This document shows positions 1-64,000 of a DNA stretch of 64,000 nt, piece by piece; the first letter of the stretch is position 1; every line of letters starts with the position of its first letter. Source of the stretch: Paludibacteraceae bacterium (GTDB lineage: Bacteria; Bacteroidota; Bacteroidia; Bacteroidales; Paludibacteraceae); the NCBI GenBank assembly GCA_017394705.1, contig JAFPXH010000005.1:226564-290563 (forward strand), in the 5' to 3' direction. Position numbers and translations under genes: made by a program. The notes beneath the pieces are model-generated. The model worked only from the letters and a program-made list of their open reading frames with translations, had not been told where the DNA came from and did not search any database.

Positions 1-9
1 TTTATTTTG

Positions 10-17
10 TACCTTTG
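10..17 (+). promoter_or_regulatory. Promoter -7 box for the HTH gene
   Basis: TACCTTTG matches the Bacteroidetes -7 consensus TAnnTTTG. The matching -33 box would lie before the window starts. Transcription from here would give the HTH gene at 167 a leader of about 145 nt, which contains the perfect inverted repeat CTGGGG-A-CCCCAG around 134-148. Confidence 0.6.
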
Positions 18-166
18 CGCTCGCTTTCGTTAATACTCTCGCGACTCGCTGCTCTGCAGCTCAATATGGCGCTACGTATTACGCTACGCTCTCCCCCATA
101 GCAAACAGCCTCCGGCTTGGTTTACTCTGGGGACCCCAGGTTAAATATAATAATATTATTATACAA

Positions 167-565
167 ATGAACGAGAAAGAACGTATAGATCAAGTCATCA
201 AATCTGTAGGCATGACTGCGCGTCAATTTGCAACAGAGATACATGTACAGCCCGGTACAATCAGTAATATGATGGCCGGAAGAAATAATCCGAGTTTAGA
301 TGTAATGCGCAAAATACTGCAACGCTATCCTACATTGAACCCGGAATGGCTCATTCTTGGTAAAGGTGATATGTGGCGCACAGAACCGGGAAAAGAACCC
401 GGTCTATTTGACCGTCAAGCCCCAGATCCCAAAGAGAAAGTAGTACGTACTGTGACACAAAAAGAAGAGCCGCAGGTTTCTGCAGCTCCTCCTAAACAAA
501 TCAGCCGGATAGTCGTCTATTACACGGATAATACCTTCGAGGAATTTTACGGCAACAGTAAATAA
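167..565 (+). CDS. Helix-turn-helix (XRE-like) transcriptional regulator
   Basis: A 132-residue protein with an N-terminal Cro/C1-type helix-turn-helix at about residues 5-65. The recognition part is visible in the segment VQPGTISNMMAGRNNPS, and the segment NPEWLILGKGDMW is typical of Bacteroidales members of this family. The C-terminal half is a linker rich in Lys, Glu and Pro that ends in a short segment, RIVVYYTDNTFEEF, conserved in related regulators. It presumably binds DNA as a dimer; its target is unknown. It is convergent with lon and shares a terminator with it. The last ~20 bp of the gene are repeated just after the stop codon. Confidence 0.8.
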   Translation: MNEKERIDQVIKSVGMTARQFATEIHVQPGTISNMMAGRNNPSLDVMRKILQRYPTLNPEWLILGKGDMWRTEPGKEPGLFDRQAPDPKEKVVRTVTQKEEPQVSAAPPKQISRIVVYYTDNTFEEFYGNSK

Positions 566-600
566 CGAGTATTCTACGACAACAGTAAATAACGGGTATT
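553..600 (+). repeat. Imperfect 21-bp direct repeat at the 3' end of the HTH gene
   Basis: CAACAGTAAATAACGAGTAT at 553 recurs at 580 with one change (A to G), at a period of 27 bp. The first copy includes the stop codon of the HTH gene. It looks like a small tandem duplication with no coding consequence. Confidence 0.75.
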
Positions 601-642
601 TGACGTCAAGTTGTAACTCACGAGAGTCGCAACATAGTCACA

Positions 643-675
643 AAAAGAAGCGCTGCTTATTGCAACGCTTCTTTT
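643..675. terminator. Bidirectional terminator between the HTH gene and lon
   Basis: A 10-bp perfect stem, AAAAGAAGCG (643-652) with CGCTTCTTTT (666-675), and a 13-nt loop. The T-rich and A-rich arms allow it to work in both directions. The lon stop codon (657-659) lies inside the loop, so lon translation ends within its own terminator. Confidence 0.8.
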
Positions 676-3038
676 AGTACCTCACTTATATCATGCACAA
701 AGTGCAATTTTAGGCCCTTCAGGTACGGCGGTGCTATTTCCGCTACATCCTTGCGGTTGTCTTCACAGAGGATCACATCCGTGATGCCCGCACGTTTTGC
801 CGCGAGCAGTTTTTCTTTGACGCCGCCTATGGGCAGCACTTTGCCGCGCAGAGTCATCTCTCCGGTCATGGCGATACGCGGTTTCACAAGACGATGCGTA
901 AAGGCGCTGACGAGCGCGGTAGTCATTGTAATACCTGCGGAAGGTCCATCTTTAGGTATCGCTCCTTCCGGCACATGGATATGCACGGCTGTTTTTTCAA
1001 AGACTTCCGGTTTGATTCCCAGTTCCTTAGCATGAGCCTTCACATAGCCTAATGCCAAGGTGGCCGATTCCTTCATCACATCTCCCAAGTTTCCGGTGAG
1101 AGTAAGAGTAGGCGTTTTAGCCGCTGACAGGCTGGTCTCAATAAATAGAATCTCGCCTCCGACTTGCGTCCAAGCCAAACCGGTCACGACACCTAAATAT
1201 TTATTCGTTTCCCAGAAATCACGCGAGTAACGTGCCTGCCCGAGATAATTGCGCAGATCCTCCAGCGTTACAGAGACGTTGTATTCCTCGCCCAGGGCTA
1301 ACTTAGTATCTACTTTGCGGCAGATAGTAGCAATCTGACGTTCGAGGCTGCGGACACCGGATTCCCGGGTATAATCTTCGATTATATGTCCGAGAATATC
1401 CTTGTTCAGTTTGAGTTGTGAGGCTTTAAGACCATGATTTTTTAACTCCTTAGGAATTAAATGCCGTTTGGCGATTTCCTCTTTCTCCTCCTTGAGATAT
1501 CCTGTCATCTCGATGAGTTCCATTCGGTCCAGAAGCGGACGTGGAATGGTGTCCAGACTATTTGCCGTAGCTATAAAGAGCACGCGACTCAAATCATAAT
1601 CGACATCCAGATAATTGTCATGGAAAGTGTTGTTCTGCTCCGGATCCAGCACTTCAAGCAGCGCAGACGTCGGGTCTCCCTTATAATCCGCACCAATCTT
1701 ATCCACTTCGTCCAGCACAAAAACAGGATTCGATGTGCCACATTTCTTGATGGCATCGATGATTCTGCCCGGCAGCGCGCCTATATACGTTCTTCTATGT
1801 CCTCTAATCTCCGCTTCATCGTGCAGACCTCCTAATGACATCCGTGCGTACTTGCGTCCCAGCGCCTCCGCGATGCTCTTTCCCAAGCTTGTTTTTCCGA
1901 CTCCCGGAGGCCCGTAAAGGCATAGGATGGGGGATTTGACGGGGTTGGATTCTTTCTCTTTTTGCGTACGAAGGGCTAATTGGCGTTGTACCGCAAGGTA
2001 TTCGACAATCCGTTCCTTCACTTTATCCAATCCAAAGTGGTCACGATTCAGAATCTCCTGCGCATGTTTCATATCGAAATTATCTTCCGAACAGATGTTC
2101 CATGGCAGTTCCAGGAAGGTCTCCAAGTATGTCAGTTGAGTGGAGTAGTCGGGCGAATGCGTGGGCATATGCTCCAAGCGCTTGAGCTCTTTGTTAAAGG
2201 CCAGTTGAGCGGCATCCGACCAATTTTTCGTCTGCGCTTTCTCGCGCAACTCTTTGATCGTCTGTGCACCGGTGTCGCCCAGGTCTTGCTTAATCGTCTC
2301 AATCTCCTGCTGCAAGAAATACTCCCGTTGCTGCTTATCCATAGCTTCGTGCGTACGACGCCGTATATCCGCCTTGATATTGAGCATCTCGTTATCATGC
2401 TCGAGGATCTTGAGCATCTGCATCGCACGCTCCGTAAGCGAGTCAATATGCAGTAAATCAATCTTTTTCTCCTTCTCAAAATCATAAAGCGCACATACGT
2501 AATTAACCAACGTAGGACCGCTTTCGATATTGCGTAGGGTAGTGCGCATACTGCTGACATGGTTGTTATCGGTCGTATCATCGACTTTGGTGAGGATATT
2601 CATAATCACATCGCGCATCGAATCAACCGTAGCATAGAACTCTTTGTCATCTAACAGCGGCATATTTTCCGGCATTTCGCATATCTGAGCCTGCAATAAT
2701 CCTTCTTCAGAACGTTGAAAATCACGTACTTGTATTCGTTTGACGCCTTCTAAGATAGCCATCACATGATTGTCTCCCATCTCCGGCACAGGAATGATCT
2801 GCAGCACTTTGCAAAACGTGCCGAGCGTATATAAGTCGCCGTTTCCGCTAAGCTCCGTAACAGCATCATCGACTTGAGTCAACACCACAATGGGTTGTTT
2901 GGCTTTGTGTGCCGCCTTAACCAGTTTGAGGCTGCTGTCACGACTGATAGCAATAGGCATCATCACGCCGGGAAAAAGTACCACTTTTCTAATAGGCAGT
3001 ACTTCGTACCATTTGTCTTCTTCAATTGTATATTTCAT
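657..3038 (-). CDS. lon: ATP-dependent Lon protease
   Basis: Lon is a cytosolic AAA+ serine protease that degrades damaged and regulatory proteins. The 793-residue length is normal for the family. It shows the N-terminal substrate-recognition domain (about 10-205), a coiled middle region, the AAA+ module with Walker A GPPGVGKTSLGKS (about 375) and Walker B VFVLDEVDK, and the C-terminal protease domain with the catalytic Ser in PKDGPSAGITMTTAL and a Lys further on in GGVKEKLLAAKRAG. The frame extends 6 bp upstream to a TTG, but the ATG at 3038 is the better start. The upstream 230 bp are AT-rich. No clear -7 box was found there; CTTTG follows TAGTA but with poor spacing. Confidence 0.97.
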   Translation of the reverse strand: MKYTIEEDKWYEVLPIRKVVLFPGVMMPIAISRDSSLKLVKAAHKAKQPIVVLTQVDDAVTELSGNGDLYTLGTFCKVLQIIPVPEMGDNHVMAILEGVKRIQVRDFQRSEEGLLQAQICEMPENMPLLDDKEFYATVDSMRDVIMNILTKVDDTTDNNHVSSMRTTLRNIESGPTLVNYVCALYDFEKEKKIDLLHIDSLTERAMQMLKILEHDNEMLNIKADIRRRTHEAMDKQQREYFLQQEIETIKQDLGDTGAQTIKELREKAQTKNWSDAAQLAFNKELKRLEHMPTHSPDYSTQLTYLETFLELPWNICSEDNFDMKHAQEILNRDHFGLDKVKERIVEYLAVQRQLALRTQKEKESNPVKSPILCLYGPPGVGKTSLGKSIAEALGRKYARMSLGGLHDEAEIRGHRRTYIGALPGRIIDAIKKCGTSNPVFVLDEVDKIGADYKGDPTSALLEVLDPEQNNTFHDNYLDVDYDLSRVLFIATANSLDTIPRPLLDRMELIEMTGYLKEEKEEIAKRHLIPKELKNHGLKASQLKLNKDILGHIIEDYTRESGVRSLERQIATICRKVDTKLALGEEYNVSVTLEDLRNYLGQARYSRDFWETNKYLGVVTGLAWTQVGGEILFIETSLSAAKTPTLTLTGNLGDVMKESATLALGYVKAHAKELGIKPEVFEKTAVHIHVPEGAIPKDGPSAGITMTTALVSAFTHRLVKPRIAMTGEMTLRGKVLPIGGVKEKLLAAKRAGITDVILCEDNRKDVAEIAPPYLKGLKLHFVHDISEVLKEALQ

Positions 3039-3150
3039 CTTCAAAAAATCTTTCTTCTATATAATAGGGTTCTTTTCCAATTATGCTATTTTACATAATG
3101 CCGATTAGATTCCAAAGTACTATATAAAATATATAGGATAAATTAATACC

Positions 3151-3199
3151 TAATATAGTCTTTAATAAATATCTAATATAGTCTTTTATAAGACACTTA
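3151..3199. repeat. Short direct repeats upstream of lon
   Basis: The motif CTAATATAGTCTTT occurs twice, about 25 bp apart, in the AT-rich spacer upstream of lon. It could be a regulator binding site (Lon is stress-regulated in many bacteria) or a simple duplication. No other support is visible. Confidence 0.5.
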
Positions 3200-3270
3200 T
3201 ACAATAACAATAATTATACCAATTATGAGTTATGACAAATTGGCAGAATACATGTTTGCGAGTGTGGCTG

Positions 3271-3768
3271 TTAATGCTGCGAGTTTTTGAGTTTCTCGCG
3301 GAATATCGCTTGTATGAAGTTGTCCAGCTTGGCGTATTGTTTTTTATGGAGTATCATTGATCCGGGTCTCAGTTTCTTTTCGCAAGGCGCTTCAGGATCC
3401 GGTCGTTTGAACTGTGCGTAGAAACGATTTTTGAAGTTTTCCAGTTCTGCGCGGAGTTCAAGCGTTTTCTGACGCTCTTCGGATGTCATGGCCGCGAGTT
3501 CTTCATCTGTAAACTTACCGGAATTTATGATATCTGATGCCAGACGTTTAGACTCACTAAACAGTTGTATATTAGCGAGTTCCGATCCTTTAGGCGGCGT
3601 TTTTTCATAGTCACGCGGATGTACAATCTTATAGGATTCCTGGGTGCCTTCTCTGAGGACCGCTCCATTGGGTGCGCGGTATTTCTTTTTTCTCATGATG
3701 ATACCGCTTCCTTTCTCAAATTCCCCGTTCATTTCAGCGAAGGGCGTGTGAAATTTTACTTTAGTCAT
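3271..3768 (-). CDS. Hypothetical protein, highly charged
   Basis: A 165-residue protein I do not recognise. It has no signal peptide and no membrane segment. It is basic and rich in Lys, Glu and Arg. A predicted helical, coiled-coil-like stretch covers about residues 80-120, around LAAMTSEERQKTLELRAELE. The N-terminus resembles short Bacteroidales hypotheticals with a KFHTPFAEMNGEF segment. It is probably cytosolic. Its upstream region holds conspicuous inverted and tandem repeats (3856-3993), so it may be regulated. It stands alone between lon and the rubredoxin gene, both also on the minus strand. Confidence 0.6.
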   Translation of the reverse strand: MTKVKFHTPFAEMNGEFEKGSGIIMRKKKYRAPNGAVLREGTQESYKIVHPRDYEKTPPKGSELANIQLFSESKRLASDIINSGKFTDEELAAMTSEERQKTLELRAELENFKNRFYAQFKRPDPEAPCEKKLRPGSMILHKKQYAKLDNFIQAIFREKLKNSQH

Positions 3769-3949
3769 GATGGTATTTAGTTAGTTATTATACTCTTTTA
3801 GGCGGAAGTCGCTTTTTTTGTTCTATCGGGCGAATGATTTGGCATGATTTTTGCCGTATATACTACGTATATACAAGTCGTTCTGACAAGTTGTCAGTTA
3901 GGTCATTTTTCTTGCTTTGTCCTAAGACTGACGTTAAAGAAATCTCCCT

Positions 3950-3993
3950 GTAATCACCCAGTAATCACCCAGTAATCACCCCGTAATCACCCC
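3950..3993. repeat. Four tandem 11-bp repeats (GTAATCACCCM)
   Basis: Units start at 3950, 3961, 3972 and 3983. The first two end in A and the last two in C. An 11-bp period is about one helical turn, so the same face of the DNA is repeated. Confidence 0.9.
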
Positions 3994-4019
3994 CTTTAAT
4001 TTGGTTTAGGGTGCGATAA

Positions 4020-4042
4020 AACCTCGGTTTTTCACCGAGGTT
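4020..4042. terminator. Terminator after the rubredoxin gene
   Basis: Stem AACCTCGG (4020-4027) pairs with CCGAGGTT (4035-4042) around a 7-nt loop. On the minus strand it is followed by TTTT, which suits termination of the rubredoxin transcript. Confidence 0.75.
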
Positions 4043-4087
4043 AATTTTATGGTTTTTCCCTACTCTTTTTTCGGCAATGGGAGTTGA

Positions 4088-4222
4088 TTATGCTTCGGAG
4101 AACTGGTCCTTCCCTACTCCGCAGATAGGACAAACCCAGTCTTCCGGTAGTTCGTTAAACGCTTTTCCTTCTACGTTGGGGTCGTATTCGTACCCGCAAA
4201 CGTCACAAATGTACTTTGCCAT
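4088..4222 (-). CDS. Rubredoxin, short form
   Basis: A 44-residue protein. Two CxxCG-type knuckles, CDVCGYEYD (residues 6-14) and CPICGVGKD (31-39), supply the four Cys ligands of the mononuclear Fe(Cys)4 site. The sequence DWVCP before the second knuckle is a rubredoxin signature. It is shorter than the usual ~52 residues because the loop between the knuckles is compact, as in the known 45-residue form. It carries single electrons in the cytosol, typically to reductases that detoxify oxygen or peroxide in anaerobes. It has its own promoter (4258-4288) and terminator (4020-4042), so it is a single-gene unit. Confidence 0.93.
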
Positions 4223-4257
4223 AGATGTTGGATTTAATTAGTTAATCTTTTCGGGTG

Positions 4258-4288
4258 CAAAGGTACAAAAAAAATTTGATATATGCAA
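4258..4288 (-). promoter_or_regulatory. Rubredoxin promoter
   Basis: On the minus strand the -33 TTG (4288-4286) and the -7 TACCTTTG (4265-4258) are separated by exactly 20 bp. The spacer begins CATATATCAAA, as in the Bro-N promoter at 5209-5239. Confidence 0.8.
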
Positions 4289-4305
4289 GAGAAAGCAAAG
4301 ATTAT

Positions 4306-5187
4306 TTACTCGTTTATGCTCGTCAAATCATCCGTTTCATCCTTGGGTTTTGGGAGAGGCAATTCGTCTTGCGGGCTGGTGAAATGTACAGCACGCCTTG
4401 ATGAGATAACACTTCGTCCGAGCCGTTTCTCCAAGTTCTGACGGGCGACATCTGCTACCTCTCCGCCTTCTTGGGCAATAGAAGCAGTCTCCGAATAACC
4501 TAAAGGATTACGTTCATGCGAGATTTCTGTGGCAGCGGCCTCTGCTAAACCGTTGAGCATCAATTCCACGTTGGTCATGTTATCCCGCAAACTCTCTTTC
4601 CGCAAGCCTTTAAATTCCTTATACTCGCGTGTATTCATACCCGACCACGCGCGATACATGATATCCGTTAACGAGGCATACTGAGTTTCGCTTTCTACCC
4701 CACTTCGTTTCCATTCGTCCGTCAGACCTTTACGGATTTCAATCGTTTTGATACGTTGGTTGATCCAGTTCTCGGAATAGCCAAGCCGCCTGTAATCCTG
4801 GATAGCTTGTTCAATGCTCCTTTCCGGATCCTGCAGCTGATTTAATCGCTCTTGCCCCACATGTGCAAGCCAGAGTTTAAACGGTTCCGCTTTTTTGGAA
4901 GGAACAGACTGGATGAGCCGTAGAACTTGCTCTGTATCAGCCACATCGGTAAGGCGTTTCTTACCATCTGCAGCGGTTAATTTCAAAGCGTTACAATTTG
5001 TAACGGTTTCATTTCCCTCATCTTTCAAACGCTTCTTAAGAACTCTCCAATATGTTTGAGGATTTTCACTATCCGTCAATACTTGGATTACATCCACAAC
5101 AGAGAAATAGTACTTCTCTGCGTCGCTATCCCACACTACGCGAATCTGTGCGGAGTCGAATAATCGGATTACTTCTTCCTGTGCCAT
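4306..5187 (-). CDS. Bro-N domain protein (DinD/BRO family)
   Basis: A 293-residue protein with an N-terminal BRO-family domain (about 5-120). The segment VVWDSDAEKYYFSVVDVIQVLTD resembles the start of Bro-N and DinD proteins. The long middle part, with RRLGYSENWINQRIKTIEIRKGLTDEW, matches the form often annotated as DNA-damage-inducible protein D or a Bro-N prophage protein. It probably binds nucleic acid; its biological role is not known. The gene has its own 20-bp-spaced promoter (5209-5239) just beyond the tracrRNA terminator. Bro-N genes are often phage-derived, but no other phage gene is nearby. Whether it works with the CRISPR system is unknown. Confidence 0.75.
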   Translation of the reverse strand: MAQEEVIRLFDSAQIRVVWDSDAEKYYFSVVDVIQVLTDSENPQTYWRVLKKRLKDEGNETVTNCNALKLTAADGKKRLTDVADTEQVLRLIQSVPSKKAEPFKLWLAHVGQERLNQLQDPERSIEQAIQDYRRLGYSENWINQRIKTIEIRKGLTDEWKRSGVESETQYASLTDIMYRAWSGMNTREYKEFKGLRKESLRDNMTNVELMLNGLAEAAATEISHERNPLGYSETASIAQEGGEVADVARQNLEKRLGRSVISSRRAVHFTSPQDELPLPKPKDETDDLTSINE

Positions 5188-5208
5188 GTATCAAAACCTT
5201 TGCGGGTG

Positions 5209-5239
5209 CAAAGGTACAAAAAAATTTTGATATATGCAA
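5209..5239 (-). promoter_or_regulatory. Bro-N gene promoter
   Basis: On the minus strand, TTG (5239-5237), 20 bp, TACCTTTG (5216-5209). It starts 12 bp beyond the tracrRNA T-tract. The spacer is nearly the same as in the rubredoxin promoter. Confidence 0.8.
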
Positions 5240-5250
5240 ATATATATGAC

Positions 5251-5279
5251 AAAAAAAGGGCGAGGCTGTGCCCCACCCT
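5251..5279 (-). terminator. tracrRNA terminator hairpin
   Basis: A 10-bp stem with two G-U pairs and a TGT/ACA loop (5257-5279), followed on the minus strand by T7. It is 26/30 identical to the terminator at 13421-13450 on the far side of the CRISPR-Cas module. Confidence 0.85.
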
Positions 5280-5329
5280 AAATGTTTACACATCGGAATA
5301 ATCCTTATTGTGTATGTCATTCAAAAAGT
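5251..5329 (-). ncRNA. tracrRNA of the type II-C system
   Basis: The minus strand reads ACTTTTTGAATGACATACAC followed by AAT (anti-repeat, about 5325-5303). It pairs with the first ~21 nt of the crRNA repeat (GTTGTGTATGTCATTC and on) with about 20 contiguous pairs plus a wobble. A small stem GGA/TCC, a nexus-like hairpin ATGT-GTAA-ACAT and a terminator hairpin follow. The terminator is AGGGTGGGGC (5279-5270), a 3-nt loop and GCCTCGCCCT (5266-5257), then seven Ts. The promoter at 5334-5364 places the start about at 5329, right at the anti-repeat. The predicted length is about 80 nt. The 5' end is inferred from the promoter. Confidence 0.88.
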
Positions 5330-5333
5330 TGTG

Positions 5334-5364
5334 CAAAGTTACTACTTATTTTCTAAATATGCAA
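5334..5364 (-). promoter_or_regulatory. tracrRNA promoter
   Basis: On the minus strand, TTG (5364-5362), 20 bp, TAACTTTG (5341-5334), then CACAAC and the anti-repeat. The promoter ends only a few bases before the anti-repeat. The segment TAACTTTGCAC resembles TAGCTTTGCAC in the inserted part of the extended CRISPR repeats. Confidence 0.85.
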
Positions 5365-5382
5365 ATATATTTGTAAAAAATT

Positions 5383-5755
<373 letters not shown>

Positions 5756-5781
5756 AAAAAGAAAAATGGTGCTATACAAAC

Positions 5782-5809
5782 AAAAGCAGTACTCGAAAGT
5801 ACTGCTTTT
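5782..5809. terminator. Bidirectional terminator between cas2 and the array
   Basis: A perfect 12-bp stem, AAAAGCAGTACT (5782-5793) with AGTACTGCTTTT (5798-5809), and a CGAA loop. T-tracts are present for both strands. It would stop cas2 transcripts and also pre-crRNA coming from the cas1 side. Confidence 0.9.
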
Positions 5810-5811
5810 TT

Positions 5812-5864
5812 ACGTTCTAAAACTTGTTGTAACTTGTTGTGTTTTAGTGTATTATACGGAATCT
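5812..5864. other. Candidate leader next to the first repeat
   Basis: Between the terminator and repeat 1 lie a tandem decamer AACTTGTTGT (5821-5840) and a segment TTGTGTTTTAGTGTATTA that resembles a degraded copy of the first half of the repeat. This end has intact repeats, while the other end is truncated, so it is the more likely integration end. That is inference. Confidence 0.45.
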
Positions 5865-7771
5865 ATTGTTTTAGTCCGTATTGTTTACTTTTTTGAATGA
5901 CATACACAACTGGTATTGATATTCGTCAATCTGTCGTTGTATTGTTTTAGTCCGTATTGTTTACTTTTTTGAATGACATACACAACGAACGTACAAGTAA
6001 AGCGATACAAAGTCTAATTGTTTTAGTCCGTATTGTTTACTTTTTTGAATGACATACACAACCGCTTCTGCAGCATCTTTGTCTGCCTTAGCATTGTTTT
6101 AGTCCGTATTGTTTACTTTTTTGAATGACATACACAACCGCACCTACCATGGGTGCGCCGTGATCATCATTGTTTTAGTCCGTATTGTTTACTTTTTTGA
6201 ATGACATACACAACTTTCCGGCGCTTTTTGTGGCGTTTGCGGGGATTGTTTTAGTCCGTATTGTTTACTTTTTTGAATGACATACACAACTGCAAGTCAG
6301 ACAACGAGAACTACCCGCCGATTGTTTTAGTCCGTATTGTTTACTTTTTTGAATGACATACACAACCCATACTGCAGAGTAGGCAATGCACGAGTGATTG
6401 TTTTAGTCCGTATTGTTTACTTTTTTGAATGACATACACAACCCATACTGCAGAGTAGGCAATGCACGAGTGATTGTTTTAGTCCGTATTGTTTACTTTT
6501 TTGAATGACATACACAACAAGATTACTTATTGTCAGCAGCTCTCCCGTATTGTTTTAGTCCGTATTGTTTACTTTTTTGAATGACATACACAACTTATCG
6601 ATCCAGTAGCCATAAGGATACATAATTGTTTTAGTCCGTATTGTTTACTTTTTTGAATGACATACACAACTGGAATACCTCGAGTTCCTTATGTGCGAGC
6701 ATTGTTTTAGTCCGTATTGTTTACTTTTTTGAATGACATACACAACAGTTCTCCGGATACGATGCCAAGATAGACAATTGTTTTAGTCCGTATTGTTTAC
6801 TTTTTTGAATGACATACACAACATAGATGGTGGTCTTATCATCGGACTTCGATTGTTTTAGTCCGTATTGTTTACTTTTTTGAATGACATACACAACCAG
6901 AAATAACTGGCATACCAGGTGGTTCTTATTGTTTTAGTCCGTATTGTTTACTTTTTTGAATGACATACACAACGCGCCTCCGAAGAGGTTCACGCGCTTC
7001 ATGATTGTTTTAGTCCGTATTGTTTACTTTTTTGAATGACATACACAACGGAACGGCAAAAGATTTTATTTGCATTTCTATTGTTTTAGTCCGTATTCTT
7101 AGCTTTGCACGATTACTGGTTTACTTTTTTGAATGACATACACAACTTGATAAGCAAAAGATGATAACACTTCAAAATTGTTTTAGTCCGTATTCTTAGC
7201 TTCGCACGATTACTGGTTTACTTTTTTGAATGACATACACAACCGCTGTCACGCCACTGGGCATAGAACACATATTGTTTTAGTCCGTATTGTTTACTTT
7301 TTTGAATGACATACACAACGCCTTGCTTGTTGCTTGTAGTGCTATATCGATTGTTTTAGTCCGTATTGTTTACTTTTTTGAATGACATACACAACATAGT
7401 ACCTAGAAGGTTGTTATATGTGTCATTGTTTTAGTCCGTATTCTTAGCTTCGCACGATTACTGGTTTACTTTTTTGAATGACATACACAACTTGCAAATG
7501 TTTACGGTTCAAAGTTAGGTCATTGTTTTAGTCCGTATTCTTAGCTTCGCACGATTACTGGTTTACTTTTTTGAATGACATACACAACGGCATCATGGAG
7601 TTCTTCACCGATCACTATCTTGTTTTAGTCCGTATTCTTAGCTTCGCACGATTACTGGTTTACTTTTTTGAATGACATACACAACGTGGGATTATATTAA
7701 ACAAGGCCAACGCTTATTGTTTTAGTCCGTATTCTTAGCTTCGCACGATACTGGTTTACTTTTTTGAATGA
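5865..7771 (-). CRISPR. Type II-C CRISPR array, 24 repeats of two lengths, 23 spacers
   Basis: Read on the minus strand, the crRNA-sense repeat starts GTTGTGTATGTCATTC and ends GGACTAAAACAAT. Eighteen repeats are 46 bp (R1-R16 from 5865, R19 at 7274, R20 at 7350). Six (R17 at 7080, R18 at 7177, R21 at 7425, R22 at 7522, R23 at 7619, R24 at 7716) carry a 21-bp insert at one fixed position and are 67 bp; R24 is cut short at 7771 and lacks one base of the insert. Spacers are 30 bp, except two of 29 (starting 6823 and 7396). Spacers at 6367 and 6443 are identical. The sense orientation is fixed by the tracrRNA anti-repeat. The array follows the cas1 stop codon after about 5 bp in the same direction, with no room for its own upstream leader. 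Confidence 0.98.
7080..7771. repeat. Block of extended 67-bp CRISPR repeats mixed with two normal ones
   Basis: On the plus strand the insert begins CTTAGCTT and ends GATTACTG, sitting between CCGTATT and GTTTACTTTTTT of the standard repeat. The copy in R17 reads TTTG where the others read TTCG. The order is E E N N E E E E(truncated), so extended and normal repeats alternate in blocks. All inserts are at the same base and carry no duplicated flank, so independent insertion is unlikely. Confidence 0.95.
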
Positions 7772-7776
7772 TACTT

Positions 7777-8661
7777 TTACCAATCGGGATAGATGATTTT
7801 TCTTGCTTCACCTGAGTAACATTTCTGTACACTTTGAGCCGTTGTTTGGATAGCTAACATCATTGGGCTGCGATGTCCGGAGATGTTCACATCCATGGTG
7901 GTTATCCCTAATAATTCGCGTTTTTGGTCAGATGAGATATCGCTTGTCACTCCACCCTTGCTCCACATCTCCAACACTTTCATGTCCACAAATGGGCGGT
8001 AAGGCTCCATGATATCATCCGCCAAACAATACGCGTCATAGCGGCTATGATGATGAATGCCTAATGTCGGCAATAATCCTGCTCCGACTAATGCTCTTGC
8101 CATCATCGCTCGCACAATACTATAGCCATAATTGAGCAAATTATTGGGAGGTAAGCCTTGCGGGTCACGAATAAACGCATCCTTCTCGAACATATTGCGC
8201 CAATAGAAGGCAGCTGCTCGCGCCTCCATGTTATCTGTATCACCAGAACGCACATCTTTTGCCCATTTGAGCATGTTGTTATGCTCTATATGCTGTGTGC
8301 CTAAAATATGTGCTTGACCTAATATTTTAGCAACTACCGTTTGTTGCCACATCTGTTTCTTGAGAGGTTCAGAAGCATCTATTTGCGCCCGGAAACGCTC
8401 GCTTTGCAGAGTGTTTCCGTCCAAAGGTAGCATCAGACCGACAGGAAGATGCTTGTCGTTACTTGTTACAATCGCCACATTATTAGCAAGTAGCGCATCG
8501 ATAAGCGCATGAGTGATGGTTATTTGCTTATGATCGAGAATGACGACACCAATATCTTCAATAGGCAGCGTGCGGGTTACATCTTGCAACTCGACCACCA
8601 TCTGCGTTAACTTAAGGCTCAGCCGCGCAGGGTTCTCAAAACATAAGACGCGTTTAATCAT
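7777..8661 (-). CDS. cas1: CRISPR-associated endonuclease Cas1
   Basis: Cas1 is the integrase that inserts new spacers. The 294-residue protein is of type II form. Metal ligands are visible: Glu in DNMEARAAAFYW (about residue 146), His in GIHHHSRYDAYCLADD (about 204) and the Asp/Glu pair in DDIMEPYRPFVD (about 214-218). The start codon overlaps the cas9 stop by one base (TAATG), indicating translational coupling. The stop codon is followed after about 5 bp by the truncated last CRISPR repeat. No cas4 or csn2 gene is present, which supports subtype II-C. Confidence 0.97.
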   Translation of the reverse strand: MIKRVLCFENPARLSLKLTQMVVELQDVTRTLPIEDIGVVILDHKQITITHALIDALLANNVAIVTSNDKHLPVGLMLPLDGNTLQSERFRAQIDASEPLKKQMWQQTVVAKILGQAHILGTQHIEHNNMLKWAKDVRSGDTDNMEARAAAFYWRNMFEKDAFIRDPQGLPPNNLLNYGYSIVRAMMARALVGAGLLPTLGIHHHSRYDAYCLADDIMEPYRPFVDMKVLEMWSKGGVTSDISSDQKRELLGITTMDVNISGHRSPMMLAIQTTAQSVQKCYSGEARKIIYPDW

Positions 8662-11600
8662 TACTCAATTATATTTCCCAAGCGGTCAACTTTAATAGGA
8701 ATACAAATTTCTTTTATAAGTGATTCTTCCGCACAAATACGGGATATCTTATTCAATTGAGTGTATTCTACTTTATTGACAATCGGAGACGCAACTGCTA
8801 CAGGAATAAAATATGCATCCGTATCACTTGACGAAACAAACTTATAGATTCTTGATCTATCTATTTCTAATGCGCTATCAGATTTAAGAACATAGACTAA
8901 ATCACCAGGAGAAAGGATGAAATTTAATTTTGCATTCATGGCTACAAGATTTTCGCCGTGTACCCATTTGTCTAACCATGTGCGCCATTCTTTCTTTCCT
9001 TGTTTCTGACAATCCACAGCAACTTTGAATGGTATAGTGACAAAAGAGCGTTTTTCAGAACCATCATCCATCTTTGTTGAATAAACCGCAAAAAACAGGT
9101 TAGTTCCCTTATCTGCCTCAACGAACTTTTTGCTCTTAGCGCCAATTTGCCCCACCGCAAATTTCTCTGCTTTCTCGTACGTGCGTACCTTAAATATAGG
9201 TTTATGGGGTACACCGTTATTGAGAGCCTGAATGTCCGCATTCATTTTCTCAATACCATCCGGAGAGAACGCTAATTTTGGATCGTTATTGCAACGCTCC
9301 AAATGTGCCAAGAGAATCTTCTGGATAGCTTCCGAAGTTACTTTATTACGGATGTAATCTTCTGTAAAGGAATCATCCAAAGCCGTTCTTACCGCATAGT
9401 AATGGTCGTTTGTATCCTTGGTATAATAGAAAACTTCAATACGTTTTAGATTCACATCTGCCCAAACATCAGGCTCAGAGGCAAAGTATTGCTTGATTTG
9501 CTTTTCGTTTTTGCCTTCCTGCAACAATTCCTTCAGTTTTGCACGCAAATCCTTCTCTACAATATCTTCTACGTGTTGGAGTGCATATGTTAGATTTACA
9601 TATTTCTTTCTACGCAGGTTGACTTCTCCGAAAACAGTTGCTTTGTGCAGAGACTTGCGAATTGACCAGTTTTCACCTTTCTCTTGAGGATCTCTTTTCT
9701 TTTTTAGTTTTCCTGTTTCTTCATCTTTTACAAAATGAACGAAATGGTTATTGCTCTTATTAATAACACGCAAGTTCTGTTTGAAGCTGACCACTATATT
9801 TTCCAGCGTTTCTTGCACATCTTTTTGGAAGCCATCATAAGGAGCGATAAAATCTGTAAATTTATAATGATCTTTTCCATCTGCGCTTCTCCATACTTCG
9901 CGTTTGCGCAGCAATGTTTGCAGGTCATAACGTGCTTTTTCGTCTTTGTCTAAGGCGGATTCATTACTCAGTAGAGCTACATGATTGCGTGTAGTAAAGG
10001 CAATAACTATCGCATCCATAGCATGGTGGCGATGATCAATACGCTTTTTCTCAAATCCTTGTTTGAGTTCCAAAGGCATATTCGGAATAATATGACCGTT
10101 TGCTGTTTTTGCAGTAAAGACCGTAGTGTTTTGTATCTGATTCAGTCTCTCGAAACGCGGAAGAATAATCTTATTCCACACATCATTTATACCCCAATCT
10201 TTCTTCAAACGTGTAGTTGTTGCTCCGTTGCAGACAATCAAATTTTTGCTAACTGCTTCCGGCTCATATTCCGTATTACTGATTTTCTCGCGAACAATAT
10301 TGCTAAGTAATTGCATCATCAGTCGGCTAATATAACGGCTATCATTCATTTGTCGAGCGACAAACTTCTCAGGAATCTCATCCAACATCAGTTTTTCTTG
10401 TTTACGCGGATCTCCTGCAAAATTCTTTTTTATAATATCTTCATATGCTTGTAGAGACAATACTTGTACCACTTTTCCTCCGGAAAGCGTAATGTTCTCT
10501 CCTCCACATTGAGCGATAAACTCATGTCCCAACATGCGATCTTTACGTGCATTTACTTCTGCTTCACAAATGACTTTGTTGGACATCGAATCATCAAAGA
10601 AGCGCGATTGAGGAATAACATGCTCAATCTGGTATGCCGGTGTAAAGAGTTTAGCTAATGGAATAATCTCACCTGTATATGGAGAAACATACTTCTGATC
10701 AAGCCACAAACGGTATTTCTTTATATCCTGTAACGATGGCTGTTTGAGAGACGATAAATCATTAATAATACGCTGTGTATCATCATCCGGTTTATAAGCT
10801 GACAACACACCATCTTCATAGATACGGAACAACTCTTGCTGACTCGGAGAATAGGCATGAACTTCTTCCACATCCATCTCTGGATTCATAAATTCCTGCA
10901 AAAGCAATTTAGCACGCAAATTTGCTTTCTCATTCTCCTGCTGGCGTAGCATGGTTTTCTTGCGTTGCTCTGCATTTTGCTTGAGATCACGACCTAATTC
11001 GATATGTATTTCATCAATTTGTCCTTCTTGTTTCCAAATATCACGAACCGTTCTTAGGCTTTCCATTACTACTTGCTCCACAATGGGGTTGTTGAGCGAA
11101 TGTAAACGGAATGATTGCAAATATTTATCTATATCTTCCGGCTTCTCCCATTTGGTGTCATTCTTGCGCACATCATAAACAACATATTCCGCAAGCCACA
11201 ATGGAAGTCCCTGAAAATCTTTTACTTCATGCATTGTGTCCAATTTCTCGCGAACACGTTCACTAACCGAGTCATCCACTTCTCCGGTTAAAATATGGTC
11301 AATACGAGATTTTGTTTGAGCATCTATCGCTTCTTCGCTCCAATACTCTCCGCTACGCATTAAGTTCAGTAACTTGCGCGTAGCCTTTTCGCTATATGCT
11401 CCGTAGTCGGAAAATGGTTTCATCTTACCTAATTTCTCTACAAACACATCGGACAGATGGTTTGTTTCAGCATAATGTTTGAGCGCAGCGAGTAGTTGAG
11501 ACTTATCAGTTATTGAATAGAGCATGTGCCATATTTGCTCTAAATTATTGATAATTCTATTATTCTTTTTGGCTTTCTCGTCTTGTTCTTTACCTGATAA

Positions 11601-13238
11601 TTTTCTATGATGCTTGTTTTTGCGGATTTCAAATGGATCGGTCAAAGTGTTGATGTCTCCACCTGCCTCTTTAATAGTACCAATTATAGTAGAGGAAACA
11701 GGAGCAGCAGGGTATTTCTTGTCATTCTCAGACACGAAATTCCAAGATAATCCTTTAATCTTATTTTTACCAACTAATTGCGTTAATAGAGATTTTTCTG
11801 AAACCTCTTTTTGTGTTAGCAGCCAAGAGATTAAATCCGCTTTGTTAGCAATATACTCTGTGGTACAATCTTCCTTGCCTATTCCATTAGCAGCCTCTCT
11901 ATAGATATGTAAGTTTTCCACAAACTGCCATAAACGGAACTCTTCATAAATAGGATGAGATTTGGAGATACATTTCAAGTATTGTTTTTGCCATTTATCA
12001 TCTTTTTCCTTAAATACATAATACTCGTACGGACATTCGTTGATTAGCGACTTCTTGCTTTTCAGCGGACGTTGATAGAAGATAATATCATTTAACAGCA
12101 AATACGTAAAATCCTTGCCGGCTATACTATTCCGATAAGCTTCATTTTGTGGATACAGCGCATGAATACACTCATCATACAAATCTCCATTTTGCAATTC
12201 GGGAATAAACTGCTTTTGAGTATCAAGGATGCGTTTTAACTCGTCCTTATAGTATTTTCGGTCAACGACACGTACCAACTGACCGATAATCTTTTGATCC
12301 GGATTTTGTAGCAAAGCATCGTAGATAAATTCTCCGACGGTTTTGTGGCTTGCATCAATATCGTGTTGGGTCTTTAGTTTTAAAAGTCCCCAATCATCAT
12401 CTGCCGGCGCTCTAAATGTTCTTCTAACTATACCATCTTTATCCATTGCATCAGTTCCATCGGAATTAAGAGTGGTTGAAACAATGAAGTTTTTAGTTTT
12501 ACCTTCCCAATCTAAGGAATATTTGCTTTCTTTGGTAAAAATCCATCCATTTTCAAGACATACTTCATATACCGATTTTCCTTTTGACTTTTCGCCGGTA
12601 TCGCGAACAGAAATAACTTTTTGTGTTATAAACTCTTGGCGCTTATTCTCTTTCTGCTCTTCTTCCTCTCCGCGGGCTTGATTATAACCGCGTTTTTGAT
12701 TAAACTGCTGAAGAATCCAAGCTAATTCCTGCTTACTAATAGGCTGAGTTAAAGCTTTTTTACGCAGATAATAAATCGTCCAATCATATGCAATGTTTCG
12801 TTCGTTTACCAGCAATTCCGGATGTGCGTTTCCGAAATCCTTTACCATTTCAAGGAATGAATCTTTGAACAAGAACGAATACTTCCCGTCAACAACATCC
12901 CATGCTAATTTGGGTTCAGCTCCTTTATTTAACTGACCATAGCGATTCAACTCTTTGGTATAATGATCCGGCAAGAAACCAAGAATTGTTAAAACTCGGT
13001 TTAGACGTTCTCTGCGCAAAGCGTGACGCTCGTACAAACGTCTCGCGCCTCGTGCGGCAGTACGAGTTGCTGTCTGGGAGATCGAATTACCGCTTTCAAA
13101 ATCTCCCATTAACTTGGCATCCATAGGAATAATACGGCTACCTGCATGAGAAATGCTTTTCATGCCGTTTTCATCATTAACTACTGCCCAACCGATACTA
13201 TTGGTTCCTAAATCTAAACCGAGAATTTTCTTCTTCAT
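8661..13238 (-). CDS. cas9: CRISPR-associated endonuclease Cas9, type II-C, large form
   Basis: Cas9 is the RNA-guided double-strand DNA nuclease using crRNA and tracrRNA. Its 1525 residues are long even for Bacteroidetes II-C enzymes. RuvC-I is ILGLDLGTNSIGWAVV at the N-terminus, followed by the Arg-rich bridge helix (RTAARGARRLYERHALRRER, about 65-85). RuvC-II is EIHIELGRDLK (about 745), HNH is YQIEHVIPQSRFFDDS with a downstream NARK (about 870-900), and RuvC-III is HRHHAMDAIVIAF (about 1075). The catalytic Asp, Glu, His and Asp positions are all kept. About 450 residues follow RuvC-III, a long PAM-interacting region. The frame extends 10 codons upstream to a TTG, but that TTG lies in the -7 box, so the ATG at 13238 is the start. 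Confidence 0.98.
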   Translation of the reverse strand: MKKKILGLDLGTNSIGWAVVNDENGMKSISHAGSRIIPMDAKLMGDFESGNSISQTATRTAARGARRLYERHALRRERLNRVLTILGFLPDHYTKELNRYGQLNKGAEPKLAWDVVDGKYSFLFKDSFLEMVKDFGNAHPELLVNERNIAYDWTIYYLRKKALTQPISKQELAWILQQFNQKRGYNQARGEEEEQKENKRQEFITQKVISVRDTGEKSKGKSVYEVCLENGWIFTKESKYSLDWEGKTKNFIVSTTLNSDGTDAMDKDGIVRRTFRAPADDDWGLLKLKTQHDIDASHKTVGEFIYDALLQNPDQKIIGQLVRVVDRKYYKDELKRILDTQKQFIPELQNGDLYDECIHALYPQNEAYRNSIAGKDFTYLLLNDIIFYQRPLKSKKSLINECPYEYYVFKEKDDKWQKQYLKCISKSHPIYEEFRLWQFVENLHIYREAANGIGKEDCTTEYIANKADLISWLLTQKEVSEKSLLTQLVGKNKIKGLSWNFVSENDKKYPAAPVSSTIIGTIKEAGGDINTLTDPFEIRKNKHHRKLSGKEQDEKAKKNNRIINNLEQIWHMLYSITDKSQLLAALKHYAETNHLSDVFVEKLGKMKPFSDYGAYSEKATRKLLNLMRSGEYWSEEAIDAQTKSRIDHILTGEVDDSVSERVREKLDTMHEVKDFQGLPLWLAEYVVYDVRKNDTKWEKPEDIDKYLQSFRLHSLNNPIVEQVVMESLRTVRDIWKQEGQIDEIHIELGRDLKQNAEQRKKTMLRQQENEKANLRAKLLLQEFMNPEMDVEEVHAYSPSQQELFRIYEDGVLSAYKPDDDTQRIINDLSSLKQPSLQDIKKYRLWLDQKYVSPYTGEIIPLAKLFTPAYQIEHVIPQSRFFDDSMSNKVICEAEVNARKDRMLGHEFIAQCGGENITLSGGKVVQVLSLQAYEDIIKKNFAGDPRKQEKLMLDEIPEKFVARQMNDSRYISRLMMQLLSNIVREKISNTEYEPEAVSKNLIVCNGATTTRLKKDWGINDVWNKIILPRFERLNQIQNTTVFTAKTANGHIIPNMPLELKQGFEKKRIDHRHHAMDAIVIAFTTRNHVALLSNESALDKDEKARYDLQTLLRKREVWRSADGKDHYKFTDFIAPYDGFQKDVQETLENIVVSFKQNLRVINKSNNHFVHFVKDEETGKLKKKRDPQEKGENWSIRKSLHKATVFGEVNLRRKKYVNLTYALQHVEDIVEKDLRAKLKELLQEGKNEKQIKQYFASEPDVWADVNLKRIEVFYYTKDTNDHYYAVRTALDDSFTEDYIRNKVTSEAIQKILLAHLERCNNDPKLAFSPDGIEKMNADIQALNNGVPHKPIFKVRTYEKAEKFAVGQIGAKSKKFVEADKGTNLFFAVYSTKMDDGSEKRSFVTIPFKVAVDCQKQGKKEWRTWLDKWVHGENLVAMNAKLNFILSPGDLVYVLKSDSALEIDRSRIYKFVSSSDTDAYFIPVAVASPIVNKVEYTQLNKISRICAEESLIKEICIPIKVDRLGNIIE

Positions 13239-13265
13239 GGTATCTGTATCTTTAAATTTTGCTCG

Positions 13266-13296
13266 CAAAGGTAATACATTTTTCTGAAATGTGCAA
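13266..13296 (-). promoter_or_regulatory. cas9-cas1 promoter
   Basis: On the minus strand, TTG (13296-13294), 20 bp, TACCTTTG (13273-13266). The 5' leader would be about 22 nt. This may be the only upstream promoter for cas9, cas1 and the array. Confidence 0.85.
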
Positions 13297-13420
13297 ATAA
13301 ATAGAGAAAATCGATGATTTTTCGTTAAAGAGTTAAAGAGTTAAGATGGTTATACTGCGTAAAACGTTAAGCAGTAGGCAGGAATAGATAGAAATGGGTA
13401 GAAATGAGTAGAAAGGGATG

Positions 13421-13451
13421 AAAAAAAGGGTGAGGCACTGCCCCACCCTTA
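13421..13451 (-). terminator. Terminator of the secreted protein gene upstream of cas9
   Basis: The plus strand reads AAAAAAAGGGTGAGGC, then ACT, then GCCCCACCCTT. On the minus strand this is a G/C-rich hairpin followed by T7. It is 26/30 identical to the tracrRNA terminator at 5251-5280 and in the same orientation. Confidence 0.85.
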
Positions 13452-13470
13452 AAAGAAAGATGAAATGGTT

Positions 13471-14085
13471 TTAGTCGATATAGCTTACGTACGAGCCACG
13501 GACACATTTCCAACTGCCGTTGTCAAGCAATATAACCTCATCGCCATAAACGCCATCTATCTTATCGCCGTCTCCATCTACGGCATACCAGTAACGGCCT
13601 TGCTTGATGAGGAAACAGCCGTTCCAGAAGAGATAAGGACTTTCATTCGAATAACACTCCACCTTACGGCCGGAACAATGGTAGATATCCCAAGAACCTG
13701 AACTGCGTTGGAACGTTACATAGCCAAACGGGAAATAATAGATGGTCTTTCCGTAGATGCCGCTCACAAGGTCTCCGTCTTCGTCAGCCAGATACCATGT
13801 ATTGCCTCGTCTGACGCGGTAATAGCCGTTGTACAACAGGTTGATTTCATCGCCATAGAGGATGGAACTATTATTTCGATAGATGTATATCGTGCGGCCG
13901 GAAGTTCTTACATAACAGCCGTTCCACAAATCCTGGTAATTATCCGTGCAGAAAACGGCCTTGCGCGTAGTTACTTCATGACCGGAGTCCTCAAACCACA
14001 GGTCATACCTATCGGAAACAACATACTGCGCCTGCATGCTTACGCAAGCCATCAATGCTACTAAAAAGGAATAGAATCGTTTCAT
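13471..14085 (-). CDS. Secreted protein of unknown function with internal repeats
   Basis: A 204-residue protein I do not recognise. The start at 14085 gives a clear signal peptide (MKRFYSFLVALMACVSMQAQ); a longer frame to 14124 would bury it. The mature part is rich in Tyr, Trp, Asp and Gly and has two or three related blocks. Examples are LWNGCYVRTSGRTIYIY with YNGYYRVRRGNTWYLADEDGD, and LFWNGCFLIKQGRYWYAVDGDGD, each ending in an acidic DxDGD stretch. The pattern suggests a repeated beta-structure, perhaps binding calcium or sugars. It is last in the co-directional cluster that starts at the V-ATPase operon, 77 bp after ferritin. Confidence 0.75.
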   Translation of the reverse strand: MKRFYSFLVALMACVSMQAQYVVSDRYDLWFEDSGHEVTTRKAVFCTDNYQDLWNGCYVRTSGRTIYIYRNNSSILYGDEINLLYNGYYRVRRGNTWYLADEDGDLVSGIYGKTIYYFPFGYVTFQRSSGSWDIYHCSGRKVECYSNESPYLFWNGCFLIKQGRYWYAVDGDGDKIDGVYGDEVILLDNGSWKCVRGSYVSYID

Positions 14086-14162
14086 AAGGCAACTATTTAA
14101 AGCGTTTAACAATCCGTTTCCCATCCAATAGCAATTATCGTGCCACTCTTCCGTTTAATTGG

Positions 14163-14684
14163 TTACGCTTTAGCGGCCAGAGGAGACGGAGTGGCATATA
14201 CACGCGCTGCGAGTTCCTGATCCAGGACATACAGTCCGTATGAATTGCCGTCCAACATCTTGAGTTTGTTGATGATATCAACCGCATTCTCTTCCTCCTC
14301 CACTTGCTCGTCGATAAACCACTGTAAACGGCTCTGCGCGGCATAGTCTTTCTCTTCTACAGCGATATGCATGAGGTTATTGATGAGCGAGGTAACATGT
14401 TGCTCATGCTTGTAGGTAGCCTCGAAAGCCGCTAACGGAGAAGCCCACTCCGTCTCAACCGCATCAATAGCCTTGAGCAGTACACGGCCGCCACGACTGA
14501 TGAGGTAGTTATAGAAAATCTGCGCGTGGTCCTGCTCCTCCTTGAATTGGATAGCAAACCAGTTTGCCATGCCGGTAAAACCTTTGTCCTGGCAATAAGC
14601 AGACATACTCAGATACAAATATGCCGACCACATCTCGGCATTGATTTGGGCGTTAATAGCGTCCTCTAAACGTTTTGAAATCAT
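14163..14684 (-). CDS. ftnA: Non-haem ferritin
   Basis: Ferritin oxidises Fe(II) at a di-iron centre and stores Fe(III) in a 24-subunit cytosolic shell. The 173-residue length is normal. Ligands are visible in NAEMWSAYLYLSM (Glu about 17), FKEEQDHAQIFYNY (Glu about 50, His about 53) and ETEWASPLAAFEATYKHEQ (Glu about 94). The helix with WFIDEQVEEEENAVDII carries further acidic residues at the ferroxidase centre. It is co-directional with and 44 bp downstream of pfkA. Confidence 0.93.
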   Translation of the reverse strand: MISKRLEDAINAQINAEMWSAYLYLSMSAYCQDKGFTGMANWFAIQFKEEQDHAQIFYNYLISRGGRVLLKAIDAVETEWASPLAAFEATYKHEQHVTSLINNLMHIAVEEKDYAAQSRLQWFIDEQVEEEENAVDIINKLKMLDGNSYGLYVLDQELAARVYATPSPLAAKA

Positions 14685-14728
14685 AAATTTATTTACTATT
14701 TAATCATTTACTATTTGGTCATTTGTTT

Positions 14729-15703
14729 TTAGATACTCAGGGTGAGAAGGGCTTGCCATGAGTCTTCCTTGACATCCTTCTTCTGATGAATGGCCTTACT
14801 CAGGGGAATGAGTACTATGTCATCATTCTGGATACCAACCATAACGTTGCGTTGCCCGTCCAGCAAAGCTTGCACTGCAGCGACCCCCATGCGGGATGCC
14901 AATATACGGTCATAGGCGGAAGGACTTCCGCCGCGTTGTAAATGGCCAAGGACAGTAACGCGGGTGGAGAATTCCGGATGAATCTTCTCAATCATTTTGG
15001 CTACCGTTGCGGCTCCTCCTTCAACTGCGTGCTCCTGAACCAGCACAATAGACGAACTCTTCGTTTTGCGTTTTCCGCTACCAATTGCTTCTTCAATCTG
15101 TTCCTTCACCTGTGCACGCTCGGGAATGATAGCTGCTTCACAGCCTCCCGCAATCGCGGCATTAAGCGTCAGAAATCCGGCATCACGGCCCATGACTTCT
15201 ACCAAGAAAACACGTTCGTGTGATGTAGCAGTGTCACGTAGTTTATCTATACATTCGGTAATCGTACTGAGCGAGGTGTCGTAGCCGATTGTAGCATCTG
15301 TGCCCCATAAGTCATTATCGATTGTACCGGGCAGGCCAATTACAGGAATATCGTACTCCTGTGCAAAGAGACGGCCCCCTGTGAAAGTGCCATCACCGCC
15401 TATAACCACTAAAGCATCAATCTTTTCCTTCTGAATGACCTTATAAGCCTGTTTACGGCCTTCGGGTGTCATGAATTCCATACAACGTGCTGACTTGAGT
15501 ATGGTTCCTCCGCGTTGTATTATACCTGACACATCTTGGGAAGTAAAACTCTTTACTTCGCCATCTATTAGACCTTTGTAGCCACGATAGATTGCTTTTA
15601 CTTGCAAACCTTGCGCAATAGCAGCTCGTGTCACCGCACGAATGGCTGCGTTCATTCCGGGGGCATCTCCCCCAGATGTTAATACACCGATTGTTTTAAT
15701 CAT
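14729..15703 (-). CDS. pfkA: ATP-dependent 6-phosphofructokinase
   Basis: This enzyme phosphorylates fructose 6-phosphate in glycolysis. The 324-residue length matches the bacterial PfkA form. Motifs are [19 protein letters not shown] at the N-terminus, [11 protein letters not shown] (about 100-110), where Gly after GGD indicates ATP rather than pyrophosphate as donor, and [20 protein letters not shown] with the catalytic Asp (about 125-143). [13 protein letters not shown] (about 168) and [14 protein letters not shown] (about 250) bind the sugar phosphate. It lies between fabD and ferritin in one co-directional run with spacers of 35-44 bp made of low-complexity sequence. Confidence 0.97.
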
Positions 15704-15738
15704 TTTTCGTAATATTATATGGTGTATAGTGCAATAAG

Positions 15739-16635
15739 TTATCCGACTTGCACGTCCGGATTTATCTTGCGAATCATGCCTTTGAGCACATCTCCCGGTC
15801 CAAACTCATAGAACTCAGTTGCGCCATCAGCAATCATGTTTTGCACGGATTGCGTCCAGCGAACGGGGGCTGTAAGTTGTTTCAAGAGGTTTTCGCGGAT
15901 GATTTCCGGTTCTGTTTCTGCTTTGGCAGATACATTCTGGTAGATAGGACAGAAGGGTCTGTGGAAGTCCGTTTTGTTGATAGCGCTTGCCAAATCTTCT
16001 GCCGCGGGTTGCATCAACGGTGAATGGAAGGCACCTCCGACGGGGAGACGCAGCGCACGACGCGCCCCTGCTTCTTTGAGCGCTATGCAAGCCGCCTCAA
16101 CCGCATCTATATCTCCGGAGATTACGATTTGACCCGGGCAGTTGAAGTTGGCTGCCACAACGGTGGCAGCATTTGTGATTTGTGATTGGTGATTGGTGAT
16201 TTCTTGACAAATCTCCACCACTTTTTCATCCGGAAGACCGAGGACGGCCGCCATCGTACCAGGGTTGGCCTCGCAGGCAGCCTGCATCGCTTGTGCGCGC
16301 GCGGACACTAATAATAAGGCGTCCTCAAAACGCAAAGCGCCACATGCTACGAGTGCGCTAAACTCACCAAGGCTGTGACCCGCTACCATGTCGGGTTTCT
16401 CGATGGTCAAAAGACGCTGTGCTACAACCGAATGCAGAAAAACAGCCGGCTGCGTCACTTTGGTCTGCTTGAGATCATCGGCCGTGCCGTTGAACATGAC
16501 TTCAGTCAGCGAGAAGCCAAGCAGTCTGTCGGCTGCCTGGCACATCTCGCGGGCTTCTTTGTGCGCATCGTACAGATCTTTGCACATGCCCGGGAACTGG
16601 CTACCCTGCCCCGGGAAGATAAATGCTTTTAGCAT
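15739..16635 (-). CDS. fabD: Malonyl-CoA:ACP transacylase
   Basis: FabD loads malonate onto acyl carrier protein for fatty acid synthesis. The 298-residue protein shows [13 protein letters not shown] at the N-terminus, the catalytic Ser in [12 protein letters not shown] (about 83-95) and the catalytic His in [12 protein letters not shown] (about 205). Residues around 144-155 ([11 protein letters not shown]) are encoded by a short tandem repeat of AATCACCA/AATCACAA type (16172-16203). That repeat looks like the intergenic repeats of this genome and appears to be an in-frame insertion in a surface loop. The catalytic residues are intact. Confidence 0.96.
16172..16203. repeat. Short tandem repeat inside fabD
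   Basis: About four degenerate 7-8-bp units (TTGTGATT / TTGGTGATT forms) lie within the fabD reading frame and keep it open. The same motif occurs between genes near 33885-33910. Confidence 0.8.
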
Positions 16636-16670
16636 TTTCGTTTAGTGTTTAGTGTTTAGCGTTTAGTGGC
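16636..16670. repeat. Tandem heptamer repeat in the fabD-ntpK spacer
   Basis: GTTTAGTGTTTAGTGTTTAG and a further GTTTAGTG fill almost the whole spacer between the V-ATPase K gene and fabD. Confidence 0.85.
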
Positions 16671-17102
<432 letters not shown>

Positions 17103-17123
17103 TTATGATTTATAATTGCCAAT

Positions 17124-18899
17124 TTATGATTTACTAAAGGGTTGATATAGTTTGCCGGATCCCTCGTAGCCCGCGTTCTTGAAATACTCGACGAACGACA
17201 GACGCAGCGGGTGAACAAACGCTCCCAGACAAGCCATCAGCAGGTTGAGAACGTGCCCGAAAGTCACAATGAGTATAAAACCGATCCATGTACCCACATT
17301 CGGGTTCTCGCCAAGCACTTGTGTACCGAGCTGGTTGAAGGCTGCACCTAACATTCCGCCCGCCAAACCAAGGGCGTAAAGACGGATGTATGAAAGCACA
17401 TCGCCCAGCAGACCGGTGGCCATCTGGTACGTATCCCAGAGACCTGCTCCCACGTTAATCAACGGATTGCGGCCCGGTGTGTTGAACACGAAGATACCCA
17501 AGGCAGACACCGCGCCTATACCGATGAGTGTCCATTTGACAGTTTCGGTAGGCAGCGAGAACGTCATCGCCAGAATAGCCGTACAGATACCTCCCACAAT
17601 GAGCAACAACCATCCCCAAGTAGAAACGGTGTTTTTGAACCCATCGCGTTTGGTATAAGAGACGGCTTTGATAGTCATAGCGAGAATGATATGTACGACA
17701 CCTATAACGAGTGCCAGAACCATCATTACATCATATTCCCCAATCTTGCCATTAACACCTAAGTTATTGAACATCACTGCTTTTGCACTCTCCGGGAACC
17801 ATTCTGCGCGGTAGATATCCACACCGAAGAAAGTGCCCATGAGGTAGCCCACAACAGTAGATCCGACACCCAGCGCCATGATAATACCGCCCAGTCCATC
17901 GAACATCTCAATCTTCAGTTTGCCTTTATAGATGAGATATCCGATGAGGGTGAGCATGAGTCCGTACCCGCAGTCGCCAATACACAGGGCGAAGAAAAGC
18001 AGGAAACACGGGCCGAGAATGGGCGTCGGGTCAAACTCATTGTAGTTCGGCCAGCCGTACATACCTGTGAGGGGTTCGAAGAGTTTCACAAACCAGTTGT
18101 TGTGCAACTTGATTGGTGTAGCGTCTTCTTTAACCGGATCGGCCTCCTCGTAATACACTTCAGCGGCAGCAAGCATCGCGTTCAATTCCGCCTCTTTGTC
18201 AATCGGGCAGAACCCCTCGAAGAGGCAGAGTGCGCCTTCAGCGAGTTTGTCTGTAGAGAGCGTAACGCGCTGCCAATCAATGTTTTGCCGCGCCTCCTTG
18301 AGTTGCGCTTTGATGTTCTCTATATTCGCGAGTTGCCATGCTTCAATGCGGGCATTAGCGGCAGCAAGGAGTCCGTTGAGTTGTTCTGCCTCTTGGAGCC
18401 ACTGCGCTTCGGATTTCTCGGGTGCAGGGAGTTCGGAGACCGGTAATTCGGAGTAATCGGAGTTATCCGAGTGATCCGAGACTGCAACGAAATAAGTCTT
18501 GCCTTCTTTCTCGGCGAGAGCTATCCCCCACCCGTCCCGGAACGCTTTGGACGAACAACTGAAGAAGCGAAGCGTGTACCCGGCTTTTGAGAGTTCTTTA
18601 ATGCGCTCCGCATCGAACTCACCCCATACTGCGGCTTCTTTGGCAGCCTCTTGAGCAGCCGCAATACGCTCCTGAATATTTGCCCGTTCAGCAATCAGTT
18701 GGTCCGGCGCCCCTTGTTTGAGCAGACGACGCAGTTCATCTTCGTGCTGAAGGGCTTTTTGAAGGTTCTCATCATCTTCGATGAGACCAGCCGCTTTTTG
18801 CGTGATATGCACTACGCCCAGTTCACGTAATTGCTCCAAGAAAGGCTCATAGTCGCGATGGAACACCAAGAAGGTGTATTTTTTCATTTGCGTAATCAT
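17124..18899 (-). CDS. ntpI: V-type ATP synthase subunit I (a subunit, stator)
   Basis: This 591-residue membrane stator carries the ion half-channels. The N-terminal half (about 1-280) is soluble and helical, with coiled stretches such as LQKALQHEDELRRLLKQG. The C-terminal half holds about seven membrane segments, starting near FLLFFALCIGDCGYGLMLTLIGYL. The segment LSYIRLYALGLAGGML includes the conserved Arg of the ion channel. The ATG overlaps the stop of subunit D by 4 bp (ATGA), so translation is coupled. Confidence 0.95.
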   Translation of the reverse strand: MITQMKKYTFLVFHRDYEPFLEQLRELGVVHITQKAAGLIEDDENLQKALQHEDELRRLLKQGAPDQLIAERANIQERIAAAQEAAKEAAVWGEFDAERIKELSKAGYTLRFFSCSSKAFRDGWGIALAEKEGKTYFVAVSDHSDNSDYSELPVSELPAPEKSEAQWLQEAEQLNGLLAAANARIEAWQLANIENIKAQLKEARQNIDWQRVTLSTDKLAEGALCLFEGFCPIDKEAELNAMLAAAEVYYEEADPVKEDATPIKLHNNWFVKLFEPLTGMYGWPNYNEFDPTPILGPCFLLFFALCIGDCGYGLMLTLIGYLIYKGKLKIEMFDGLGGIIMALGVGSTVVGYLMGTFFGVDIYRAEWFPESAKAVMFNNLGVNGKIGEYDVMMVLALVIGVVHIILAMTIKAVSYTKRDGFKNTVSTWGWLLLIVGGICTAILAMTFSLPTETVKWTLIGIGAVSALGIFVFNTPGRNPLINVGAGLWDTYQMATGLLGDVLSYIRLYALGLAGGMLGAAFNQLGTQVLGENPNVGTWIGFILIVTFGHVLNLLMACLGAFVHPLRLSFVEYFKNAGYEGSGKLYQPFSKS

Positions 18900-19495
18900 G
18901 CCTGCGCTCCTTTCTCTTTTTTAGCTTTCACAATCTTCTGGCTGGACTTATTGAGGTTCTCCTCGTCTTCCATAAATCGTTTGATTTTCCGGATGGCATC
19001 TTGATAGCCCGGAATCTGCACTTTCTCGAAGAGGTTCACTTTCTGCGTTGTTTTCTTACGCGCATACTCAAGCAGTTCCACTTTACGCTGCACGAACTCC
19101 TGTCGAATCCCCACATCCGCAATGGCCTTGAGTTGCTCAAAGCCATCAGCAAACCATTTCGGGCTGGAAAACAACGAGAACTCTTTGGTCGAATAGACAA
19201 CCTCATCCAGCACAGGTATGCGTACGCCGGCAATCTTTTTTACCGACATGCGCACATCGTCCACGTGAATGAGCGAGGTATCAAACTCCCCCCAAAGTGC
19301 AATCATCTTGTCGTAGTCCTTAATGCGGCGCTCGACTTCTTTATCCAAGTCCTCGAGCTCCTTCTTTGCCTTTTTCACTTCCAGCCGCAAAGCAGTCTCT
19401 TTGCTTTGCAAAGTAGGCAAAGTTCGTTGCCGCATCTTCAGGTCTTTTTCCAGACTCTGCAACGATGTTTTATTAAATTGATAAGTTATAGCCAT
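18896..19495 (-). CDS. ntpD: V-type ATP synthase subunit D (central stalk)
   Basis: This 199-residue central-stalk rotor subunit transmits rotation between the A3B3 head and the K ring. It is predicted to be a long antiparallel coiled coil. Examples are the N-terminal stretch TALRLEVKKAKKELEDLDKEVERRIKDYD and a second helix near the C-terminus (FEKVQIPGYQDAIRKIKRFM). The VPVLDEV-type segment in the middle is typical of bacterial D subunits. It lies 42 bp after subunit B in a spacer of ATTTTCTCATTT-like repeats. No gene for subunit F is seen in the operon. Confidence 0.92.
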   Translation of the reverse strand: MAITYQFNKTSLQSLEKDLKMRQRTLPTLQSKETALRLEVKKAKKELEDLDKEVERRIKDYDKMIALWGEFDTSLIHVDDVRMSVKKIAGVRIPVLDEVVYSTKEFSLFSSPKWFADGFEQLKAIADVGIRQEFVQRKVELLEYARKKTTQKVNLFEKVQIPGYQDAIRKIKRFMEDEENLNKSSQKIVKAKKEKGAQA

Positions 19496-19537
19496 GGCTA
19501 TTTTCTTATTTTTTCATTTTCTCATTTTTATATTTTC

Positions 19538-20866
19538 TCATTTAGCCGGCCAATATTTCTCCACGAGAGCGGCTTTGATGTTGACCTCTTCAGGTTTGAA
19601 ATATTTGCCAAACAACGACCATGCGATGTCGAGCATCTGAACGGTGTTGATGTTCACGTCAATAGCCAAAATCTCTCTCGAGTAATCGCGCGCGAAGTTC
19701 AGACACCGCTCATCATAATCAGTAAGGTCGAAACCATTCTCTTTCTTCGTTTTAGCATTAGCCGCGTCGGCATACAGACGAACGGCGGCGTTCATAACCT
19801 GCGGATGATCTTCGCGGGTCTTTTTACCTGCAACCAATTGTTTCAGACGTGAAAGTGAGCGGAACGGATCAACGATGACTTTTCCGATTTCAGAGTCACG
19901 GCGGAGATACAACTGACCTTCTGTGATGTAACCGGTGTTATCCGGAATAGCGTGCGTGATATCACCACCAGACAGGGTTGTTACGGCGATGATGGTAATC
20001 GAACCTCCACCAATTTCCTCCGGGAACTGAACCGCCTTCTCATATATCTTGGCGAGATCGGAATAGAGCGAGCCCGGCATAGAGTCTTTGGACGGGATTT
20101 GGTCCATACGGTTGGACACGATGGCCAGTGCATCGGCGTAAAGCGTCATATCGGTGAGAAGCACGAGCACTTTCTCGTGTTTCTCAACAGCGAAATACTC
20201 TGCGGCGGTAAGCGCCATATCCGGAATCAGCAGTCGTTCAACCGGCGGGTTCTCTGTCGTATTAACGAACGAGACGATATGGTCGAGCATGCCGGCGTTG
20301 GAGAAGACATTCTTGAAATAGAGGTAGTCATCGTTGGTCAGACCCATACCGCCGAGGATGATTTTATCTGCCTCTGCGCGGAGTGCTACGTTTGCCATCA
20401 CCTGATTGTACGGTTGGTCCGGGTCGGCAAAGAACGGAATCTTCTGTCCAGAGACGAGGGTGTTGTTCAAGTCAATACCTGCAATACCCGTAGCAATCAG
20501 CTCTGACGGTTGTTTACGACGCACCGGGTTAACGGATGGTCCACCGATCTCCACCTCTTTACCCTCAATAGCCGGTCCGCCATCAATAGGATCGCCGTAA
20601 GCGTTAAAGAAACGACCGGCCAGTTGGTCACTCACTTTGAGACTCGGCGCTTTACCGAGGAATACTACCTCTGCATTAGTCGGGATTCCTTCGGTACCTT
20701 GGAACACCTGCAGCGTTACCTCATCGCCGATGATTTTTACTACCTGCGCCAGTTTGCCGTTCACCGTAGCGAGTTCGTCATTACCTACTCCTTCGGCCTT
20801 GAGCGAACAGGTCGCTTTGGTGATTGCAGTAATCTGAGTGTAGATTTTTTGAAATGCTTTTGCCAT
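19538..20866 (-). CDS. ntpB: V-type ATP synthase subunit B
   Basis: This is the non-catalytic nucleotide-site subunit of the A3B3 head; its 442 residues are of usual length. It lacks a Walker A motif, as expected, having IAGIDLNNTLVSGQKIPFFAD in its place. The segment LSGGDITHAIPDNTGYITEGQLYL (about 290-315) is the subunit B signature, and FRSLSRLKQLVAGKKTREDH follows. It is separated from the M6 peptidase gene by a 154-bp spacer that can form a compact pseudoknotted RNA, so its translation may be separately controlled. Confidence 0.96.
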   Translation of the reverse strand: MAKAFQKIYTQITAITKATCSLKAEGVGNDELATVNGKLAQVVKIIGDEVTLQVFQGTEGIPTNAEVVFLGKAPSLKVSDQLAGRFFNAYGDPIDGGPAIEGKEVEIGGPSVNPVRRKQPSELIATGIAGIDLNNTLVSGQKIPFFADPDQPYNQVMANVALRAEADKIILGGMGLTNDDYLYFKNVFSNAGMLDHIVSFVNTTENPPVERLLIPDMALTAAEYFAVEKHEKVLVLLTDMTLYADALAIVSNRMDQIPSKDSMPGSLYSDLAKIYEKAVQFPEEIGGGSITIIAVTTLSGGDITHAIPDNTGYITEGQLYLRRDSEIGKVIVDPFRSLSRLKQLVAGKKTREDHPQVMNAAVRLYADAANAKTKKENGFDLTDYDERCLNFARDYSREILAIDVNINTVQMLDIAWSLFGKYFKPEEVNIKAALVEKYWPAK

Positions 20867-20879
20867 TCGCGCTGGCTAT

Positions 20880-21000
20880 CCTCGTACATGTGCTAAAACA
20901 AAGTTTTAGTAGTAAGTACTCGGATGCCCTCGCTCTTCGGTCCGTGCGCACTCCGTTAGCACACGTCCCGAGGGAGGACCCTCTAAGCCAGATGAGAGGT
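20880..21000 (-). promoter_or_regulatory. Candidate structured RNA leader with a pseudoknot, upstream of V-ATPase subunit B
   Basis: Minus strand, in order: hairpin CCTCT (20999-20995)/AGAGG (20984-20980); stem GGTCC (20980-20976)/GGACC (20943-20939); inside it a hairpin GTGTGC (20964-20959)/GCGCAC (20949-20944) stacked directly on GGACC. The loop segment CCCTCG (20974-20969) can pair with CGAGGG (20932-20927) outside the stem, giving an H-type pseudoknot. A last hairpin CTAAAAC-TTT-GTTTTAG follows about 30 nt before the ATG. I do not recognise a known riboswitch class. Structure is by hand only. Confidence 0.45.
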
Positions 21001-21020
21001 TTTAAGTATCATTGTTACAT

Positions 21021-23312
21021 TTATTTGATTTTTGTGCCAAGGACGTTATACATGTGTCCGCCGAAGAGGATGTAGAGTTGGTTCTCATGCAAGATCTTAC
21101 GGCCAGAAGACTTGAATGTTTCTGCCGTGATCTCTTTGATGCCTTCGGGATTATTCCACAAGTCGAAATAGATCTCTATCTGCTTGAGATACATGGCTTT
21201 CATGGTGTTCTCCAGACGAATCTCCACGGTGCCGGAAGTAGGTTCGGCCAATTCGAATTCATACGTCTCCAGATGCTCGTCCAAAGACTCCGACTCGCCC
21301 ACTTGATTGCCTGCGACAAACACACTCAGTACGCCATCTCCGTTGGCAGCTGCGGTGACACGCACCATGGCTACACCGCAACCTGTCGTCTCTTCGGTCA
21401 CTAACTTCACCCAGCCTGCAGGGTACGTTCCGGAGCCAAAGACGGCACCTTTCGTCTTATCATAAGAAGTGGTGTTATCATTGGCAATACTTACGTTCCA
21501 GACATATCCGCTCAACTCAGCATGCGTGTCCACACGGCAAGCGCCGGTGAACGTGTGACTATAGGTGTCACATCCGCTCTCTGACTGCTCACGCACGTTC
21601 GTGATAGTAAGGTATATATCGCTTGTGATAGCCGTCGCGGGCACAGAGATAAGGAGCGAGTCGCCGGCAAAAGATGCTACGTTAAGCAATTTACCGCCGC
21701 ACTCTACACGTACTGCGCATGTTTCGGATGAGAGCGGTGCGTAGCCTTCTTTGGCTTTGAAGGAAACCGCGATATCTGTTACCGCATTTGTTTTGACATA
21801 AGCGCCATTAAAGCCGATGTACTCACCGATTTCTACACCGGTATAGTCATAATGCAACCAATACCTCGTATTGTCTTTCATGAGGGCGAAGACCGAGCAG
21901 TCACTCATCGGATAGAAAATCTGTCCGGGTTGGCCGGCGTCTGCCACATTGCTGTTTTTGCGTGTGGACCAACCAAGGAAAGTATAGCCGGTATTGGCGA
22001 TTACTGTAGGCAGGGTGACTCCGGCACCTTTTGTCTTTTCAGTAACAGATGCCGTCGCACAAGTTCCTTTGTCACTGCTGACGGAGAAATTAACGGTACA
22101 TTTATCCACACCGTCTTGGAAATCCAAATAGATCACTCCGCCCTGCTCCTTAACATTGTTGAACCATTGTTTGTTACTGAACATCTTATATTCTGATGCT
22201 CCGGAAGGAAACAGATCGCCTTGCTTGCCAAAATAACCGTTGGTGAGGTTGTCGGCCTTGTATTGCGGCGCTTTGCCATCTGCCTCAACGAGATCCACGC
22301 ACATATGACGCTCTACGCTATTCACCTCGTCCGACTCCCATTTATTCTTCACATAATCGATCTTGGTGAGCATCAATCCGTGACCCGGGATGTACTGATC
22401 CCATCCGCTCTGTTGACGGTTCTCCAAGATATAGAACTCGCGAGGGTCCGGACTCAGACCGTTGAGGTTCGATTGACCTGTTGCGGTGATAATAGCGCAG
22501 TCTCCAGATTCGTTAAGATCACGCAAACGCACATTCATCGGTCCATCCAACAGAATGGGTTCTATCCATCCGAGATACCAACGTTCATATGCACTCATCG
22601 CGGAAGGGGTATTAGCCCCGTCATTGAAACAACCATGGTCCATTACGTCCCAGTCACCAAGGGTCTTGACAAGCAAGCCTGCCGTAGAACTGAAATTCGG
22701 CAATCCGAGGATATGTGCAAACTCATGAATAAAGGTTCCTATTCCGTCTCGTTTAGAGGGCGTACGCAGTTCCGGAACTGCACAGCACGAAGCTACAGTC
22801 TTTCCGTCCAATTGCACAAGATAGTCCAATTCCAATGTGGTCTCCAGATCATCCGTAAACTCCCATACTGCGTCCGGAAGATAGTCTTGTTTCTCGCCTT
22901 CTCCGGCATAGATCACAGCCAGGGCGTCAATACGGCCATCACCATCTTGATCATAAAGTGTGAAATCCGCGAGATCTTCAACTGAATTACATGCGTCAGC
23001 AATCATCACTGCATCGCCGATATCGTCTCCTTCCTCGTCATTAGCTCCATAACTACGGCGATCCCCAGGCAAAGTAACCGGGCCGATAATATCAAACGAC
23101 GGAGTGTATTGACCAAACGAATTGTCCGCGAAATACTTCTCCAAAGACGCTTTATAGACTGAAAAGTCCGTATTTTTGAACTGCACGTCCGTATAATTGG
23201 CCAAAATCACCGGCACTCGTTTGGGTTGAAGGTGACGCACTCCTCCGTTTGAAGAAGCGCTAACTGTCAATACTACAGATAATAATGTTATAATGAATAG
23301 TGTTTTTTTCAT
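21021..23312 (-). CDS. Secreted M6-family metallopeptidase inside the V-ATPase operon
   Basis: A 763-residue protein with a signal peptide (MKKTLFIITLLSVVLTVSAS). The zinc site HEFAH is in GTFIHEFAHILGLPNF (about 192-205), and the surrounding sequence (YDQDGDGRIDALAVIYAGEG, GDWDVMDHGCFN) fits M6 peptidases (immune inhibitor A-like). A segment near residues 405-475 (TVNFSVSSDKGTC to GYTFLGWSTRKNS) resembles an InlB-type repeat. The C-terminus ends in a tail, KILHENQLYILFGGHMYNVL, shared with other secreted proteins here. Its ATG overlaps the stop of V-ATPase subunit A by 4 bp, so it is translationally coupled to a cytosolic ATPase gene, which is unusual. Confidence 0.88.
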   Translation of the reverse strand: MKKTLFIITLLSVVLTVSASSNGGVRHLQPKRVPVILANYTDVQFKNTDFSVYKASLEKYFADNSFGQYTPSFDIIGPVTLPGDRRSYGANDEEGDDIGDAVMIADACNSVEDLADFTLYDQDGDGRIDALAVIYAGEGEKQDYLPDAVWEFTDDLETTLELDYLVQLDGKTVASCCAVPELRTPSKRDGIGTFIHEFAHILGLPNFSSTAGLLVKTLGDWDVMDHGCFNDGANTPSAMSAYERWYLGWIEPILLDGPMNVRLRDLNESGDCAIITATGQSNLNGLSPDPREFYILENRQQSGWDQYIPGHGLMLTKIDYVKNKWESDEVNSVERHMCVDLVEADGKAPQYKADNLTNGYFGKQGDLFPSGASEYKMFSNKQWFNNVKEQGGVIYLDFQDGVDKCTVNFSVSSDKGTCATASVTEKTKGAGVTLPTVIANTGYTFLGWSTRKNSNVADAGQPGQIFYPMSDCSVFALMKDNTRYWLHYDYTGVEIGEYIGFNGAYVKTNAVTDIAVSFKAKEGYAPLSSETCAVRVECGGKLLNVASFAGDSLLISVPATAITSDIYLTITNVREQSESGCDTYSHTFTGACRVDTHAELSGYVWNVSIANDNTTSYDKTKGAVFGSGTYPAGWVKLVTEETTGCGVAMVRVTAAANGDGVLSVFVAGNQVGESESLDEHLETYEFELAEPTSGTVEIRLENTMKAMYLKQIEIYFDLWNNPEGIKEITAETFKSSGRKILHENQLYILFGGHMYNVLGTKIK

Positions 23313-25066
23313 GCGGCTATCTGCTTCTCTGCAAGAAGTTCATCCAGTTTTTTGCGGTAATCTTCGAACTCTGCGGAGTGGAACTCACAATAGTTCATCT
23401 GCTTGCAGAGGTTGATGACGCGTTTGAAGTAATCGATGACATCAAGGAAGTTATCGAAATCGTAGTCGTGTTTGCAGATGTCCATGACGAGGTGAAGCAT
23501 GTACTGCTGGCGCTCGAGCGGACAAACAGCGTCAATCTTATCGAAGGCATCCTGCTGGAGAATGACGAAGTCGATGACCTCGGATTTCCAGAACGCCTCG
23601 TGGTAGTCCACAGGCACACCGTCGTCACCAAGGATGTTGATCTGCTCCTGAATCTCTTTACCGCGCTGGAGGTACGTCTTCATGTCGTTCACCATCGGCA
23701 ACCAGTCTTTATCAATCAATTGACTGATATATTCCTCAAACTCAGGGTATTCCACATATTTGGAGTATGAGTCAATGGGGTTCACAGCCGGATAGCGTTT
23801 GCGGTCCGCGCGTGCCTGTTCCAAAGCGTAGAAACAACGTGCCACTTTCTTCGTTCCTTCGGTAACCGGCTCTTTAAGGTTACCACCGGCAGGCGAAACG
23901 GTACCGAGGAAAGTAACGGAACCTGTAGCTCCATTATTAAGGTACACGTAACCTGCGCGTGCATAAAAGGCGCCAATGATGGCTGAAAGGTCCATCGGGA
24001 AGGCATCTTGTCCAGGAAGCTCCTCCAGACGGTTAGACATCTCACGGAGAGCCTGTGCCCAACGGGAAGTGGAGTCCGCCATGAGGAGGACGCGCAGACC
24101 CATCGAACGATAGTACTCAGCGATGGTCATAGATGTATAAACAGATGCCTCACGGGATGCCACAGGCATATTAGATGTGTTCGCGATGATGATCGTACGC
24201 TCCATGAGCTTGCGGCCTGTGTGCGGGTCGTCGAGTTCAGGGAACTCCGTGAAGGTCTCTACGACCTCGTTCGCACGCTCACCGCATGCTGCTATAATCA
24301 CAATATCTGCCTCTGCTTGTTTGGATATAGCATGTTGAAGCACGGTCTTACCGGTACCGAACGGTCCCGGAATAAAGCCTGTACCACCCTCGCAGAGCGG
24401 ATTAGCGGTGTCAATAGTGCGCACACCCGTTTCGAGCAGTTTGAAGGGACGCGGTTTCTCGCGATACGCCAGAATAGCTTTCTTCACCGGCCATTTCTGA
24501 ACCATGGTCACCTCATGTTCATTTCCTTCTGCGTCCGTCAAAACGGCAATCACCTCGTTAATGGTGTACTCGCCTGCCCCTTTGATGGATTTTACAGTAT
24601 AGGCGCCTTCGAATGCGAAGGGCACCATAATCTTATGCGACTGATGGTTCTCATCCACTTCGCCAAGCCAAGAAGCCGCTTCTACTTTGTCGCCCACTTT
24701 GGCGATAGGTGTAAACGCCCATTTCTTTTCTTGGTCGAGCGGGAAGTTGTACTCACCACGTTTGAGGAACACGCCTGTCAGTTTGTCCAAATCGTTCTGA
24801 AGGCCGTCGTAGTTACGGCTCAACAGACCGGGACCGAGCGTTACCTCAAGCATGTGACCGGTGAACTCAACCTTATTGCCCACTTTCAGGCCACGGGTGG
24901 ATTCAAACACCTGCGCATATACGTTGGCACCGATGACCTTGATGACTTCAGCCATTAACTTGGTGTCTCCTACGTAGATGTAGCAAATTTCGTTTTGCGC
25001 AACCGGGCCGTCCACTGCGACGGTCACCAGGTTGGCAATAATTCCTTTAACTTTTCCAGTTGTCAT
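23309..25066 (-). CDS. ntpA: V-type ATP synthase subunit A (catalytic)
   Basis: This is the catalytic subunit that hydrolyses or makes ATP; its 585 residues are of usual length. It has an N-terminal beta-barrel, the non-homologous region (about 115-190, with FTPIAKVGDKVEAASWLGEV), Walker A GPFGTGKTVLQHAISKQ (about 232-245), the Glu and Arg fingers around IIAACGERANEVVETFTEFPEL, and SRWAQALREMSNRLEELPGQD. It follows the DUF2764 gene by 3 bp and overlaps the M6 peptidase gene by 4 bp. Confidence 0.97.
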   Translation of the reverse strand: MTTGKVKGIIANLVTVAVDGPVAQNEICYIYVGDTKLMAEVIKVIGANVYAQVFESTRGLKVGNKVEFTGHMLEVTLGPGLLSRNYDGLQNDLDKLTGVFLKRGEYNFPLDQEKKWAFTPIAKVGDKVEAASWLGEVDENHQSHKIMVPFAFEGAYTVKSIKGAGEYTINEVIAVLTDAEGNEHEVTMVQKWPVKKAILAYREKPRPFKLLETGVRTIDTANPLCEGGTGFIPGPFGTGKTVLQHAISKQAEADIVIIAACGERANEVVETFTEFPELDDPHTGRKLMERTIIIANTSNMPVASREASVYTSMTIAEYYRSMGLRVLLMADSTSRWAQALREMSNRLEELPGQDAFPMDLSAIIGAFYARAGYVYLNNGATGSVTFLGTVSPAGGNLKEPVTEGTKKVARCFYALEQARADRKRYPAVNPIDSYSKYVEYPEFEEYISQLIDKDWLPMVNDMKTYLQRGKEIQEQINILGDDGVPVDYHEAFWKSEVIDFVILQQDAFDKIDAVCPLERQQYMLHLVMDICKHDYDFDNFLDVIDYFKRVINLCKQMNYCEFHSAEFEDYRKKLDELLAEKQIAA

Positions 25067-25069
25067 ATC

Positions 25070-25681
25070 TTAGTCTATTTTTATATCTTTTTTAAATTCC
25101 GCCACCAGTTCGCGGAAGATTTTTTCACCCTCTTCTATGGTTAAGATGGACCAGCGATGAAGCATAAGGGCTTCCAAATAATACGCAAAGACCATTTCCG
25201 GTGAAAAGAAATCAAACTCCGTGCGCGACCGCAGCCACTCAAAGCGGATGGCGTCTTGGGCTTTCTCACGTTGCATTAGGTCTTCTATTCCTGCCAGCGA
25301 GAGCATCTCTGTCCAGTCTCCGGTTAGTTCATTCAGCCCGAAATCTTTTTGAGAGGTATGGGTGCGCAGTTGTTCTGCCACTTCGCCATCACCGATAATC
25401 TGCGTTTTCGGGTCAAAACCATGCTTGCGACATATCTGCGCCACGAGCACATTATTCATGTCTCTATTGAACGCAAACCAGGCCCGCACGAACTTATTGC
25501 CCGCTTGCAGACCTTGCTCCACCGTCGCTTCATCCATCGGAGCGCGAAGCAAATCCAGCAGTTTTTTATCCGATGCAGACAATTGTTCATCCAGCAGTTC
25601 TTCCAATTTCTCTAACGAAATCGGAGTGTCAGAACCGGCTTTCAGTTCGGGTAAGCCTGCTAATAGATATTCGTACGTCAT
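25070..25681 (-). CDS. DUF2764 protein, V-ATPase operon member (possible C/d-like subunit)
   Basis: This 203-residue, mostly helical protein belongs to the DUF2764 family, which occurs in Bacteroidetes V-ATPase operons between subunits E and A. That is the position of subunit C in other bacteria. It has no signal peptide and no membrane segment. Notable segments are MTYEYLLAGLPELKAG at the N-terminus and FAYYLEALMLHRWSILTIEEGEKIFREL near the C-terminus. The subunit C role is inferred from position and helical character, not from direct similarity. Confidence 0.82.
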   Translation of the reverse strand: MTYEYLLAGLPELKAGSDTPISLEKLEELLDEQLSASDKKLLDLLRAPMDEATVEQGLQAGNKFVRAWFAFNRDMNNVLVAQICRKHGFDPKTQIIGDGEVAEQLRTHTSQKDFGLNELTGDWTEMLSLAGIEDLMQREKAQDAIRFEWLRSRTEFDFFSPEMVFAYYLEALMLHRWSILTIEEGEKIFRELVAEFKKDIKID

Positions 25682-25715
25682 AGAATGTACAGTTTGACAA
25701 TGTACAAAGTACTAT

Positions 25716-26300
25716 TTAGAACAACTCTTCTACCAACTGCGGGCGAAGCATTTCTTTAAAGTATGCGATGAACTCAGCATCACCGAAGGCCAGTTTGTAA
25801 CCACCTTTGGCCGGCTGGATGGTGAAGTCCGTCTTGATACCTTTTACTTCGGCTATTTTCACGCCTTTATCCAGCAGGCCCTTGGCATTGGCGGCAAAGT
25901 ATTTCTTCAGTTCCTCTGCATCTTTGGTTTCTATCACCACTTCGCCTTCTTTGCACATCTGCTCTGCCAGTTTGGCGATGAGACCTTGCATAAACTTCGC
26001 GTCAGCAGAAGCTGCCTTCACGCTATCCGAAGCAATCTTATCCGACAACAAGTTCGCGATCTCCGTTTTTACGGCGTTCACGCTCTGCTCGGCATATAAC
26101 TTCAGTTCCGCACGTGTTTTCTTATCCAAGTCTGCAGATTTATGTTCTGCGTCAGCAAGGATGGAAGCGGCTTTCTTCTCTGCCGCGGCAATAATCTCAG
26201 CTGCTTTGGCGTTCGCATTTTCTACAATTTGCTTTGCTTCAGCATTGCCTTTCTCTACGCCTTCCGCGTAGATTTTGTCAGTTAATTCAGAAAGATTCAT
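25716..26300 (-). CDS. ntpE: V-type ATP synthase subunit E (peripheral stalk)
   Basis: A 194-residue peripheral stalk subunit. The N-terminal 100 residues form a long Ala/Lys/Glu-rich helix (AKQIVENANAKAAEIIAAAE and on), and the C-terminal part is the globular domain that holds the A3B3 head. It is the first gene of the V-ATPase operon, about 105 bp downstream of a clear promoter (26406-26436). No separate subunit G (H) gene is visible. Confidence 0.9.
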   Translation of the reverse strand: MNLSELTDKIYAEGVEKGNAEAKQIVENANAKAAEIIAAAEKKAASILADAEHKSADLDKKTRAELKLYAEQSVNAVKTEIANLLSDKIASDSVKAASADAKFMQGLIAKLAEQMCKEGEVVIETKDAEELKKYFAANAKGLLDKGVKIAEVKGIKTDFTIQPAKGGYKLAFGDAEFIAYFKEMLRPQLVEELF

Positions 26301-26405
26301 TGTTATATAGATGTTTTTTGTTATCGTACCTTTATTCTACTTTTACCCTACTTTTATCGAGAGTGCTACCCCTCCGAGGGGTACCACTTACCCACAAATT
26401 CGCCG

Positions 26406-26436
26406 CAAAGGTACATAAAAAAAATGACATATGCAA
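26406..26436 (-). promoter_or_regulatory. V-ATPase operon promoter
   Basis: On the minus strand, TTG (26436-26434), 20 bp, TACCTTTG (26413-26406). The spacer begins CATATGTCATTTTTT, related to the rubredoxin and Bro-N promoters. Confidence 0.8.
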
Positions 26437-26471
26437 ATGCATATGCCACTTTTCTATAAAAATGTTTCAAT

Positions 26472-28088
26472 TTATTGAACTTTTTGTCCTTGGAGCGTAT
26501 AAGTCTGCTCTCCTTTTTCGATGAGCATAATGCCGTCACGCAGTTTTTTGGAAGAACGGTCTTCAGCTGCAGACACTTCATCTACACCGTTTCCGACGAT
26601 GGGTTCGTTAATCTTTAGCGATATACGCAAATCGTCTGTACGGTTTTTATAAGAAGTTGATCTCCAATGCGTTACATCTTCTACAATCGACTGAACGGGT
26701 TCTTTTACAATCTCTGTAGCCAATAGTTTGAGTCCCGGAAGTATCATCATCAATTTTAAGTTACTGCCCACCATTTCGGTCATCATATCTTCCATTCCAG
26801 TATAGATGGCATCAGCTATCACTTGTGCATTCGAATCCTCCGATTCATTAGCTTTACTATGAAGGATATACAAATCGATGATGTGTTGACCAAGATGCCG
26901 ATTCACCAAATCCAGTTGACCGGCAGAGTCAGGAATGATACTTAAAATCTCGTCTTTGAGACTGAATCCAAGCGTTTGTTCAAGTTTGGACATGTTGTCG
27001 CCAAGGCTGCTCAGTCCCGCATCCAAATTAGCCAGCGCTTTATTGAATGCACGATAGGTCATATCCGGAATCAAGTTGGCCGTGTGCTCGCGCATCCAGT
27101 TCTCGTTGTATTGCTCAAAATCAGACACGTGAGTCTGCGTCGAACGGATATAATCCGTTTTTACTCCTACTTGTGAACAATCGCCCGAGATAGTCAACCA
27201 GCGGTAAGGGCAAGGGAATGTAATCGGCGAACCTGTACTTATCTCCACTATACTGTCGTTCGTCAGCCCGGTCGTATCGCGGTATGTGGTAATGCTGTTC
27301 ACATGGAAATGACCGGTTAGAACAAGCCGTACACCATGATGCATCAACAGGTCCCGAATAGCCGCTGCATTCTCGAATTGACAGGCTTTCTCCAGTGTTC
27401 CTTGTTGGTCAAAATGGTCCATGAGCTGCCAATGAGTCATCGCTATCACCATATTGCCTTTTGCACGAGCCGGATCGATATAATTGTTTAACAGAGCCTC
27501 TAATTCCGTCATGTCTATAGAACCGGTAGATGCCGTGCCGTTGGAACCGTCTAATCCGAGAATGGTAACACCCTCAAACGGTTCGGCAACAAAACTATTT
27601 CCGGACATCTCGATAGCCGGATCTCTAAAAAACGGTTCATAGAAACTAAGCCACGTATAACCTTGCTCTTCCAGACTGTTCACACGCTCTTTCTCTTCTC
27701 CCATGTATTGATACGGCTTGCCGCCTAAATCATGGTTTCCGGGAATAAACAAAGCAGGAATACCTGCCTCTTTCAGGCGCTCCAGATCTTCTTTGATGAT
27801 GGCATGACTGGCATACTCGTCATCTTTTGTCAAATCACCGGGAATGAGCAGCAAGTCCGGTTTGTACAGCAATGCGGTATCCATCAGTTGCTTCCATATT
27901 TCCTCACTCATATCCAACATCTTACGCTGTTTTTGCATCATGGACTGGAAAGAGGTGCTTTGCCCATCAAACAGACTCTTTGCAAACACATGCGGGTCTG
28001 TAATGACCATGATTTTTTTCTCTTTACTTTCCGATTGACCGAAAGCCAAAAGCGGCGCGAGAGCCAATAAAAGGAATAGTTTTTTCAT
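26472..28088 (-). CDS. Secreted metallophosphoesterase
   Basis: A 538-residue protein with a signal peptide (MKKLFLLLALAPLLAFGQS). The calcineurin-like fold motifs are present in order: ITDPHVF (about 30), IPGDLTKDDE (about 82), IPGNHDLGG (about 115), AMTHWQLMDH (about 222) and LTGHFHVNS (about 262). These supply the two-metal centre, although the first motif has DPH where DxH is usual. The substrate is unknown. A helical C-terminal region follows. The last 25 residues (KKLRDGIMLIEKGEQTYTLQ) form a tail shared with other secreted proteins in the window, possibly a sorting signal. Confidence 0.88.
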   Translation of the reverse strand: MKKLFLLLALAPLLAFGQSESKEKKIMVITDPHVFAKSLFDGQSTSFQSMMQKQRKMLDMSEEIWKQLMDTALLYKPDLLLIPGDLTKDDEYASHAIIKEDLERLKEAGIPALFIPGNHDLGGKPYQYMGEEKERVNSLEEQGYTWLSFYEPFFRDPAIEMSGNSFVAEPFEGVTILGLDGSNGTASTGSIDMTELEALLNNYIDPARAKGNMVIAMTHWQLMDHFDQQGTLEKACQFENAAAIRDLLMHHGVRLVLTGHFHVNSITTYRDTTGLTNDSIVEISTGSPITFPCPYRWLTISGDCSQVGVKTDYIRSTQTHVSDFEQYNENWMREHTANLIPDMTYRAFNKALANLDAGLSSLGDNMSKLEQTLGFSLKDEILSIIPDSAGQLDLVNRHLGQHIIDLYILHSKANESEDSNAQVIADAIYTGMEDMMTEMVGSNLKLMMILPGLKLLATEIVKEPVQSIVEDVTHWRSTSYKNRTDDLRISLKINEPIVGNGVDEVSAAEDRSSKKLRDGIMLIEKGEQTYTLQGQKVQ

Positions 28089-28103
28089 ATCTGTTATTGT
28101 TTG

Positions 28104-30932
28104 TTATTGCAATGTGATTTCCACTCGTCTATTGAGTTGTCGGCCTTCTTCCGTCTCATTTGTAGCGACCGGCTTGGTATCTCCATACCCGAAAGCACTG
28201 ATATTCTGCGGATTACAACCGTATTCAATCAGTTTGTCTCGCACAGCATTAGCGCGTGCTTGTGACAACTGCCTATTGTCTTCCGGTTTACCGATATTAT
28301 CCGTATGTCCGGCTATGCGTACCTTATAGTTGTATGTATAGATAAACGTTGCAATTCGTTGTAATTCAGGAAGTGAACTGTCTTCGATTACTGCTTTGCC
28401 GGTCTCAAACAGTAAGTTCTCTATGGCTACTGCTTCGTTCATCTTCAGCACGGTTATCGTTTCCGGTCGTTTGTCTGCCGGCATAGCGACAGTGTAGATA
28501 TCATGTCTGCGGCCGTTTTTCTGCGCATAATAAGCCGTCTGACCATCTGCCGAGATCTTATACCAGCAGTCTCTGCCGGTCGTATTAATCGTAGGACCAA
28601 GGTTCTCCGGTTCTGACCAGCAAGTCCAGCAACTATCACTTAATCTGCGACTTACCCATACATCCAAATCACCTGACGTGCCTTCTCTATCCGACGAGAA
28701 ATAGAGCGTTTTCATATCAGGATGCAGGAAGGGCGAACGCTCCATACCTGCGGTATTGATAGCAGAACCGATGGAATACGGTTGACTCCAACGACCTTGA
28801 GTATCCCGTTCGCTAATAAAGATATTCAGAGACGGTTTTTCTTCTCCCTCCGATGCATAATTGGCTGCGAAAAGCAGCACGCTTCCATCCGCGCTGATCT
28901 GTGCATCTGCCTGCCAATTGCCTAACTGCAAATAACTCGGCAGAGGTCGCGGTTCGGACCATGAAGAGCCATTACGAACGGAGAAACACATACGGCCTTC
29001 TACGAAGACTAACATTGTCCGCCCATCGCCGCTGATAGAGGTAGGCGCTTCGTTACGGTATGGATTGCTCAACTCGGGTATACGCCGTGCACTACTCCAT
29101 TCACCTGTTCGCGCATCGCGGCGGGAGACATAGATATCTTCCGTTTCTGAGCCCTCTTCCCGATGTAAGCCCACGAAATACATAGTGCGGTCATCAATTG
29201 TCACAACCGGTCCGTATTCTTCGCCTTGTAGCGTGTTTATCGAAGAAGGAAGAGGTGTGGCGCTGCAGAAGATAAGCACTAACAACTGGGCGGCCATGAC
29301 ACGCAAGAAAGTCGTAAACGGATAAACGGTGGCATAGCAAATAGAGGCCTGGTTATTCTCCGAAGATAGCGACTGCGCATAAGGCAATGCCATGGCAGAA
29401 GTCATGGAACCAATAAGAAGGCCTGTCACTTTGAAATAATTGATATGCAGCCATTTATATGCTATTGCGCCTACTATCAATAAGGGTAATAACGTAATAA
29501 TAAAGCCGTATCCTATCCATAAATAACCGCCATTGACTAATGTAGGCACAAATTCTTCTCCCACGCTCAGACCTAACGCAGCCAGGAAGAGCGTCAAACC
29601 AACCTGGCGCAGCATCATATTAGCAGAAGTGGTAGAGAACGTGACCATATTATAATAGGGTCCGTAATGACCTATCAGCAATGCTACAATCAGCGAACCG
29701 CCTACCAAACCCAGTTTGAAGGTTTGGCCCATTCCCGGAATAGGAATCGGCAGTAATCCAACACAGATGCCTAATACTATGCCAAAGAAGACCGGTAATA
29801 GATGCGGCACATCCAGACGTTTCAATTCGTTGCCGAAAGTGTCGGCCACGCGCTGTACATCATTTTTATCTCCTACAACCATCAAGCGGTCTCCTAACTG
29901 CAAAATCATGTCGTCTGTCGCCAACAAATCAATACCCGCGCGGTTAACACGCGTAATGGTGGCATGATATTGTTGCCGCAGATTGAAGGAACGGATACGC
30001 TTACCGTTACACTCCGGTTTGGTAACGGCTATACGTCTGGAAATCAAGTGGTCAGACTTCTCTTTCTGTACCTGCAGATTATAGTCTTTCAATTGACCTA
30101 AGAGCCGCAGAGAACTTACATGCCGGTTGTCGGTTAACACACGAATCGTATCGCCGTTTTGGAATGTAGTCTCTTCATTGATCAGTTCGTCCGAACCATT
30201 GGCACGAATCACACGACTGACAACAATTTCTTTCACCGGACTAACCTGTAACAGGTCACGCAGTCGCATAATGCCTAATTGCGGATTATTGATCGTTATA
30301 TCTACGCAAACAGGCTCTTCGCCTTCGGCGCGCACTTCATCGCGCAATCGTTTCTCCTCTTCCGGCAGTTGGACTTTGAAACACTTGCGTATTAGTTCGA
30401 AAGCCAATATAACCCCTACTATACTAAGCGGATACGCAACGGCATAACCCGTAGCGATATCAGGGTTGTTTTGCCCCGTTATATCAAAATAAGCCTGCTG
30501 CGCTGATGCCAAAGAAGGCGTGGAAGTGGTGGCACCGGACATTACACCGGCCATTGTGCTCATATCAATACCAGTAATATAATGCAGAACAATGGCACAT
30601 ACGCAGCCTAATAGCACAATCGCCGCGGCTAACATATTCAGCGTAAGCCCGCTTTTCTTAAAAGGCGAAAACGACGGACCAACCTGTAAACCAATCGAAT
30701 AGACGAAAAGTATCAGACCGAAATCTTTGGCAAATTGCGCCACACTATGATCAATAGCAATACCAAAAGAAGCCAAGGCTATACCAATGAAGAGCACCCA
30801 CGTTACACCTAACGAGAAATGCTTAATCTTTGCTTTCTCGCCAAGCCATAGGCCTATTGTCATCACTACCGTCAGCCAAAGCAATGACTGAGTGATGGAC
30901 GGTTGAAATAAAAACTGCTCTATCTCGTTCAT
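28104..30932 (-). CDS. Fusion of an AspT/YidE-type transporter with a PD40 propeller and an OmpA domain
   Basis: A 942-residue protein. Residues 1-170 and about 375-555 hold membrane segments of the YidE/AspT antiporter family. Between them are two TrkA-C (RCK-C) domains (about 200-290 and 295-370, the latter with GDRLMVVGDKNDVQRV). Such transporters normally end near residue 555, at FLRVMAAQLLVLIF. Here the frame continues into a WD40-like PD40 region (about 570-800, with GRTMLVFVEGRMCFS and TLYFSSDREGTSGDLDVWVS) and an OmpA peptidoglycan-binding domain (about 830-940, with AGHTDNIGKPEDNRQLSQAR). The ATG at 30932 is preferred to the GTG at 30938. The stop of cinA overlaps this start region. 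Confidence 0.9.
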   Translation of the reverse strand: MNEIEQFLFQPSITQSLLWLTVVMTIGLWLGEKAKIKHFSLGVTWVLFIGIALASFGIAIDHSVAQFAKDFGLILFVYSIGLQVGPSFSPFKKSGLTLNMLAAAIVLLGCVCAIVLHYITGIDMSTMAGVMSGATTSTPSLASAQQAYFDITGQNNPDIATGYAVAYPLSIVGVILAFELIRKCFKVQLPEEEKRLRDEVRAEGEEPVCVDITINNPQLGIMRLRDLLQVSPVKEIVVSRVIRANGSDELINEETTFQNGDTIRVLTDNRHVSSLRLLGQLKDYNLQVQKEKSDHLISRRIAVTKPECNGKRIRSFNLRQQYHATITRVNRAGIDLLATDDMILQLGDRLMVVGDKNDVQRVADTFGNELKRLDVPHLLPVFFGIVLGICVGLLPIPIPGMGQTFKLGLVGGSLIVALLIGHYGPYYNMVTFSTTSANMMLRQVGLTLFLAALGLSVGEEFVPTLVNGGYLWIGYGFIITLLPLLIVGAIAYKWLHINYFKVTGLLIGSMTSAMALPYAQSLSSENNQASICYATVYPFTTFLRVMAAQLLVLIFCSATPLPSSINTLQGEEYGPVVTIDDRTMYFVGLHREEGSETEDIYVSRRDARTGEWSSARRIPELSNPYRNEAPTSISGDGRTMLVFVEGRMCFSVRNGSSWSEPRPLPSYLQLGNWQADAQISADGSVLLFAANYASEGEEKPSLNIFISERDTQGRWSQPYSIGSAINTAGMERSPFLHPDMKTLYFSSDREGTSGDLDVWVSRRLSDSCWTCWSEPENLGPTINTTGRDCWYKISADGQTAYYAQKNGRRHDIYTVAMPADKRPETITVLKMNEAVAIENLLFETGKAVIEDSSLPELQRIATFIYTYNYKVRIAGHTDNIGKPEDNRQLSQARANAVRDKLIEYGCNPQNISAFGYGDTKPVATNETEEGRQLNRRVEITLQ

Positions 30933-30937
30933 AACCA

Positions 30938-32170
30938 CTAATCCTCTAATCCTCTAATCCTCTCCAACATGCCTATTAACGCCTTAGTGCATGCGCGGTC
31001 TGTTATCTGCTCGCGCAGTTTACCCAATTGAAAGCACTCTGCCGTTGTTCCTTCAGGCGTCGACCAAGCTATCCAAACGGTTCCTACAGGTTTCTCTTTG
31101 GTACCTCCTGTCGGCCCGGCTATGCCACTGGTGGCAATACTATAATCAGTCCCTATTTGTCTGCGAACAGCATTTGCCATTTGGATTACCACCTCTTCGC
31201 TTACTACACCGCGCGCTTTTATTGTTTCTGCAGGGACATCCAACAAGTGCTCTTTTACACTGTTATCATAGCTGATAATAGACCCGTAATAGAAGGCAGA
31301 ACTGCCTGCATGCTTATTCAGCAAAGCCGCTAATTTACCGCCGGTACAACTCTCTGCCGTCGCAATCGTTTTGCCCAACTCCTTAAGTTTGTTGCCTACG
31401 AGAACTTCAATCGGGTCATCCGTTTCGGCAATACAATAATCTGCCACAAGGGATTTTAACTCCGCAAACAAAGCGTCCATCTCTTTGTCTGTCTGGCCGC
31501 CATAGGCTGATAGACGCAAACGTATAATACCGTCCTTAGGCAAATAAGCCAGATGAACCGAAGAAGGCAATGAAGTCTCAAAATCCTCCAATATAATCGC
31601 CAATGCAGACTCCGGAATACCGGTCACTTGCAGCGTCTTATGAATGATTTGTGTGCGTTGGCGACCAATATATGGCAGAATTTGCTCCTCCATGGCAATC
31701 TTCATCTCATAAGGCACACCGGGCATGGAAGCCAGTATTTTGGCGCCTTTATGGAAAATCATCAATGGCGCGGAGCCTACTCTATTCTCCAGTATTTCTG
31801 CGCATTCCGGCACAAGCCATTGCGTTGCAGTAAGCCGGTTAAGCACATCCGGTCTGGCGCTATATAGCTGCATGATATGCTCACGCACGCGTGCATCTTC
31901 AATAAGGTGTGTGTCGAAATATTCACACAGCACATGTTTGGTTATATCATCTTTGGTAGGACCGAGGCCGCCGGTAGTAAGCACTATATCCGCACGGCCG
32001 AAAGCTTCGTTCAGAGCCGCGATAATATGTTCCCGCTCATCGTGAACAGAGGTTACCTGATATAGTTCGATACCTTGTTCATTCAGTCGTTCGGCTATCC
32101 AGGCGGAATTGGTATCCACCACTTGGCCAATCAGTAGTTCGTCTCCTATGGTAATTACTTCTGCGCGCAT
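30938..32170 (-). CDS. cinA: CinA family protein, nicotinamide-nucleotide amidohydrolase
   Basis: A 410-residue two-domain protein. The N-terminal MoaB/MogA-like (MoCF) domain (about 1-170) includes ITIGDELLIGQVVDTNSAWI and TTGGLGPTKDDITKH. The C-terminal amidohydrolase domain (about 250-405) includes TAESCTGGKLAALLN and ATSGIAGPTGGTKEKPVGTV. The C-terminal domain salvages NMN by deamidation; the N-terminal domain has ADP-ribose pyrophosphatase activity in some members. It overlaps DUF3109 by 16 bp upstream and the fusion gene downstream, so these genes are co-transcribed. Confidence 0.95.
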   Translation of the reverse strand: MRAEVITIGDELLIGQVVDTNSAWIAERLNEQGIELYQVTSVHDEREHIIAALNEAFGRADIVLTTGGLGPTKDDITKHVLCEYFDTHLIEDARVREHIMQLYSARPDVLNRLTATQWLVPECAEILENRVGSAPLMIFHKGAKILASMPGVPYEMKIAMEEQILPYIGRQRTQIIHKTLQVTGIPESALAIILEDFETSLPSSVHLAYLPKDGIIRLRLSAYGGQTDKEMDALFAELKSLVADYCIAETDDPIEVLVGNKLKELGKTIATAESCTGGKLAALLNKHAGSSAFYYGSIISYDNSVKEHLLDVPAETIKARGVVSEEVVIQMANAVRRQIGTDYSIATSGIAGPTGGTKEKPVGTVWIAWSTPEGTTAECFQLGKLREQITDRACTKALIGMLERIRGLED

Positions 32171-32739
32171 TGTTTATGCCATTCTGTGGCTGTCAATTCC
32201 AATTCGTTATACCATGCCTCTCCAAAACGCCGTATAAGCGGTTCTTTGAGGAATTGATATAAAGGTGTATGTTGTTTTTTCCCTAATACTCTTGCACAAT
32301 GACAAATATCCCAGCGGTGATATTCCAACCCTGTGTACTCGCCTACTCTCGTTAGACGTATCGGATAGAGGTGGCAGGAAATAGGCTTTTTAAAATCTAT
32401 CTTTCCGGCATTAAAAGCTTTTTCTATCAAGCAATAACACCATCCCTTATGGTCCGTGCGGGAAAAGATACAATCTTTGTCGTTTACGATCGATGTGACG
32501 CGTTCACCAGAAGGATCATTGTAAGCGATGCCTTGTGCTTCTACAACCGCCTTGGCTTCCTTGGTCATCTCCGGCAGAAGTACAGGTAAGATACTTTGTA
32601 TCTTTTGCTCCTCTTCCTCTGTTAAAGGGGCACCGGCGTCGCCTTCGATACAACAACATCCGTGACAAGAGTCCAAGTCACAGCAGAACTCTTTCTCCAG
32701 GACATCCAGCGAGACTAATGTGTTTTGAATCAGGAACAT
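32155..32739 (-). CDS. DUF3109 family cysteine-rich protein
   Basis: A 194-residue protein of the DUF3109 family. The N-terminal segment CCDLDSCHGCCCIEGDAGAP has a dense Cys cluster, and further Cys residues occur in KDCIFSRTDHKGWCYCLIEKA, PISCHLYPIRL and WDICHCARVLG. The Cys pattern resembles the YkgJ-type metal or Fe-S binding family. The function is unknown. It sits between mntP and cinA, overlapping cinA by 16 bp. Confidence 0.85.
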   Translation of the reverse strand: MFLIQNTLVSLDVLEKEFCCDLDSCHGCCCIEGDAGAPLTEEEEQKIQSILPVLLPEMTKEAKAVVEAQGIAYNDPSGERVTSIVNDKDCIFSRTDHKGWCYCLIEKAFNAGKIDFKKPISCHLYPIRLTRVGEYTGLEYHRWDICHCARVLGKKQHTPLYQFLKEPLIRRFGEAWYNELELTATEWHKQCAQK

Positions 32740-32742
32740 AAA

Positions 32743-33312
32743 TTATAAACCGAAGAAGCCTTCCGCCCATATTTTAATACCTAATGCTATCAATACCAAA
32801 CCGCCGACCAACTCCATGTTAATCTTCAGTTTGCCGACAAAGACGCCTAACAAATATCCACCCAAAGAGAATAAGGTGGTAATCAAGCCGATTGTCAACA
32901 CAGAGGAGAACAGCCATTCCGGGTAAGGAACAAAGAGCAAGCCGGTGGCAAGCACATCAATACTGGTGGCTATGGCCAGCATAAGCAGATATTTGACACT
33001 CCAGTTGGCTTTTTTGCTGTTCTCTGCATGCTTGCTGAAGGACTCGGCAATCATCTTAACTCCCAATATACCTAACAACACCAGTGCTATCCATGGCGCA
33101 TAAGTGCGCATGAAGTTCACAAAGAGCGTTCCGGCGTAGTATCCGATAACAGGCATACCAGTATGAAAAAGGCCGAAGATAAGGGCCATTAGCGCAGGTC
33201 TGGGGCGATTTTTCTGATCATGGATATCAACCGTCAAGCCTTGCACAGCCGAAACGGCGCAGCAATCCATCGCCAGACCTATTCCCATCAATATAACATT
33301 CAACCAGTTCAC
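32743..33312 (-). CDS. mntP: Manganese efflux pump MntP
   Basis: A 189-residue inner-membrane protein with six predicted helices. GIGLAMDCCAVSAVQGL in helix 1 carries the conserved Asp. A second Asp lies in AIATSIDVLATGLLF (about 115). These paired Asp residues bind Mn(II) in the MntP family. It exports manganese. I see no manganese riboswitch upstream; the 23-bp spacer to def is a CTCTAAA-type tandem repeat. Confidence 0.93.
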   Translation of the reverse strand: MNWLNVILMGIGLAMDCCAVSAVQGLTVDIHDQKNRPRPALMALIFGLFHTGMPVIGYYAGTLFVNFMRTYAPWIALVLLGILGVKMIAESFSKHAENSKKANWSVKYLLMLAIATSIDVLATGLLFVPYPEWLFSSVLTIGLITTLFSLGGYLLGVFVGKLKINMELVGGLVLIALGIKIWAEGFFGL

Positions 33313-33345
33313 CTCTAAACACTAAACTCTAAACTCTAATTCCTC
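33313..33345. repeat. CTCTAAA-type tandem repeat between mntP and def
   Basis: CTCTAAACACTAAACTCTAA followed by ACTCTAATTCCTCC fills the spacer and runs into the end of def. Confidence 0.8.
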
Positions 33346-33884
33346 CGATACTTATAACGCGCACCCACTTTGCCTTTGGCAATAGCCAGCAGTTTATTGC
33401 GGACAAAAGTTTTGCGTATCGGTGAGATTCTGTCGGTAAAGACATGTGCTTCCAGATGGTCATATTCGTGCTGAATAATGCGCGCGCAAAAACCGGTGAA
33501 ACTCTCTTCGTGCTCCTCGAAGTTCTCATCCTGAAAACGCATTCTGACGCTTACAGGGCGAACGACATTCTCATTAATCCCCGGCAAAGATAGACAGCCC
33601 TCGCTATAAGAACAGGTCTCTTCGCTTGTCTCAATAATCTCCGGATTGATGAATGTACGCTTGAAATTCTTGCACTCTGGATAGTCTTCCTCCAGATCCG
33701 TACCATCAACGATGAAGAGCCGCCATGCTTTGCCTACTTGCGGTGCGGCCAAACCTACTCCTTCTGCTTGAGCCAAAGTCTCGTACATATCTGCGATAAA
33801 CTGCGTCAATTCAGGGCTTGGCGCTATTTCTTCCGTCGGTTTGCGTAATACCGGCTGGCCATATAAATATATTGGTAATATCAT
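33336..33884 (-). CDS. def: Peptide deformylase
   Basis: This enzyme removes the formyl group from nascent proteins. The 182-residue protein has the three motifs: GVGLAAPQVG (about 42-51), EGCLSLPG (about 94-101) with the metal-binding Cys, and QHEYDHLEAHVF (about 140-151) with the two metal-binding His and the catalytic Glu. It is co-directional with ruvX and mntP. Confidence 0.96.
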   Translation of the reverse strand: MILPIYLYGQPVLRKPTEEIAPSPELTQFIADMYETLAQAEGVGLAAPQVGKAWRLFIVDGTDLEEDYPECKNFKRTFINPEIIETSEETCSYSEGCLSLPGINENVVRPVSVRMRFQDENFEEHEESFTGFCARIIQHEYDHLEAHVFTDRISPIRKTFVRNKLLAIAKGKVGARYKYRRN

Positions 33885-33908
33885 TGGTAATTTGATATTT
33901 GTGATTTG

Positions 33909-34322
33909 TCATTTTATTGAATCGAGGTATCCCTCGAGTATGATGCAAGCCGCAATCTTATCCACCACGGCTTTGTTTTGCCGGTCTTTCTTCTTCATGC
34001 CGCCGGCTATCATAGCTTGGTGCGCCAATACCGAAGTAAAGCGCTCGTCATACATAGTTATCGGTTTGTCAGGAAATTCCTTCTTGAAATTTCCCATAAA
34101 CGGCCGGATATAATTCATGGACTCCGACTCTTGTCCGTTCATTTGCGTAGGATGACCGATGACTACTTCATCCACAGGCTCATGCGTAAAATAGTCCGTC
34201 AACCAATTCATCAGGTCTTTTGTATCAATCGTAAGCAACGGATTAGCCGTTATGCGGAGTATATCCGTAACGGCTAATCCAGTGCGTTTACGACCGTAGT
34301 CTATGGCGAGAATTCTGCCCAT
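33909..34322 (-). CDS. ruvX: YqgF/RuvX family Holliday junction resolvase-like protein
   Basis: A 137-residue RNase H-fold protein. GRILAIDYGRKRTGLAVTD at the N-terminus carries the first catalytic Asp. VDEVVIGHPTQMNGQES and YDERFTSVLAHQAM (about 90-104) carry the others, and DKIAACIILEGYLDS is the C-terminal Asp motif. Family members are linked to 16S rRNA precursor processing. Its start overlaps the stop of the TPR gene by one base. Confidence 0.94.
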   Translation of the reverse strand: MGRILAIDYGRKRTGLAVTDILRITANPLLTIDTKDLMNWLTDYFTHEPVDEVVIGHPTQMNGQESESMNYIRPFMGNFKKEFPDKPITMYDERFTSVLAHQAMIAGGMKKKDRQNKAVVDKIAACIILEGYLDSIK

Positions 34323-35560
34323 TAAAGGTTATTGAGTTTCTCGCTGATCTCGTTGTATTTATCGTCCATACCGAAGCGATAGTAGAGACCTTTGAGCGTC
34401 TGCATATATCCGCGGTCCTCAGGAGCCATCTCGTGGGCTTTCTCGAAGTACGGAAGTGATTTTTTGAAGACCTCATTCATATCCTGAAGCGCTTTCTTGT
34501 ACGCTTTGTTGTCGGAAATCAAAGCGGCATCCTCATTCATCTTGACAGCCTGATTGTAATATACTCTACCCTTGCCTGCCTCTGCGTCTGCCAAGGTCGG
34601 ATCGAGCGCCAGCGCATTATCAAAGTCTTTCAGGGCCTCTTCGTAGTGTTTCTGATTCTCGTTGAGGTTTCCTTTGATAAGGTGGTACTGTGCTACGTTC
34701 GGCTCACGCTCGATAGCTGTGGTCAGATAATCGATAGCGGCTTGCTCCTGACCGGAGAAAATGTAATAATTGATCAGGTTCTGCAGAAACCACGGCTCTT
34801 GCGGAAAACGGGTAATAGCATTCTCCAGCGTAGCAAGGAACTTAGCGGTATCCTTTACGTTTACATACTCCTGATAAAGGAATTGATTGGTAGAGATAGC
34901 CTCGTACTCACCGTCCTTCAGGTCCTCCAGCAGCGCGATAGCATCTTCATGCAGACCGGCCTGAATAGCGAAGATAGCTGCATAGTATTTATACTGTGTA
35001 TAAATAGTGTCACGCGGCATCTCTTTCTGGAGTTTGTCGTTCTGCATCATCGGCAGTTCCGGAATATCGATATGCATTTTGAATGCCTTGAAAGCGCCTG
35101 CATAATCTTTCTGCTCGTTCAGATGAACGCCGTATTTCACCAGTTCCTGGTTCTTGTAGTACTCCAGCATTTTCTTGGAGATGTTGTTTCGCGTCTTCTG
35201 ATCTACCACTTCGCGACCTTTTTTGTCAAGCGTAGGAACCATCGCCAGTTCGTCTGCTTTGAGCCAGTACTCGTAACTCTCCGTCACTGCTTCGCCTGCC
35301 AGCGCCTGGTCGATTCCCTGACCTAACATCTGGTTGTAGTTCAACTGGGTAATCTGCTGATATCCAATCATTCCGGCCCAGTAATAGGTCTCTGCTGTCG
35401 GCTCTGCTTGGATAGCTTCTTCAATAGCCACGCGGGCGGCATTGAAATCCGGGGTCTCCGACTGAATGTAGCGCTTTGCGGCTTTTACAGACGGGTTTTT
35501 CTGTGCATAGCAGCCCATGCTCATGAGCATGATAACTGCAAGAATCAAAGTCTTTTTCAT
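34322..35560 (-). CDS. Exported TPR-repeat protein
   Basis: A 412-residue protein starting at 35560, which gives the signal peptide MKKTLILAVIMLMSMGCYAQ. An upstream extension to 35593 runs into gyrA and is unlikely. Tetratricopeptide repeats are seen at about 260-360 (for example NQKHYEEALKDFDNALALDP, EAGKGRVYYNQAVKMNEDAA) with a further pair at 380-410, and weaker helical repeats before. The Cys in MGCYAQ could be a lipobox, although the following residues are not ideal. It is probably periplasmic, and the role of such proteins is usually scaffolding. It starts within 2 bp of the gyrA stop. Confidence 0.88.
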   Translation of the reverse strand: MKKTLILAVIMLMSMGCYAQKNPSVKAAKRYIQSETPDFNAARVAIEEAIQAEPTAETYYWAGMIGYQQITQLNYNQMLGQGIDQALAGEAVTESYEYWLKADELAMVPTLDKKGREVVDQKTRNNISKKMLEYYKNQELVKYGVHLNEQKDYAGAFKAFKMHIDIPELPMMQNDKLQKEMPRDTIYTQYKYYAAIFAIQAGLHEDAIALLEDLKDGEYEAISTNQFLYQEYVNVKDTAKFLATLENAITRFPQEPWFLQNLINYYIFSGQEQAAIDYLTTAIEREPNVAQYHLIKGNLNENQKHYEEALKDFDNALALDPTLADAEAGKGRVYYNQAVKMNEDAALISDNKAYKKALQDMNEVFKKSLPYFEKAHEMAPEDRGYMQTLKGLYYRFGMDDKYNEISEKLNNL

Positions 35561-35561
35561 A

Positions 35562-38156
35562 TTACTCTTGATTTTCGTTATTGTTTTCATCATTAGGCAG
35601 CTCTGCTGCGCTCATTTCATCGTTGTTATCCTCTTCTTTCGGAACGATACAACCGCTGACAAGCGTGTCATTACGTTTCTGCAGTTCGATGAGCTTAACG
35701 CCTTGTGCTGCGCGACCGGTCTGACGGATAGTCGAGATATCCATACGGATTGCCGTTCCGGATTTGGTCATCAGCATCAGGTCGTCTGCGTCGGTAACAG
35801 CTTCGATGCCTACCAGATGGCCTGTTTTCTCCGTTATCTCAATGGTCTTGACGCCCTTACCGCCACGGTTGGTAACGCGATAAATCGGATTGCCTTCCTC
35901 GTCGTCCACAGGCGTACGCTTGCCAAAACCGTTCTCCGAAATGACGAGAATAGTCTTGTCTGTACCCTTCTCTACACAAACCGTGCCAATTACGCGATCT
36001 TCGCCATCATTTTCTAATGTAATGGCCTTCACACCGCTTGCTCCACGGCCCATCGGACGAACGCCTGCCTCGTTGAAACGAACCACTTTACCATTGTAAG
36101 AAGCTACCAGCATTTCGCTCTGTCCGTCGGTCAAGGTAACGCCAATCAGCTCATCGCCGTCACGAAGACCAAGGGCGATAATACCGTTAGCACGAGGACG
36201 GCTGTATGCCTCGAGAGTCGTCTTTTTCATCAAGCCGTTCTTGGTAACGAAAATGAGGAAGTGATTCTCGGTATACTCTTGGTCGTTTAGACCTTTGACA
36301 TTGATACACGTACGTACTTTGTCACCCTTCTGGAGGTTGATCATGTTCTGGATAGCACGACCTTTGGATTGCTTGTTGCCTTCCGGCAGGTCATATACTT
36401 TCTGCCAGTACAGACGACCCATTTCGGTGAAGAACATCATCGTTGAGTGCATCGAAGCCTGATATACATACTCGATGAAGTCCTGATCACGAGCCGAACC
36501 GGCTTTTGAACCGATACCGCCGCGCGTCTGTTGACGGAAGTCGGCAAGCGGAGTACGTTTGATATAACCCAGGTGAGAAATGGTTATAACCATATCGTCG
36601 TCTGCGTACATATCTTCGGGGTTGAACTCGGTCGCCATCTTAACGATTTTCGTGCGGCGCTCGTCTGCATATTTGTCTTTCACTTCTACGAGCTCGCTGC
36701 TAATAAGGTCATAACGCATCTCCTCGTTGGACAGCAACTCGTTCAAGTGCGCAATCAGTTTCTCCAACTCCGCGTACTCGTTCTTCAACTCATCGATACG
36801 CAGGCCGGTCAATGCGCTCAGACGCATATCGACGATTGCTTTCGACTGCAGGTTATCGAGGTTGAAACGTGCCTCGAGGTTAGCCTGTGCATCAGCCGGA
36901 GTGCGGCTGCCACGGATAATACGAACCACTTCGTCGATATTATCCACAGCGATGATCAAACCCTCCAATATATGCGCGCGCTCCTCTGCTTTCTTCAGCT
37001 CATAACGCGTACGACGCGTCACTACGTCCATACGATGCTCTACGAAATAACCGATTAACTGCTTGAGGTTCAGCAGCATAGGACGGCCTTTGACCAAAGC
37101 GATGTTGTTTACCGCAAAACTGGACTGCAGGGCGGTGAACTTGTACAGTTTGTTCAGTACCACCTGTGCATTGGCGTCGCGTTTAACCTCCACAACGATA
37201 CGGATATCGCGTTTGGAGTGGTCCGCTATATCGGCGATACCTTCGATTTTCTTATCGCTTACCAGTTCGGCTATTTTCTTTACCAAATCGCTCTTTACCA
37301 CACCGTAAGGCAACTCGGTTATCACAATGCGCTCGCGACCGTTATCGTCTGCCTCGATATCAGCATTGGAACGGATGACTATACTTCCGCGACCGGTCTC
37401 AAAAGCATCTTTGACGCCCTGATAACCGTAGATTGTACCACCGGTCGGAAAATCCGGAGCTTTGACAAACTCCATCAGATCCTCTACCGTGATCTCTTCC
37501 ACGCTCGCGTCATGCATGCGCGCCTTGATATTATTAATGTACGCGCAGCAACCGTCGATTACCTCGCCTAAGTTATGCGTCGGCATGTTCGTCGCCATAC
37601 CTACGGCAATACCGCTCGCGCCATTCACCAGCAGGTTCGGGAAACGGCAAGGCAGCACAACCGGCTCTTTGAGCGAGTCATCGAAGTTATTCTGCATATC
37701 CACGGTATCTTTCTCGATATCGCGAAGCATCTCTTCCGCCAATTTCGACAGACGAGCCTCGGTATAACGCATCGCAGCGGCGCCATCACCATCGACAGAA
37801 CCGAAGTTTCCTTGGCCGTCCACCAGGCAATAACGCATTGCCCAAGGCTGGGCCATACGTACGAGCGTTCCATAAATGGAACTGTCACCGTGCGGGTGAT
37901 ACTTACCCATTACCTCACCCACGATACGTGCACTTTTCTTGGTCGGCTTGTCGGATGTGTTACCCAACTCGTTCATTCCGAACAGCACGCGGCGGTGAAC
38001 CGGTTTGAAACCGTCGCGTACATCCGGCAACGCACGCGATACAATAACGCTCATCGAGTAATCGATATACGAGGATTTCATTTCCTCGTCTATCTTCACA
38101 GGAATGACGCGGTCGTTCTCAATCAATTCTTGATTCAATTCGTTGTTTTCTTCCAT
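35562..38156 (-). CDS. gyrA: DNA gyrase subunit A
   Basis: The catalytic breakage-reunion subunit of gyrase; 864 residues from the ATG at 38156. It shows DYSMSVIVSRALPDVRDG at about 27-44, the region HPHGDSSIYGTLVRMAQPW (about 79-97) that includes the quinolone-determining positions (Ser at the position of E. coli Ser83), and the active-site Tyr in AAMRYTEARLS (about 123). The C-terminal beta-pinwheel repeats follow, with the GyrA box at QKGKAIQNM-like SKGRAIQNM (about 565). The C-terminus ends in an acidic Asn/Glu-rich tail. It has its own promoter and leads the gyrA-TPR-ruvX-def-mntP-DUF3109-cinA run. Confidence 0.98.
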   Translation of the reverse strand: MEENNELNQELIENDRVIPVKIDEEMKSSYIDYSMSVIVSRALPDVRDGFKPVHRRVLFGMNELGNTSDKPTKKSARIVGEVMGKYHPHGDSSIYGTLVRMAQPWAMRYCLVDGQGNFGSVDGDGAAAMRYTEARLSKLAEEMLRDIEKDTVDMQNNFDDSLKEPVVLPCRFPNLLVNGASGIAVGMATNMPTHNLGEVIDGCCAYINNIKARMHDASVEEITVEDLMEFVKAPDFPTGGTIYGYQGVKDAFETGRGSIVIRSNADIEADDNGRERIVITELPYGVVKSDLVKKIAELVSDKKIEGIADIADHSKRDIRIVVEVKRDANAQVVLNKLYKFTALQSSFAVNNIALVKGRPMLLNLKQLIGYFVEHRMDVVTRRTRYELKKAEERAHILEGLIIAVDNIDEVVRIIRGSRTPADAQANLEARFNLDNLQSKAIVDMRLSALTGLRIDELKNEYAELEKLIAHLNELLSNEEMRYDLISSELVEVKDKYADERRTKIVKMATEFNPEDMYADDDMVITISHLGYIKRTPLADFRQQTRGGIGSKAGSARDQDFIEYVYQASMHSTMMFFTEMGRLYWQKVYDLPEGNKQSKGRAIQNMINLQKGDKVRTCINVKGLNDQEYTENHFLIFVTKNGLMKKTTLEAYSRPRANGIIALGLRDGDELIGVTLTDGQSEMLVASYNGKVVRFNEAGVRPMGRGASGVKAITLENDGEDRVIGTVCVEKGTDKTILVISENGFGKRTPVDDEEGNPIYRVTNRGGKGVKTIEITEKTGHLVGIEAVTDADDLMLMTKSGTAIRMDISTIRQTGRAAQGVKLIELQKRNDTLVSGCIVPKEEDNNDEMSAAELPNDENNNENQE

Positions 38157-38252
38157 TGTTATAATTGTTTGTTTTGTTAAATTTCTCAATCATATAGGCC
38201 ATAGGCCGTCCTGTAGTGAAGCGTCCTATATACTGTAGCCGCTTTGCGGCTG

Positions 38253-38283
38253 CAAAGTTACTGCTTTTTTTTGATATACGCAA
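38253..38283 (-). promoter_or_regulatory. gyrA promoter
   Basis: On the minus strand, TTG (38283-38281), 20 bp, TAACTTTG (38260-38253). The spacer CGTATATCAAAAAAAAGCAG is almost the same as in the tRNA-Gly promoter. Confidence 0.82.
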
Positions 38284-38480
38284 ATATTTTTGCGATATTT
38301 TTGCATTTTTATTCATTTTCGATAATCCCCCGACAGAAAAACGATATGCGCTCAAAACGCAAATAAATGCCCTTTATGCCCGTTTTTACTGCTTGTGCGC
38401 GCGTGACTGCATGCACCCGCAACCCTAACCTCTAATCTCTAACCGTACGCAGGGTTTATATATGTTTTTTACTTAAACTC

Positions 38481-38511
38481 TTGCAAGTATGCAAAAAAAG
38501 TTGTACCTTTG
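38481..38511 (+). promoter_or_regulatory. Promoter of the lipoprotein gene at 38579
   Basis: TTG (38481-38483), 20 bp, TACCTTTG (38504-38511). The 5' leader would be about 60 nt. Confidence 0.8.
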
Positions 38512-38578
38512 CCGCCGCAAAGGTTTTACTACCGGTGCCAACTACAAAAACAATAGACAATCTATATTCAATAACATT

Positions 38579-39859
38579 ATGAAAGATTTTACTCATCGTG
38601 CCCTTGCGGCCAAGAAAAAGAGTTCTTATTTATTTGCTATGCTGGTTGCAGCGGTTGCAATAACGTTCACTGGCTGTGGCGAACAGAATGAGCCGGAAAA
38701 CCCCTCCAAGTTCAAAATCAGTACATCGAATGTGACGCAGACTTCATTCGATATAGAGATTGTGCCTGCTGATAAGAATATATATTATATATTCGGCAGA
38801 ATGAAAAGCGCACAATTCTTAGAGCGACCGAATGTGTTCGCTAAAACATTTATTACCTCAGGAACCTACCCTCAGAATCTCGTTAATGGCACACAAAAGG
38901 AGAGTTATATCAATCTGAATTCCGGGACTGAATACGCCGTCTTCGCATGTGAAGTGAACGAAAACTATGAGATAGTCGGGGATGTCGAGTATGTGCTCGT
39001 CACGCCGGGTGAGAGTTCCTCTATACCGGAAGAGAAAGTACCGGAAGGTGCAATAGCGGGCAAGTTCAAAATCTACGGTCGTACGATTTATTTCTCCAAA
39101 GGTAATCTTCAGTACAGAGCTGGTTCGTACAACACATGGCGATTCGCCGAACATCAATGGGAAATCATAGGTGCAGAGAACGAGAAGATATCCAAAGATT
39201 ATACAGGATGGATTGATCTGTTTGGGTTCGGCGCTACCGGCTACAACCAGCGCATGCCGTATCTCGGTAACGAATCTACTATATTTAACACATCTGAAAA
39301 CCTTGAGGGTACATATTATGATTGGGGAAATTATTGTATCATTGAGAACGGAGGAAATACTCGAGGCATTTGGCGTACGCTGGACCCAAAAGACTGGGAG
39401 TATATAATCTTCAATAGACCTAATGCAGCACAACGGGTAGCCTTGGCTCAGGTCAATTCAATCAATGGCATGATTCTGTTACCGGATGAATGGAATCATC
39501 CAGCCGGCGCGCCTGACATACTTTTCAATATGAATGATTTTACGGCAAATAAATTTTCCGTCAGTCAATGGGAAAAGATGGAAAAAGCCGGTGCTGTTTT
39601 CTTGCCGGCTGCCGGGTATCGTGATAGTAAACAGGTTTCTTCTGGTGGTAAAATAATTGACGAGCCTAATCATGTCTTTTCGGTTGGTACACTAGGACTA
39701 TATTGGTCATCCTCTATTAATGATGGATATTCTTCTTATCATTTGATATTCCCTTACTGGTATGATTTCGCTGGTGAAACTAAATTTGAAATGGCTAAAA
39801 TGAGATGGAGTGATTATAACGTTGGTCTCTCCGTCCGCCTCGTGCAGGATGTAAAATAA
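38579..39859 (+). CDS. Lipoprotein with FISUMP-like C-terminal domain
   Basis: A 426-residue protein starting at 38579; an upstream extension to 38489 would cross the promoter. The signal peptide ends in a lipobox (VAAVAITFTGCGEQNE), so it is likely a membrane-anchored or surface lipoprotein. A fibronectin-like domain (about 35-140, TSNVTQTSFDIEIVPAD) is followed by a C-terminal domain that begins FKIYGRTIYFSKGNLQYR. The ending GLYWSSSINDGYSSY plus VGLSVRLVQDVK resembles the fibro-slime / major paralogous (FISUMP) family, in which a variable region is displayed in a conserved frame. The ligand is unknown. Confidence 0.82.
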   Translation: MKDFTHRALAAKKKSSYLFAMLVAAVAITFTGCGEQNEPENPSKFKISTSNVTQTSFDIEIVPADKNIYYIFGRMKSAQFLERPNVFAKTFITSGTYPQNLVNGTQKESYINLNSGTEYAVFACEVNENYEIVGDVEYVLVTPGESSSIPEEKVPEGAIAGKFKIYGRTIYFSKGNLQYRAGSYNTWRFAEHQWEIIGAENEKISKDYTGWIDLFGFGATGYNQRMPYLGNESTIFNTSENLEGTYYDWGNYCIIENGGNTRGIWRTLDPKDWEYIIFNRPNAAQRVALAQVNSINGMILLPDEWNHPAGAPDILFNMNDFTANKFSVSQWEKMEKAGAVFLPAAGYRDSKQVSSGGKIIDEPNHVFSVGTLGLYWSSSINDGYSSYHLIFPYWYDFAGETKFEMAKMRWSDYNVGLSVRLVQDVK

Positions 39860-39864
39860 CGCTG

Positions 39865-40031
39865 CTAACTACCTGTTTCGATGAATGTACCGTTAAATGC
39901 GATGGGATTCAAGAAGAATGCATTCTTTGCCTGTGCTTTAGTGACAGGTGTTTGCTGCGTCTCAGGTTCTTGTGCGTTGTCGCAAGCCAACAAGACCAAC
40001 GCAGCGGTTGCAAAACTAAAATCTTTTTCAT
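39865..40031 (-). pseudogene. Frameshifted small lipoprotein gene
   Basis: An ATG at 40031 begins MKKILV, then the frame is lost. In the next frame FATAALVLLACDNAQEPETQ follows, a perfect lipoprotein signal peptide and lipobox, and the frame runs to a stop at 39865. Adding one T to the TTTT run (near 40014) would restore a single frame of about 55 residues. A promoter is present (40076-40107). It may be a pseudogene, a sequencing error or a phase-variable run. A longer upstream frame up to 40260 has no plausible start and is not used. Confidence 0.55.
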
Positions 40032-40075
40032 TGCGATAGAAAAATTTGTGATTAATGGTTGTTTCAAAAACGATA

Positions 40076-40107
40076 CAAAGGTATTGTTCTTTTTGCGAAA
40101 TAAACAA
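40076..40107 (-). promoter_or_regulatory. Promoter of the small lipoprotein
   Basis: On the minus strand, TTG (40107-40105), 21 bp, TACCTTTG (40083-40076). It is divergent from the promoter at 40146-40176. Confidence 0.65.
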
Positions 40108-40145
40108 ATACTGCCTGCATTTTTTCATAAAAATCGTCATTTTTT

Positions 40146-40176
40146 TTGCAAATATTGAATATTTGTAGTACCTTTG
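40146..40176 (+). promoter_or_regulatory. Promoter of the unknown gene at 40312
   Basis: TTG (40146-40148), 20 bp, TACCTTTG (40169-40176). The leader would be about 130 nt with no recognised element. Confidence 0.75.
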
Positions 40177-40311
40177 CAGCAGATTTGAGAAACAACCTAA
40201 CCCCAAAATCAGCGCATTATAGAGGAAGGGTACTGCGTGTTCACTGCTGGTCCTAGACAATGCTTATTTTAACATACTCATAACAAACACATATACAGTC
40301 ATTTACACAAC

Positions 40312-41013
40312 ATGGCACGACACTTAAAATCTATCGTAGAAAAGGGGTTAAAAGGCTATATAGGCCACTTCGTCCCGAACTCGGAGATTTCCGCTTCCCA
40401 CGCCCGGGGAGTGCGCTATTTCGTGCCTATTACTGCTATCAACATGTTCTGTGGCGCGATGAATTCCGTCAAGGAGGGCGCGCACTACCAAAAACACATC
40501 ATTGTCCGCCGTACTCCCCGTCACCGCGGAGTGCTCCAACTATACACCTACCATTTCCCGAAGTCATGGTCTGCCGCTTGTGTGGCGAACCGCGAGATTA
40601 TCAAAGAGGCGCAACGCCGTACCCACGCCCTCGAACGCACTCATTCCTACGCTTCCATCGAGTGGCATATTCGTTTTCTGAAGCATTATTTCCGCGTTTT
40701 CAAATGCGGAGAGAAACCCGAACCGGGGATGAAGCGTTACTCGCGTTTCTACCAATACACTTACGTTGCCATCTTCCGCGAACTCAAAGCCGCTGCTCAA
40801 CAAGCCGAACAAGAGCTGGAGGTTAATGTGGAGAACCTTTCTGTTGAACCGGTAGTACACGCACGTGTTCACCTTAGAAATTCCGCTTCCTTCAATCGCA
40901 TAGCGAATAATATTTCTAATGCTTTTACTCCCCTCACGAGTAGTTTACCCCCTCCGGAGGTGAGGTTCTCTAACAGCCATGCCAGACCTGTAACGCTAAT
41001 CGCTAACAACTAA
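40312..41013 (+). CDS. Hypothetical protein, basic, His/Arg-rich
   Basis: A 233-residue protein I do not recognise. It has no signal peptide or membrane segment. It is strongly basic, with many His, Arg and Tyr residues (RRTPRHRGVLQLYTYHFPKS, IEWHIRFLKHYFRVFKCGEK), which suggests nucleic-acid binding, but no known motif is visible. A helical Ala/Glu stretch (LKAAAQQAEQELEVNVENLS) covers about 155-180. The C-terminal 40 residues look disordered. It has a good promoter (40146-40176), which supports it as a real gene. It is followed by a 328-bp spacer with strong hairpins. Confidence 0.62.
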   Translation: MARHLKSIVEKGLKGYIGHFVPNSEISASHARGVRYFVPITAINMFCGAMNSVKEGAHYQKHIIVRRTPRHRGVLQLYTYHFPKSWSAACVANREIIKEAQRRTHALERTHSYASIEWHIRFLKHYFRVFKCGEKPEPGMKRYSRFYQYTYVAIFRELKAAAQQAEQELEVNVENLSVEPVVHARVHLRNSASFNRIANNISNAFTPLTSSLPPPEVRFSNSHARPVTLIANN

Positions 41014-41046
41014 CAGATGAAAACTTTTTTATGTTTATTTCCGAAG

Positions 41047-41176
41047 TTCATTACGAGTGTTTACATCCTTCGGATGTGAGGGTGCAGCCGCAAGGGCTGC
41101 CGTAAAGTTCACTTTTAAGGGTGCCTGTTGAGGATGCGCACTCGCAAGCGCTACCAGCGCGAACAATCGTAATGAA
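41047..41176 (+). ncRNA. Candidate structured RNA (branched, closed by a 10-bp helix)
   Basis: TTCATTACGA (41047-41056) pairs with TCGTAATGAA (41167-41176). Inside are the hairpins ACATCC-TTC-GGATGT (41063-41077) and GCAGCC-GCAAG-GGCTGC (41084-41100), and a GC-rich segment GCGCACTCGCAAGCGC near 41135-41150. No family is recognised and no promoter directly precedes it. It may be a 3' UTR element of the gene at 40312 or a separate small RNA. Structure is by hand only. Confidence 0.4.
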
Positions 41177-41271
41177 TTGAGGGGTTTTGTAGGTTTTTGT
41201 CTTTTTTTGTAAGCGAAGCGCGTTTTTGTGAGCCCGCGAGTTTTTGATTTATAAAGAAAATCTCTCAAAAT

Positions 41272-41302
41272 TTGCATGAATGCAAAAATTATTGTACCTT
41301 TG
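41272..41302 (+). promoter_or_regulatory. Promoter of the InlB-repeat gene operon
   Basis: TTG (41272-41274), 20 bp, TACCTTTG (41295-41302). The leader is about 35 nt to the ATG at 41342. Confidence 0.8.
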
Positions 41303-41341
41303 CCGCGGATTTATGATATCGTTTATCAATCCTATATACAT

Positions 41342-43801
41342 ATGAAACGTTTTATTCTTCTTTTAATGGTTCTTATTGGCAGCGTAACTTATATCGCGCA
41401 GGCCAGAGTAGTGACAAAGGTGGACACGATTCCCGTGCCGCGTTACCTGACCGATTTCAAGTTCAATCCGGAAACGTATGAGATCACCTTCAAGGATAAT
41501 TTCCAGAAAGGGAAAACGCTGGACCGCAAGTACATCATACATTTCCACAAGTTCGATAACGGCACAGGTTTGTATTATGTAGAAACCAATCACGCCGATC
41601 TTAATAAGATTTCATATGTCTATGGGGATATACACGAGGTATCGGATGACCACTATAATCTGGGGTCGAGCATGTTGTATGGTACAGAAACAGACTTAGT
41701 GGCTTCTTCACAAGGCGGTACACAACGCATTCGTGCCGATTGGGTCAAGCAGTACATGAAAGCCCTGTACGGTTGGTATACTACGGACCCCAGAGAGGGA
41801 CTTCACATCGTTATTGAACCTCAATACAAAGACGTTACAACCGGAATGTTTAACTCATACTATCAGGACGCGGACATGCAACCATGGCTGATAAACTATT
41901 TTGACATCCGCAAAACGGCGTTCCTGTATGAGGTGTATAAAAAAGACGGAGAGGAATATAATGTACAATTAGGAAGCCAGGTAGCAACAACTGTACGCGT
42001 CTACGCTGCGGATGATTATGAATACCAATGGCAGTGCAGTGAGGATGGCAAGGAATGGCGGACCATAGAAGTCGGTTCTAAGTTAAGAAAATACGCGAAA
42101 GCGGGCGAAGAAGTTACCTGTGGTTATATGTTCACAAAGAACGGCGAGCACGACCGCTACTTCCGCTTGATAACAGAGACCGATTACAACCACCAGGTTC
42201 AGGGAGCATACGGGGTCCGAGACACGACAGACATGCAGATGGTTCGGTTCCAATACTTCAAATACTCTCCCGACGGGTCATGGATCTTCCTCTCGGCTGG
42301 CGAGACATTCACGCTAAATGACGTGCCGGACTGTCAAGTACCGCTTTTCCAATCCGACCTACCGGTTCAATACAAACTACTCAGCGGTAATACATATGAA
42401 GTCACCATGCCCGCCTGCGACTTGCATATATTGCGGTACGAAACGCCGATATACACGGTTCGTTTCCTGAATGCAGATGGCTCGGTACTGAAGACGCAAC
42501 AGGTTAGCTGCGGTAATGCGGCAACGCCTCCTGCCAATCCGACTATGAGAGGCCTGACATTTGCCGGCTGGCAAGGTTCGTACACCAACGTGCGCAAAGA
42601 CCTTAATATATACGCATCGTACAAAATAGATGGTTATTCACTGGAGATGAACATGACCTCCCACTCCAGTCCGCGCGGCGAGGATGACCTATATTCGTCG
42701 AAAGACGGTAATGATTTTGACGGCCACACGACCCGTGTTTTAGAAGGCGACAATGCAACCTTCAGCGTCTTTGTGAAAGCCGCCAAGACAGCGACCGTTT
42801 ATTTCGAGCGCGCCACGTTTGACAGTAACGGAAATATACTCGACTGGGGTTCGGAGAAAGTAACCACCCTGACGGATGCCCAAGCTCAACAAGGCAAAAC
42901 CATCACCTACACGGAGAACTTCGGTTCTGCCTATTCCCAAAAGAAACGCACCGCTTTCCGATTCAAAGTGACAGGTTACAGCGTTGCAGCCGCCTACTCC
43001 AACGTAATGGAATTCGAAATATGGCACCCGCTGACCGTTATATCCGAGAAGAATATTCACGTTGAGAACTCCCATTTCTCCTTTACCGGCACAAAATCTA
43101 CCATTCCGGTCTTCGACTTGGAGAAAGTTTGGATTTCCACTGCCGGCAGCACCTCCGATTGCCAATTGACCTTCAAAGGCGGCAACTCATGGAATCCTTC
43201 ATCGAAAGGAGAGGACGAGCAAGGTCAATATGTTGTTATGATTGGCATGAAAGACCAATTGACTGTTTTAGTCAAAGAATTCACGGTTCGGTTCACTATT
43301 GACGGTACTTCGCAAAGTCAACAGGTGCCCTGCAGCGGCATGGCGACAGCACCGGAAGTGCCGGCAAAAGACGGTTATATCTTCCGCGGCTGGAAAAAGA
43401 CCTACGCCAATGACACTTACGACGACAACGGCTGGACCTGCGTAACGGAAAACATGTACTTCACCGCCAGATACGAAGAGCGTCCGGAGGTGCCTGTTTA
43501 TACTGTTACCTTCAATGACTGGGAGGGCCGGTTTATTACTTCTCAACAAGTGCCGGAAGGTGAAAATGCCACTCCGCCAATGGTCATTGAGCGTGAAGGT
43601 TACACGTTCATCGGATGGGACGGAGAATATCATAATATCACCTCTGACTGCACACTCACTGCTCAATATGAGTTCAATCAAGATGTTGAGAATGTGGAGG
43701 TTGGCAACAACCAGGCTGTGAAGAAACGACTGATTGACGGTCACCTGTACATCGAACTGCCAAACGGTGATATGTACACTATAGTCGGAGAGAAATTATG
43801 A
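41342..43801 (+). CDS. Secreted protein with three InlB-type (Listeria-Bacteroides) repeats
   Basis: An 819-residue protein starting at 41342, which gives a signal peptide (MKRFILLLMVLIGSVTYIAQA). The first ~360 residues are of unknown fold. InlB-B-type repeats of about 60-70 residues occur at about 370-425, 648-712 and 717-775; each shows a pattern such as QQVPCSGMATAPEVPAKDGY then F.GW. A beta-rich region lies between the first and second repeats. The last residues (KKRLIDGHLYIELPNGDMYT) form the tail shared with other secreted proteins here. It overlaps the next gene by 4 bp (ATGA). It is probably cell-surface or secreted and adhesion-related, by inference. Confidence 0.85.
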   Translation: MKRFILLLMVLIGSVTYIAQARVVTKVDTIPVPRYLTDFKFNPETYEITFKDNFQKGKTLDRKYIIHFHKFDNGTGLYYVETNHADLNKISYVYGDIHEVSDDHYNLGSSMLYGTETDLVASSQGGTQRIRADWVKQYMKALYGWYTTDPREGLHIVIEPQYKDVTTGMFNSYYQDADMQPWLINYFDIRKTAFLYEVYKKDGEEYNVQLGSQVATTVRVYAADDYEYQWQCSEDGKEWRTIEVGSKLRKYAKAGEEVTCGYMFTKNGEHDRYFRLITETDYNHQVQGAYGVRDTTDMQMVRFQYFKYSPDGSWIFLSAGETFTLNDVPDCQVPLFQSDLPVQYKLLSGNTYEVTMPACDLHILRYETPIYTVRFLNADGSVLKTQQVSCGNAATPPANPTMRGLTFAGWQGSYTNVRKDLNIYASYKIDGYSLEMNMTSHSSPRGEDDLYSSKDGNDFDGHTTRVLEGDNATFSVFVKAAKTATVYFERATFDSNGNILDWGSEKVTTLTDAQAQQGKTITYTENFGSAYSQKKRTAFRFKVTGYSVAAAYSNVMEFEIWHPLTVISEKNIHVENSHFSFTGTKSTIPVFDLEKVWISTAGSTSDCQLTFKGGNSWNPSSKGEDEQGQYVVMIGMKDQLTVLVKEFTVRFTIDGTSQSQQVPCSGMATAPEVPAKDGYIFRGWKKTYANDTYDDNGWTCVTENMYFTARYEERPEVPVYTVTFNDWEGRFITSQQVPEGENATPPMVIEREGYTFIGWDGEYHNITSDCTLTAQYEFNQDVENVEVGNNQAVKKRLIDGHLYIELPNGDMYTIVGEKL

Positions 43802-45378
43802 GAAAAGGAACTAAAATAGCATTGATTACCCTGGGCGTTCTGTTTGCGTTAGGGATTGCTGTGTTTGTGGGAGCCGATGTCCTCATGTCGCGCTTTGTGA
43901 AGAAAGAAGTGGACAAAGCTTTAGCCGCTCTTCCCGAAGGGCAGGCCTCCTGCGGAGATATTTACATCCGCTTCTTCAGCGGTACAGCCGAAGTGCGCGA
44001 CTTGGCGTTTGCCTACCCGCCGGCCCTGGATATTCATGTGGATCGCATAGAAGTGGGGCGTGTACTCTACTCTGCCCTTATCGCCAAGCAGATATGGATC
44101 AGCGACGTCAATCTCGTTCGTCCGTCCGCTACCATCCTCTATGACAGCAAGAATCCCGACTCCCTCTTCCCGCAAATGCAGGACAGCAGTCTGGCGCAAG
44201 CAGGAAAATGGCTGCTCAATGCTGATATAGAGCGACTGAAAATCAAAAATGCCGCGCTCTCATTCAAGGACATCCGTACCGGTCTGGAGGTGGCGGCAGA
44301 CAGTGTGTCGGTGCGCCTTTATGACCTTGAGTACAGTTTTGCCGATTCACTATTCTCCTACAACGACTCGGTTTATCGTCTGGAAGTGGGCAATTTCCGC
44401 TGCTACGTGCCGGATGAGCCGATGAACATAGAGATGGAGGATGTAGCCACTCGTGACGCTGGCGAACTGACTACCGGCATGGTACATATCGGTCATGCGG
44501 TAGCCAAGAAAGCCTTAGGCAACAAGAAAAAAGAACCGGTGACATGGATAGATATGCACTTGGATAATGTCAGCACTTCGCCGATAAATATCATCCGCAA
44601 GGCGCTGGCACAGGACTTGACGCTGGACAAACTGACGGCTAACGTGCGGATAATGGATGTTTACCGCGATGCACGCTATGCACCCAAGAAACCGTTCCCG
44701 ATGCCACAGGAAGTGCTGAAACAGATTCCTGTACCCTTCGCCATCAAGCGTATTGACGCGCGTATCAAAAAGATTGACGTGGGGTACGCAAGCACAAACG
44801 TCAACTGCGGTGAGATGCATCTGAAAGATATTCAGGCGACCGTGGAAAATATGAGCAATAAACGCAGTGGCACGATACTTGTACATGGTGGCTGTCCGGT
44901 TAACAAAGGAAAAGCGAAAGCAGAAATGCGTATGACGCTCAATAAAACATGCGACTGGAGTACCAAACTGCATGTAGAAGGCATCAACACCAATTATCTG
45001 AACACTTTCCTCCGTCCGTTAGTCGGCATGACGTGCGACTGTCAAATAGACACCTTGGATGCTGATTACAAAGGTGACCTGACCGCAGCGGCAGGACGAT
45101 TCAGAATGTTGTATCACGGCCTGAAAGTACAGGTTCATAAAGAGGATGATATACCGTATAAGATTGTAACCAATAATGCCAACGCGCTCACTACAATGGC
45201 AAATACGCTGATACCCAAATCGAACCCGACTGCCGTGGACATCCGCCCCAGAGCGTATGCGGTCGAATGGAAACGCGATGTATGGCAACCCTTCCCGTTA
45301 TACATGTTCGGTCCGTGTATCGACGGCGCCAAGAAAACAATGTTGCCCGGACTCTATGTACATAAACAAGTGAAATAA
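43798..45378 (+). CDS. AsmA-like membrane-anchored periplasmic protein
   Basis: A 526-residue protein with one N-terminal membrane helix (about 7-30, LITLGVLFALGIAVFVGADV). A periplasmic region follows with AsmA/DUF748-like features: YIRFFSGTAEVRDLAFAYP, VDRIEVGRVLYSALIAKQIW and LNADIERLKIKNAALSFKD. AsmA-like proteins are large beta-groove proteins that may move lipids between membranes. Assignment rests on the pattern of short beta-strand repeats, so it is moderate. It is coupled to the InlB-repeat gene upstream and joined end to end with the next gene. Confidence 0.7.
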   Translation: MRKGTKIALITLGVLFALGIAVFVGADVLMSRFVKKEVDKALAALPEGQASCGDIYIRFFSGTAEVRDLAFAYPPALDIHVDRIEVGRVLYSALIAKQIWISDVNLVRPSATILYDSKNPDSLFPQMQDSSLAQAGKWLLNADIERLKIKNAALSFKDIRTGLEVAADSVSVRLYDLEYSFADSLFSYNDSVYRLEVGNFRCYVPDEPMNIEMEDVATRDAGELTTGMVHIGHAVAKKALGNKKKEPVTWIDMHLDNVSTSPINIIRKALAQDLTLDKLTANVRIMDVYRDARYAPKKPFPMPQEVLKQIPVPFAIKRIDARIKKIDVGYASTNVNCGEMHLKDIQATVENMSNKRSGTILVHGGCPVNKGKAKAEMRMTLNKTCDWSTKLHVEGINTNYLNTFLRPLVGMTCDCQIDTLDADYKGDLTAAAGRFRMLYHGLKVQVHKEDDIPYKIVTNNANALTTMANTLIPKSNPTAVDIRPRAYAVEWKRDVWQPFPLYMFGPCIDGAKKTMLPGLYVHKQVK

Positions 45379-46659
45379 ATGAAACGAACGATACTACTCT
45401 TCTTTCTCACACTGAGCATAGCCGCACAAGCGGTGATGTATCAGGGACGCGTGGTGGACCAAAACAACCGGCCCATCGGTTATGCTACCGTATATCCGGA
45501 GATGGTTCCTGAATTGGGAACGGCGACGAACAGCGACGGACATTTTGCGTTTGATGCTCCGGGACTGCCGGGAGAAAGTCGTATCATTGTATCGTTCATA
45601 GGCTACGAAAAACTGACGCTCCGCGCCAAAGAACTGGTTGCACAAGACTCGGTACTGCCTGTCTTTGTTCTAAAAGAACAACCTATCGCCTTGGAAGAGA
45701 CCGTTGTAGCTGCCAAAGCCAGCAAGCAGAAGAACAAACGCAAGCAGATGGCTGCCCTGCTCCACGCCGTTTATGTGAAGTTGGAAGAGGATTTTCCGGA
45801 CGAGAACGCACAGTACCAAGTGGTAAGCGACGTGAGAATGCTTGCGGAAAACAGCACTTGGGGCATGGAGCAGATGATCGCCAATATAGTGGTGTTGCCC
45901 GAAAAAGCACGCGAGGGACGCGATTCAGTCCAGTTCCAAGGGCGGTTCTGTAAACGGTTCTTCTCGGCGGAGAAACGTGCGCAAGCCGATTCCATACTGG
46001 CCGGTAACACACTCGAGCGGATGGAGAAGCAGAGCAAAACACCGGCAAATATGATGCGGAAGGCCGCTAATGCCGTCGATTCCGGCGTTGTGGTGCACCA
46101 GGCGCTGTTTGCGTTGGGAAACATGCGATATGATTTCGAGCAGGCCATGAGCGATACCAAGCATTGGACTGTAAGCAATGAGTCAACCGGAGAAACGGTG
46201 CTGACGCACACACAGAAAGTGAGCAAGTACCTCGGCTGCTTCCAGATGACCATGCAACGCCATTATATCGTCGATTCGGATACATACGCGGTACGCCGGT
46301 TCTCAGAGCACGCAGAAGTCAAAGTTACTATCCCGTTCGGCATCAAACTCAATGACGACCAGTTGCAAATGCTTAATCTGGTAAACATGAACGAAAACCG
46401 AATCGAGAAATTCCGACTGAAAAAACTGCGCGGAAACATTGATTACAACACTATTTACCAGCGTAGAAACGGACACGTCTATACGCAGGAGAAAAACATG
46501 CTTACCAACGCGTATATTCTGGGCAGCAAGAAAATGGAGATACCGCTTGTTATCAAAGCCACGCAGCGTGTTACGGGACTTCAGACGGAAGGGGTCAAGC
46601 CGCTCTCCGCTTCCCAAATAACCAAACGCGTCAAACGGGAAATCGTAGAGATTTACTAA
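45379..46659 (+). CDS. Exported protein with CarboxypepD_reg-like domain
   Basis: A 426-residue protein with a signal peptide (MKRTILLFFLTLSIAAQA). The N-terminal carboxypeptidase regulatory-like domain (about 20-105, VVDQNNRPIGYATVYPEMVP, IIVSFIGYEKLTLRAKE) is a beta-sandwich typical of Bacteroidetes surface proteins. The remaining 310 residues match the unnamed region that often follows this domain and have no enzyme motif. It begins right after the stop of the AsmA-like gene, so the three genes from 41342 form an operon. Confidence 0.82.
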   Translation: MKRTILLFFLTLSIAAQAVMYQGRVVDQNNRPIGYATVYPEMVPELGTATNSDGHFAFDAPGLPGESRIIVSFIGYEKLTLRAKELVAQDSVLPVFVLKEQPIALEETVVAAKASKQKNKRKQMAALLHAVYVKLEEDFPDENAQYQVVSDVRMLAENSTWGMEQMIANIVVLPEKAREGRDSVQFQGRFCKRFFSAEKRAQADSILAGNTLERMEKQSKTPANMMRKAANAVDSGVVVHQALFALGNMRYDFEQAMSDTKHWTVSNESTGETVLTHTQKVSKYLGCFQMTMQRHYIVDSDTYAVRRFSEHAEVKVTIPFGIKLNDDQLQMLNLVNMNENRIEKFRLKKLRGNIDYNTIYQRRNGHVYTQEKNMLTNAYILGSKKMEIPLVIKATQRVTGLQTEGVKPLSASQITKRVKREIVEIY

Positions 46660-46675
46660 AAAAATATGCAATCAT

Positions 46676-46704
46676 TTGCATATATCAAAAAAAAGCAGTA
46701 CCTT
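46676..46704 (+). promoter_or_regulatory. tRNA-Gly / rnpB promoter
   Basis: TTG (46676-46678), 18 bp, TACCTTTG (46697-46704). The spacer CATATCAAAAAAAAGCAG nearly matches that of the gyrA promoter. The tRNA starts 12 bp after the box. Confidence 0.75.
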
Positions 46705-46715
46705 TGCACTCGCTT

Positions 46716-46788
46716 TTGCGGCATTAGCACATCGGTAGTGCATCAGCTTCCCAAGCTGAGGAGGTGGGTTCGACTCCCATATGCCGCT
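46716..46788 (+). tRNA. tRNA-Gly (anticodon CCC)
   Basis: The acceptor arm GCGGCAT pairs with ATGCCGC. The anticodon loop TTCCCAA gives CCC for GGG codons, and the T-loop sequence is GGTTCGACTCC. The discriminator base is T, and CCA is not encoded. rnpB follows after 2 bp. Confidence 0.96.
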
Positions 46789-46790
46789 CT

Positions 46791-47070
46791 ACAGTAGGCC
46801 GGTCTATCGCGCCGTAAGGTGAGGAAAGTCCGGGCAGCACAGAGCACCGCAACGGTTAACGGCCGTCAGGCAGAAATGTTTGGTCACTGCTACAGAGACG
46901 AGCGATGTGAAACGAGCACACTGCGAGCTGCAATTCCATGTAAACCGGCGTTTGAGCGTTGCTCGCGCAAGCCGGAGGGTAGGAAGCGAGAGAAACAGGT
47001 GGTAACACTTTGTTCGAGATTAATGATAGACACCCGTAAGGGCACAGAACCCGGCTTATAGGTCTGCTGT
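46791..47070 (+). ncRNA. rnpB: RNase P RNA
   Basis: The conserved segment GAGGAAAGTCCGGGC (46822 region) and the end ACAGAACCCGGCTTATAGGT match bacterial RNase P RNA. The terminal P1 helix forms between ACAGTAGGCC (46791-46800) and GGTCTGCTGT (47061-47070). At about 280 nt it is on the short side. It is separated from the tRNA by only 2 bp, so both probably come from one transcript that RNase P and other nucleases must process. A 10-bp gap leads to the YihY gene. Confidence 0.95.
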
Positions 47071-47080
47071 TTTATTCGCC

Positions 47081-48394
47081 ATGAGCACTTTCCCTAAGAT
47101 AGTAAACTTTATTCGCTACGACATGTGGCGGCTGAACACCCGAGAGATAGACAGCCGCCCCAAACGTGCTGGATATAGTATTCTCCGCACCATCGTTCTG
47201 GTGGTACGCGGATTTACAAGCAAGAACCTCAACGACAAAGCCAAAAGCCTCACCTACTCTCTTATTTTCGCTATCGTGCCCATCCTCGCGATGATACTGG
47301 CGGTAGCGAAAGGTTTTGGTGTGGCCGATGTAATTGAGCAGCAGTTGAATAAATCGTTCCTGGGCGAGACAAACCTTGTTCCGACCATCATGGAGATGGT
47401 GCAGCGCTACCTCGACACAGCGCAGGACGGCATTTTCATCGGTATAGGCATCCTCATTCTTCTCTGGGCTGTCTATTCGTTCTTCCAGTCTGTTGAACGC
47501 GCATTCAATAAAATATGGAATGTGCATCGCTCGCGCTCAATATTGCATCAGTTCGTGACGTATATCGCCATCGTAGTACTTATTCCCGTGCTCATTGTGT
47601 GCTCTGCCGGTATTACCATCTTCGTTCATTCGGCGGTGGATGGCATCGGATATATAGAGGGACTTCATGCTTTCTTCCATCAATCGGGAGGAAAACTGCT
47701 GCAATTTATCATGTGCTGGTTGCTCTTTACGTTGATGTATATCGGGATTCCTAACACCAAAGTACGCTTCATGAGCGCTCTCATTCCGGGCGTTCTGATG
47801 GGCACGCTGTTCCAGTTGCTGCAGATGTTCTCTGTCTATTTGATAGCACTCTTAAGCCGCACAAGCATCGTCTATGGAGCGTTTGCTACAATCCCTATTC
47901 TGCTGACATGGCTCCAATATACCAGCCTCTTGATTTTAATTGGTGCGGAGATGAGTTATGCAATCCAGAACAACGAAGAATTTGAGTATGAGCATGACCT
48001 TAATAAGATGTCACGCGGCTACAAAGACTTCATTATGCTCTACCTTCTCTCCTCTATCATTCGGCGTTTCGAAGCCGACGAAGCCCCTTATACGGCACAC
48101 GAATTGGCCATTCGCGACAATTTACCCATCCGCTTGGTTAATCAGTTATTGTCCCGTTTGGTGGATGTAAACGTGCTGCGGGAAGTGGCTGTTGAGGAAC
48201 AAGAAGAGAAAACATACATGCCGGCTTTAGATACACATAAGATAAGTCTCGGTATGGTGATTGAGCGCATTGACCATCAAGGCACGGAGGACTTTTTACA
48301 CTCGCCTACTCCGGAAATGAAGGCATTCAGAGATCATTATCTCAAGATACAAAAAGAACATCAGATAAATGATATTTATATCCGCGATCTATAA
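47081..48394 (+). CDS. YihY/BrkB family inner-membrane protein
   Basis: A 437-residue membrane protein. The family signature appears as AKSLTYSLIFAIVPILAMIL (about 53-72), which matches the usual ALTYYTLFALPPLL-type first helix. Five more helices follow up to about residue 300 (for example LLILIGAEMSYAIQN). The C-terminal ~130 residues form a soluble, winged-helix-like domain (LAIRDNLPIRLVNQLLSRLV). The family was once called RNase BN, but that activity belongs to a different protein; the function here is unknown. Confidence 0.9.
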   Translation: MSTFPKIVNFIRYDMWRLNTREIDSRPKRAGYSILRTIVLVVRGFTSKNLNDKAKSLTYSLIFAIVPILAMILAVAKGFGVADVIEQQLNKSFLGETNLVPTIMEMVQRYLDTAQDGIFIGIGILILLWAVYSFFQSVERAFNKIWNVHRSRSILHQFVTYIAIVVLIPVLIVCSAGITIFVHSAVDGIGYIEGLHAFFHQSGGKLLQFIMCWLLFTLMYIGIPNTKVRFMSALIPGVLMGTLFQLLQMFSVYLIALLSRTSIVYGAFATIPILLTWLQYTSLLILIGAEMSYAIQNNEEFEYEHDLNKMSRGYKDFIMLYLLSSIIRRFEADEAPYTAHELAIRDNLPIRLVNQLLSRLVDVNVLREVAVEEQEEKTYMPALDTHKISLGMVIERIDHQGTEDFLHSPTPEMKAFRDHYLKIQKEHQINDIYIRDL

Positions 48395-48406
48395 AAACAC
48401 AATACT

Positions 48407-50257
48407 ATGAGAAAAAACATTTCTTTGGTCTTCGGACTGCTTTTAATGTGCATGACGTTAAATGCCGCGCCTGCTATTCAGCAAGTGGAACCGTTATGTT
48501 GGTGGACGAATATGGAAACGCCGCTGACGCTTATGTTCCATGGTCAGGATTTGGCGGACTCCAAAGTGAGCGTACAACAACTGGTGAACGGAAAAGTCGT
48601 TCGCGGCGAGTGCCTCGGGCTTGTGCCGGGAAAGCAACACAATGCGGAAAGTCCTAATTATCTGTTTGTGGACTTTGGCGTATTTCAGCCGGGCGTTTAC
48701 CGCATAACACTGAAGAAAGGTAACAAAAAAGCCACGTATGACTATCTCATCGCGGAACGTCGGGAAGGAAGTCGCGAGCGTAAGAGTTTTGATGCATCGG
48801 ATGTGGTGTACCTCATTATGAGCGACCGCTTTGTAGATGGCGACGAGAGCAATAACAGCACTCCTAACACCCGCGAAAAAGGCAACAAGGAGAACATAAA
48901 CGGCCGTTGGGGAGGAGATATACAAGGTATCATCAATAGTTTCGACCACATCGCCGCGTTAGGCGCAACGGCTATCTGGCCTACTCCTATGTTAGGTGAC
49001 GACGAAGAGGCATGGAGTTATCACGGCTACGCATGTTCCGATTATTACCACATTGACCCGCGTTACGGCTCCAACTCCATGTACGCACAGATGGTACAGA
49101 AGGCGCATGAGAAGGGACTGAAAATCATTATGGACATGGTGCCGAACCATTGTGGAGCGTCACACTGGTGGATTGCCGACCTGCCATATCAGAACTGGAT
49201 CAATCAGTTCCCTGAGTTCACGAACACCAATAACTGCTTCACCGCCAATTATGATATTAATGCATCGGAGTACGACCGCTTACTGAGTAATCGTGGCTGG
49301 TTTGACAAACCAATGCCGGATATGAATCTCGAGAACCCGGACCTGCTCAAGTATTTCCAGCAATGGGCCATATGGTGGATTGAGTACGCCAATCTCGACG
49401 GCTTGCGCGTGGACACGTATCCTTATATAGAGAAACAGCCGGGCGCAGACTGGCTGAAAGCGATTCGTAATGAATATCCGAACATCAATATCGTTGGTGA
49501 GTGTTGGACACGTCCGGCACCTGCTGTCGCTTATTGGCAAAGCGGCACAAAGAACTTTGACGGATTTGACTCCAACCTGCCTACCGTAATGGATTTCCCG
49601 GTAGAAGAGGCTATTCGTCAGGCTCTGGAGAACGATGGTAACTACTGGGGAGGCGGACTGACAAAAGTATATGACGCCGTTGCAATGGATTATCAGTATG
49701 GCGATGTGAATAAACTGCTCACTTTCCTCGGCAACCATGATATGGCGCGTATCCGCGACGTGGTAAAGGACCGTGACCTGCGCCGTGTGCGTTTGGGTTA
49801 TGTATTACTGGCAACGATGCGCGGTATTCCGCAACTATTCTATGGCGACGAGTATGCCATGAGTGCCGGAGAGGATATTAACAACCACTCTTATCTGCGT
49901 ATGCCGCTGCCGCAGGGCGACCAAGTAACGCCGGAAATGCAGCAAATGTTTGATTTCCAGAGTGCACTATTCCAATGGCGTAAGAACGAACCGGTACTTC
50001 ATTTCGGCCGCACTATGCATTTCATGGCGCGCAACAACACGTACGCTTTCTTCCGTTATAATGATGACGAAGCAGTCTTTGTCTTCGCTAATGCAGCAGA
50101 TGAACCGCGTACTATTCCTACCGACCATTATAAAGAGATTCTAAGCAAGTACAACGCCATAGGCGTTAACCCGCTAACGGGAGAGCAAGTGGACCTCAAC
50201 CGCACAGATATTGAGATGCCTGCTATCAGTACGCTGATTGTCAAACTGACAAAATAA
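48407..50257 (+). CDS. Secreted GH13 alpha-amylase family enzyme (SusA/neopullulanase-like)
   Basis: A 616-residue protein with a signal peptide (MRKNISLVFGLLLMCMTLNA). An N-terminal Ig-like cyclomaltodextrinase-N domain covers about 22-110. The GH13 barrel has MDMVPNHCG (about 243), the nucleophile Asp in LDGLRVDTYPYIE (about 331), the acid/base Glu in IVGECWTRP (about 363) and FLGNHDMARIRD (about 442). The C-terminal beta domain ends at about 616. It cleaves starch-like glucans, probably in the periplasm. No SusC/SusD pair is nearby. Confidence 0.95.
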   Translation: MRKNISLVFGLLLMCMTLNAAPAIQQVEPLCWWTNMETPLTLMFHGQDLADSKVSVQQLVNGKVVRGECLGLVPGKQHNAESPNYLFVDFGVFQPGVYRITLKKGNKKATYDYLIAERREGSRERKSFDASDVVYLIMSDRFVDGDESNNSTPNTREKGNKENINGRWGGDIQGIINSFDHIAALGATAIWPTPMLGDDEEAWSYHGYACSDYYHIDPRYGSNSMYAQMVQKAHEKGLKIIMDMVPNHCGASHWWIADLPYQNWINQFPEFTNTNNCFTANYDINASEYDRLLSNRGWFDKPMPDMNLENPDLLKYFQQWAIWWIEYANLDGLRVDTYPYIEKQPGADWLKAIRNEYPNINIVGECWTRPAPAVAYWQSGTKNFDGFDSNLPTVMDFPVEEAIRQALENDGNYWGGGLTKVYDAVAMDYQYGDVNKLLTFLGNHDMARIRDVVKDRDLRRVRLGYVLLATMRGIPQLFYGDEYAMSAGEDINNHSYLRMPLPQGDQVTPEMQQMFDFQSALFQWRKNEPVLHFGRTMHFMARNNTYAFFRYNDDEAVFVFANAADEPRTIPTDHYKEILSKYNAIGVNPLTGEQVDLNRTDIEMPAISTLIVKLTK

Positions 50258-50263
50258 ATACAA

Positions 50264-50464
50264 ATGGCAAAGGACCTAACAGCCAAGAACAAAGTGTGCC
50301 CTCGTTGCGGGGCACCTTTTGTATGCCACCACGAGAACCCCGCTATTTGTCAATGCGCAGGAATCGTATTAACAAAAAATGCGCGCGCTTATCTGCGCAC
50401 GCATTACAGAGATTGTTTGTGTCGGAAATGCCTGGAGGAAATCGCTAATCAAATAGAATCCTAG
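50264..50464 (+). CDS. Cysteine-rich CWC family protein
   Basis: A 66-residue protein. Cys motifs CPRCGAPFVCHHENPAICQC (about 12-31) and CLCRKCLEEI (about 53-62) fit the cysteine-rich CWC family, probably binding zinc. The function is unknown. It follows the amylase by 6 bp and overlaps the 3' end of the convergent btuF-like gene by 4 bp, with no terminator between. Confidence 0.85.
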   Translation: MAKDLTAKNKVCPRCGAPFVCHHENPAICQCAGIVLTKNARAYLRTHYRDCLCRKCLEEIANQIES

Positions 50465-51495
50465 TACAATCGATTCGCAAAATGTAGCACACTATCGGGG
50501 GCGTTATTCAAAATATGGATAACGTCCTCGAGCATTTCTTCCGGGTGTACCACTCCGCGCTCCCAGAAATTATTCGCTCCTCCTGCTTTCATCTGTTTAC
50601 GCCAGTTATAGACGCGGCCATCCTTATAGGCTTTGAACCAGGTATGCTTCTCATCCACCTGTGCTAATTCCTCGAGACTGTTACTACCCGCCCCAACCCA
50701 TACATCGGCATCACCGAAATAACGGAGTGTCTCTTCGATTGTCAGCGGAATGGAGGTCTCGCGCTCGCTGTCATAGAACGGATAGACAGCACCCGCGTCT
50801 TTGAACAGGTATGCCAGATAATTCTTACCGCTGGGTACATACCACGTGCCACGGAAATTATTGCCGGACATGATAGAGACTGCTTCGCTGACAGACCGCT
50901 CGCTAACACTCGCTGTAAGGGCGATGTATTTTTGCTCTACTTGATGGAAGATGGAGTCTGCTTCGTGCAGCTTTCCGGTAAGAGCACCGAGAACACGAAT
51001 CCATTCAGCTCGAGCTAAAGGCGAACATTCTTGCCATTCGTTGATATAAATGGTAAAAATGCCCAGTTTCTCCAGGCGTGCAGCCTCAAGGTTGTCGTAC
51101 TGACCGTAATTGACGGCCAAGAGGGCATCTAACCCTGCCTGTAAAGCTCTTTCTGCACTTGGCTTCATACTATCACCCAAATCTATCTCATCGCCCTTAA
51201 CAGGCGTGTAAATGAGTTCAGGATTGCAGACCGCCACCAAACAGTCCAACGCGTCTATGGCATAGAGAAATCCCACCTGCACGGTGCTCATGGTTCCCAA
51301 ACGTCGCATGGGTTCTTTGATACACACGCGTTGATAGGGTTGGAAGACCTCTACAATAATGCCGGTGTCGGTAGGCGTTATCTGAAAGCCTGTGGCATAT
51401 TTATTGCCTGCCGGTATACCACCCTGCTCTGCGGATTGCTTGACACAACCCGCAAAGCAAAGCAGTAATCCTAATATCGGTAAGAAGCGTTTCAT
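50461..51495 (-). CDS. btuF: BtuF-like cobalamin-binding lipoprotein
   Basis: A 344-residue lipoprotein with signal peptide and lipobox (LGLLLCFAGCVKQS). It is a TroA/FepB-like periplasmic binding protein: QRVCIKEPMRRLGTMSTVQV, PSAERALQAGLDALLAVNYG, FTIYINEWQECSPLARAEWIRVLGAL and ADVWVGAGSNSLEELAQVDE. Position at the end of a riboswitch-controlled B12 locus makes cobalamin the likely ligand; iron-siderophore is the alternative. Its ATG overlaps the DUF4465 stop by 4 bp. The inner-membrane BtuCD genes are not in the window. Confidence 0.85.
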   Translation of the reverse strand: MKRFLPILGLLLCFAGCVKQSAEQGGIPAGNKYATGFQITPTDTGIIVEVFQPYQRVCIKEPMRRLGTMSTVQVGFLYAIDALDCLVAVCNPELIYTPVKGDEIDLGDSMKPSAERALQAGLDALLAVNYGQYDNLEAARLEKLGIFTIYINEWQECSPLARAEWIRVLGALTGKLHEADSIFHQVEQKYIALTASVSERSVSEAVSIMSGNNFRGTWYVPSGKNYLAYLFKDAGAVYPFYDSERETSIPLTIEETLRYFGDADVWVGAGSNSLEELAQVDEKHTWFKAYKDGRVYNWRKQMKAGGANNFWERGVVHPEEMLEDVIHILNNAPDSVLHFANRLY

Positions 51496-53006
51496 TCTTT
51501 AATGGACTGCCCCGTTACCGTGAACTCTGACTCACCGCGAACGATGACGAGTTGGCCATTACGCAGAACTTTGAATGCTTTAACGCCGGTCTCTACATTC
51601 TCTACAGCCTCTGTGTCGCCGAACTTGGCGCGTTCAGGCTCTACATAACCGGCAGGTTTCTCTGCACCAAAGTTATCCATGCAGAAATAAGCAGGAGTAT
51701 TCATGCCGGATGCGCCCGTGTCGCTACTGGTAAGTGCAAAGCGGATAGCATCTACCTCGCCCAGAGTGCTCAAGTCAACATACGTCCACTGGTTGATATA
51801 TTCACCAGCAGCTGCTAGGTCAACGATTACCTGTGTGTTGACATCCACGCCGTTCAGTGAACCTGTGATGGTCAGTTTGAACCAGTCGTCGGCACCAAAC
51901 TTCTTAGCAAAACTATCTCCGTTGCACATCGAAGAAACAGCATATGCCGTATTGTTCAGCATGAAGCCCGGTACGACATCTGCTTGATTCAATGCAATGC
52001 CGTCCTGCCCTGCATATGAAGAGGTCCAAACCATGAAGTTATTGCCCTCATAAGCACCACCACTAACCGATTTCTCGGCGTCCAGATTGGACTCATAGAT
52101 GTTGTCTGACTTGTTCGATGGCAGGTTACCGAAATAGTAAATGCCCCAGTCGCCGTAGTCCGCTACCTCTTGGGTGAAGTGGAACGAACCGCTCTGGATA
52201 TCGCCGGTCTGGGTGAGGTGCAGCACACTCTCTGTTGCAGGAATCTCAATGTCCTCAAAGTCAGCAACCTTGTTTGCAATCTTCAGACCATCAAGTGCAA
52301 AATAGAGGGCTGTGTTAGAGCCATAACCTCCCACATCACTTGTTTTCATTGTGAAGGCCAATCCATACACCTCGCCGAGAGCAGTAAGGTCACATGCTTC
52401 CCAACCTTGGTTTAATTTCCAGTCTGATTCATTAGCACTACGATAGTCAGCGAGGAAGAACGTTACTTTCTTACCCTCGATTACTTCATAGTTTTCATCC
52501 AAACCCTCAATCTCAATAACGAGACTGTCACCAGCAGCAAATGTATGACCGGCACCGCCAATTGTTACATTGTGGAGCGCCCACGAACCGATACAGAGAC
52601 TAACCTCCTGCGGCGTATAGGCTGCATCAAAGAACACTTCACAAGGAGGCTCTTCAGACATCCCCTCTGCGGCATATGCCAACAAATACGGAGTTCCCTT
52701 ACCGGCTAAGCCGCCACCGGCAACACAGTGGAACTGGTCAGCCATGTCGGAATACGTAGTGTCTTGGCATTTAGCAATGGTAAAACCATACCAAAAATTC
52801 CAGTCAGTCCACGCTGCGTGAGAGAAAGACATCGACTGATAGTCAATCGTCGCATAGTCATCCTCATTGTACGTTTCCTTCCATACACCACTTTCATCAT
52901 AAGTGATGGTCTCCGGATTGAGAGGAGCGTTGACATCCAACGTTACTGTTTTGGCTTGCATCATACCTGCAAAAGCCAAAGCTGCTAAAAAGAAAATCTT
53001 TTTCAT
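51492..53006 (-). CDS. Secreted protein with two DUF4465 domains (B12 locus)
   Basis: A 504-residue protein with a signal peptide (MKKIFFLAALAFAGMMQA). Two tandem DUF4465 domains (about 45-250 and 270-455) repeat patterns such as DLTALGEVYGLAFTMKTSD and DLSTLGEVDAIRFALTSSD, each followed by a FALDGLKI / FCMDNFGA strand. DUF4465 proteins are commonly found in cobalamin-riboswitch loci of Bacteroidetes and may bind B12 at the surface. The C-terminus carries the tail seen in other secreted proteins here (KVLRNGQLVIVRGESEFTVT). It is not a lipoprotein by sequence. Confidence 0.87.
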   Translation of the reverse strand: MKKIFFLAALAFAGMMQAKTVTLDVNAPLNPETITYDESGVWKETYNEDDYATIDYQSMSFSHAAWTDWNFWYGFTIAKCQDTTYSDMADQFHCVAGGGLAGKGTPYLLAYAAEGMSEEPPCEVFFDAAYTPQEVSLCIGSWALHNVTIGGAGHTFAAGDSLVIEIEGLDENYEVIEGKKVTFFLADYRSANESDWKLNQGWEACDLTALGEVYGLAFTMKTSDVGGYGSNTALYFALDGLKIANKVADFEDIEIPATESVLHLTQTGDIQSGSFHFTQEVADYGDWGIYYFGNLPSNKSDNIYESNLDAEKSVSGGAYEGNNFMVWTSSYAGQDGIALNQADVVPGFMLNNTAYAVSSMCNGDSFAKKFGADDWFKLTITGSLNGVDVNTQVIVDLAAAGEYINQWTYVDLSTLGEVDAIRFALTSSDTGASGMNTPAYFCMDNFGAEKPAGYVEPERAKFGDTEAVENVETGVKAFKVLRNGQLVIVRGESEFTVTGQSIKE

Positions 53007-53066
53007 TTGTTGTGTTGTTTTGTTTTAAATTGTTAATAAATGTTGATTATAAGTGTGTTATGCGCA

Positions 53067-54935
53067 CTATGGTTTCATATGTAAATCAATGGCACCCGAA
53101 ATCTCTGTACTCAGTTCTCCGGTCATAGGGAGAACCTCGTCAACCGCGGTGTAGACGCGGACGAAATCCACACTTGGCAGACTAACAGGATGTCCGTCCG
53201 CGTCTACAGCCCACGAGATGTCGAAAGATGAGCCTTCTATATCAATATTCGGTTTATTATCTACGTATCCGTACTCCAGAATCCGTTGTACGTTCTGGTT
53301 GTTGATGCGTTCTGTCTGGGGTGGCAGTTTAGCGCCATGTAGCGTGTACTCATCCGCTTCTATCCACTGCGGGTAATACGGATGTTTATGGAACGCATTT
53401 TGCAATGTGTCGCCCTCTCGCGTGTAAGTTCGCGTGAACGAATGGATGGTATTCGGATCATCATACAGAGAGCCTTTCAGTTCGTACCACTTATCATCAG
53501 GCAGACCGTTCCGGTTATCATCCCTGCTCACCAGCACAATGCCCGGTTCACTACTGCCATAGACCTCACTGCCGGCCATATAGAATGCATTGCCAAGTAT
53601 CTGAATATCCCGGCCCTCTTTATTTTCCACCGCGTGGTCAAAACCAAACGTAACGTAACCGCCCCATCCTCCTAAGCAAATCAAACCTCCTGCATTATGG
53701 GCGATGGACTGCTCACATTTGCGGAGCATGGACTCCACATTATCTCCCTCCTCATATTTGGGTAACTCATTGATGAACTGTCCCATGGCCGGCATATACT
53801 CATACACTTTGTGTATGTAGGGAGAAAAAGTGTATGTTGTATCATGCTTGGTGGTGTCCGGATACAGGTCATACGCACCCATCACACGGCATAAATGACC
53901 GGGGATATCTCCCGTCTTGGCTTTCCAGCGTTCTGTGCCTTCGTAACTATAGCAATACAACACTCCTGACGAGACATAGTTCTTGGCGTCCGTGATATAA
54001 AGAGCATCCGGTGTCGCCAACAGTCCATACGGGTGTTCGTAGTTGGAAATATCTATTGGTTGTGGCTGTTCCGTAAAGTCGATGGTCGAAAAAGCTCTCA
54101 ATGCATGTGCTTCATTATCCAGAATATAAGCCGTTGAACCTTGTATGGATATATTGGCACAGGGCGTTTCAATTCGCTTCAACTCAGCGGTTAAGTCTAT
54201 GATTACCAGGTTGGGCTTAGCGTCCGCATAGTTACCTTGACAGCAAACCCACAGGCGGTCCTGATTATCTTTGCGTAACCGCGTAGGATTGAGACCGACA
54301 ATGATTTGTTGCGTTTCGGTAAAAGAGTGCAAGTCTATTACGGAAAGCGTGGAGTCGTATTGATTAGTGAGGTATCCGCCGGAATTGCAGACATACAATT
54401 TATCTCCAATTACACATAGTTCATCCGGCTGATGTCCTACTTTGACTTCCCGTGTCACTTGCAACGTCGCTGTGTCCACTTCGTACACCGAGCCTAACAT
54501 CTCCGGGTCTGCCACGCTGCCCACATACGCACTCACGTACATCTTGTCGCCGTAAAATGCCATATACCGGCAGTTGGGGAGTTCTACTTGGCCGATATGC
54601 CGGGCTTGCTCGTCCATCACTTCCACTTTGTGCGAGCAGTTGATAACCGCATACAAGCGATGACCGTACTGTTGTATATCATTGCCCACATCGCCCAATT
54701 CCTTTATCTGCCGCGGGTTCTGGCCTCCGTACCAGTTACTGTAATAGGTGCCGGTCTCCAGATTGACATAGTCCAAACGCGCTTTGTTTGAGCCCATGTT
54801 TCCTTCGCAAAGCACGTATAAACCGCCTGTACGCACTTCATCCGTGACGTGGTCACCCATAGTAGGATACACAATCTCATCGCCACGACAAGCGGTGAAG
54901 AACAAACAAATTACAAATGTAAAATGTAAAATGAT
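53067..54935 (-). CDS. BtuG-like surface lipoprotein: YncE-type propeller fused to a second surface domain, with no ATG
   Basis: About 620 residues. The open frame begins directly after the BtuB-like stop (54936-54938), and its first codons read ILHFTFVICLFFTACRGDE, a lipoprotein signal peptide and lipobox. No ATG or GTG exists before the lipobox; only ATC, ATT, TTA or the TTG at 54905, inside the signal peptide, is available. Residues about 25-330 form a beta-propeller (YncE-like, VGHQPDELCVIGDKLYVCNS, VGLNPTRLRKDNQDRLWVCC), as in the B12-capturing BtuG. The rest (GGWGGYVTFGFDHAV, LVSRDDNRNGLPDDKWYELK) is a domain usually encoded separately in such loci. Confidence 0.8.
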   Translation of the reverse strand: MILHFTFVICLFFTACRGDEIVYPTMGDHVTDEVRTGGLYVLCEGNMGSNKARLDYVNLETGTYYSNWYGGQNPRQIKELGDVGNDIQQYGHRLYAVINCSHKVEVMDEQARHIGQVELPNCRYMAFYGDKMYVSAYVGSVADPEMLGSVYEVDTATLQVTREVKVGHQPDELCVIGDKLYVCNSGGYLTNQYDSTLSVIDLHSFTETQQIIVGLNPTRLRKDNQDRLWVCCQGNYADAKPNLVIIDLTAELKRIETPCANISIQGSTAYILDNEAHALRAFSTIDFTEQPQPIDISNYEHPYGLLATPDALYITDAKNYVSSGVLYCYSYEGTERWKAKTGDIPGHLCRVMGAYDLYPDTTKHDTTYTFSPYIHKVYEYMPAMGQFINELPKYEEGDNVESMLRKCEQSIAHNAGGLICLGGWGGYVTFGFDHAVENKEGRDIQILGNAFYMAGSEVYGSSEPGIVLVSRDDNRNGLPDDKWYELKGSLYDDPNTIHSFTRTYTREGDTLQNAFHKHPYYPQWIEADEYTLHGAKLPPQTERINNQNVQRILEYGYVDNKPNIDIEGSSFDISWAVDADGHPVSLPSVDFVRVYTAVDEVLPMTGELSTEISGAIDLHMKP

Positions 54936-56966
54936 TTAATATCTTACTGCAAACGTGCATCTTATATTTTGTTTTGGCATCGGGTAATTTTGGATTACTT
55001 CGTAATCCTGCCCGAGCAAGTTATTGATTTCGATATTTGCCTTTAGCCACACCGCGCGCTGATTGACGTCGGATGTAGGGACAATCCATTCGCCATAAAG
55101 CGACAAGTCGTGGGTGTACCAAGGCTGTACATAGTTATAAATCGTGTTCTCCTGTTGGCTGTATCGCTCGCCTACATAGATGAATGAATAATTGAGACCG
55201 TAGTGGTCTCCGCGTTTGCTTTGCCAGTCCAGGCCGAGCACCACACTACCGCTGTGCCACGGTATATACGGAATTTGGTGTCCGTAATAGGTGTCGTCAG
55301 GATTCGTGACGTCGATGGCCGTCTGATAGGTATAATTAAGGCGTCCACGCAACACAAAGCGCAGCGGCAGATAGAATGACATATCTGCCTTGGCATCCAC
55401 GCCGTTTATCTTCACCGTGCCCAGATTGAGCATTGTCCAGCGGAACTGTTGCCCTTTCGGGTAAGCGATAATCTTGTCCGTCACGCGATTGTAATAATAT
55501 GAGGCTGCGAAATTGAGTTGATAGGCCTTATTGACCTTCCTGTACGCAATTTCAACACTATGTTGACGAGCTAATTCCGGACGTAACGAAGCGTTACCCA
55601 AATCGGTATAATAGAGGTCGTTGAATGTCGGATAGCGATAACTCTGCTTATAGAAAGCATTGATACTGAGGTCGATAGCCGGATACGGTCTGAACGAGAG
55701 GAATACACCCGGCGTCACGCGAGGTTTATCATTATCCACGACCGTCATCAGCACCGACGCTTGCATGCGCAGATATTCCTTGATATTCAATGCCGTTGCA
55801 GCACTCAGCCAATGGCTATGACGGCTGAAGTATTCCGGTGAGGCGTCTAACAACAAGTTCTCGCGCGCTAAGGTATTATACTGATAGTCATATGCAAGCG
55901 AGACGTCCCACCATTTGAAAATCTGCACTTTATTGGCAAGCGACAGATAGACTTCTTGCTGCAGATACTCGTTGTTAGAAGGCAATAAACGCTCGTCATA
56001 ATTGATATAATGCGTGTAATCATTGGCATATTTGACCAGAAGGCGTGTATTCCATCGCCCGAACCACTCATCCTGCCACTGGGCCTGTACAAAAGAATTG
56101 CGGTCCCATAGTCTTTCTCCGTTTCGCCATACATTATTGACAATCGCTCCGGGAATACCGCGTTCACTCCAGTAGTTATACGCATGAATGCGCCAGAAAC
56201 CGGTTGTACGATAATAGTGATGAAGGCCTAATTCCGCGCGCACGGCATTAATATCTCCGTTCTGGCGGATAGCCGTAGTATCGTATGCCGTCTCGCCTGT
56301 GGGCAACACACGACGGTAACGGAACGGATATTTGCCATTTGAATAGACGTACTCTGCATCCATGGTCAGCGCCAAGCCTTCTGCCAGCTTGACGTCTACG
56401 CCCACATTCGGATTCGCCAACGCAAACGATCCGCAACGTATCTGTGCGTGTACATGCGCGCGCTCGCCCGTTTTAAAATAAGGTTTACGCGTAGTGAGAT
56501 ACACATTACCTGCGGCACCGAACTCGCGCGCAGACTGGAATATATCGGATTTCTGGCCGTTGAAGAGTTGAATTTCCTCCATGTTATCCAGAGAGAACCG
56601 GCCTAAGTCCACTTGTCCGTTCTGAGCATTACCTAATTGCACGCCGTTATAATAGACCGCTGTATGTTGGCTGCCCATTGAGCGGATGTTAATCGTCTTG
56701 ATACCTCCTACTCCGCCGTAATCCTTGAGTTGCACGCCCGCAAAATAGCGCAAGGCATCTGCCACAGAAAGCGCATTAAGGCGTTTCAGTTCTGCTCCCT
56801 TGAGTGTCTGCGGGACAATAACATCCTTCGCCAAAGCACGCGCCGTTACCTCCACTTCCTCTATCTGGAATTGGTTATACAACGAATCTAACTCCGCATC
56901 GCTGACAGCGAATACAGAGCGTGCACACAGTGCGAAAATCAGTATGAAAAGAATATGTTTGTTCAT
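54936..56966 (-). CDS. btuB: BtuB-like TonB-dependent outer-membrane receptor
   Basis: A 676-residue receptor with a signal peptide (MNKHILFILIFALCARSVFA). The plug domain (about 40-155) shows LNALSVADALRYFAGVQLKDY and GGVGGIKTINIRSMGSQHTAVYYNG, followed by a 22-strand barrel ending in RCTFAVRY with the terminal aromatic residue. It imports cobalamin using TonB energy, judged by the riboswitch just upstream and the BtuG- and BtuF-like genes downstream. It is the first gene of the locus. Confidence 0.93.
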   Translation of the reverse strand: MNKHILFILIFALCARSVFAVSDAELDSLYNQFQIEEVEVTARALAKDVIVPQTLKGAELKRLNALSVADALRYFAGVQLKDYGGVGGIKTINIRSMGSQHTAVYYNGVQLGNAQNGQVDLGRFSLDNMEEIQLFNGQKSDIFQSAREFGAAGNVYLTTRKPYFKTGERAHVHAQIRCGSFALANPNVGVDVKLAEGLALTMDAEYVYSNGKYPFRYRRVLPTGETAYDTTAIRQNGDINAVRAELGLHHYYRTTGFWRIHAYNYWSERGIPGAIVNNVWRNGERLWDRNSFVQAQWQDEWFGRWNTRLLVKYANDYTHYINYDERLLPSNNEYLQQEVYLSLANKVQIFKWWDVSLAYDYQYNTLARENLLLDASPEYFSRHSHWLSAATALNIKEYLRMQASVLMTVVDNDKPRVTPGVFLSFRPYPAIDLSINAFYKQSYRYPTFNDLYYTDLGNASLRPELARQHSVEIAYRKVNKAYQLNFAASYYYNRVTDKIIAYPKGQQFRWTMLNLGTVKINGVDAKADMSFYLPLRFVLRGRLNYTYQTAIDVTNPDDTYYGHQIPYIPWHSGSVVLGLDWQSKRGDHYGLNYSFIYVGERYSQQENTIYNYVQPWYTHDLSLYGEWIVPTSDVNQRAVWLKANIEINNLLGQDYEVIQNYPMPKQNIRCTFAVRY

Positions 56967-56999
56967 TGTTCGTCCTATTCCAGGAGGACTTTCAATTGC

Positions 57000-57092
57000 G
57001 CAAAGACGAAGCGATCTGACTTAGGTCCTACGACCATCACAGTTGCCGGTCAGTCCGGGATTCTCACCCGAGTTCTCTTCTATCTTCTTTGC
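57000..57092 (-). promoter_or_regulatory. Cobalamin riboswitch, short form
   Basis: The minus strand contains GGGTGAGAATCCCGGACTGA, then CCGGCAACTGTGATG, then AAGTCAGATCGC, which is the conserved B12-aptamer core. P1 pairs GCAAAGA (57092-57086) with TCTTTGC (57006-57000), so the aptamer is about 93 nt, shorter than class I and like the small class II type. After it comes hairpin GTCCT/AGGAC (about 56990-56971), overlapping the likely ribosome-binding region 4 nt from the btuB ATG, a likely translational switch. P1 starts within 3 bp of the DUF1846 stop. Confidence 0.9.
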
Positions 57093-57094
57093 CG

Positions 57095-58570
57095 TTATTT
57101 TTTAGCGGGTTCTGTTGTTAAATCGATTCCCAGTTTCTTAAATGTTCTCCAATCCACTTCCTTCAGCATCACCGTCGAGTGCGCCTGACATCCTTTGAGT
57201 AACGGTAATGTCTCCAGCGCCTTGCGGCAGTTCTCATCTTGCAGCGACAGTACAGACAATGCTACCAGTACCTCATCCGTATGCAAACGGGGGTTTTGAC
57301 CGTGCAGGTAAGTGATTTTTGTCTGTTGGATAGGCTCGATAATATTCTCCGGTATCAATCGTACCGAATGATCAATGCCCGCCAACTCTTTCATTGCATT
57401 GAGCAGCAATGCCGCCGACGAGCCTAATAGATCCCCGGCCTCGGCAGTTATGATACGCCCGTCCGGCAGTTCGATGGCCGCTGAATGTGAGAAAGTGCCA
57501 TCATGTAGCGCGCCCGTCAGCGCTCTGCGCTCGCGAGCTGCTACAGTCGTATGGCGATAAGCGGTATTGATGCCTACCTGTTGCTGCAACAACGCCAGTT
57601 TCTTTATCTCTGCATCATTGCATGCACCGTTCGCCATGTGGCACAGCGCTTGGAAATAGCGGCGGATAATCTCCTGCTTACTGGCTTCACGAACCGCCTC
57701 GTCATCGCTGATACAAAAACCCACCATGTTCACGCCCATATCAGTCGGGGACTTATAGGGGTTCTTGCCGTAGATGGAGGTGAATAGTGCATCCAGCACC
57801 GGATAAATCTCCACATCGCGGTTATAGTTGACCGCCGTCTTGCCGTATGCCTCCAAATGGAACGGATCAATCATATTCACATCTTGCAAGTCCGCCGTCG
57901 CCGCCTCATAAGCTACGTTCAGCGGATGTTTGAGCGGCAGGTTCCATACGGGGAATGTCTCAAACTTGGCATACCCGGCCTCATGACCGCGTACTTGCTC
58001 GTTGTACAACTGACTCAGACACACAGCCATCTTGCCGCTTCCAGGCCCCGGAGCTGTCACAACAACCAGAGGACGCGTCGTTTCCACATAATCATTGTGC
58101 CCGAAACCCTCTTCCGATGCAATCAGATCCACGTTATGCGGGTAACCGTCAATGATATAATGATAATAAACGCGTATGCCTTTGCGTTCCAAGCGCTGAC
58201 GATAGGCGTCCGCAGAGCGCTGACCGGAGTAATGGGTAATCACGACGGATGACACCATAAAACCGCGTGACATAAACGCCTCGCGCAAACGGAGTACATC
58301 TTCGTCATACGTGATTCCCAAATCCTGGCGCACTTTGTTACGCTCTATATCTTCCGCAGAAATGACGATAATTATCTCCAGTGAGTCCTGTAACTGCGTT
58401 AACATCTGCAGTTTGCTATCCGGCATAAATCCCGGCAGCACCCTACTCGCATGCAGATCGTCGAAGAGCTTGCCACCCAACTCCAGGTACAGTTTATTGC
58501 CAAACTGAGCTATGCGTTCACGGATGTGCTCCGATTGAATGCGGATATATTTATCGTTATCAAAAGCCGT
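57095..58570 (-). CDS. DUF1846 (UPF0371) family protein
   Basis: A 491-residue cytosolic protein of the DUF1846 family (start at the ATG at 58570; the frame extends to 58588 across a repeat). Family segments are FDNDKYIRIQSEHIRERIAQ, LYLELGGKLFDDLHASRVLP, LVVVTAPGPGSGKMAVCLSQ (P-loop-like, about 170-190), ATADLQDVNMIDPFHLEAYG and NYNRDVEIYPVL. The family function is not known. The upstream spacer is a TTTCCAC/TTTCTAC tandem repeat. It precedes the B12 riboswitch without a visible terminator. Confidence 0.9.
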   Translation of the reverse strand, partial: TAFDNDKYIRIQSEHIRERIAQFGNKLYLELGGKLFDDLHASRVLPGFMPDSKLQMLTQLQDSLEIIIVISAEDIERNKVRQDLGITYDEDVLRLREAFMSRGFMVSSVVITHYSGQRSADAYRQRLERKGIRVYYHYIIDGYPHNVDLIASEEGFGHNDYVETTRPLVVVTAPGPGSGKMAVCLSQLYNEQVRGHEAGYAKFETFPVWNLPLKHPLNVAYEAATADLQDVNMIDPFHLEAYGKTAVNYNRDVEIYPVLDALFTSIYGKNPYKSPTDMGVNMVGFCISDDEAVREASKQEIIRRYFQALCHMANGACNDAEIKKLALLQQQVGINTAYRHTTVAARERRALTGALHDGTFSHSAAIELPDGRIITAEAGDLLGSSAALLLNAMKELAGIDHSVRLIPENIIEPIQQTKITYLHGQNPRLHTDEVLVALSVLSLQDENCRKALETLPLLKGCQAHSTVMLKEVDWRTFKKLGIDLTTEPAKK

Positions 58571-58620
58571 CATCTTTCCACTTTCCACTTTCTACTTTCC
58601 ACTTTCTACTTTCCACTTTC
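58571..58620. repeat. TTTCCAC/TTTCTAC tandem repeat between DUF1846 and wzc-like genes
   Basis: Seven to eight heptamer units fill the spacer and the first bases of the Wzc-like stop region. On the minus strand it is GGAAAGT/AGAAAGT, purine-rich like a ribosome-binding site. Confidence 0.9.
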
Positions 58621-61218
58621 CTTCGATTCCTCGTCATCCTCGTCGTGATGGTAATAATAGTACGAGCGGTATGCTTTGTCGTCTTTTACCAGCTTACCGT
58701 ATATCTTGCCGTACAGTTTGCCATAACGCCTTGAATTATTGTTATTCTCGCCATAACCATATCCATAACCTCCGTATCCTCCATAACCGAAGTGGCCGTA
58801 TCCGTAACCGCCGTAACCGCCATAACCGTAGCCATAACCCGAACCATACGAGTGACGGCCTTCCGTTGGGATATCCGACAATACTATTTGTACTTTATCC
58901 GGCGTATCCACCACTTCTGCCATCTGCTCAAGAGTCTGTTTGCAGAAGGACTTATTGGTCTGCATACAACGGATTACATACAGACACAGGTCGCTTTGCT
59001 CAATGATGGCATACGCGTCAGGAACGAGACCGATAGGCGATGTATCCATTACGATGAAATCATATTCCTGCTTGAGTTTCTCCATCAGCTGGCCTAACTT
59101 ATCGGTGTGCACCAACTCGCCGGGGTTCGGAGGAATAGTACCGGCACGCAAGAAATCAAAGCCAAACGGCGTGCTTTTCGTCAGCACATCTTCCAATTCG
59201 CAGTCGCCTATCAGGTAATTGGACATACCGTTTCCGTTCTCCAGACCCAGTTTGGTGTGGATGTTCGGTTTACGGAGGTCGAGGTCAATAAGCAAGGTCT
59301 TCTTTCCTGTCATGGCATAGAGTGCCGCGAGGTTAGTGGAAAGGAAAGTCTTACCATCGCCTGACTCAGTCGAGGTGACGCACACGGTTATGTTCGTTTT
59401 TCTGCGCAAGAGGAATTCCATGCGCGTACGGATGGCACGTAGCATCTCCGCGTAGCTCGAGCGCGGTGAAGCGCGTACCAGCGTCGGGTTCTGGCTCTTG
59501 GCGTGACGAAGTGTTCCGATAAGGCGGAATGATTTGAGTTTCATTACATCTTTCGGAGAACGGATTTTGTTATTAAGCAGTTCACTTAATACGATGAGCA
59601 CCAGAGGGATAAGGAAACCGATAATCAGATAGGTCGAGGTCGTTTTGGATTTAGCCTTGGCGTTCATGATGGCGGTAGTACGCGCCTTGTCCATAATGCT
59701 GTTATCCGGTGTGTTCGATGCTTTCTGAATCTCAGCTTCTGCGCGTTTCTGAAGGAAGAAGGTGTAGTAGTTGTCATCAATGCGGTAATTACGCTCGATG
59801 GCCACCATCTGCAGTTCTTTCTCCGGCAATTGTTTGATGGAGCGCTCTACATCTTTGTAGCGGTTCTGCAGGTCGGCTTTCTCTATCTCCAGCGACGCAC
59901 GCATGGACCCAACCACCTCTTCTATCGCTTTCTTCACGTTCTCGATATCCTTGGTGTATTTGGCGTAATAGACGTTGCGTTCGGATAACTCGCCGCGCTG
60001 GATACGCAGGTCGTTCAGTTGCTGAACGAGCGACATCAACATCGGTTCATCCACGCCCATTGTTGTCGGAGCGATTACTGCGTCTTTCTCTATATTATCG
60101 TTGATATACTTAATCAGATAATCGAAATAGGTCTCGCGAAGCCGGAGTGCCATCTGTTGCTGCTCATATTCCGAAATACGGCTCATCAGCTGTCCTGCAT
60201 AAGAGTTCACATCAACGAACTTGTTCTCCTGTCGGAAATCAGTCATCGCGCCCTCACTTACTTGCAGCGAGGCTTGCAGGTTCTCCAGCTGCTCGTTGAT
60301 AAAGCGGATGGAGTTCTCCGCCACTTCGTTCTTCTGCTCCAGGTTTTGCAGGAGGTATATCTCCGCCAGTTTGTCCAGGAACTCGCAATCGCGTTGAGGT
60401 GTCTCGCTGACCAGCGAAAGAGCCAGAACGGTCGAGCCTTCCGTCACAAACGACAGGTTGAGACGACTCATGAACTCATCCACAAGGGATTCGTGGCTGC
60501 GGAAACGGAAATAGATCTTTCCGGAGTTGACCATCAGTTCGGTCGGCCAAACGATAATGTCGAACAGCGAACAATGAATCGGTTCGCCGTAATGGGCATC
60601 CAGTTCCAGCGGCACATTCTCATCGGTGGAAGAGATATGCATGGAGCCGTCTTTGCTGAAATTGACCTGATACAGAATGCCGTAGGCACGAGGATCCAGA
60701 TGCGAGTACTCCACTTTTATCGGCGTTTGGCGATAGAGTTGGCGGGTCTTGAAACGGCCCTGCGTGATATACTCCACATTGAGGAAAGGCAATGAATCGA
60801 CCACGCGGCACATCAGGTCATAGGATCCCAGCATAATCATCTGGTTATTCACGTTCTTATAGCCCGCATCGACGCCAAAACCGCTCATGAGGGCAGATGC
60901 CGAACCGCCATATGTTCCGCTCTCTTTGATAACGATGGTGCCTTGCGAGTAATAGGTCGGTATCCAGCGACGGTTCTTCAGCATCGCCAGACCTAATGCT
61001 ATGACAAGCGCGATAACAAACAGATACCAGTAGTGCAGGAATGTGAACAACCACTCCAATGGGTTGAAATTCACGCCGCCATCATCATCGTTATCCTGCT
61101 GCTGAGGGTCTTGTTGATAGTACTGTTGGTTGCCCTGATAATAATAGGCATTATTGCCTCCCGGCGTATAATAACGGTTGTTACCACCCGGGGTGTAATA
61201 TTGATTATTGTTCTCCAT
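58606..61218 (-). CDS. Wzc-like polysaccharide co-polymerase and tyrosine autokinase with repetitive ends
   Basis: An 870-residue inner-membrane protein for capsule or exopolysaccharide chain-length control. N-terminal residues 1-45 are repeats of YYTPGGNN/YYQ, before the first membrane helix (about 55-80). The periplasmic Wzz domain and coiled coils run to about 500, and the second helix (TYLIIGFLIPLVLIVLSELL) lies at about 525. The cytosolic BY-kinase has Walker A TESGDGKTFLSTNLA (about 605), Walker A' LLIDLDLRKPN and Walker B FIVMDTSPIG. The C-terminus holds a long Gly/Tyr repeat (GYGYGGYGGYGYG) and the cluster YRSYYYYHHDEDDEE. Tyr-rich tails are autophosphorylation sites in this family. 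Confidence 0.93.
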   Translation of the reverse strand: MENNNQYYTPGGNNRYYTPGGNNAYYYQGNQQYYQQDPQQQDNDDDGGVNFNPLEWLFTFLHYWYLFVIALVIALGLAMLKNRRWIPTYYSQGTIVIKESGTYGGSASALMSGFGVDAGYKNVNNQMIMLGSYDLMCRVVDSLPFLNVEYITQGRFKTRQLYRQTPIKVEYSHLDPRAYGILYQVNFSKDGSMHISSTDENVPLELDAHYGEPIHCSLFDIIVWPTELMVNSGKIYFRFRSHESLVDEFMSRLNLSFVTEGSTVLALSLVSETPQRDCEFLDKLAEIYLLQNLEQKNEVAENSIRFINEQLENLQASLQVSEGAMTDFRQENKFVDVNSYAGQLMSRISEYEQQQMALRLRETYFDYLIKYINDNIEKDAVIAPTTMGVDEPMLMSLVQQLNDLRIQRGELSERNVYYAKYTKDIENVKKAIEEVVGSMRASLEIEKADLQNRYKDVERSIKQLPEKELQMVAIERNYRIDDNYYTFFLQKRAEAEIQKASNTPDNSIMDKARTTAIMNAKAKSKTTSTYLIIGFLIPLVLIVLSELLNNKIRSPKDVMKLKSFRLIGTLRHAKSQNPTLVRASPRSSYAEMLRAIRTRMEFLLRRKTNITVCVTSTESGDGKTFLSTNLAALYAMTGKKTLLIDLDLRKPNIHTKLGLENGNGMSNYLIGDCELEDVLTKSTPFGFDFLRAGTIPPNPGELVHTDKLGQLMEKLKQEYDFIVMDTSPIGLVPDAYAIIEQSDLCLYVIRCMQTNKSFCKQTLEQMAEVVDTPDKVQIVLSDIPTEGRHSYGSGYGYGYGGYGGYGYGHFGYGGYGGYGYGYGENNNNSRRYGKLYGKIYGKLVKDDKAYRSYYYYHHDEDDEESKESGK

Positions 61219-61223
61219 AGTCG

Positions 61224-61994
61224 TTATCTATACAGCGTAGCCACATAGTTCAGCACGGTTGTCAGTAATGCCACACTGCTGGTTATCAGACCTAAGAAAC
61301 CGGTGTAAGTGGGCACTTTGTAGAAACTGTCTTTCGTACGAGCTACATAAATCACGTCATTCGGGTAAATATAATAGTATTTCGAGTCGATAATCGAATT
61401 GGTACGCATGTCGAATTCCAATATCTCGGGTTCCTGCGCACCGTCTCGCGGACGGATGATACGGATATGACGGCGGTCACCGCTATTCATCACATCGCCC
61501 GTCATAGCGAGGGCCTGGAAGATATTCATCTTCTCCTTGTATATATAATACCGTCCGGCGCGGGCATCGCCCACTACCGAGAAATACTTGTTGTACAACA
61601 CCATTTTCACATCCGCGTCAGGAATGATCTCACGGAAAGCCGCGCGGATTGTATCCTGTGCCTCTTGTTCCGTCAAACCGGCTATGTGGACAGGCGGCAG
61701 GAAAGGAAGGTCCACCGTTCCGTCCGAATAAACGCGGTAGGAATTGGCGTACTGACCGTTGGAAACGGTATTATTGGCTGCCAACGTTTTGGAGATGGTC
61801 TCGTCCAGTGTTATCAGGCGATAGATAATCTCATCGTTGACGCGTATACGGTAAGGCTCATAAGGTACTGAGTCATACTGAGGAAGCTTGTTGGTTTTCG
61901 TCGGCTCTTGCAGATAACCGATGGCGCGGTGGCTGTAACAGCCCGTCAGGCACACGGCGCAGAGAATAACCAGTATATGTCTCATTCGTTTCAT
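61224..61994 (-). CDS. Wza-like polysaccharide export lipoprotein (second copy)
   Basis: A 256-residue lipoprotein (lipobox LCAVCLTGCYSH). The poly-export domain is seen in YEPYRIRVNDEIIYRLITLDE, and VDLPFLPPVHIAGLTEQEAQ (about 105-125) and SLBB-like VVGDARAGRYYIYKEKMNIFQAL follow. A C-terminal hydrophobic helix (about 230-250) fits the outer-membrane part of Wza-type channels. It overlaps the upstream paralogue by 4 bp and precedes the Wzc-like gene. Confidence 0.9.
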   Translation of the reverse strand: MKRMRHILVILCAVCLTGCYSHRAIGYLQEPTKTNKLPQYDSVPYEPYRIRVNDEIIYRLITLDETISKTLAANNTVSNGQYANSYRVYSDGTVDLPFLPPVHIAGLTEQEAQDTIRAAFREIIPDADVKMVLYNKYFSVVGDARAGRYYIYKEKMNIFQALAMTGDVMNSGDRRHIRIIRPRDGAQEPEILEFDMRTNSIIDSKYYYIYPNDVIYVARTKDSFYKVPTYTGFLGLITSSVALLTTVLNYVATLYR

Positions 61995-62848
61995 TGGTTA
62001 CCTCCTTTCTGCGGGTAATACTTGTTCACGTGCTTGATACCCGTTTGCACAATCGAATAGATGAAGACGCCGAAGGAAATCGTCGTGGCCGTGATTCCTA
62101 ATGCCGTGGAAGCGGAATTGATACCGAAACTGTAACCCGGTATCTGGCGGATATAGATAATGTCATTGGGTTCTATGTAATAGAACTCGGAATTGACAAT
62201 ATCCTTGGAGCGTGCGTCAAACGTCTTGATGGTCGTCACGCCTTCTTTCTCGCGCACAAGTTTAATCTCTTTGCGGCTGTTGAATTCTTTGAGGTCGCCT
62301 ACTTGAGCGAGCGCCTCAAAGATAGTCATTTTCTCACTGGTGATGGGATATCGTCCGCTCTGTGCACCTATGACCGAGAACGTGCGGCTTACCATGTTCA
62401 CTTCCACCGAAACGGTACTGTAACCGGGTATCTCGCGCAGCAAGGTACTCAACTCCTCCTCCATCCTCCGTTTCACCTCACGCGTAGTGAGCCCGCGCAC
62501 ATAGACCTTGCCGATGGTCGGGAATTCAATATTCCCCTCCTCGTCCACCAGATAGGTGTACAAGTCATATCCGCCGCCCGTATTGCCGTTAGCCATGTGC
62601 TGACGAATATTACTTCCCACGGAGCCGGCATTGTACATACGCGTGATGTTTTCGTCTAGCGAATAGACGTAGATATACAACCTGTCTCCTATTCGCAATT
62701 GATAATCCTCAAAACTAAGCGTGTCCGCATAGCTGGGGATATACTTGTCCGGTTCCTGCATATAGTTCACCTTGCGCGCCGTCACGCAGGACGACAACGC
62801 AAATCCCACCATCGCAAGAATCAATAAATATTTGAATTTATAAATCAT
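61991..62848 (-). CDS. Wza-like polysaccharide export lipoprotein (first copy)
   Basis: A 285-residue lipoprotein (lipobox VGFALSSCVTARK). The poly-export domain includes FEDYQLRIGDRLYIYVYSLDE, NIEFPTIGKVYVRGLTTREV and the SLBB-like VIGAQSGRYPITSEKMTIFEAL. It ends with a hydrophobic segment (LGITATTISFGVFIYSIV). It is paralogous to the next gene, sharing the order of motifs (MQEPDKY... / LQEPTKT... at the N-terminus). Tandem copies suggest a hetero-oligomeric export channel or different subunits of one. Confidence 0.9.
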   Translation of the reverse strand: MIYKFKYLLILAMVGFALSSCVTARKVNYMQEPDKYIPSYADTLSFEDYQLRIGDRLYIYVYSLDENITRMYNAGSVGSNIRQHMANGNTGGGYDLYTYLVDEEGNIEFPTIGKVYVRGLTTREVKRRMEEELSTLLREIPGYSTVSVEVNMVSRTFSVIGAQSGRYPITSEKMTIFEALAQVGDLKEFNSRKEIKLVREKEGVTTIKTFDARSKDIVNSEFYYIEPNDIIYIRQIPGYSFGINSASTALGITATTISFGVFIYSIVQTGIKHVNKYYPQKGGNQ

Positions 62849-62892
62849 AAATATAAAATATCAAATATAAAATGTCAAATACGATGACTTTG
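62849..62892. repeat. AAATATAAAAT-type repeat in the spacer
   Basis: Units of CAAATATAAAAT and variants are repeated about three times in the 44-bp spacer between the oxidoreductase and the export gene. Confidence 0.7.
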
Positions 62893-63885
62893 TCATCGTC
62901 TCTCATCCCACCCGAACGGATGTCTGGCGAGCGGCAGTTTGGCTAAAGGATGATAATCGCCCACAAGTCCTATCGGCTCCATGTGTCGTATCTGCGCCAC
63001 CGTCTCGATGCATGGACGGGCTTCCGAGATACGAAAACCGTTGCCGGCGAGAATCTGTTTGTAACTCTCGGTATGTAACTCCGTGAAACCGGCGGAGAAC
63101 TCAAACTCCTCGCCATCGATGCTCAGCGTGCGGTAGGTACGCTTCTCGCCCTGCACGGCGTTGGCGGGCAGACACTCGGCATTGATGCTGAGGAAATAAC
63201 GCACGCGCGCTTTCTCCAACTCCAGATAACCCGACACACGGTCAAAACTCATCACATGAACGATGTTCTTCTGTACCGGCCCGAAAACCCATTGGAGCAT
63301 GTCATAGAAATGCACGCCTATGTTCGTTGCTATACCGCCGGACTTGTGTACATCGCCTTTCCACGACGAGTAATACCATTTGCCGCGGCTGGTGATATAC
63401 GTCAGGTCCACGTCGTACTTTCCGTTCTTCGCTTTTAACTCTCCGCTCTCCACTCTCCTCTTTAACTCGCGTATTTTCTCATGCAGACGCAGTTGAAGGA
63501 TGGTATAGGCTTTGTGCCCCGTCTCGGCCTCCAGTTCCACCAGGTTGTCGATGTTATACGGATTGAGTACCAGCGGTTTCTCGCAAATCACATCGCATCC
63601 CAGACGCAGTCCGTAACGGATGAAGGCGTCGTGCGTGTAGTTCGGCGTACAGATGGACACCCAGCTCAAAGGGTTATCCGTGCGCATCTGCTTCGAGCAG
63701 AAACGGTCGAACTGCTCATTCTCCGTATAGAAAGAGCAATCAGGAAACGAACTGTCCAAACGGCCTACGCTGTCGAACTTGTCATACGCCACCAGCAGAT
63801 TATTGCCGGTATCAGCAATCGCTTTGATGTGCCGCGGAGCGATATATCCCGCCGCACCTATCAATGCAAAATTCAATGGTTTCAT
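62893..63885 (-). CDS. Gfo/Idh/MocA family sugar-nucleotide oxidoreductase (WbpB/WlbA-like)
   Basis: A 330-residue NAD(P)-dependent oxidoreductase. The Rossmann start is LNFALIGAAGYIAPRHIKAI (GxxGxxxxxH form). DVICEKPLVLNPYNI (about 95-110) carries the catalytic-site Lys of EKP, and GGIATNIGVHFYDMLQWVFG (about 180-200) carries the His-Asp motif. The N-terminal AAGYIAPRH form matches the group that oxidises UDP-GlcNAc uronic acid at C3 (WbpB/WlbA), used for 2,3-diamino sugars of O-antigen or capsule. Fits the polysaccharide cluster. Substrate not proven. Confidence 0.88.
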   Translation of the reverse strand: MKPLNFALIGAAGYIAPRHIKAIADTGNNLLVAYDKFDSVGRLDSSFPDCSFYTENEQFDRFCSKQMRTDNPLSWVSICTPNYTHDAFIRYGLRLGCDVICEKPLVLNPYNIDNLVELEAETGHKAYTILQLRLHEKIRELKRRVESGELKAKNGKYDVDLTYITSRGKWYYSSWKGDVHKSGGIATNIGVHFYDMLQWVFGPVQKNIVHVMSFDRVSGYLELEKARVRYFLSINAECLPANAVQGEKRTYRTLSIDGEEFEFSAGFTELHTESYKQILAGNGFRISEARPCIETVAQIRHMEPIGLVGDYHPLAKLPLARHPFGWDERR

Positions 63886-63894
63886 TATCTCTAA

Positions 63895-64000
63895 TTCACT
63901 AATTCTCTAATCCTCTAATCCTCTAATCCTCTAACCCTCTAATCCTCTAACCCTCTAATCCTCTAACCCTCTAATCCTCTAACCCTCTAAACCTCTAAAC
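63895..64000. repeat. 8-bp tandem repeat (CTAATCCT/CTAACCCT)
   Basis: About 12 units follow the oxidoreductase start and run to the end of the window. They alternate between CTAATCCT and CTAACCCT. The motif also occurs near 30940-30965 and 38425. It continues past the window. Confidence 0.95.

Follow-up and report, generated by a model that had tools for sequence, protein, structure and literature searches.

The repeats of a CRISPR array are normally of one length, which is held by the measuring activity of Cas1-Cas2. Type II-C systems of Bacteroidota have been described from Riemerella anatipestifer (PMC6008519) and Flavobacterium columnare (PMC8092290), and can be compared with the locus presented here. 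As in Riemerella, there are cas9, cas1 and cas2 genes, repeats of 46-47 bp, spacers of 30 bp and a leader between cas2 and the array, and, as in Flavobacterium, the array is transcribed towards its leader, a direction that we deduce from the anti-repeat of a predicted tracrRNA. In contrast to both systems, array and cas2 are inverted relative to cas9 and cas1, and some of the repeats measure 67 bp through the presence of an inserted element.

In a type II-A system, insertions on the leader side of the sequence that acts as a ruler shift the second integration cut equally, such that the repeat end is kept (PMC6895254), and the natural case resembles this one in that a leader-side insertion lengthens the repeat while the far end is retained. 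In that study, however, the engineered changes comprised 1-3 nt, the insertions being single bases, and spurious, off-site events were seen together with relatively high use of the old position in vivo, so that a natural 21-bp insertion in a type II-C repeat may behave differently. Insertion sequences, prophages and plasmids have likewise brought foreign DNA into CRISPR loci, but in the reported cases (PMC10359306, PMC3718332) they interrupt cas genes or lie between two repeats in the manner of a pseudo-spacer, whereas here the element resides within several repeats. Among the literature matches listed, as judged by title and the start of the abstract and with subscription literature mostly outside the scope, we found no paper on a dispersed element inside CRISPR repeats. 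The interest of the locus lies in such an element riding in the repeats and in a natural test of repeat-length control, because 67-bp repeats with intact ends put to the test what portion of the repeat Cas1-Cas2 measures in a type II-C system.

Organization of the CRISPR-Cas locus

The stretch of Paludibacteraceae DNA that we analysed (the window, 64,000 nucleotides, from genome G000) carries a type II-C CRISPR-Cas locus composed of cas9, cas1, the array and cas2. The cas2 gene is on the plus strand (5420..5755; NCBIfam TIGR01573, E 4.4e-17), and the minus strand carries cas1 (7777..8661; NCBIfam TIGR03639, type II Cas1, E 7.8e-89) and cas9 (8661..13268, 1535 amino acids as listed; NCBIfam TIGR01865, E 1.2e-115; Pfam RuvC_III, HNH_4 and Cas9-BH). 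No further large open reading frame is present in the cas block, and an NCBIfam scan of two neighbouring genes returned no match to csn2 or cas4. The inversion of array and cas2 relative to cas9-cas1 is shared by four other loci of the genus (L025-L028), and cas9, cas1 and cas2 are all on one strand in those of loci L029-L061 that show all three genes.

A tracrRNA is predicted on the minus strand at 5251..5341. Its anti-repeat (5336-5308), the pairing partner of the 3' portion of the repeat as read on the plus strand, is located just behind the sequence TAACTTTG (5341-5334), which we take to be a -7 promoter motif, and before a terminator hairpin with a T run near 5260. In G175, another genome of the genus, 72 of 74 aligned bases of this predicted RNA are identical. 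Because the predicted anti-repeat is on the minus strand, the guides should be read from the minus strand. The presumed leader, which includes a conserved inverted repeat (5786..5864, no strand assigned), occupies the stretch between cas2 and the array and shows conserved blocks in an alignment of 10 genomes of the genus. Since this cas2-side stretch is conserved in 10 genomes and the opposite end abuts cas1 with a broken repeat, we take the cas2 side to be the young end of the array, and the long repeats are taken to lie at the old (trailer) end. At gathering scores, Rfam matches in the window were confined to RNase P and a tRNA. Judged by eye, the promoter-like motif TAnnTTTG is often present halfway along the repeat in type II-C arrays from other Bacteroidales (L033-L061), but not in the genus repeats nearest to those of the window, nor in the insert.

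Two repeat lengths within one array

The array (5865..7771, with leader side at 5864, trailer at 7771 and crRNA sense on the minus strand, as assigned via the tracrRNA anti-repeat) comprises 24 repeats. A sequence-only reading had pointed to 67-bp repeats amid 46-bp ones, and our reading of the array confirms this observation: 18 repeats (R1-R16, R19 and R20) measure 46 bp, and five (R17, R18, R21, R22 and R23) measure 67 bp, with the extra 21 bp located after base 18 of the plus-strand repeat. The remaining repeat, R24, is truncated at its far end and holds an insert that lacks one T (20 bp). Thus six repeats do carry the insert, as had been noted, but they are not six copies of the same 21 bp; the inserts of R18, R21, R22 and R23 are identical, that of R17 differs by one C>T substitution, and that of R24 by the 1-bp deletion. 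Similarly, the statement that spacers remain 30 bp long holds for 21 of 23, the spacers after R13 and R20 having 29 bp. The order reported earlier for R17-R24, E E N N E E E E, where E denotes a long and N a short repeat, stands unchanged, as does the finding that both kinds of repeat lie between normal spacers of a single array.

From the leader side, the long repeats begin with R17 (7080..7146, insert 7098-7118) and R18 (7177..7243, insert 7195-7215), which are followed by the two short repeats flanked by long ones, R19 and R20 (7274-7319 and 7350-7395, together 7274..7395). R21 (7425..7491, insert 7443-7463), R22 (7522..7588, insert 7540-7560) and R23 (7619..7685, insert 7637-7657) follow, the last having C rather than A as its first plus-strand base, and the terminal R24 (7716..7771) stops 5 bp from the cas1 stop codon. 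All are on the minus strand in crRNA sense. A search with the insert that allowed up to three mismatches returned five matches in the window, compared to none in 100 shuffles, and the same five array copies were the sole matches across the whole G000 genome. By reading, the long repeat differs from the short one by an exact insertion whose junction shows neither duplication nor ambiguity. The target-site duplication expected of a MITE was likewise not seen at the insert when long and short repeats were compared by reading in G000/G175 and in G110. As a separate observation, spacers 7 and 8 of the array (6367-6396 and 6443-6472) are identical.

Read in the sense of the crRNA, the insert begins after repeat base 28, and the anti-repeat pairs with bases 1-24, giving a predicted repeat:tracrRNA duplex of -28.6 kcal/mol for long and short repeats alike. 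The prediction therefore places the insert outside the crRNA:tracrRNA pairing, in agreement with the earlier suggestion that it lies beyond the duplex, and we rejected the idea that the insert extends this pairing. The same reading had also proposed that the insert might alter processing or create a second RNA function. Neither proposal is supported, and an RNA function is unlikely: by established type II biology, the repeat segment that holds the insert would be trimmed from the mature guide, and the insert matches an element that is dispersed throughout the genus. Exact matches in viral contigs were found neither for the 24-base cores of five of the 23 spacers (four of them beside long repeats) nor for a 20-base core of the insert.

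A search of related genomes had been advised, with the prospect that the insert might be found in no related array. This prospect did not come true: when 178 genomes of the genus (G000 included) were searched with the 67-bp repeat, one other genome, G175, gave four full-length matches. From leader to trailer its array reads long, long, short, long, long, followed by a broken terminal repeat, and thus the leader-proximal repeat is of the long form. The sequence-only reading had noticed neither this contrast with the trailer-end position of the long repeats in the window, nor the direction of the array, nor the dispersed family described below. The inserts of the two genomes are identical at 21 of 21 bases, while three genes compared between them share 69.7, 78.8 and 78.5% DNA identity and the leaders agree at 66 of 76 positions. 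The Cas9 of G175 differs from that of the window. Its locus has no cas1 or cas2, and the genome gave no cas2 match at E 1e-20, suggesting that this array may be frozen. One spacer is present twice in the G175 array (L062), which points to array rearrangement or to repeated capture.

At the corresponding position, the terminal repeats of G110 and G175 carry a longer, related insert, and that of G170 carries a decayed one. Within each species, long and short units share the same end base of the repeat (A in G000 except for R23; C throughout in G175). The core of the short repeat, GTAAACAATACGG, also occurs in the arrays of G170 and G082, whose bodies are free of inserts, and hence the short form is most likely the uninserted form. 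Among 24 arrays of the genus that we examined (that of the window, eight more and a further 15), the insert is found within the array body in two, and in another two it is confined to the terminal repeat. The other 20 showed none by array period, flank reading and strict pattern, although a contig end hides the terminal repeat in some of them. A script detected no array in L067, L226 and L238. In other Bacteroidales, wherever an array was detected, the repeats measure 45-49 bp.

A dispersed hairpin family that includes the insert

With the terminal repeat of G110 as query, the insert part was matched elsewhere, without the repeat, in many genomes (at E 0.1, 55 of 178 gave matches, which in some cases involved other regions of the query). 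Inspection of these copies revealed a layout made of a constant AATCGT, a stem-loop that varies in sequence and length, and a constant TAAGAA. A strict pattern of this layout, AATCGTNCN{3,10}GNTAAGAA, in which a single stem C and a single stem G are prescribed and the outermost pair is left free, yielded 1517 matches in 141 of the 178 genus genomes (771 forward and 746 reverse), compared to 19 for the reversed pattern. G000 itself holds 24 strict matches (reversed control, 0), of which 19 are outside the array. When these 19 were compared with a non-overlapping selection of the longest open frames, one overlapped a frame of at least 100 amino acids, near the frame start, and 18 overlapped no selected frame. 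By hand tally, 180 genomes from other genera of the family gave 30 matches in 29 genomes versus 43 control matches; because this is background level, the hairpin family appears, at this sensitivity, to be a feature of the genus.

Copies occur singly or in tandem, with periods of 25, 26, 41 and 46 bp, and short-stem copies like those of the array exist elsewhere with exchanged stem bases, for example T..A and A..T in place of G..C. By eye, several dispersed copies (L144, L148, L149 and L152) have in front of them a second palindrome, variable in sequence, that ends beside AATCGT, which suggests a two-hairpin unit. The stretch upstream of the cas2 start is visible in eight of 11 cas2 loci, and a copy directly precedes the start codon in G020 only (L026:17767-17790, minus strand); none was found there in G000, G116, G170, G114, G121, G148 or G060.

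Covariation of the stem was examined in 53 distinct copies from outside CRISPR arrays, gathered with a loose pattern that does not require pairing. Of the 53 copies, 45 have a Watson-Crick outermost pair, compared to a permutation mean of 24.0 and with none of 10000 permutations as high, a count that leans towards pairing to the extent that some of the loci had been fetched with paired query sequences. An alignment was made from 36 of these copies. The 17 that were dropped comprise the one 20-mer that does not differ from the common insert, along with near-duplicates, some longer-stem copies and poorly paired copies, and owing to the last of these the 36-row counts also lean towards pairing. 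In these rows the outer pair is GC in 23, UA in nine, AU in three and another combination in one, and the covariation score is 0.299 versus 0.078 when shuffled; neither the number of pairs changed on both sides (2) nor that of further pair types (4) exceeded the shuffles.

A covariance model built from the 36 rows, and thus without CRISPR copies and without any 20-mer identical to the common insert, recognizes all five long repeats of the window at E 1.2e-4 to 1.5e-4 (in R17 at 7096-7115) and R24 at E 0.036. One row, a copy from G053, equals the R17 core, and other rows are one base off the common insert, so that the test demonstrates membership rather than blind discovery and is not fully independent. 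Over 49 Cas loci, the model gave 17 matches at E up to 1, and every matched locus came from the genus, four of them being represented twice. The array copies keep the constant flanks and the outer stem pairing of the family, with an inner stem of only two pairs. Single-strand DNA fold prediction of the short-stem version gave no stable hairpin (MFE 0.0), and for the long repeat the predicted fold is not superior to that of shuffled sequences (z +1.17). Pattern counts, stem covariation and the covariance model nevertheless show that a hairpin family is dispersed across the genus, that its stem covaries and that the insert is one of its members. A weak match of the model at 38593-38616 (E 0.045), inside a predicted gene (38489-39859) and near its start, may be an intragenic copy or a chance match.

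The closest parallels to this family are REP and REPIN elements, which are associated with RAYT transposases (PMC3733652, PMC2817692, PMC3116915). Like the REP/REPIN elements described in one report (PMC3733652), the members are short, mostly extragenic palindromes that are repeated and clustered and have variable stems between constant flanks. The description of REPs as short dispersed palindromes, mostly extragenic and in many copies, thus applies, with 1517 strict matches across the 178 genomes amounting to a modest copy number. However, the flanks are AATCGT and TAAGAA rather than a GTAG or CGTC tag, and copies per genome are far fewer than the more than 100 that are usual for REPs according to PMC2817692.

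RAYT-like genes are present in 131 of the 178 genus genomes, as judged by NF047646 matches that fall below the cut-off of that model; Pfam PF01797 matched in four of 10 genomes searched, and not in G000. Element copy number correlates weakly with the RAYT-like genes (Spearman 0.38), the median being eight copies in the 131 genomes with such genes and one in the 47 without, and relatedness together with genome completeness could be the cause. Around 11 distinct RAYT-like genes (14 loci, most viewed to ±1.5 kb), a family copy was found near one, approximately 2.5 kb away. With only a weak correlation and no flanking copies in the sampled loci, these genes are not supported as the mover of the element. 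The element is REP-like, yet it fails two REP features as tested, namely the tag and a linked RAYT gene. In G175, G082, G121 and G136, a RAYT-like gene lies inside the CRISPR locus itself; where located between cas genes and array (L062:10147-11232, L065:14526-15572 and L069:12529-13560), the gene encodes approximately 350 amino acids and holds an in-frame palindrome of another kind.

Origin of the mixed array

We consider it probable that a dispersed hairpin landed in an ancestral CRISPR repeat at a tolerated site and was duplicated together with the repeat, and that the changes of repeat type arose most simply by recombination between arrays. A copy of the AATCGT-stem-loop-TAAGAA element would have entered one repeat of an ancestor, at a site that may be tolerated by virtue of lying beyond the predicted pairing with the tracrRNA and closer to the leader than the position that would serve as the type II integration ruler. 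An insert on the leader side of the region that sets the second Cas1-Cas2 cut would be duplicated with the whole long repeat at spacer acquisition. Of the 46 bp of the repeat proper, 18 bp separate the insert from the leader end and 28 bp from the far end, and therefore a ruler near the far end would allow such whole copying. The occurrence of several long repeats with different spacers and both ends intact in two species fits this expectation. If Cas1-Cas2 did copy the long repeats, it cannot be measuring the entire repeat from the leader junction onwards, and the middle of the type II-C repeat, these arrays suggest, is able to hold a foreign element.

Simple leader copying leaves the return from short to long unexplained. 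The leader-proximal repeat type would have changed several times, most simply via recombination, within the population, of arrays that have long repeats with arrays that have short ones, and the return towards the leader is best explained by such an exchange, or by seamless loss if the short repeats derive from long ones. Gene conversion between repeats could be another route by which the insert spread. More tentatively, the locus may be a setting in which an immune system multiplies a small repeated element: a non-autonomous hairpin might use CRISPR adaptation as its amplifier and also leave repeats seamlessly, with the array toggling between two lengths while immunity continues, although we regard this fuller scenario as doubtful.

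The main competing possibility, to which we give some but limited credence, is that short repeats arose from long ones by precise loss of the hairpin, for example through fill-in of the single-stranded repeat once Cas1-Cas2 integration has taken place or by an enzyme that excises hairpins seamlessly, in which case losses alone would suffice and no reversal from short to long would be required. The old end of the G000 array is long, its new end is short and short units are interspersed, G175 has one short unit among long ones, and in each species the long and short units have the same end base (except R23 in G000), all of which speaks for such losses. However, the junction as directly read is exact and offers no microhomology, the insert has no predicted stable fold, and, with a short form that equals the GTAAACAATACGG core of the G170 and G082 arrays, several independent deletions would each have had to recreate that core. 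Selection for the insert in the array, be it as a promoter, a processing signal or a signal for spacer acquisition, could account for an identical insert in two species that share 70-79% identity in the genes compared, and for the persistence of related inserts in the terminal repeats of two others. We nevertheless judge this improbable, given that both species also use insert-free repeats, that 20 of 24 genus arrays (some cut by a contig end) show no insert, that the predicted tracrRNA duplex is unchanged and no stable fold is predicted, and that the element is found at many unrelated places as well.

A metagenome-assembled genome that is 71% complete in nine contigs, with repeats being a known assembly hazard, invites the question of whether an assembly artefact or a mixture of strains created the two lengths. 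We think there is little chance of this, considered jointly, as the same mixture of long and short repeats is seen in a second species with other neighbouring cas genes and related inserts occur in the terminal repeats of two more species, although the G000 contig itself may still combine two strains. The terminal, and thus oldest, repeats of four species hold an insert at the same place, as they would if it were part of an older, longer repeat of the lineage that resembles the dispersed copies by coincidence. This we regard as very improbable: recognition of the inserts by a covariance model derived from dispersed copies speaks strongly against it, the array copies follow the constant flanks and outer stem pairing of the family, and repeats of other Bacteroidales measure 45-49 bp where an array was detected.

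Two further arrays of the genus, L068:18435-19121 and L225:24-1443, each contain an irregular unit, with periods of 101 and 88 compared to the usual 75-77; the one in L068 includes a partial duplication of a repeat. In five species of the genus, the same repeat type is found together with a Cas9 that is very different (L062:6689-10150, L065:10167-13631, L066, L069 and L070). This divergent Cas9 has 1153-1154 amino acids where read and approximately 23% identity, and it is accompanied in some of the species by the same cas1 and cas2, an apparent case of Cas9 exchange.
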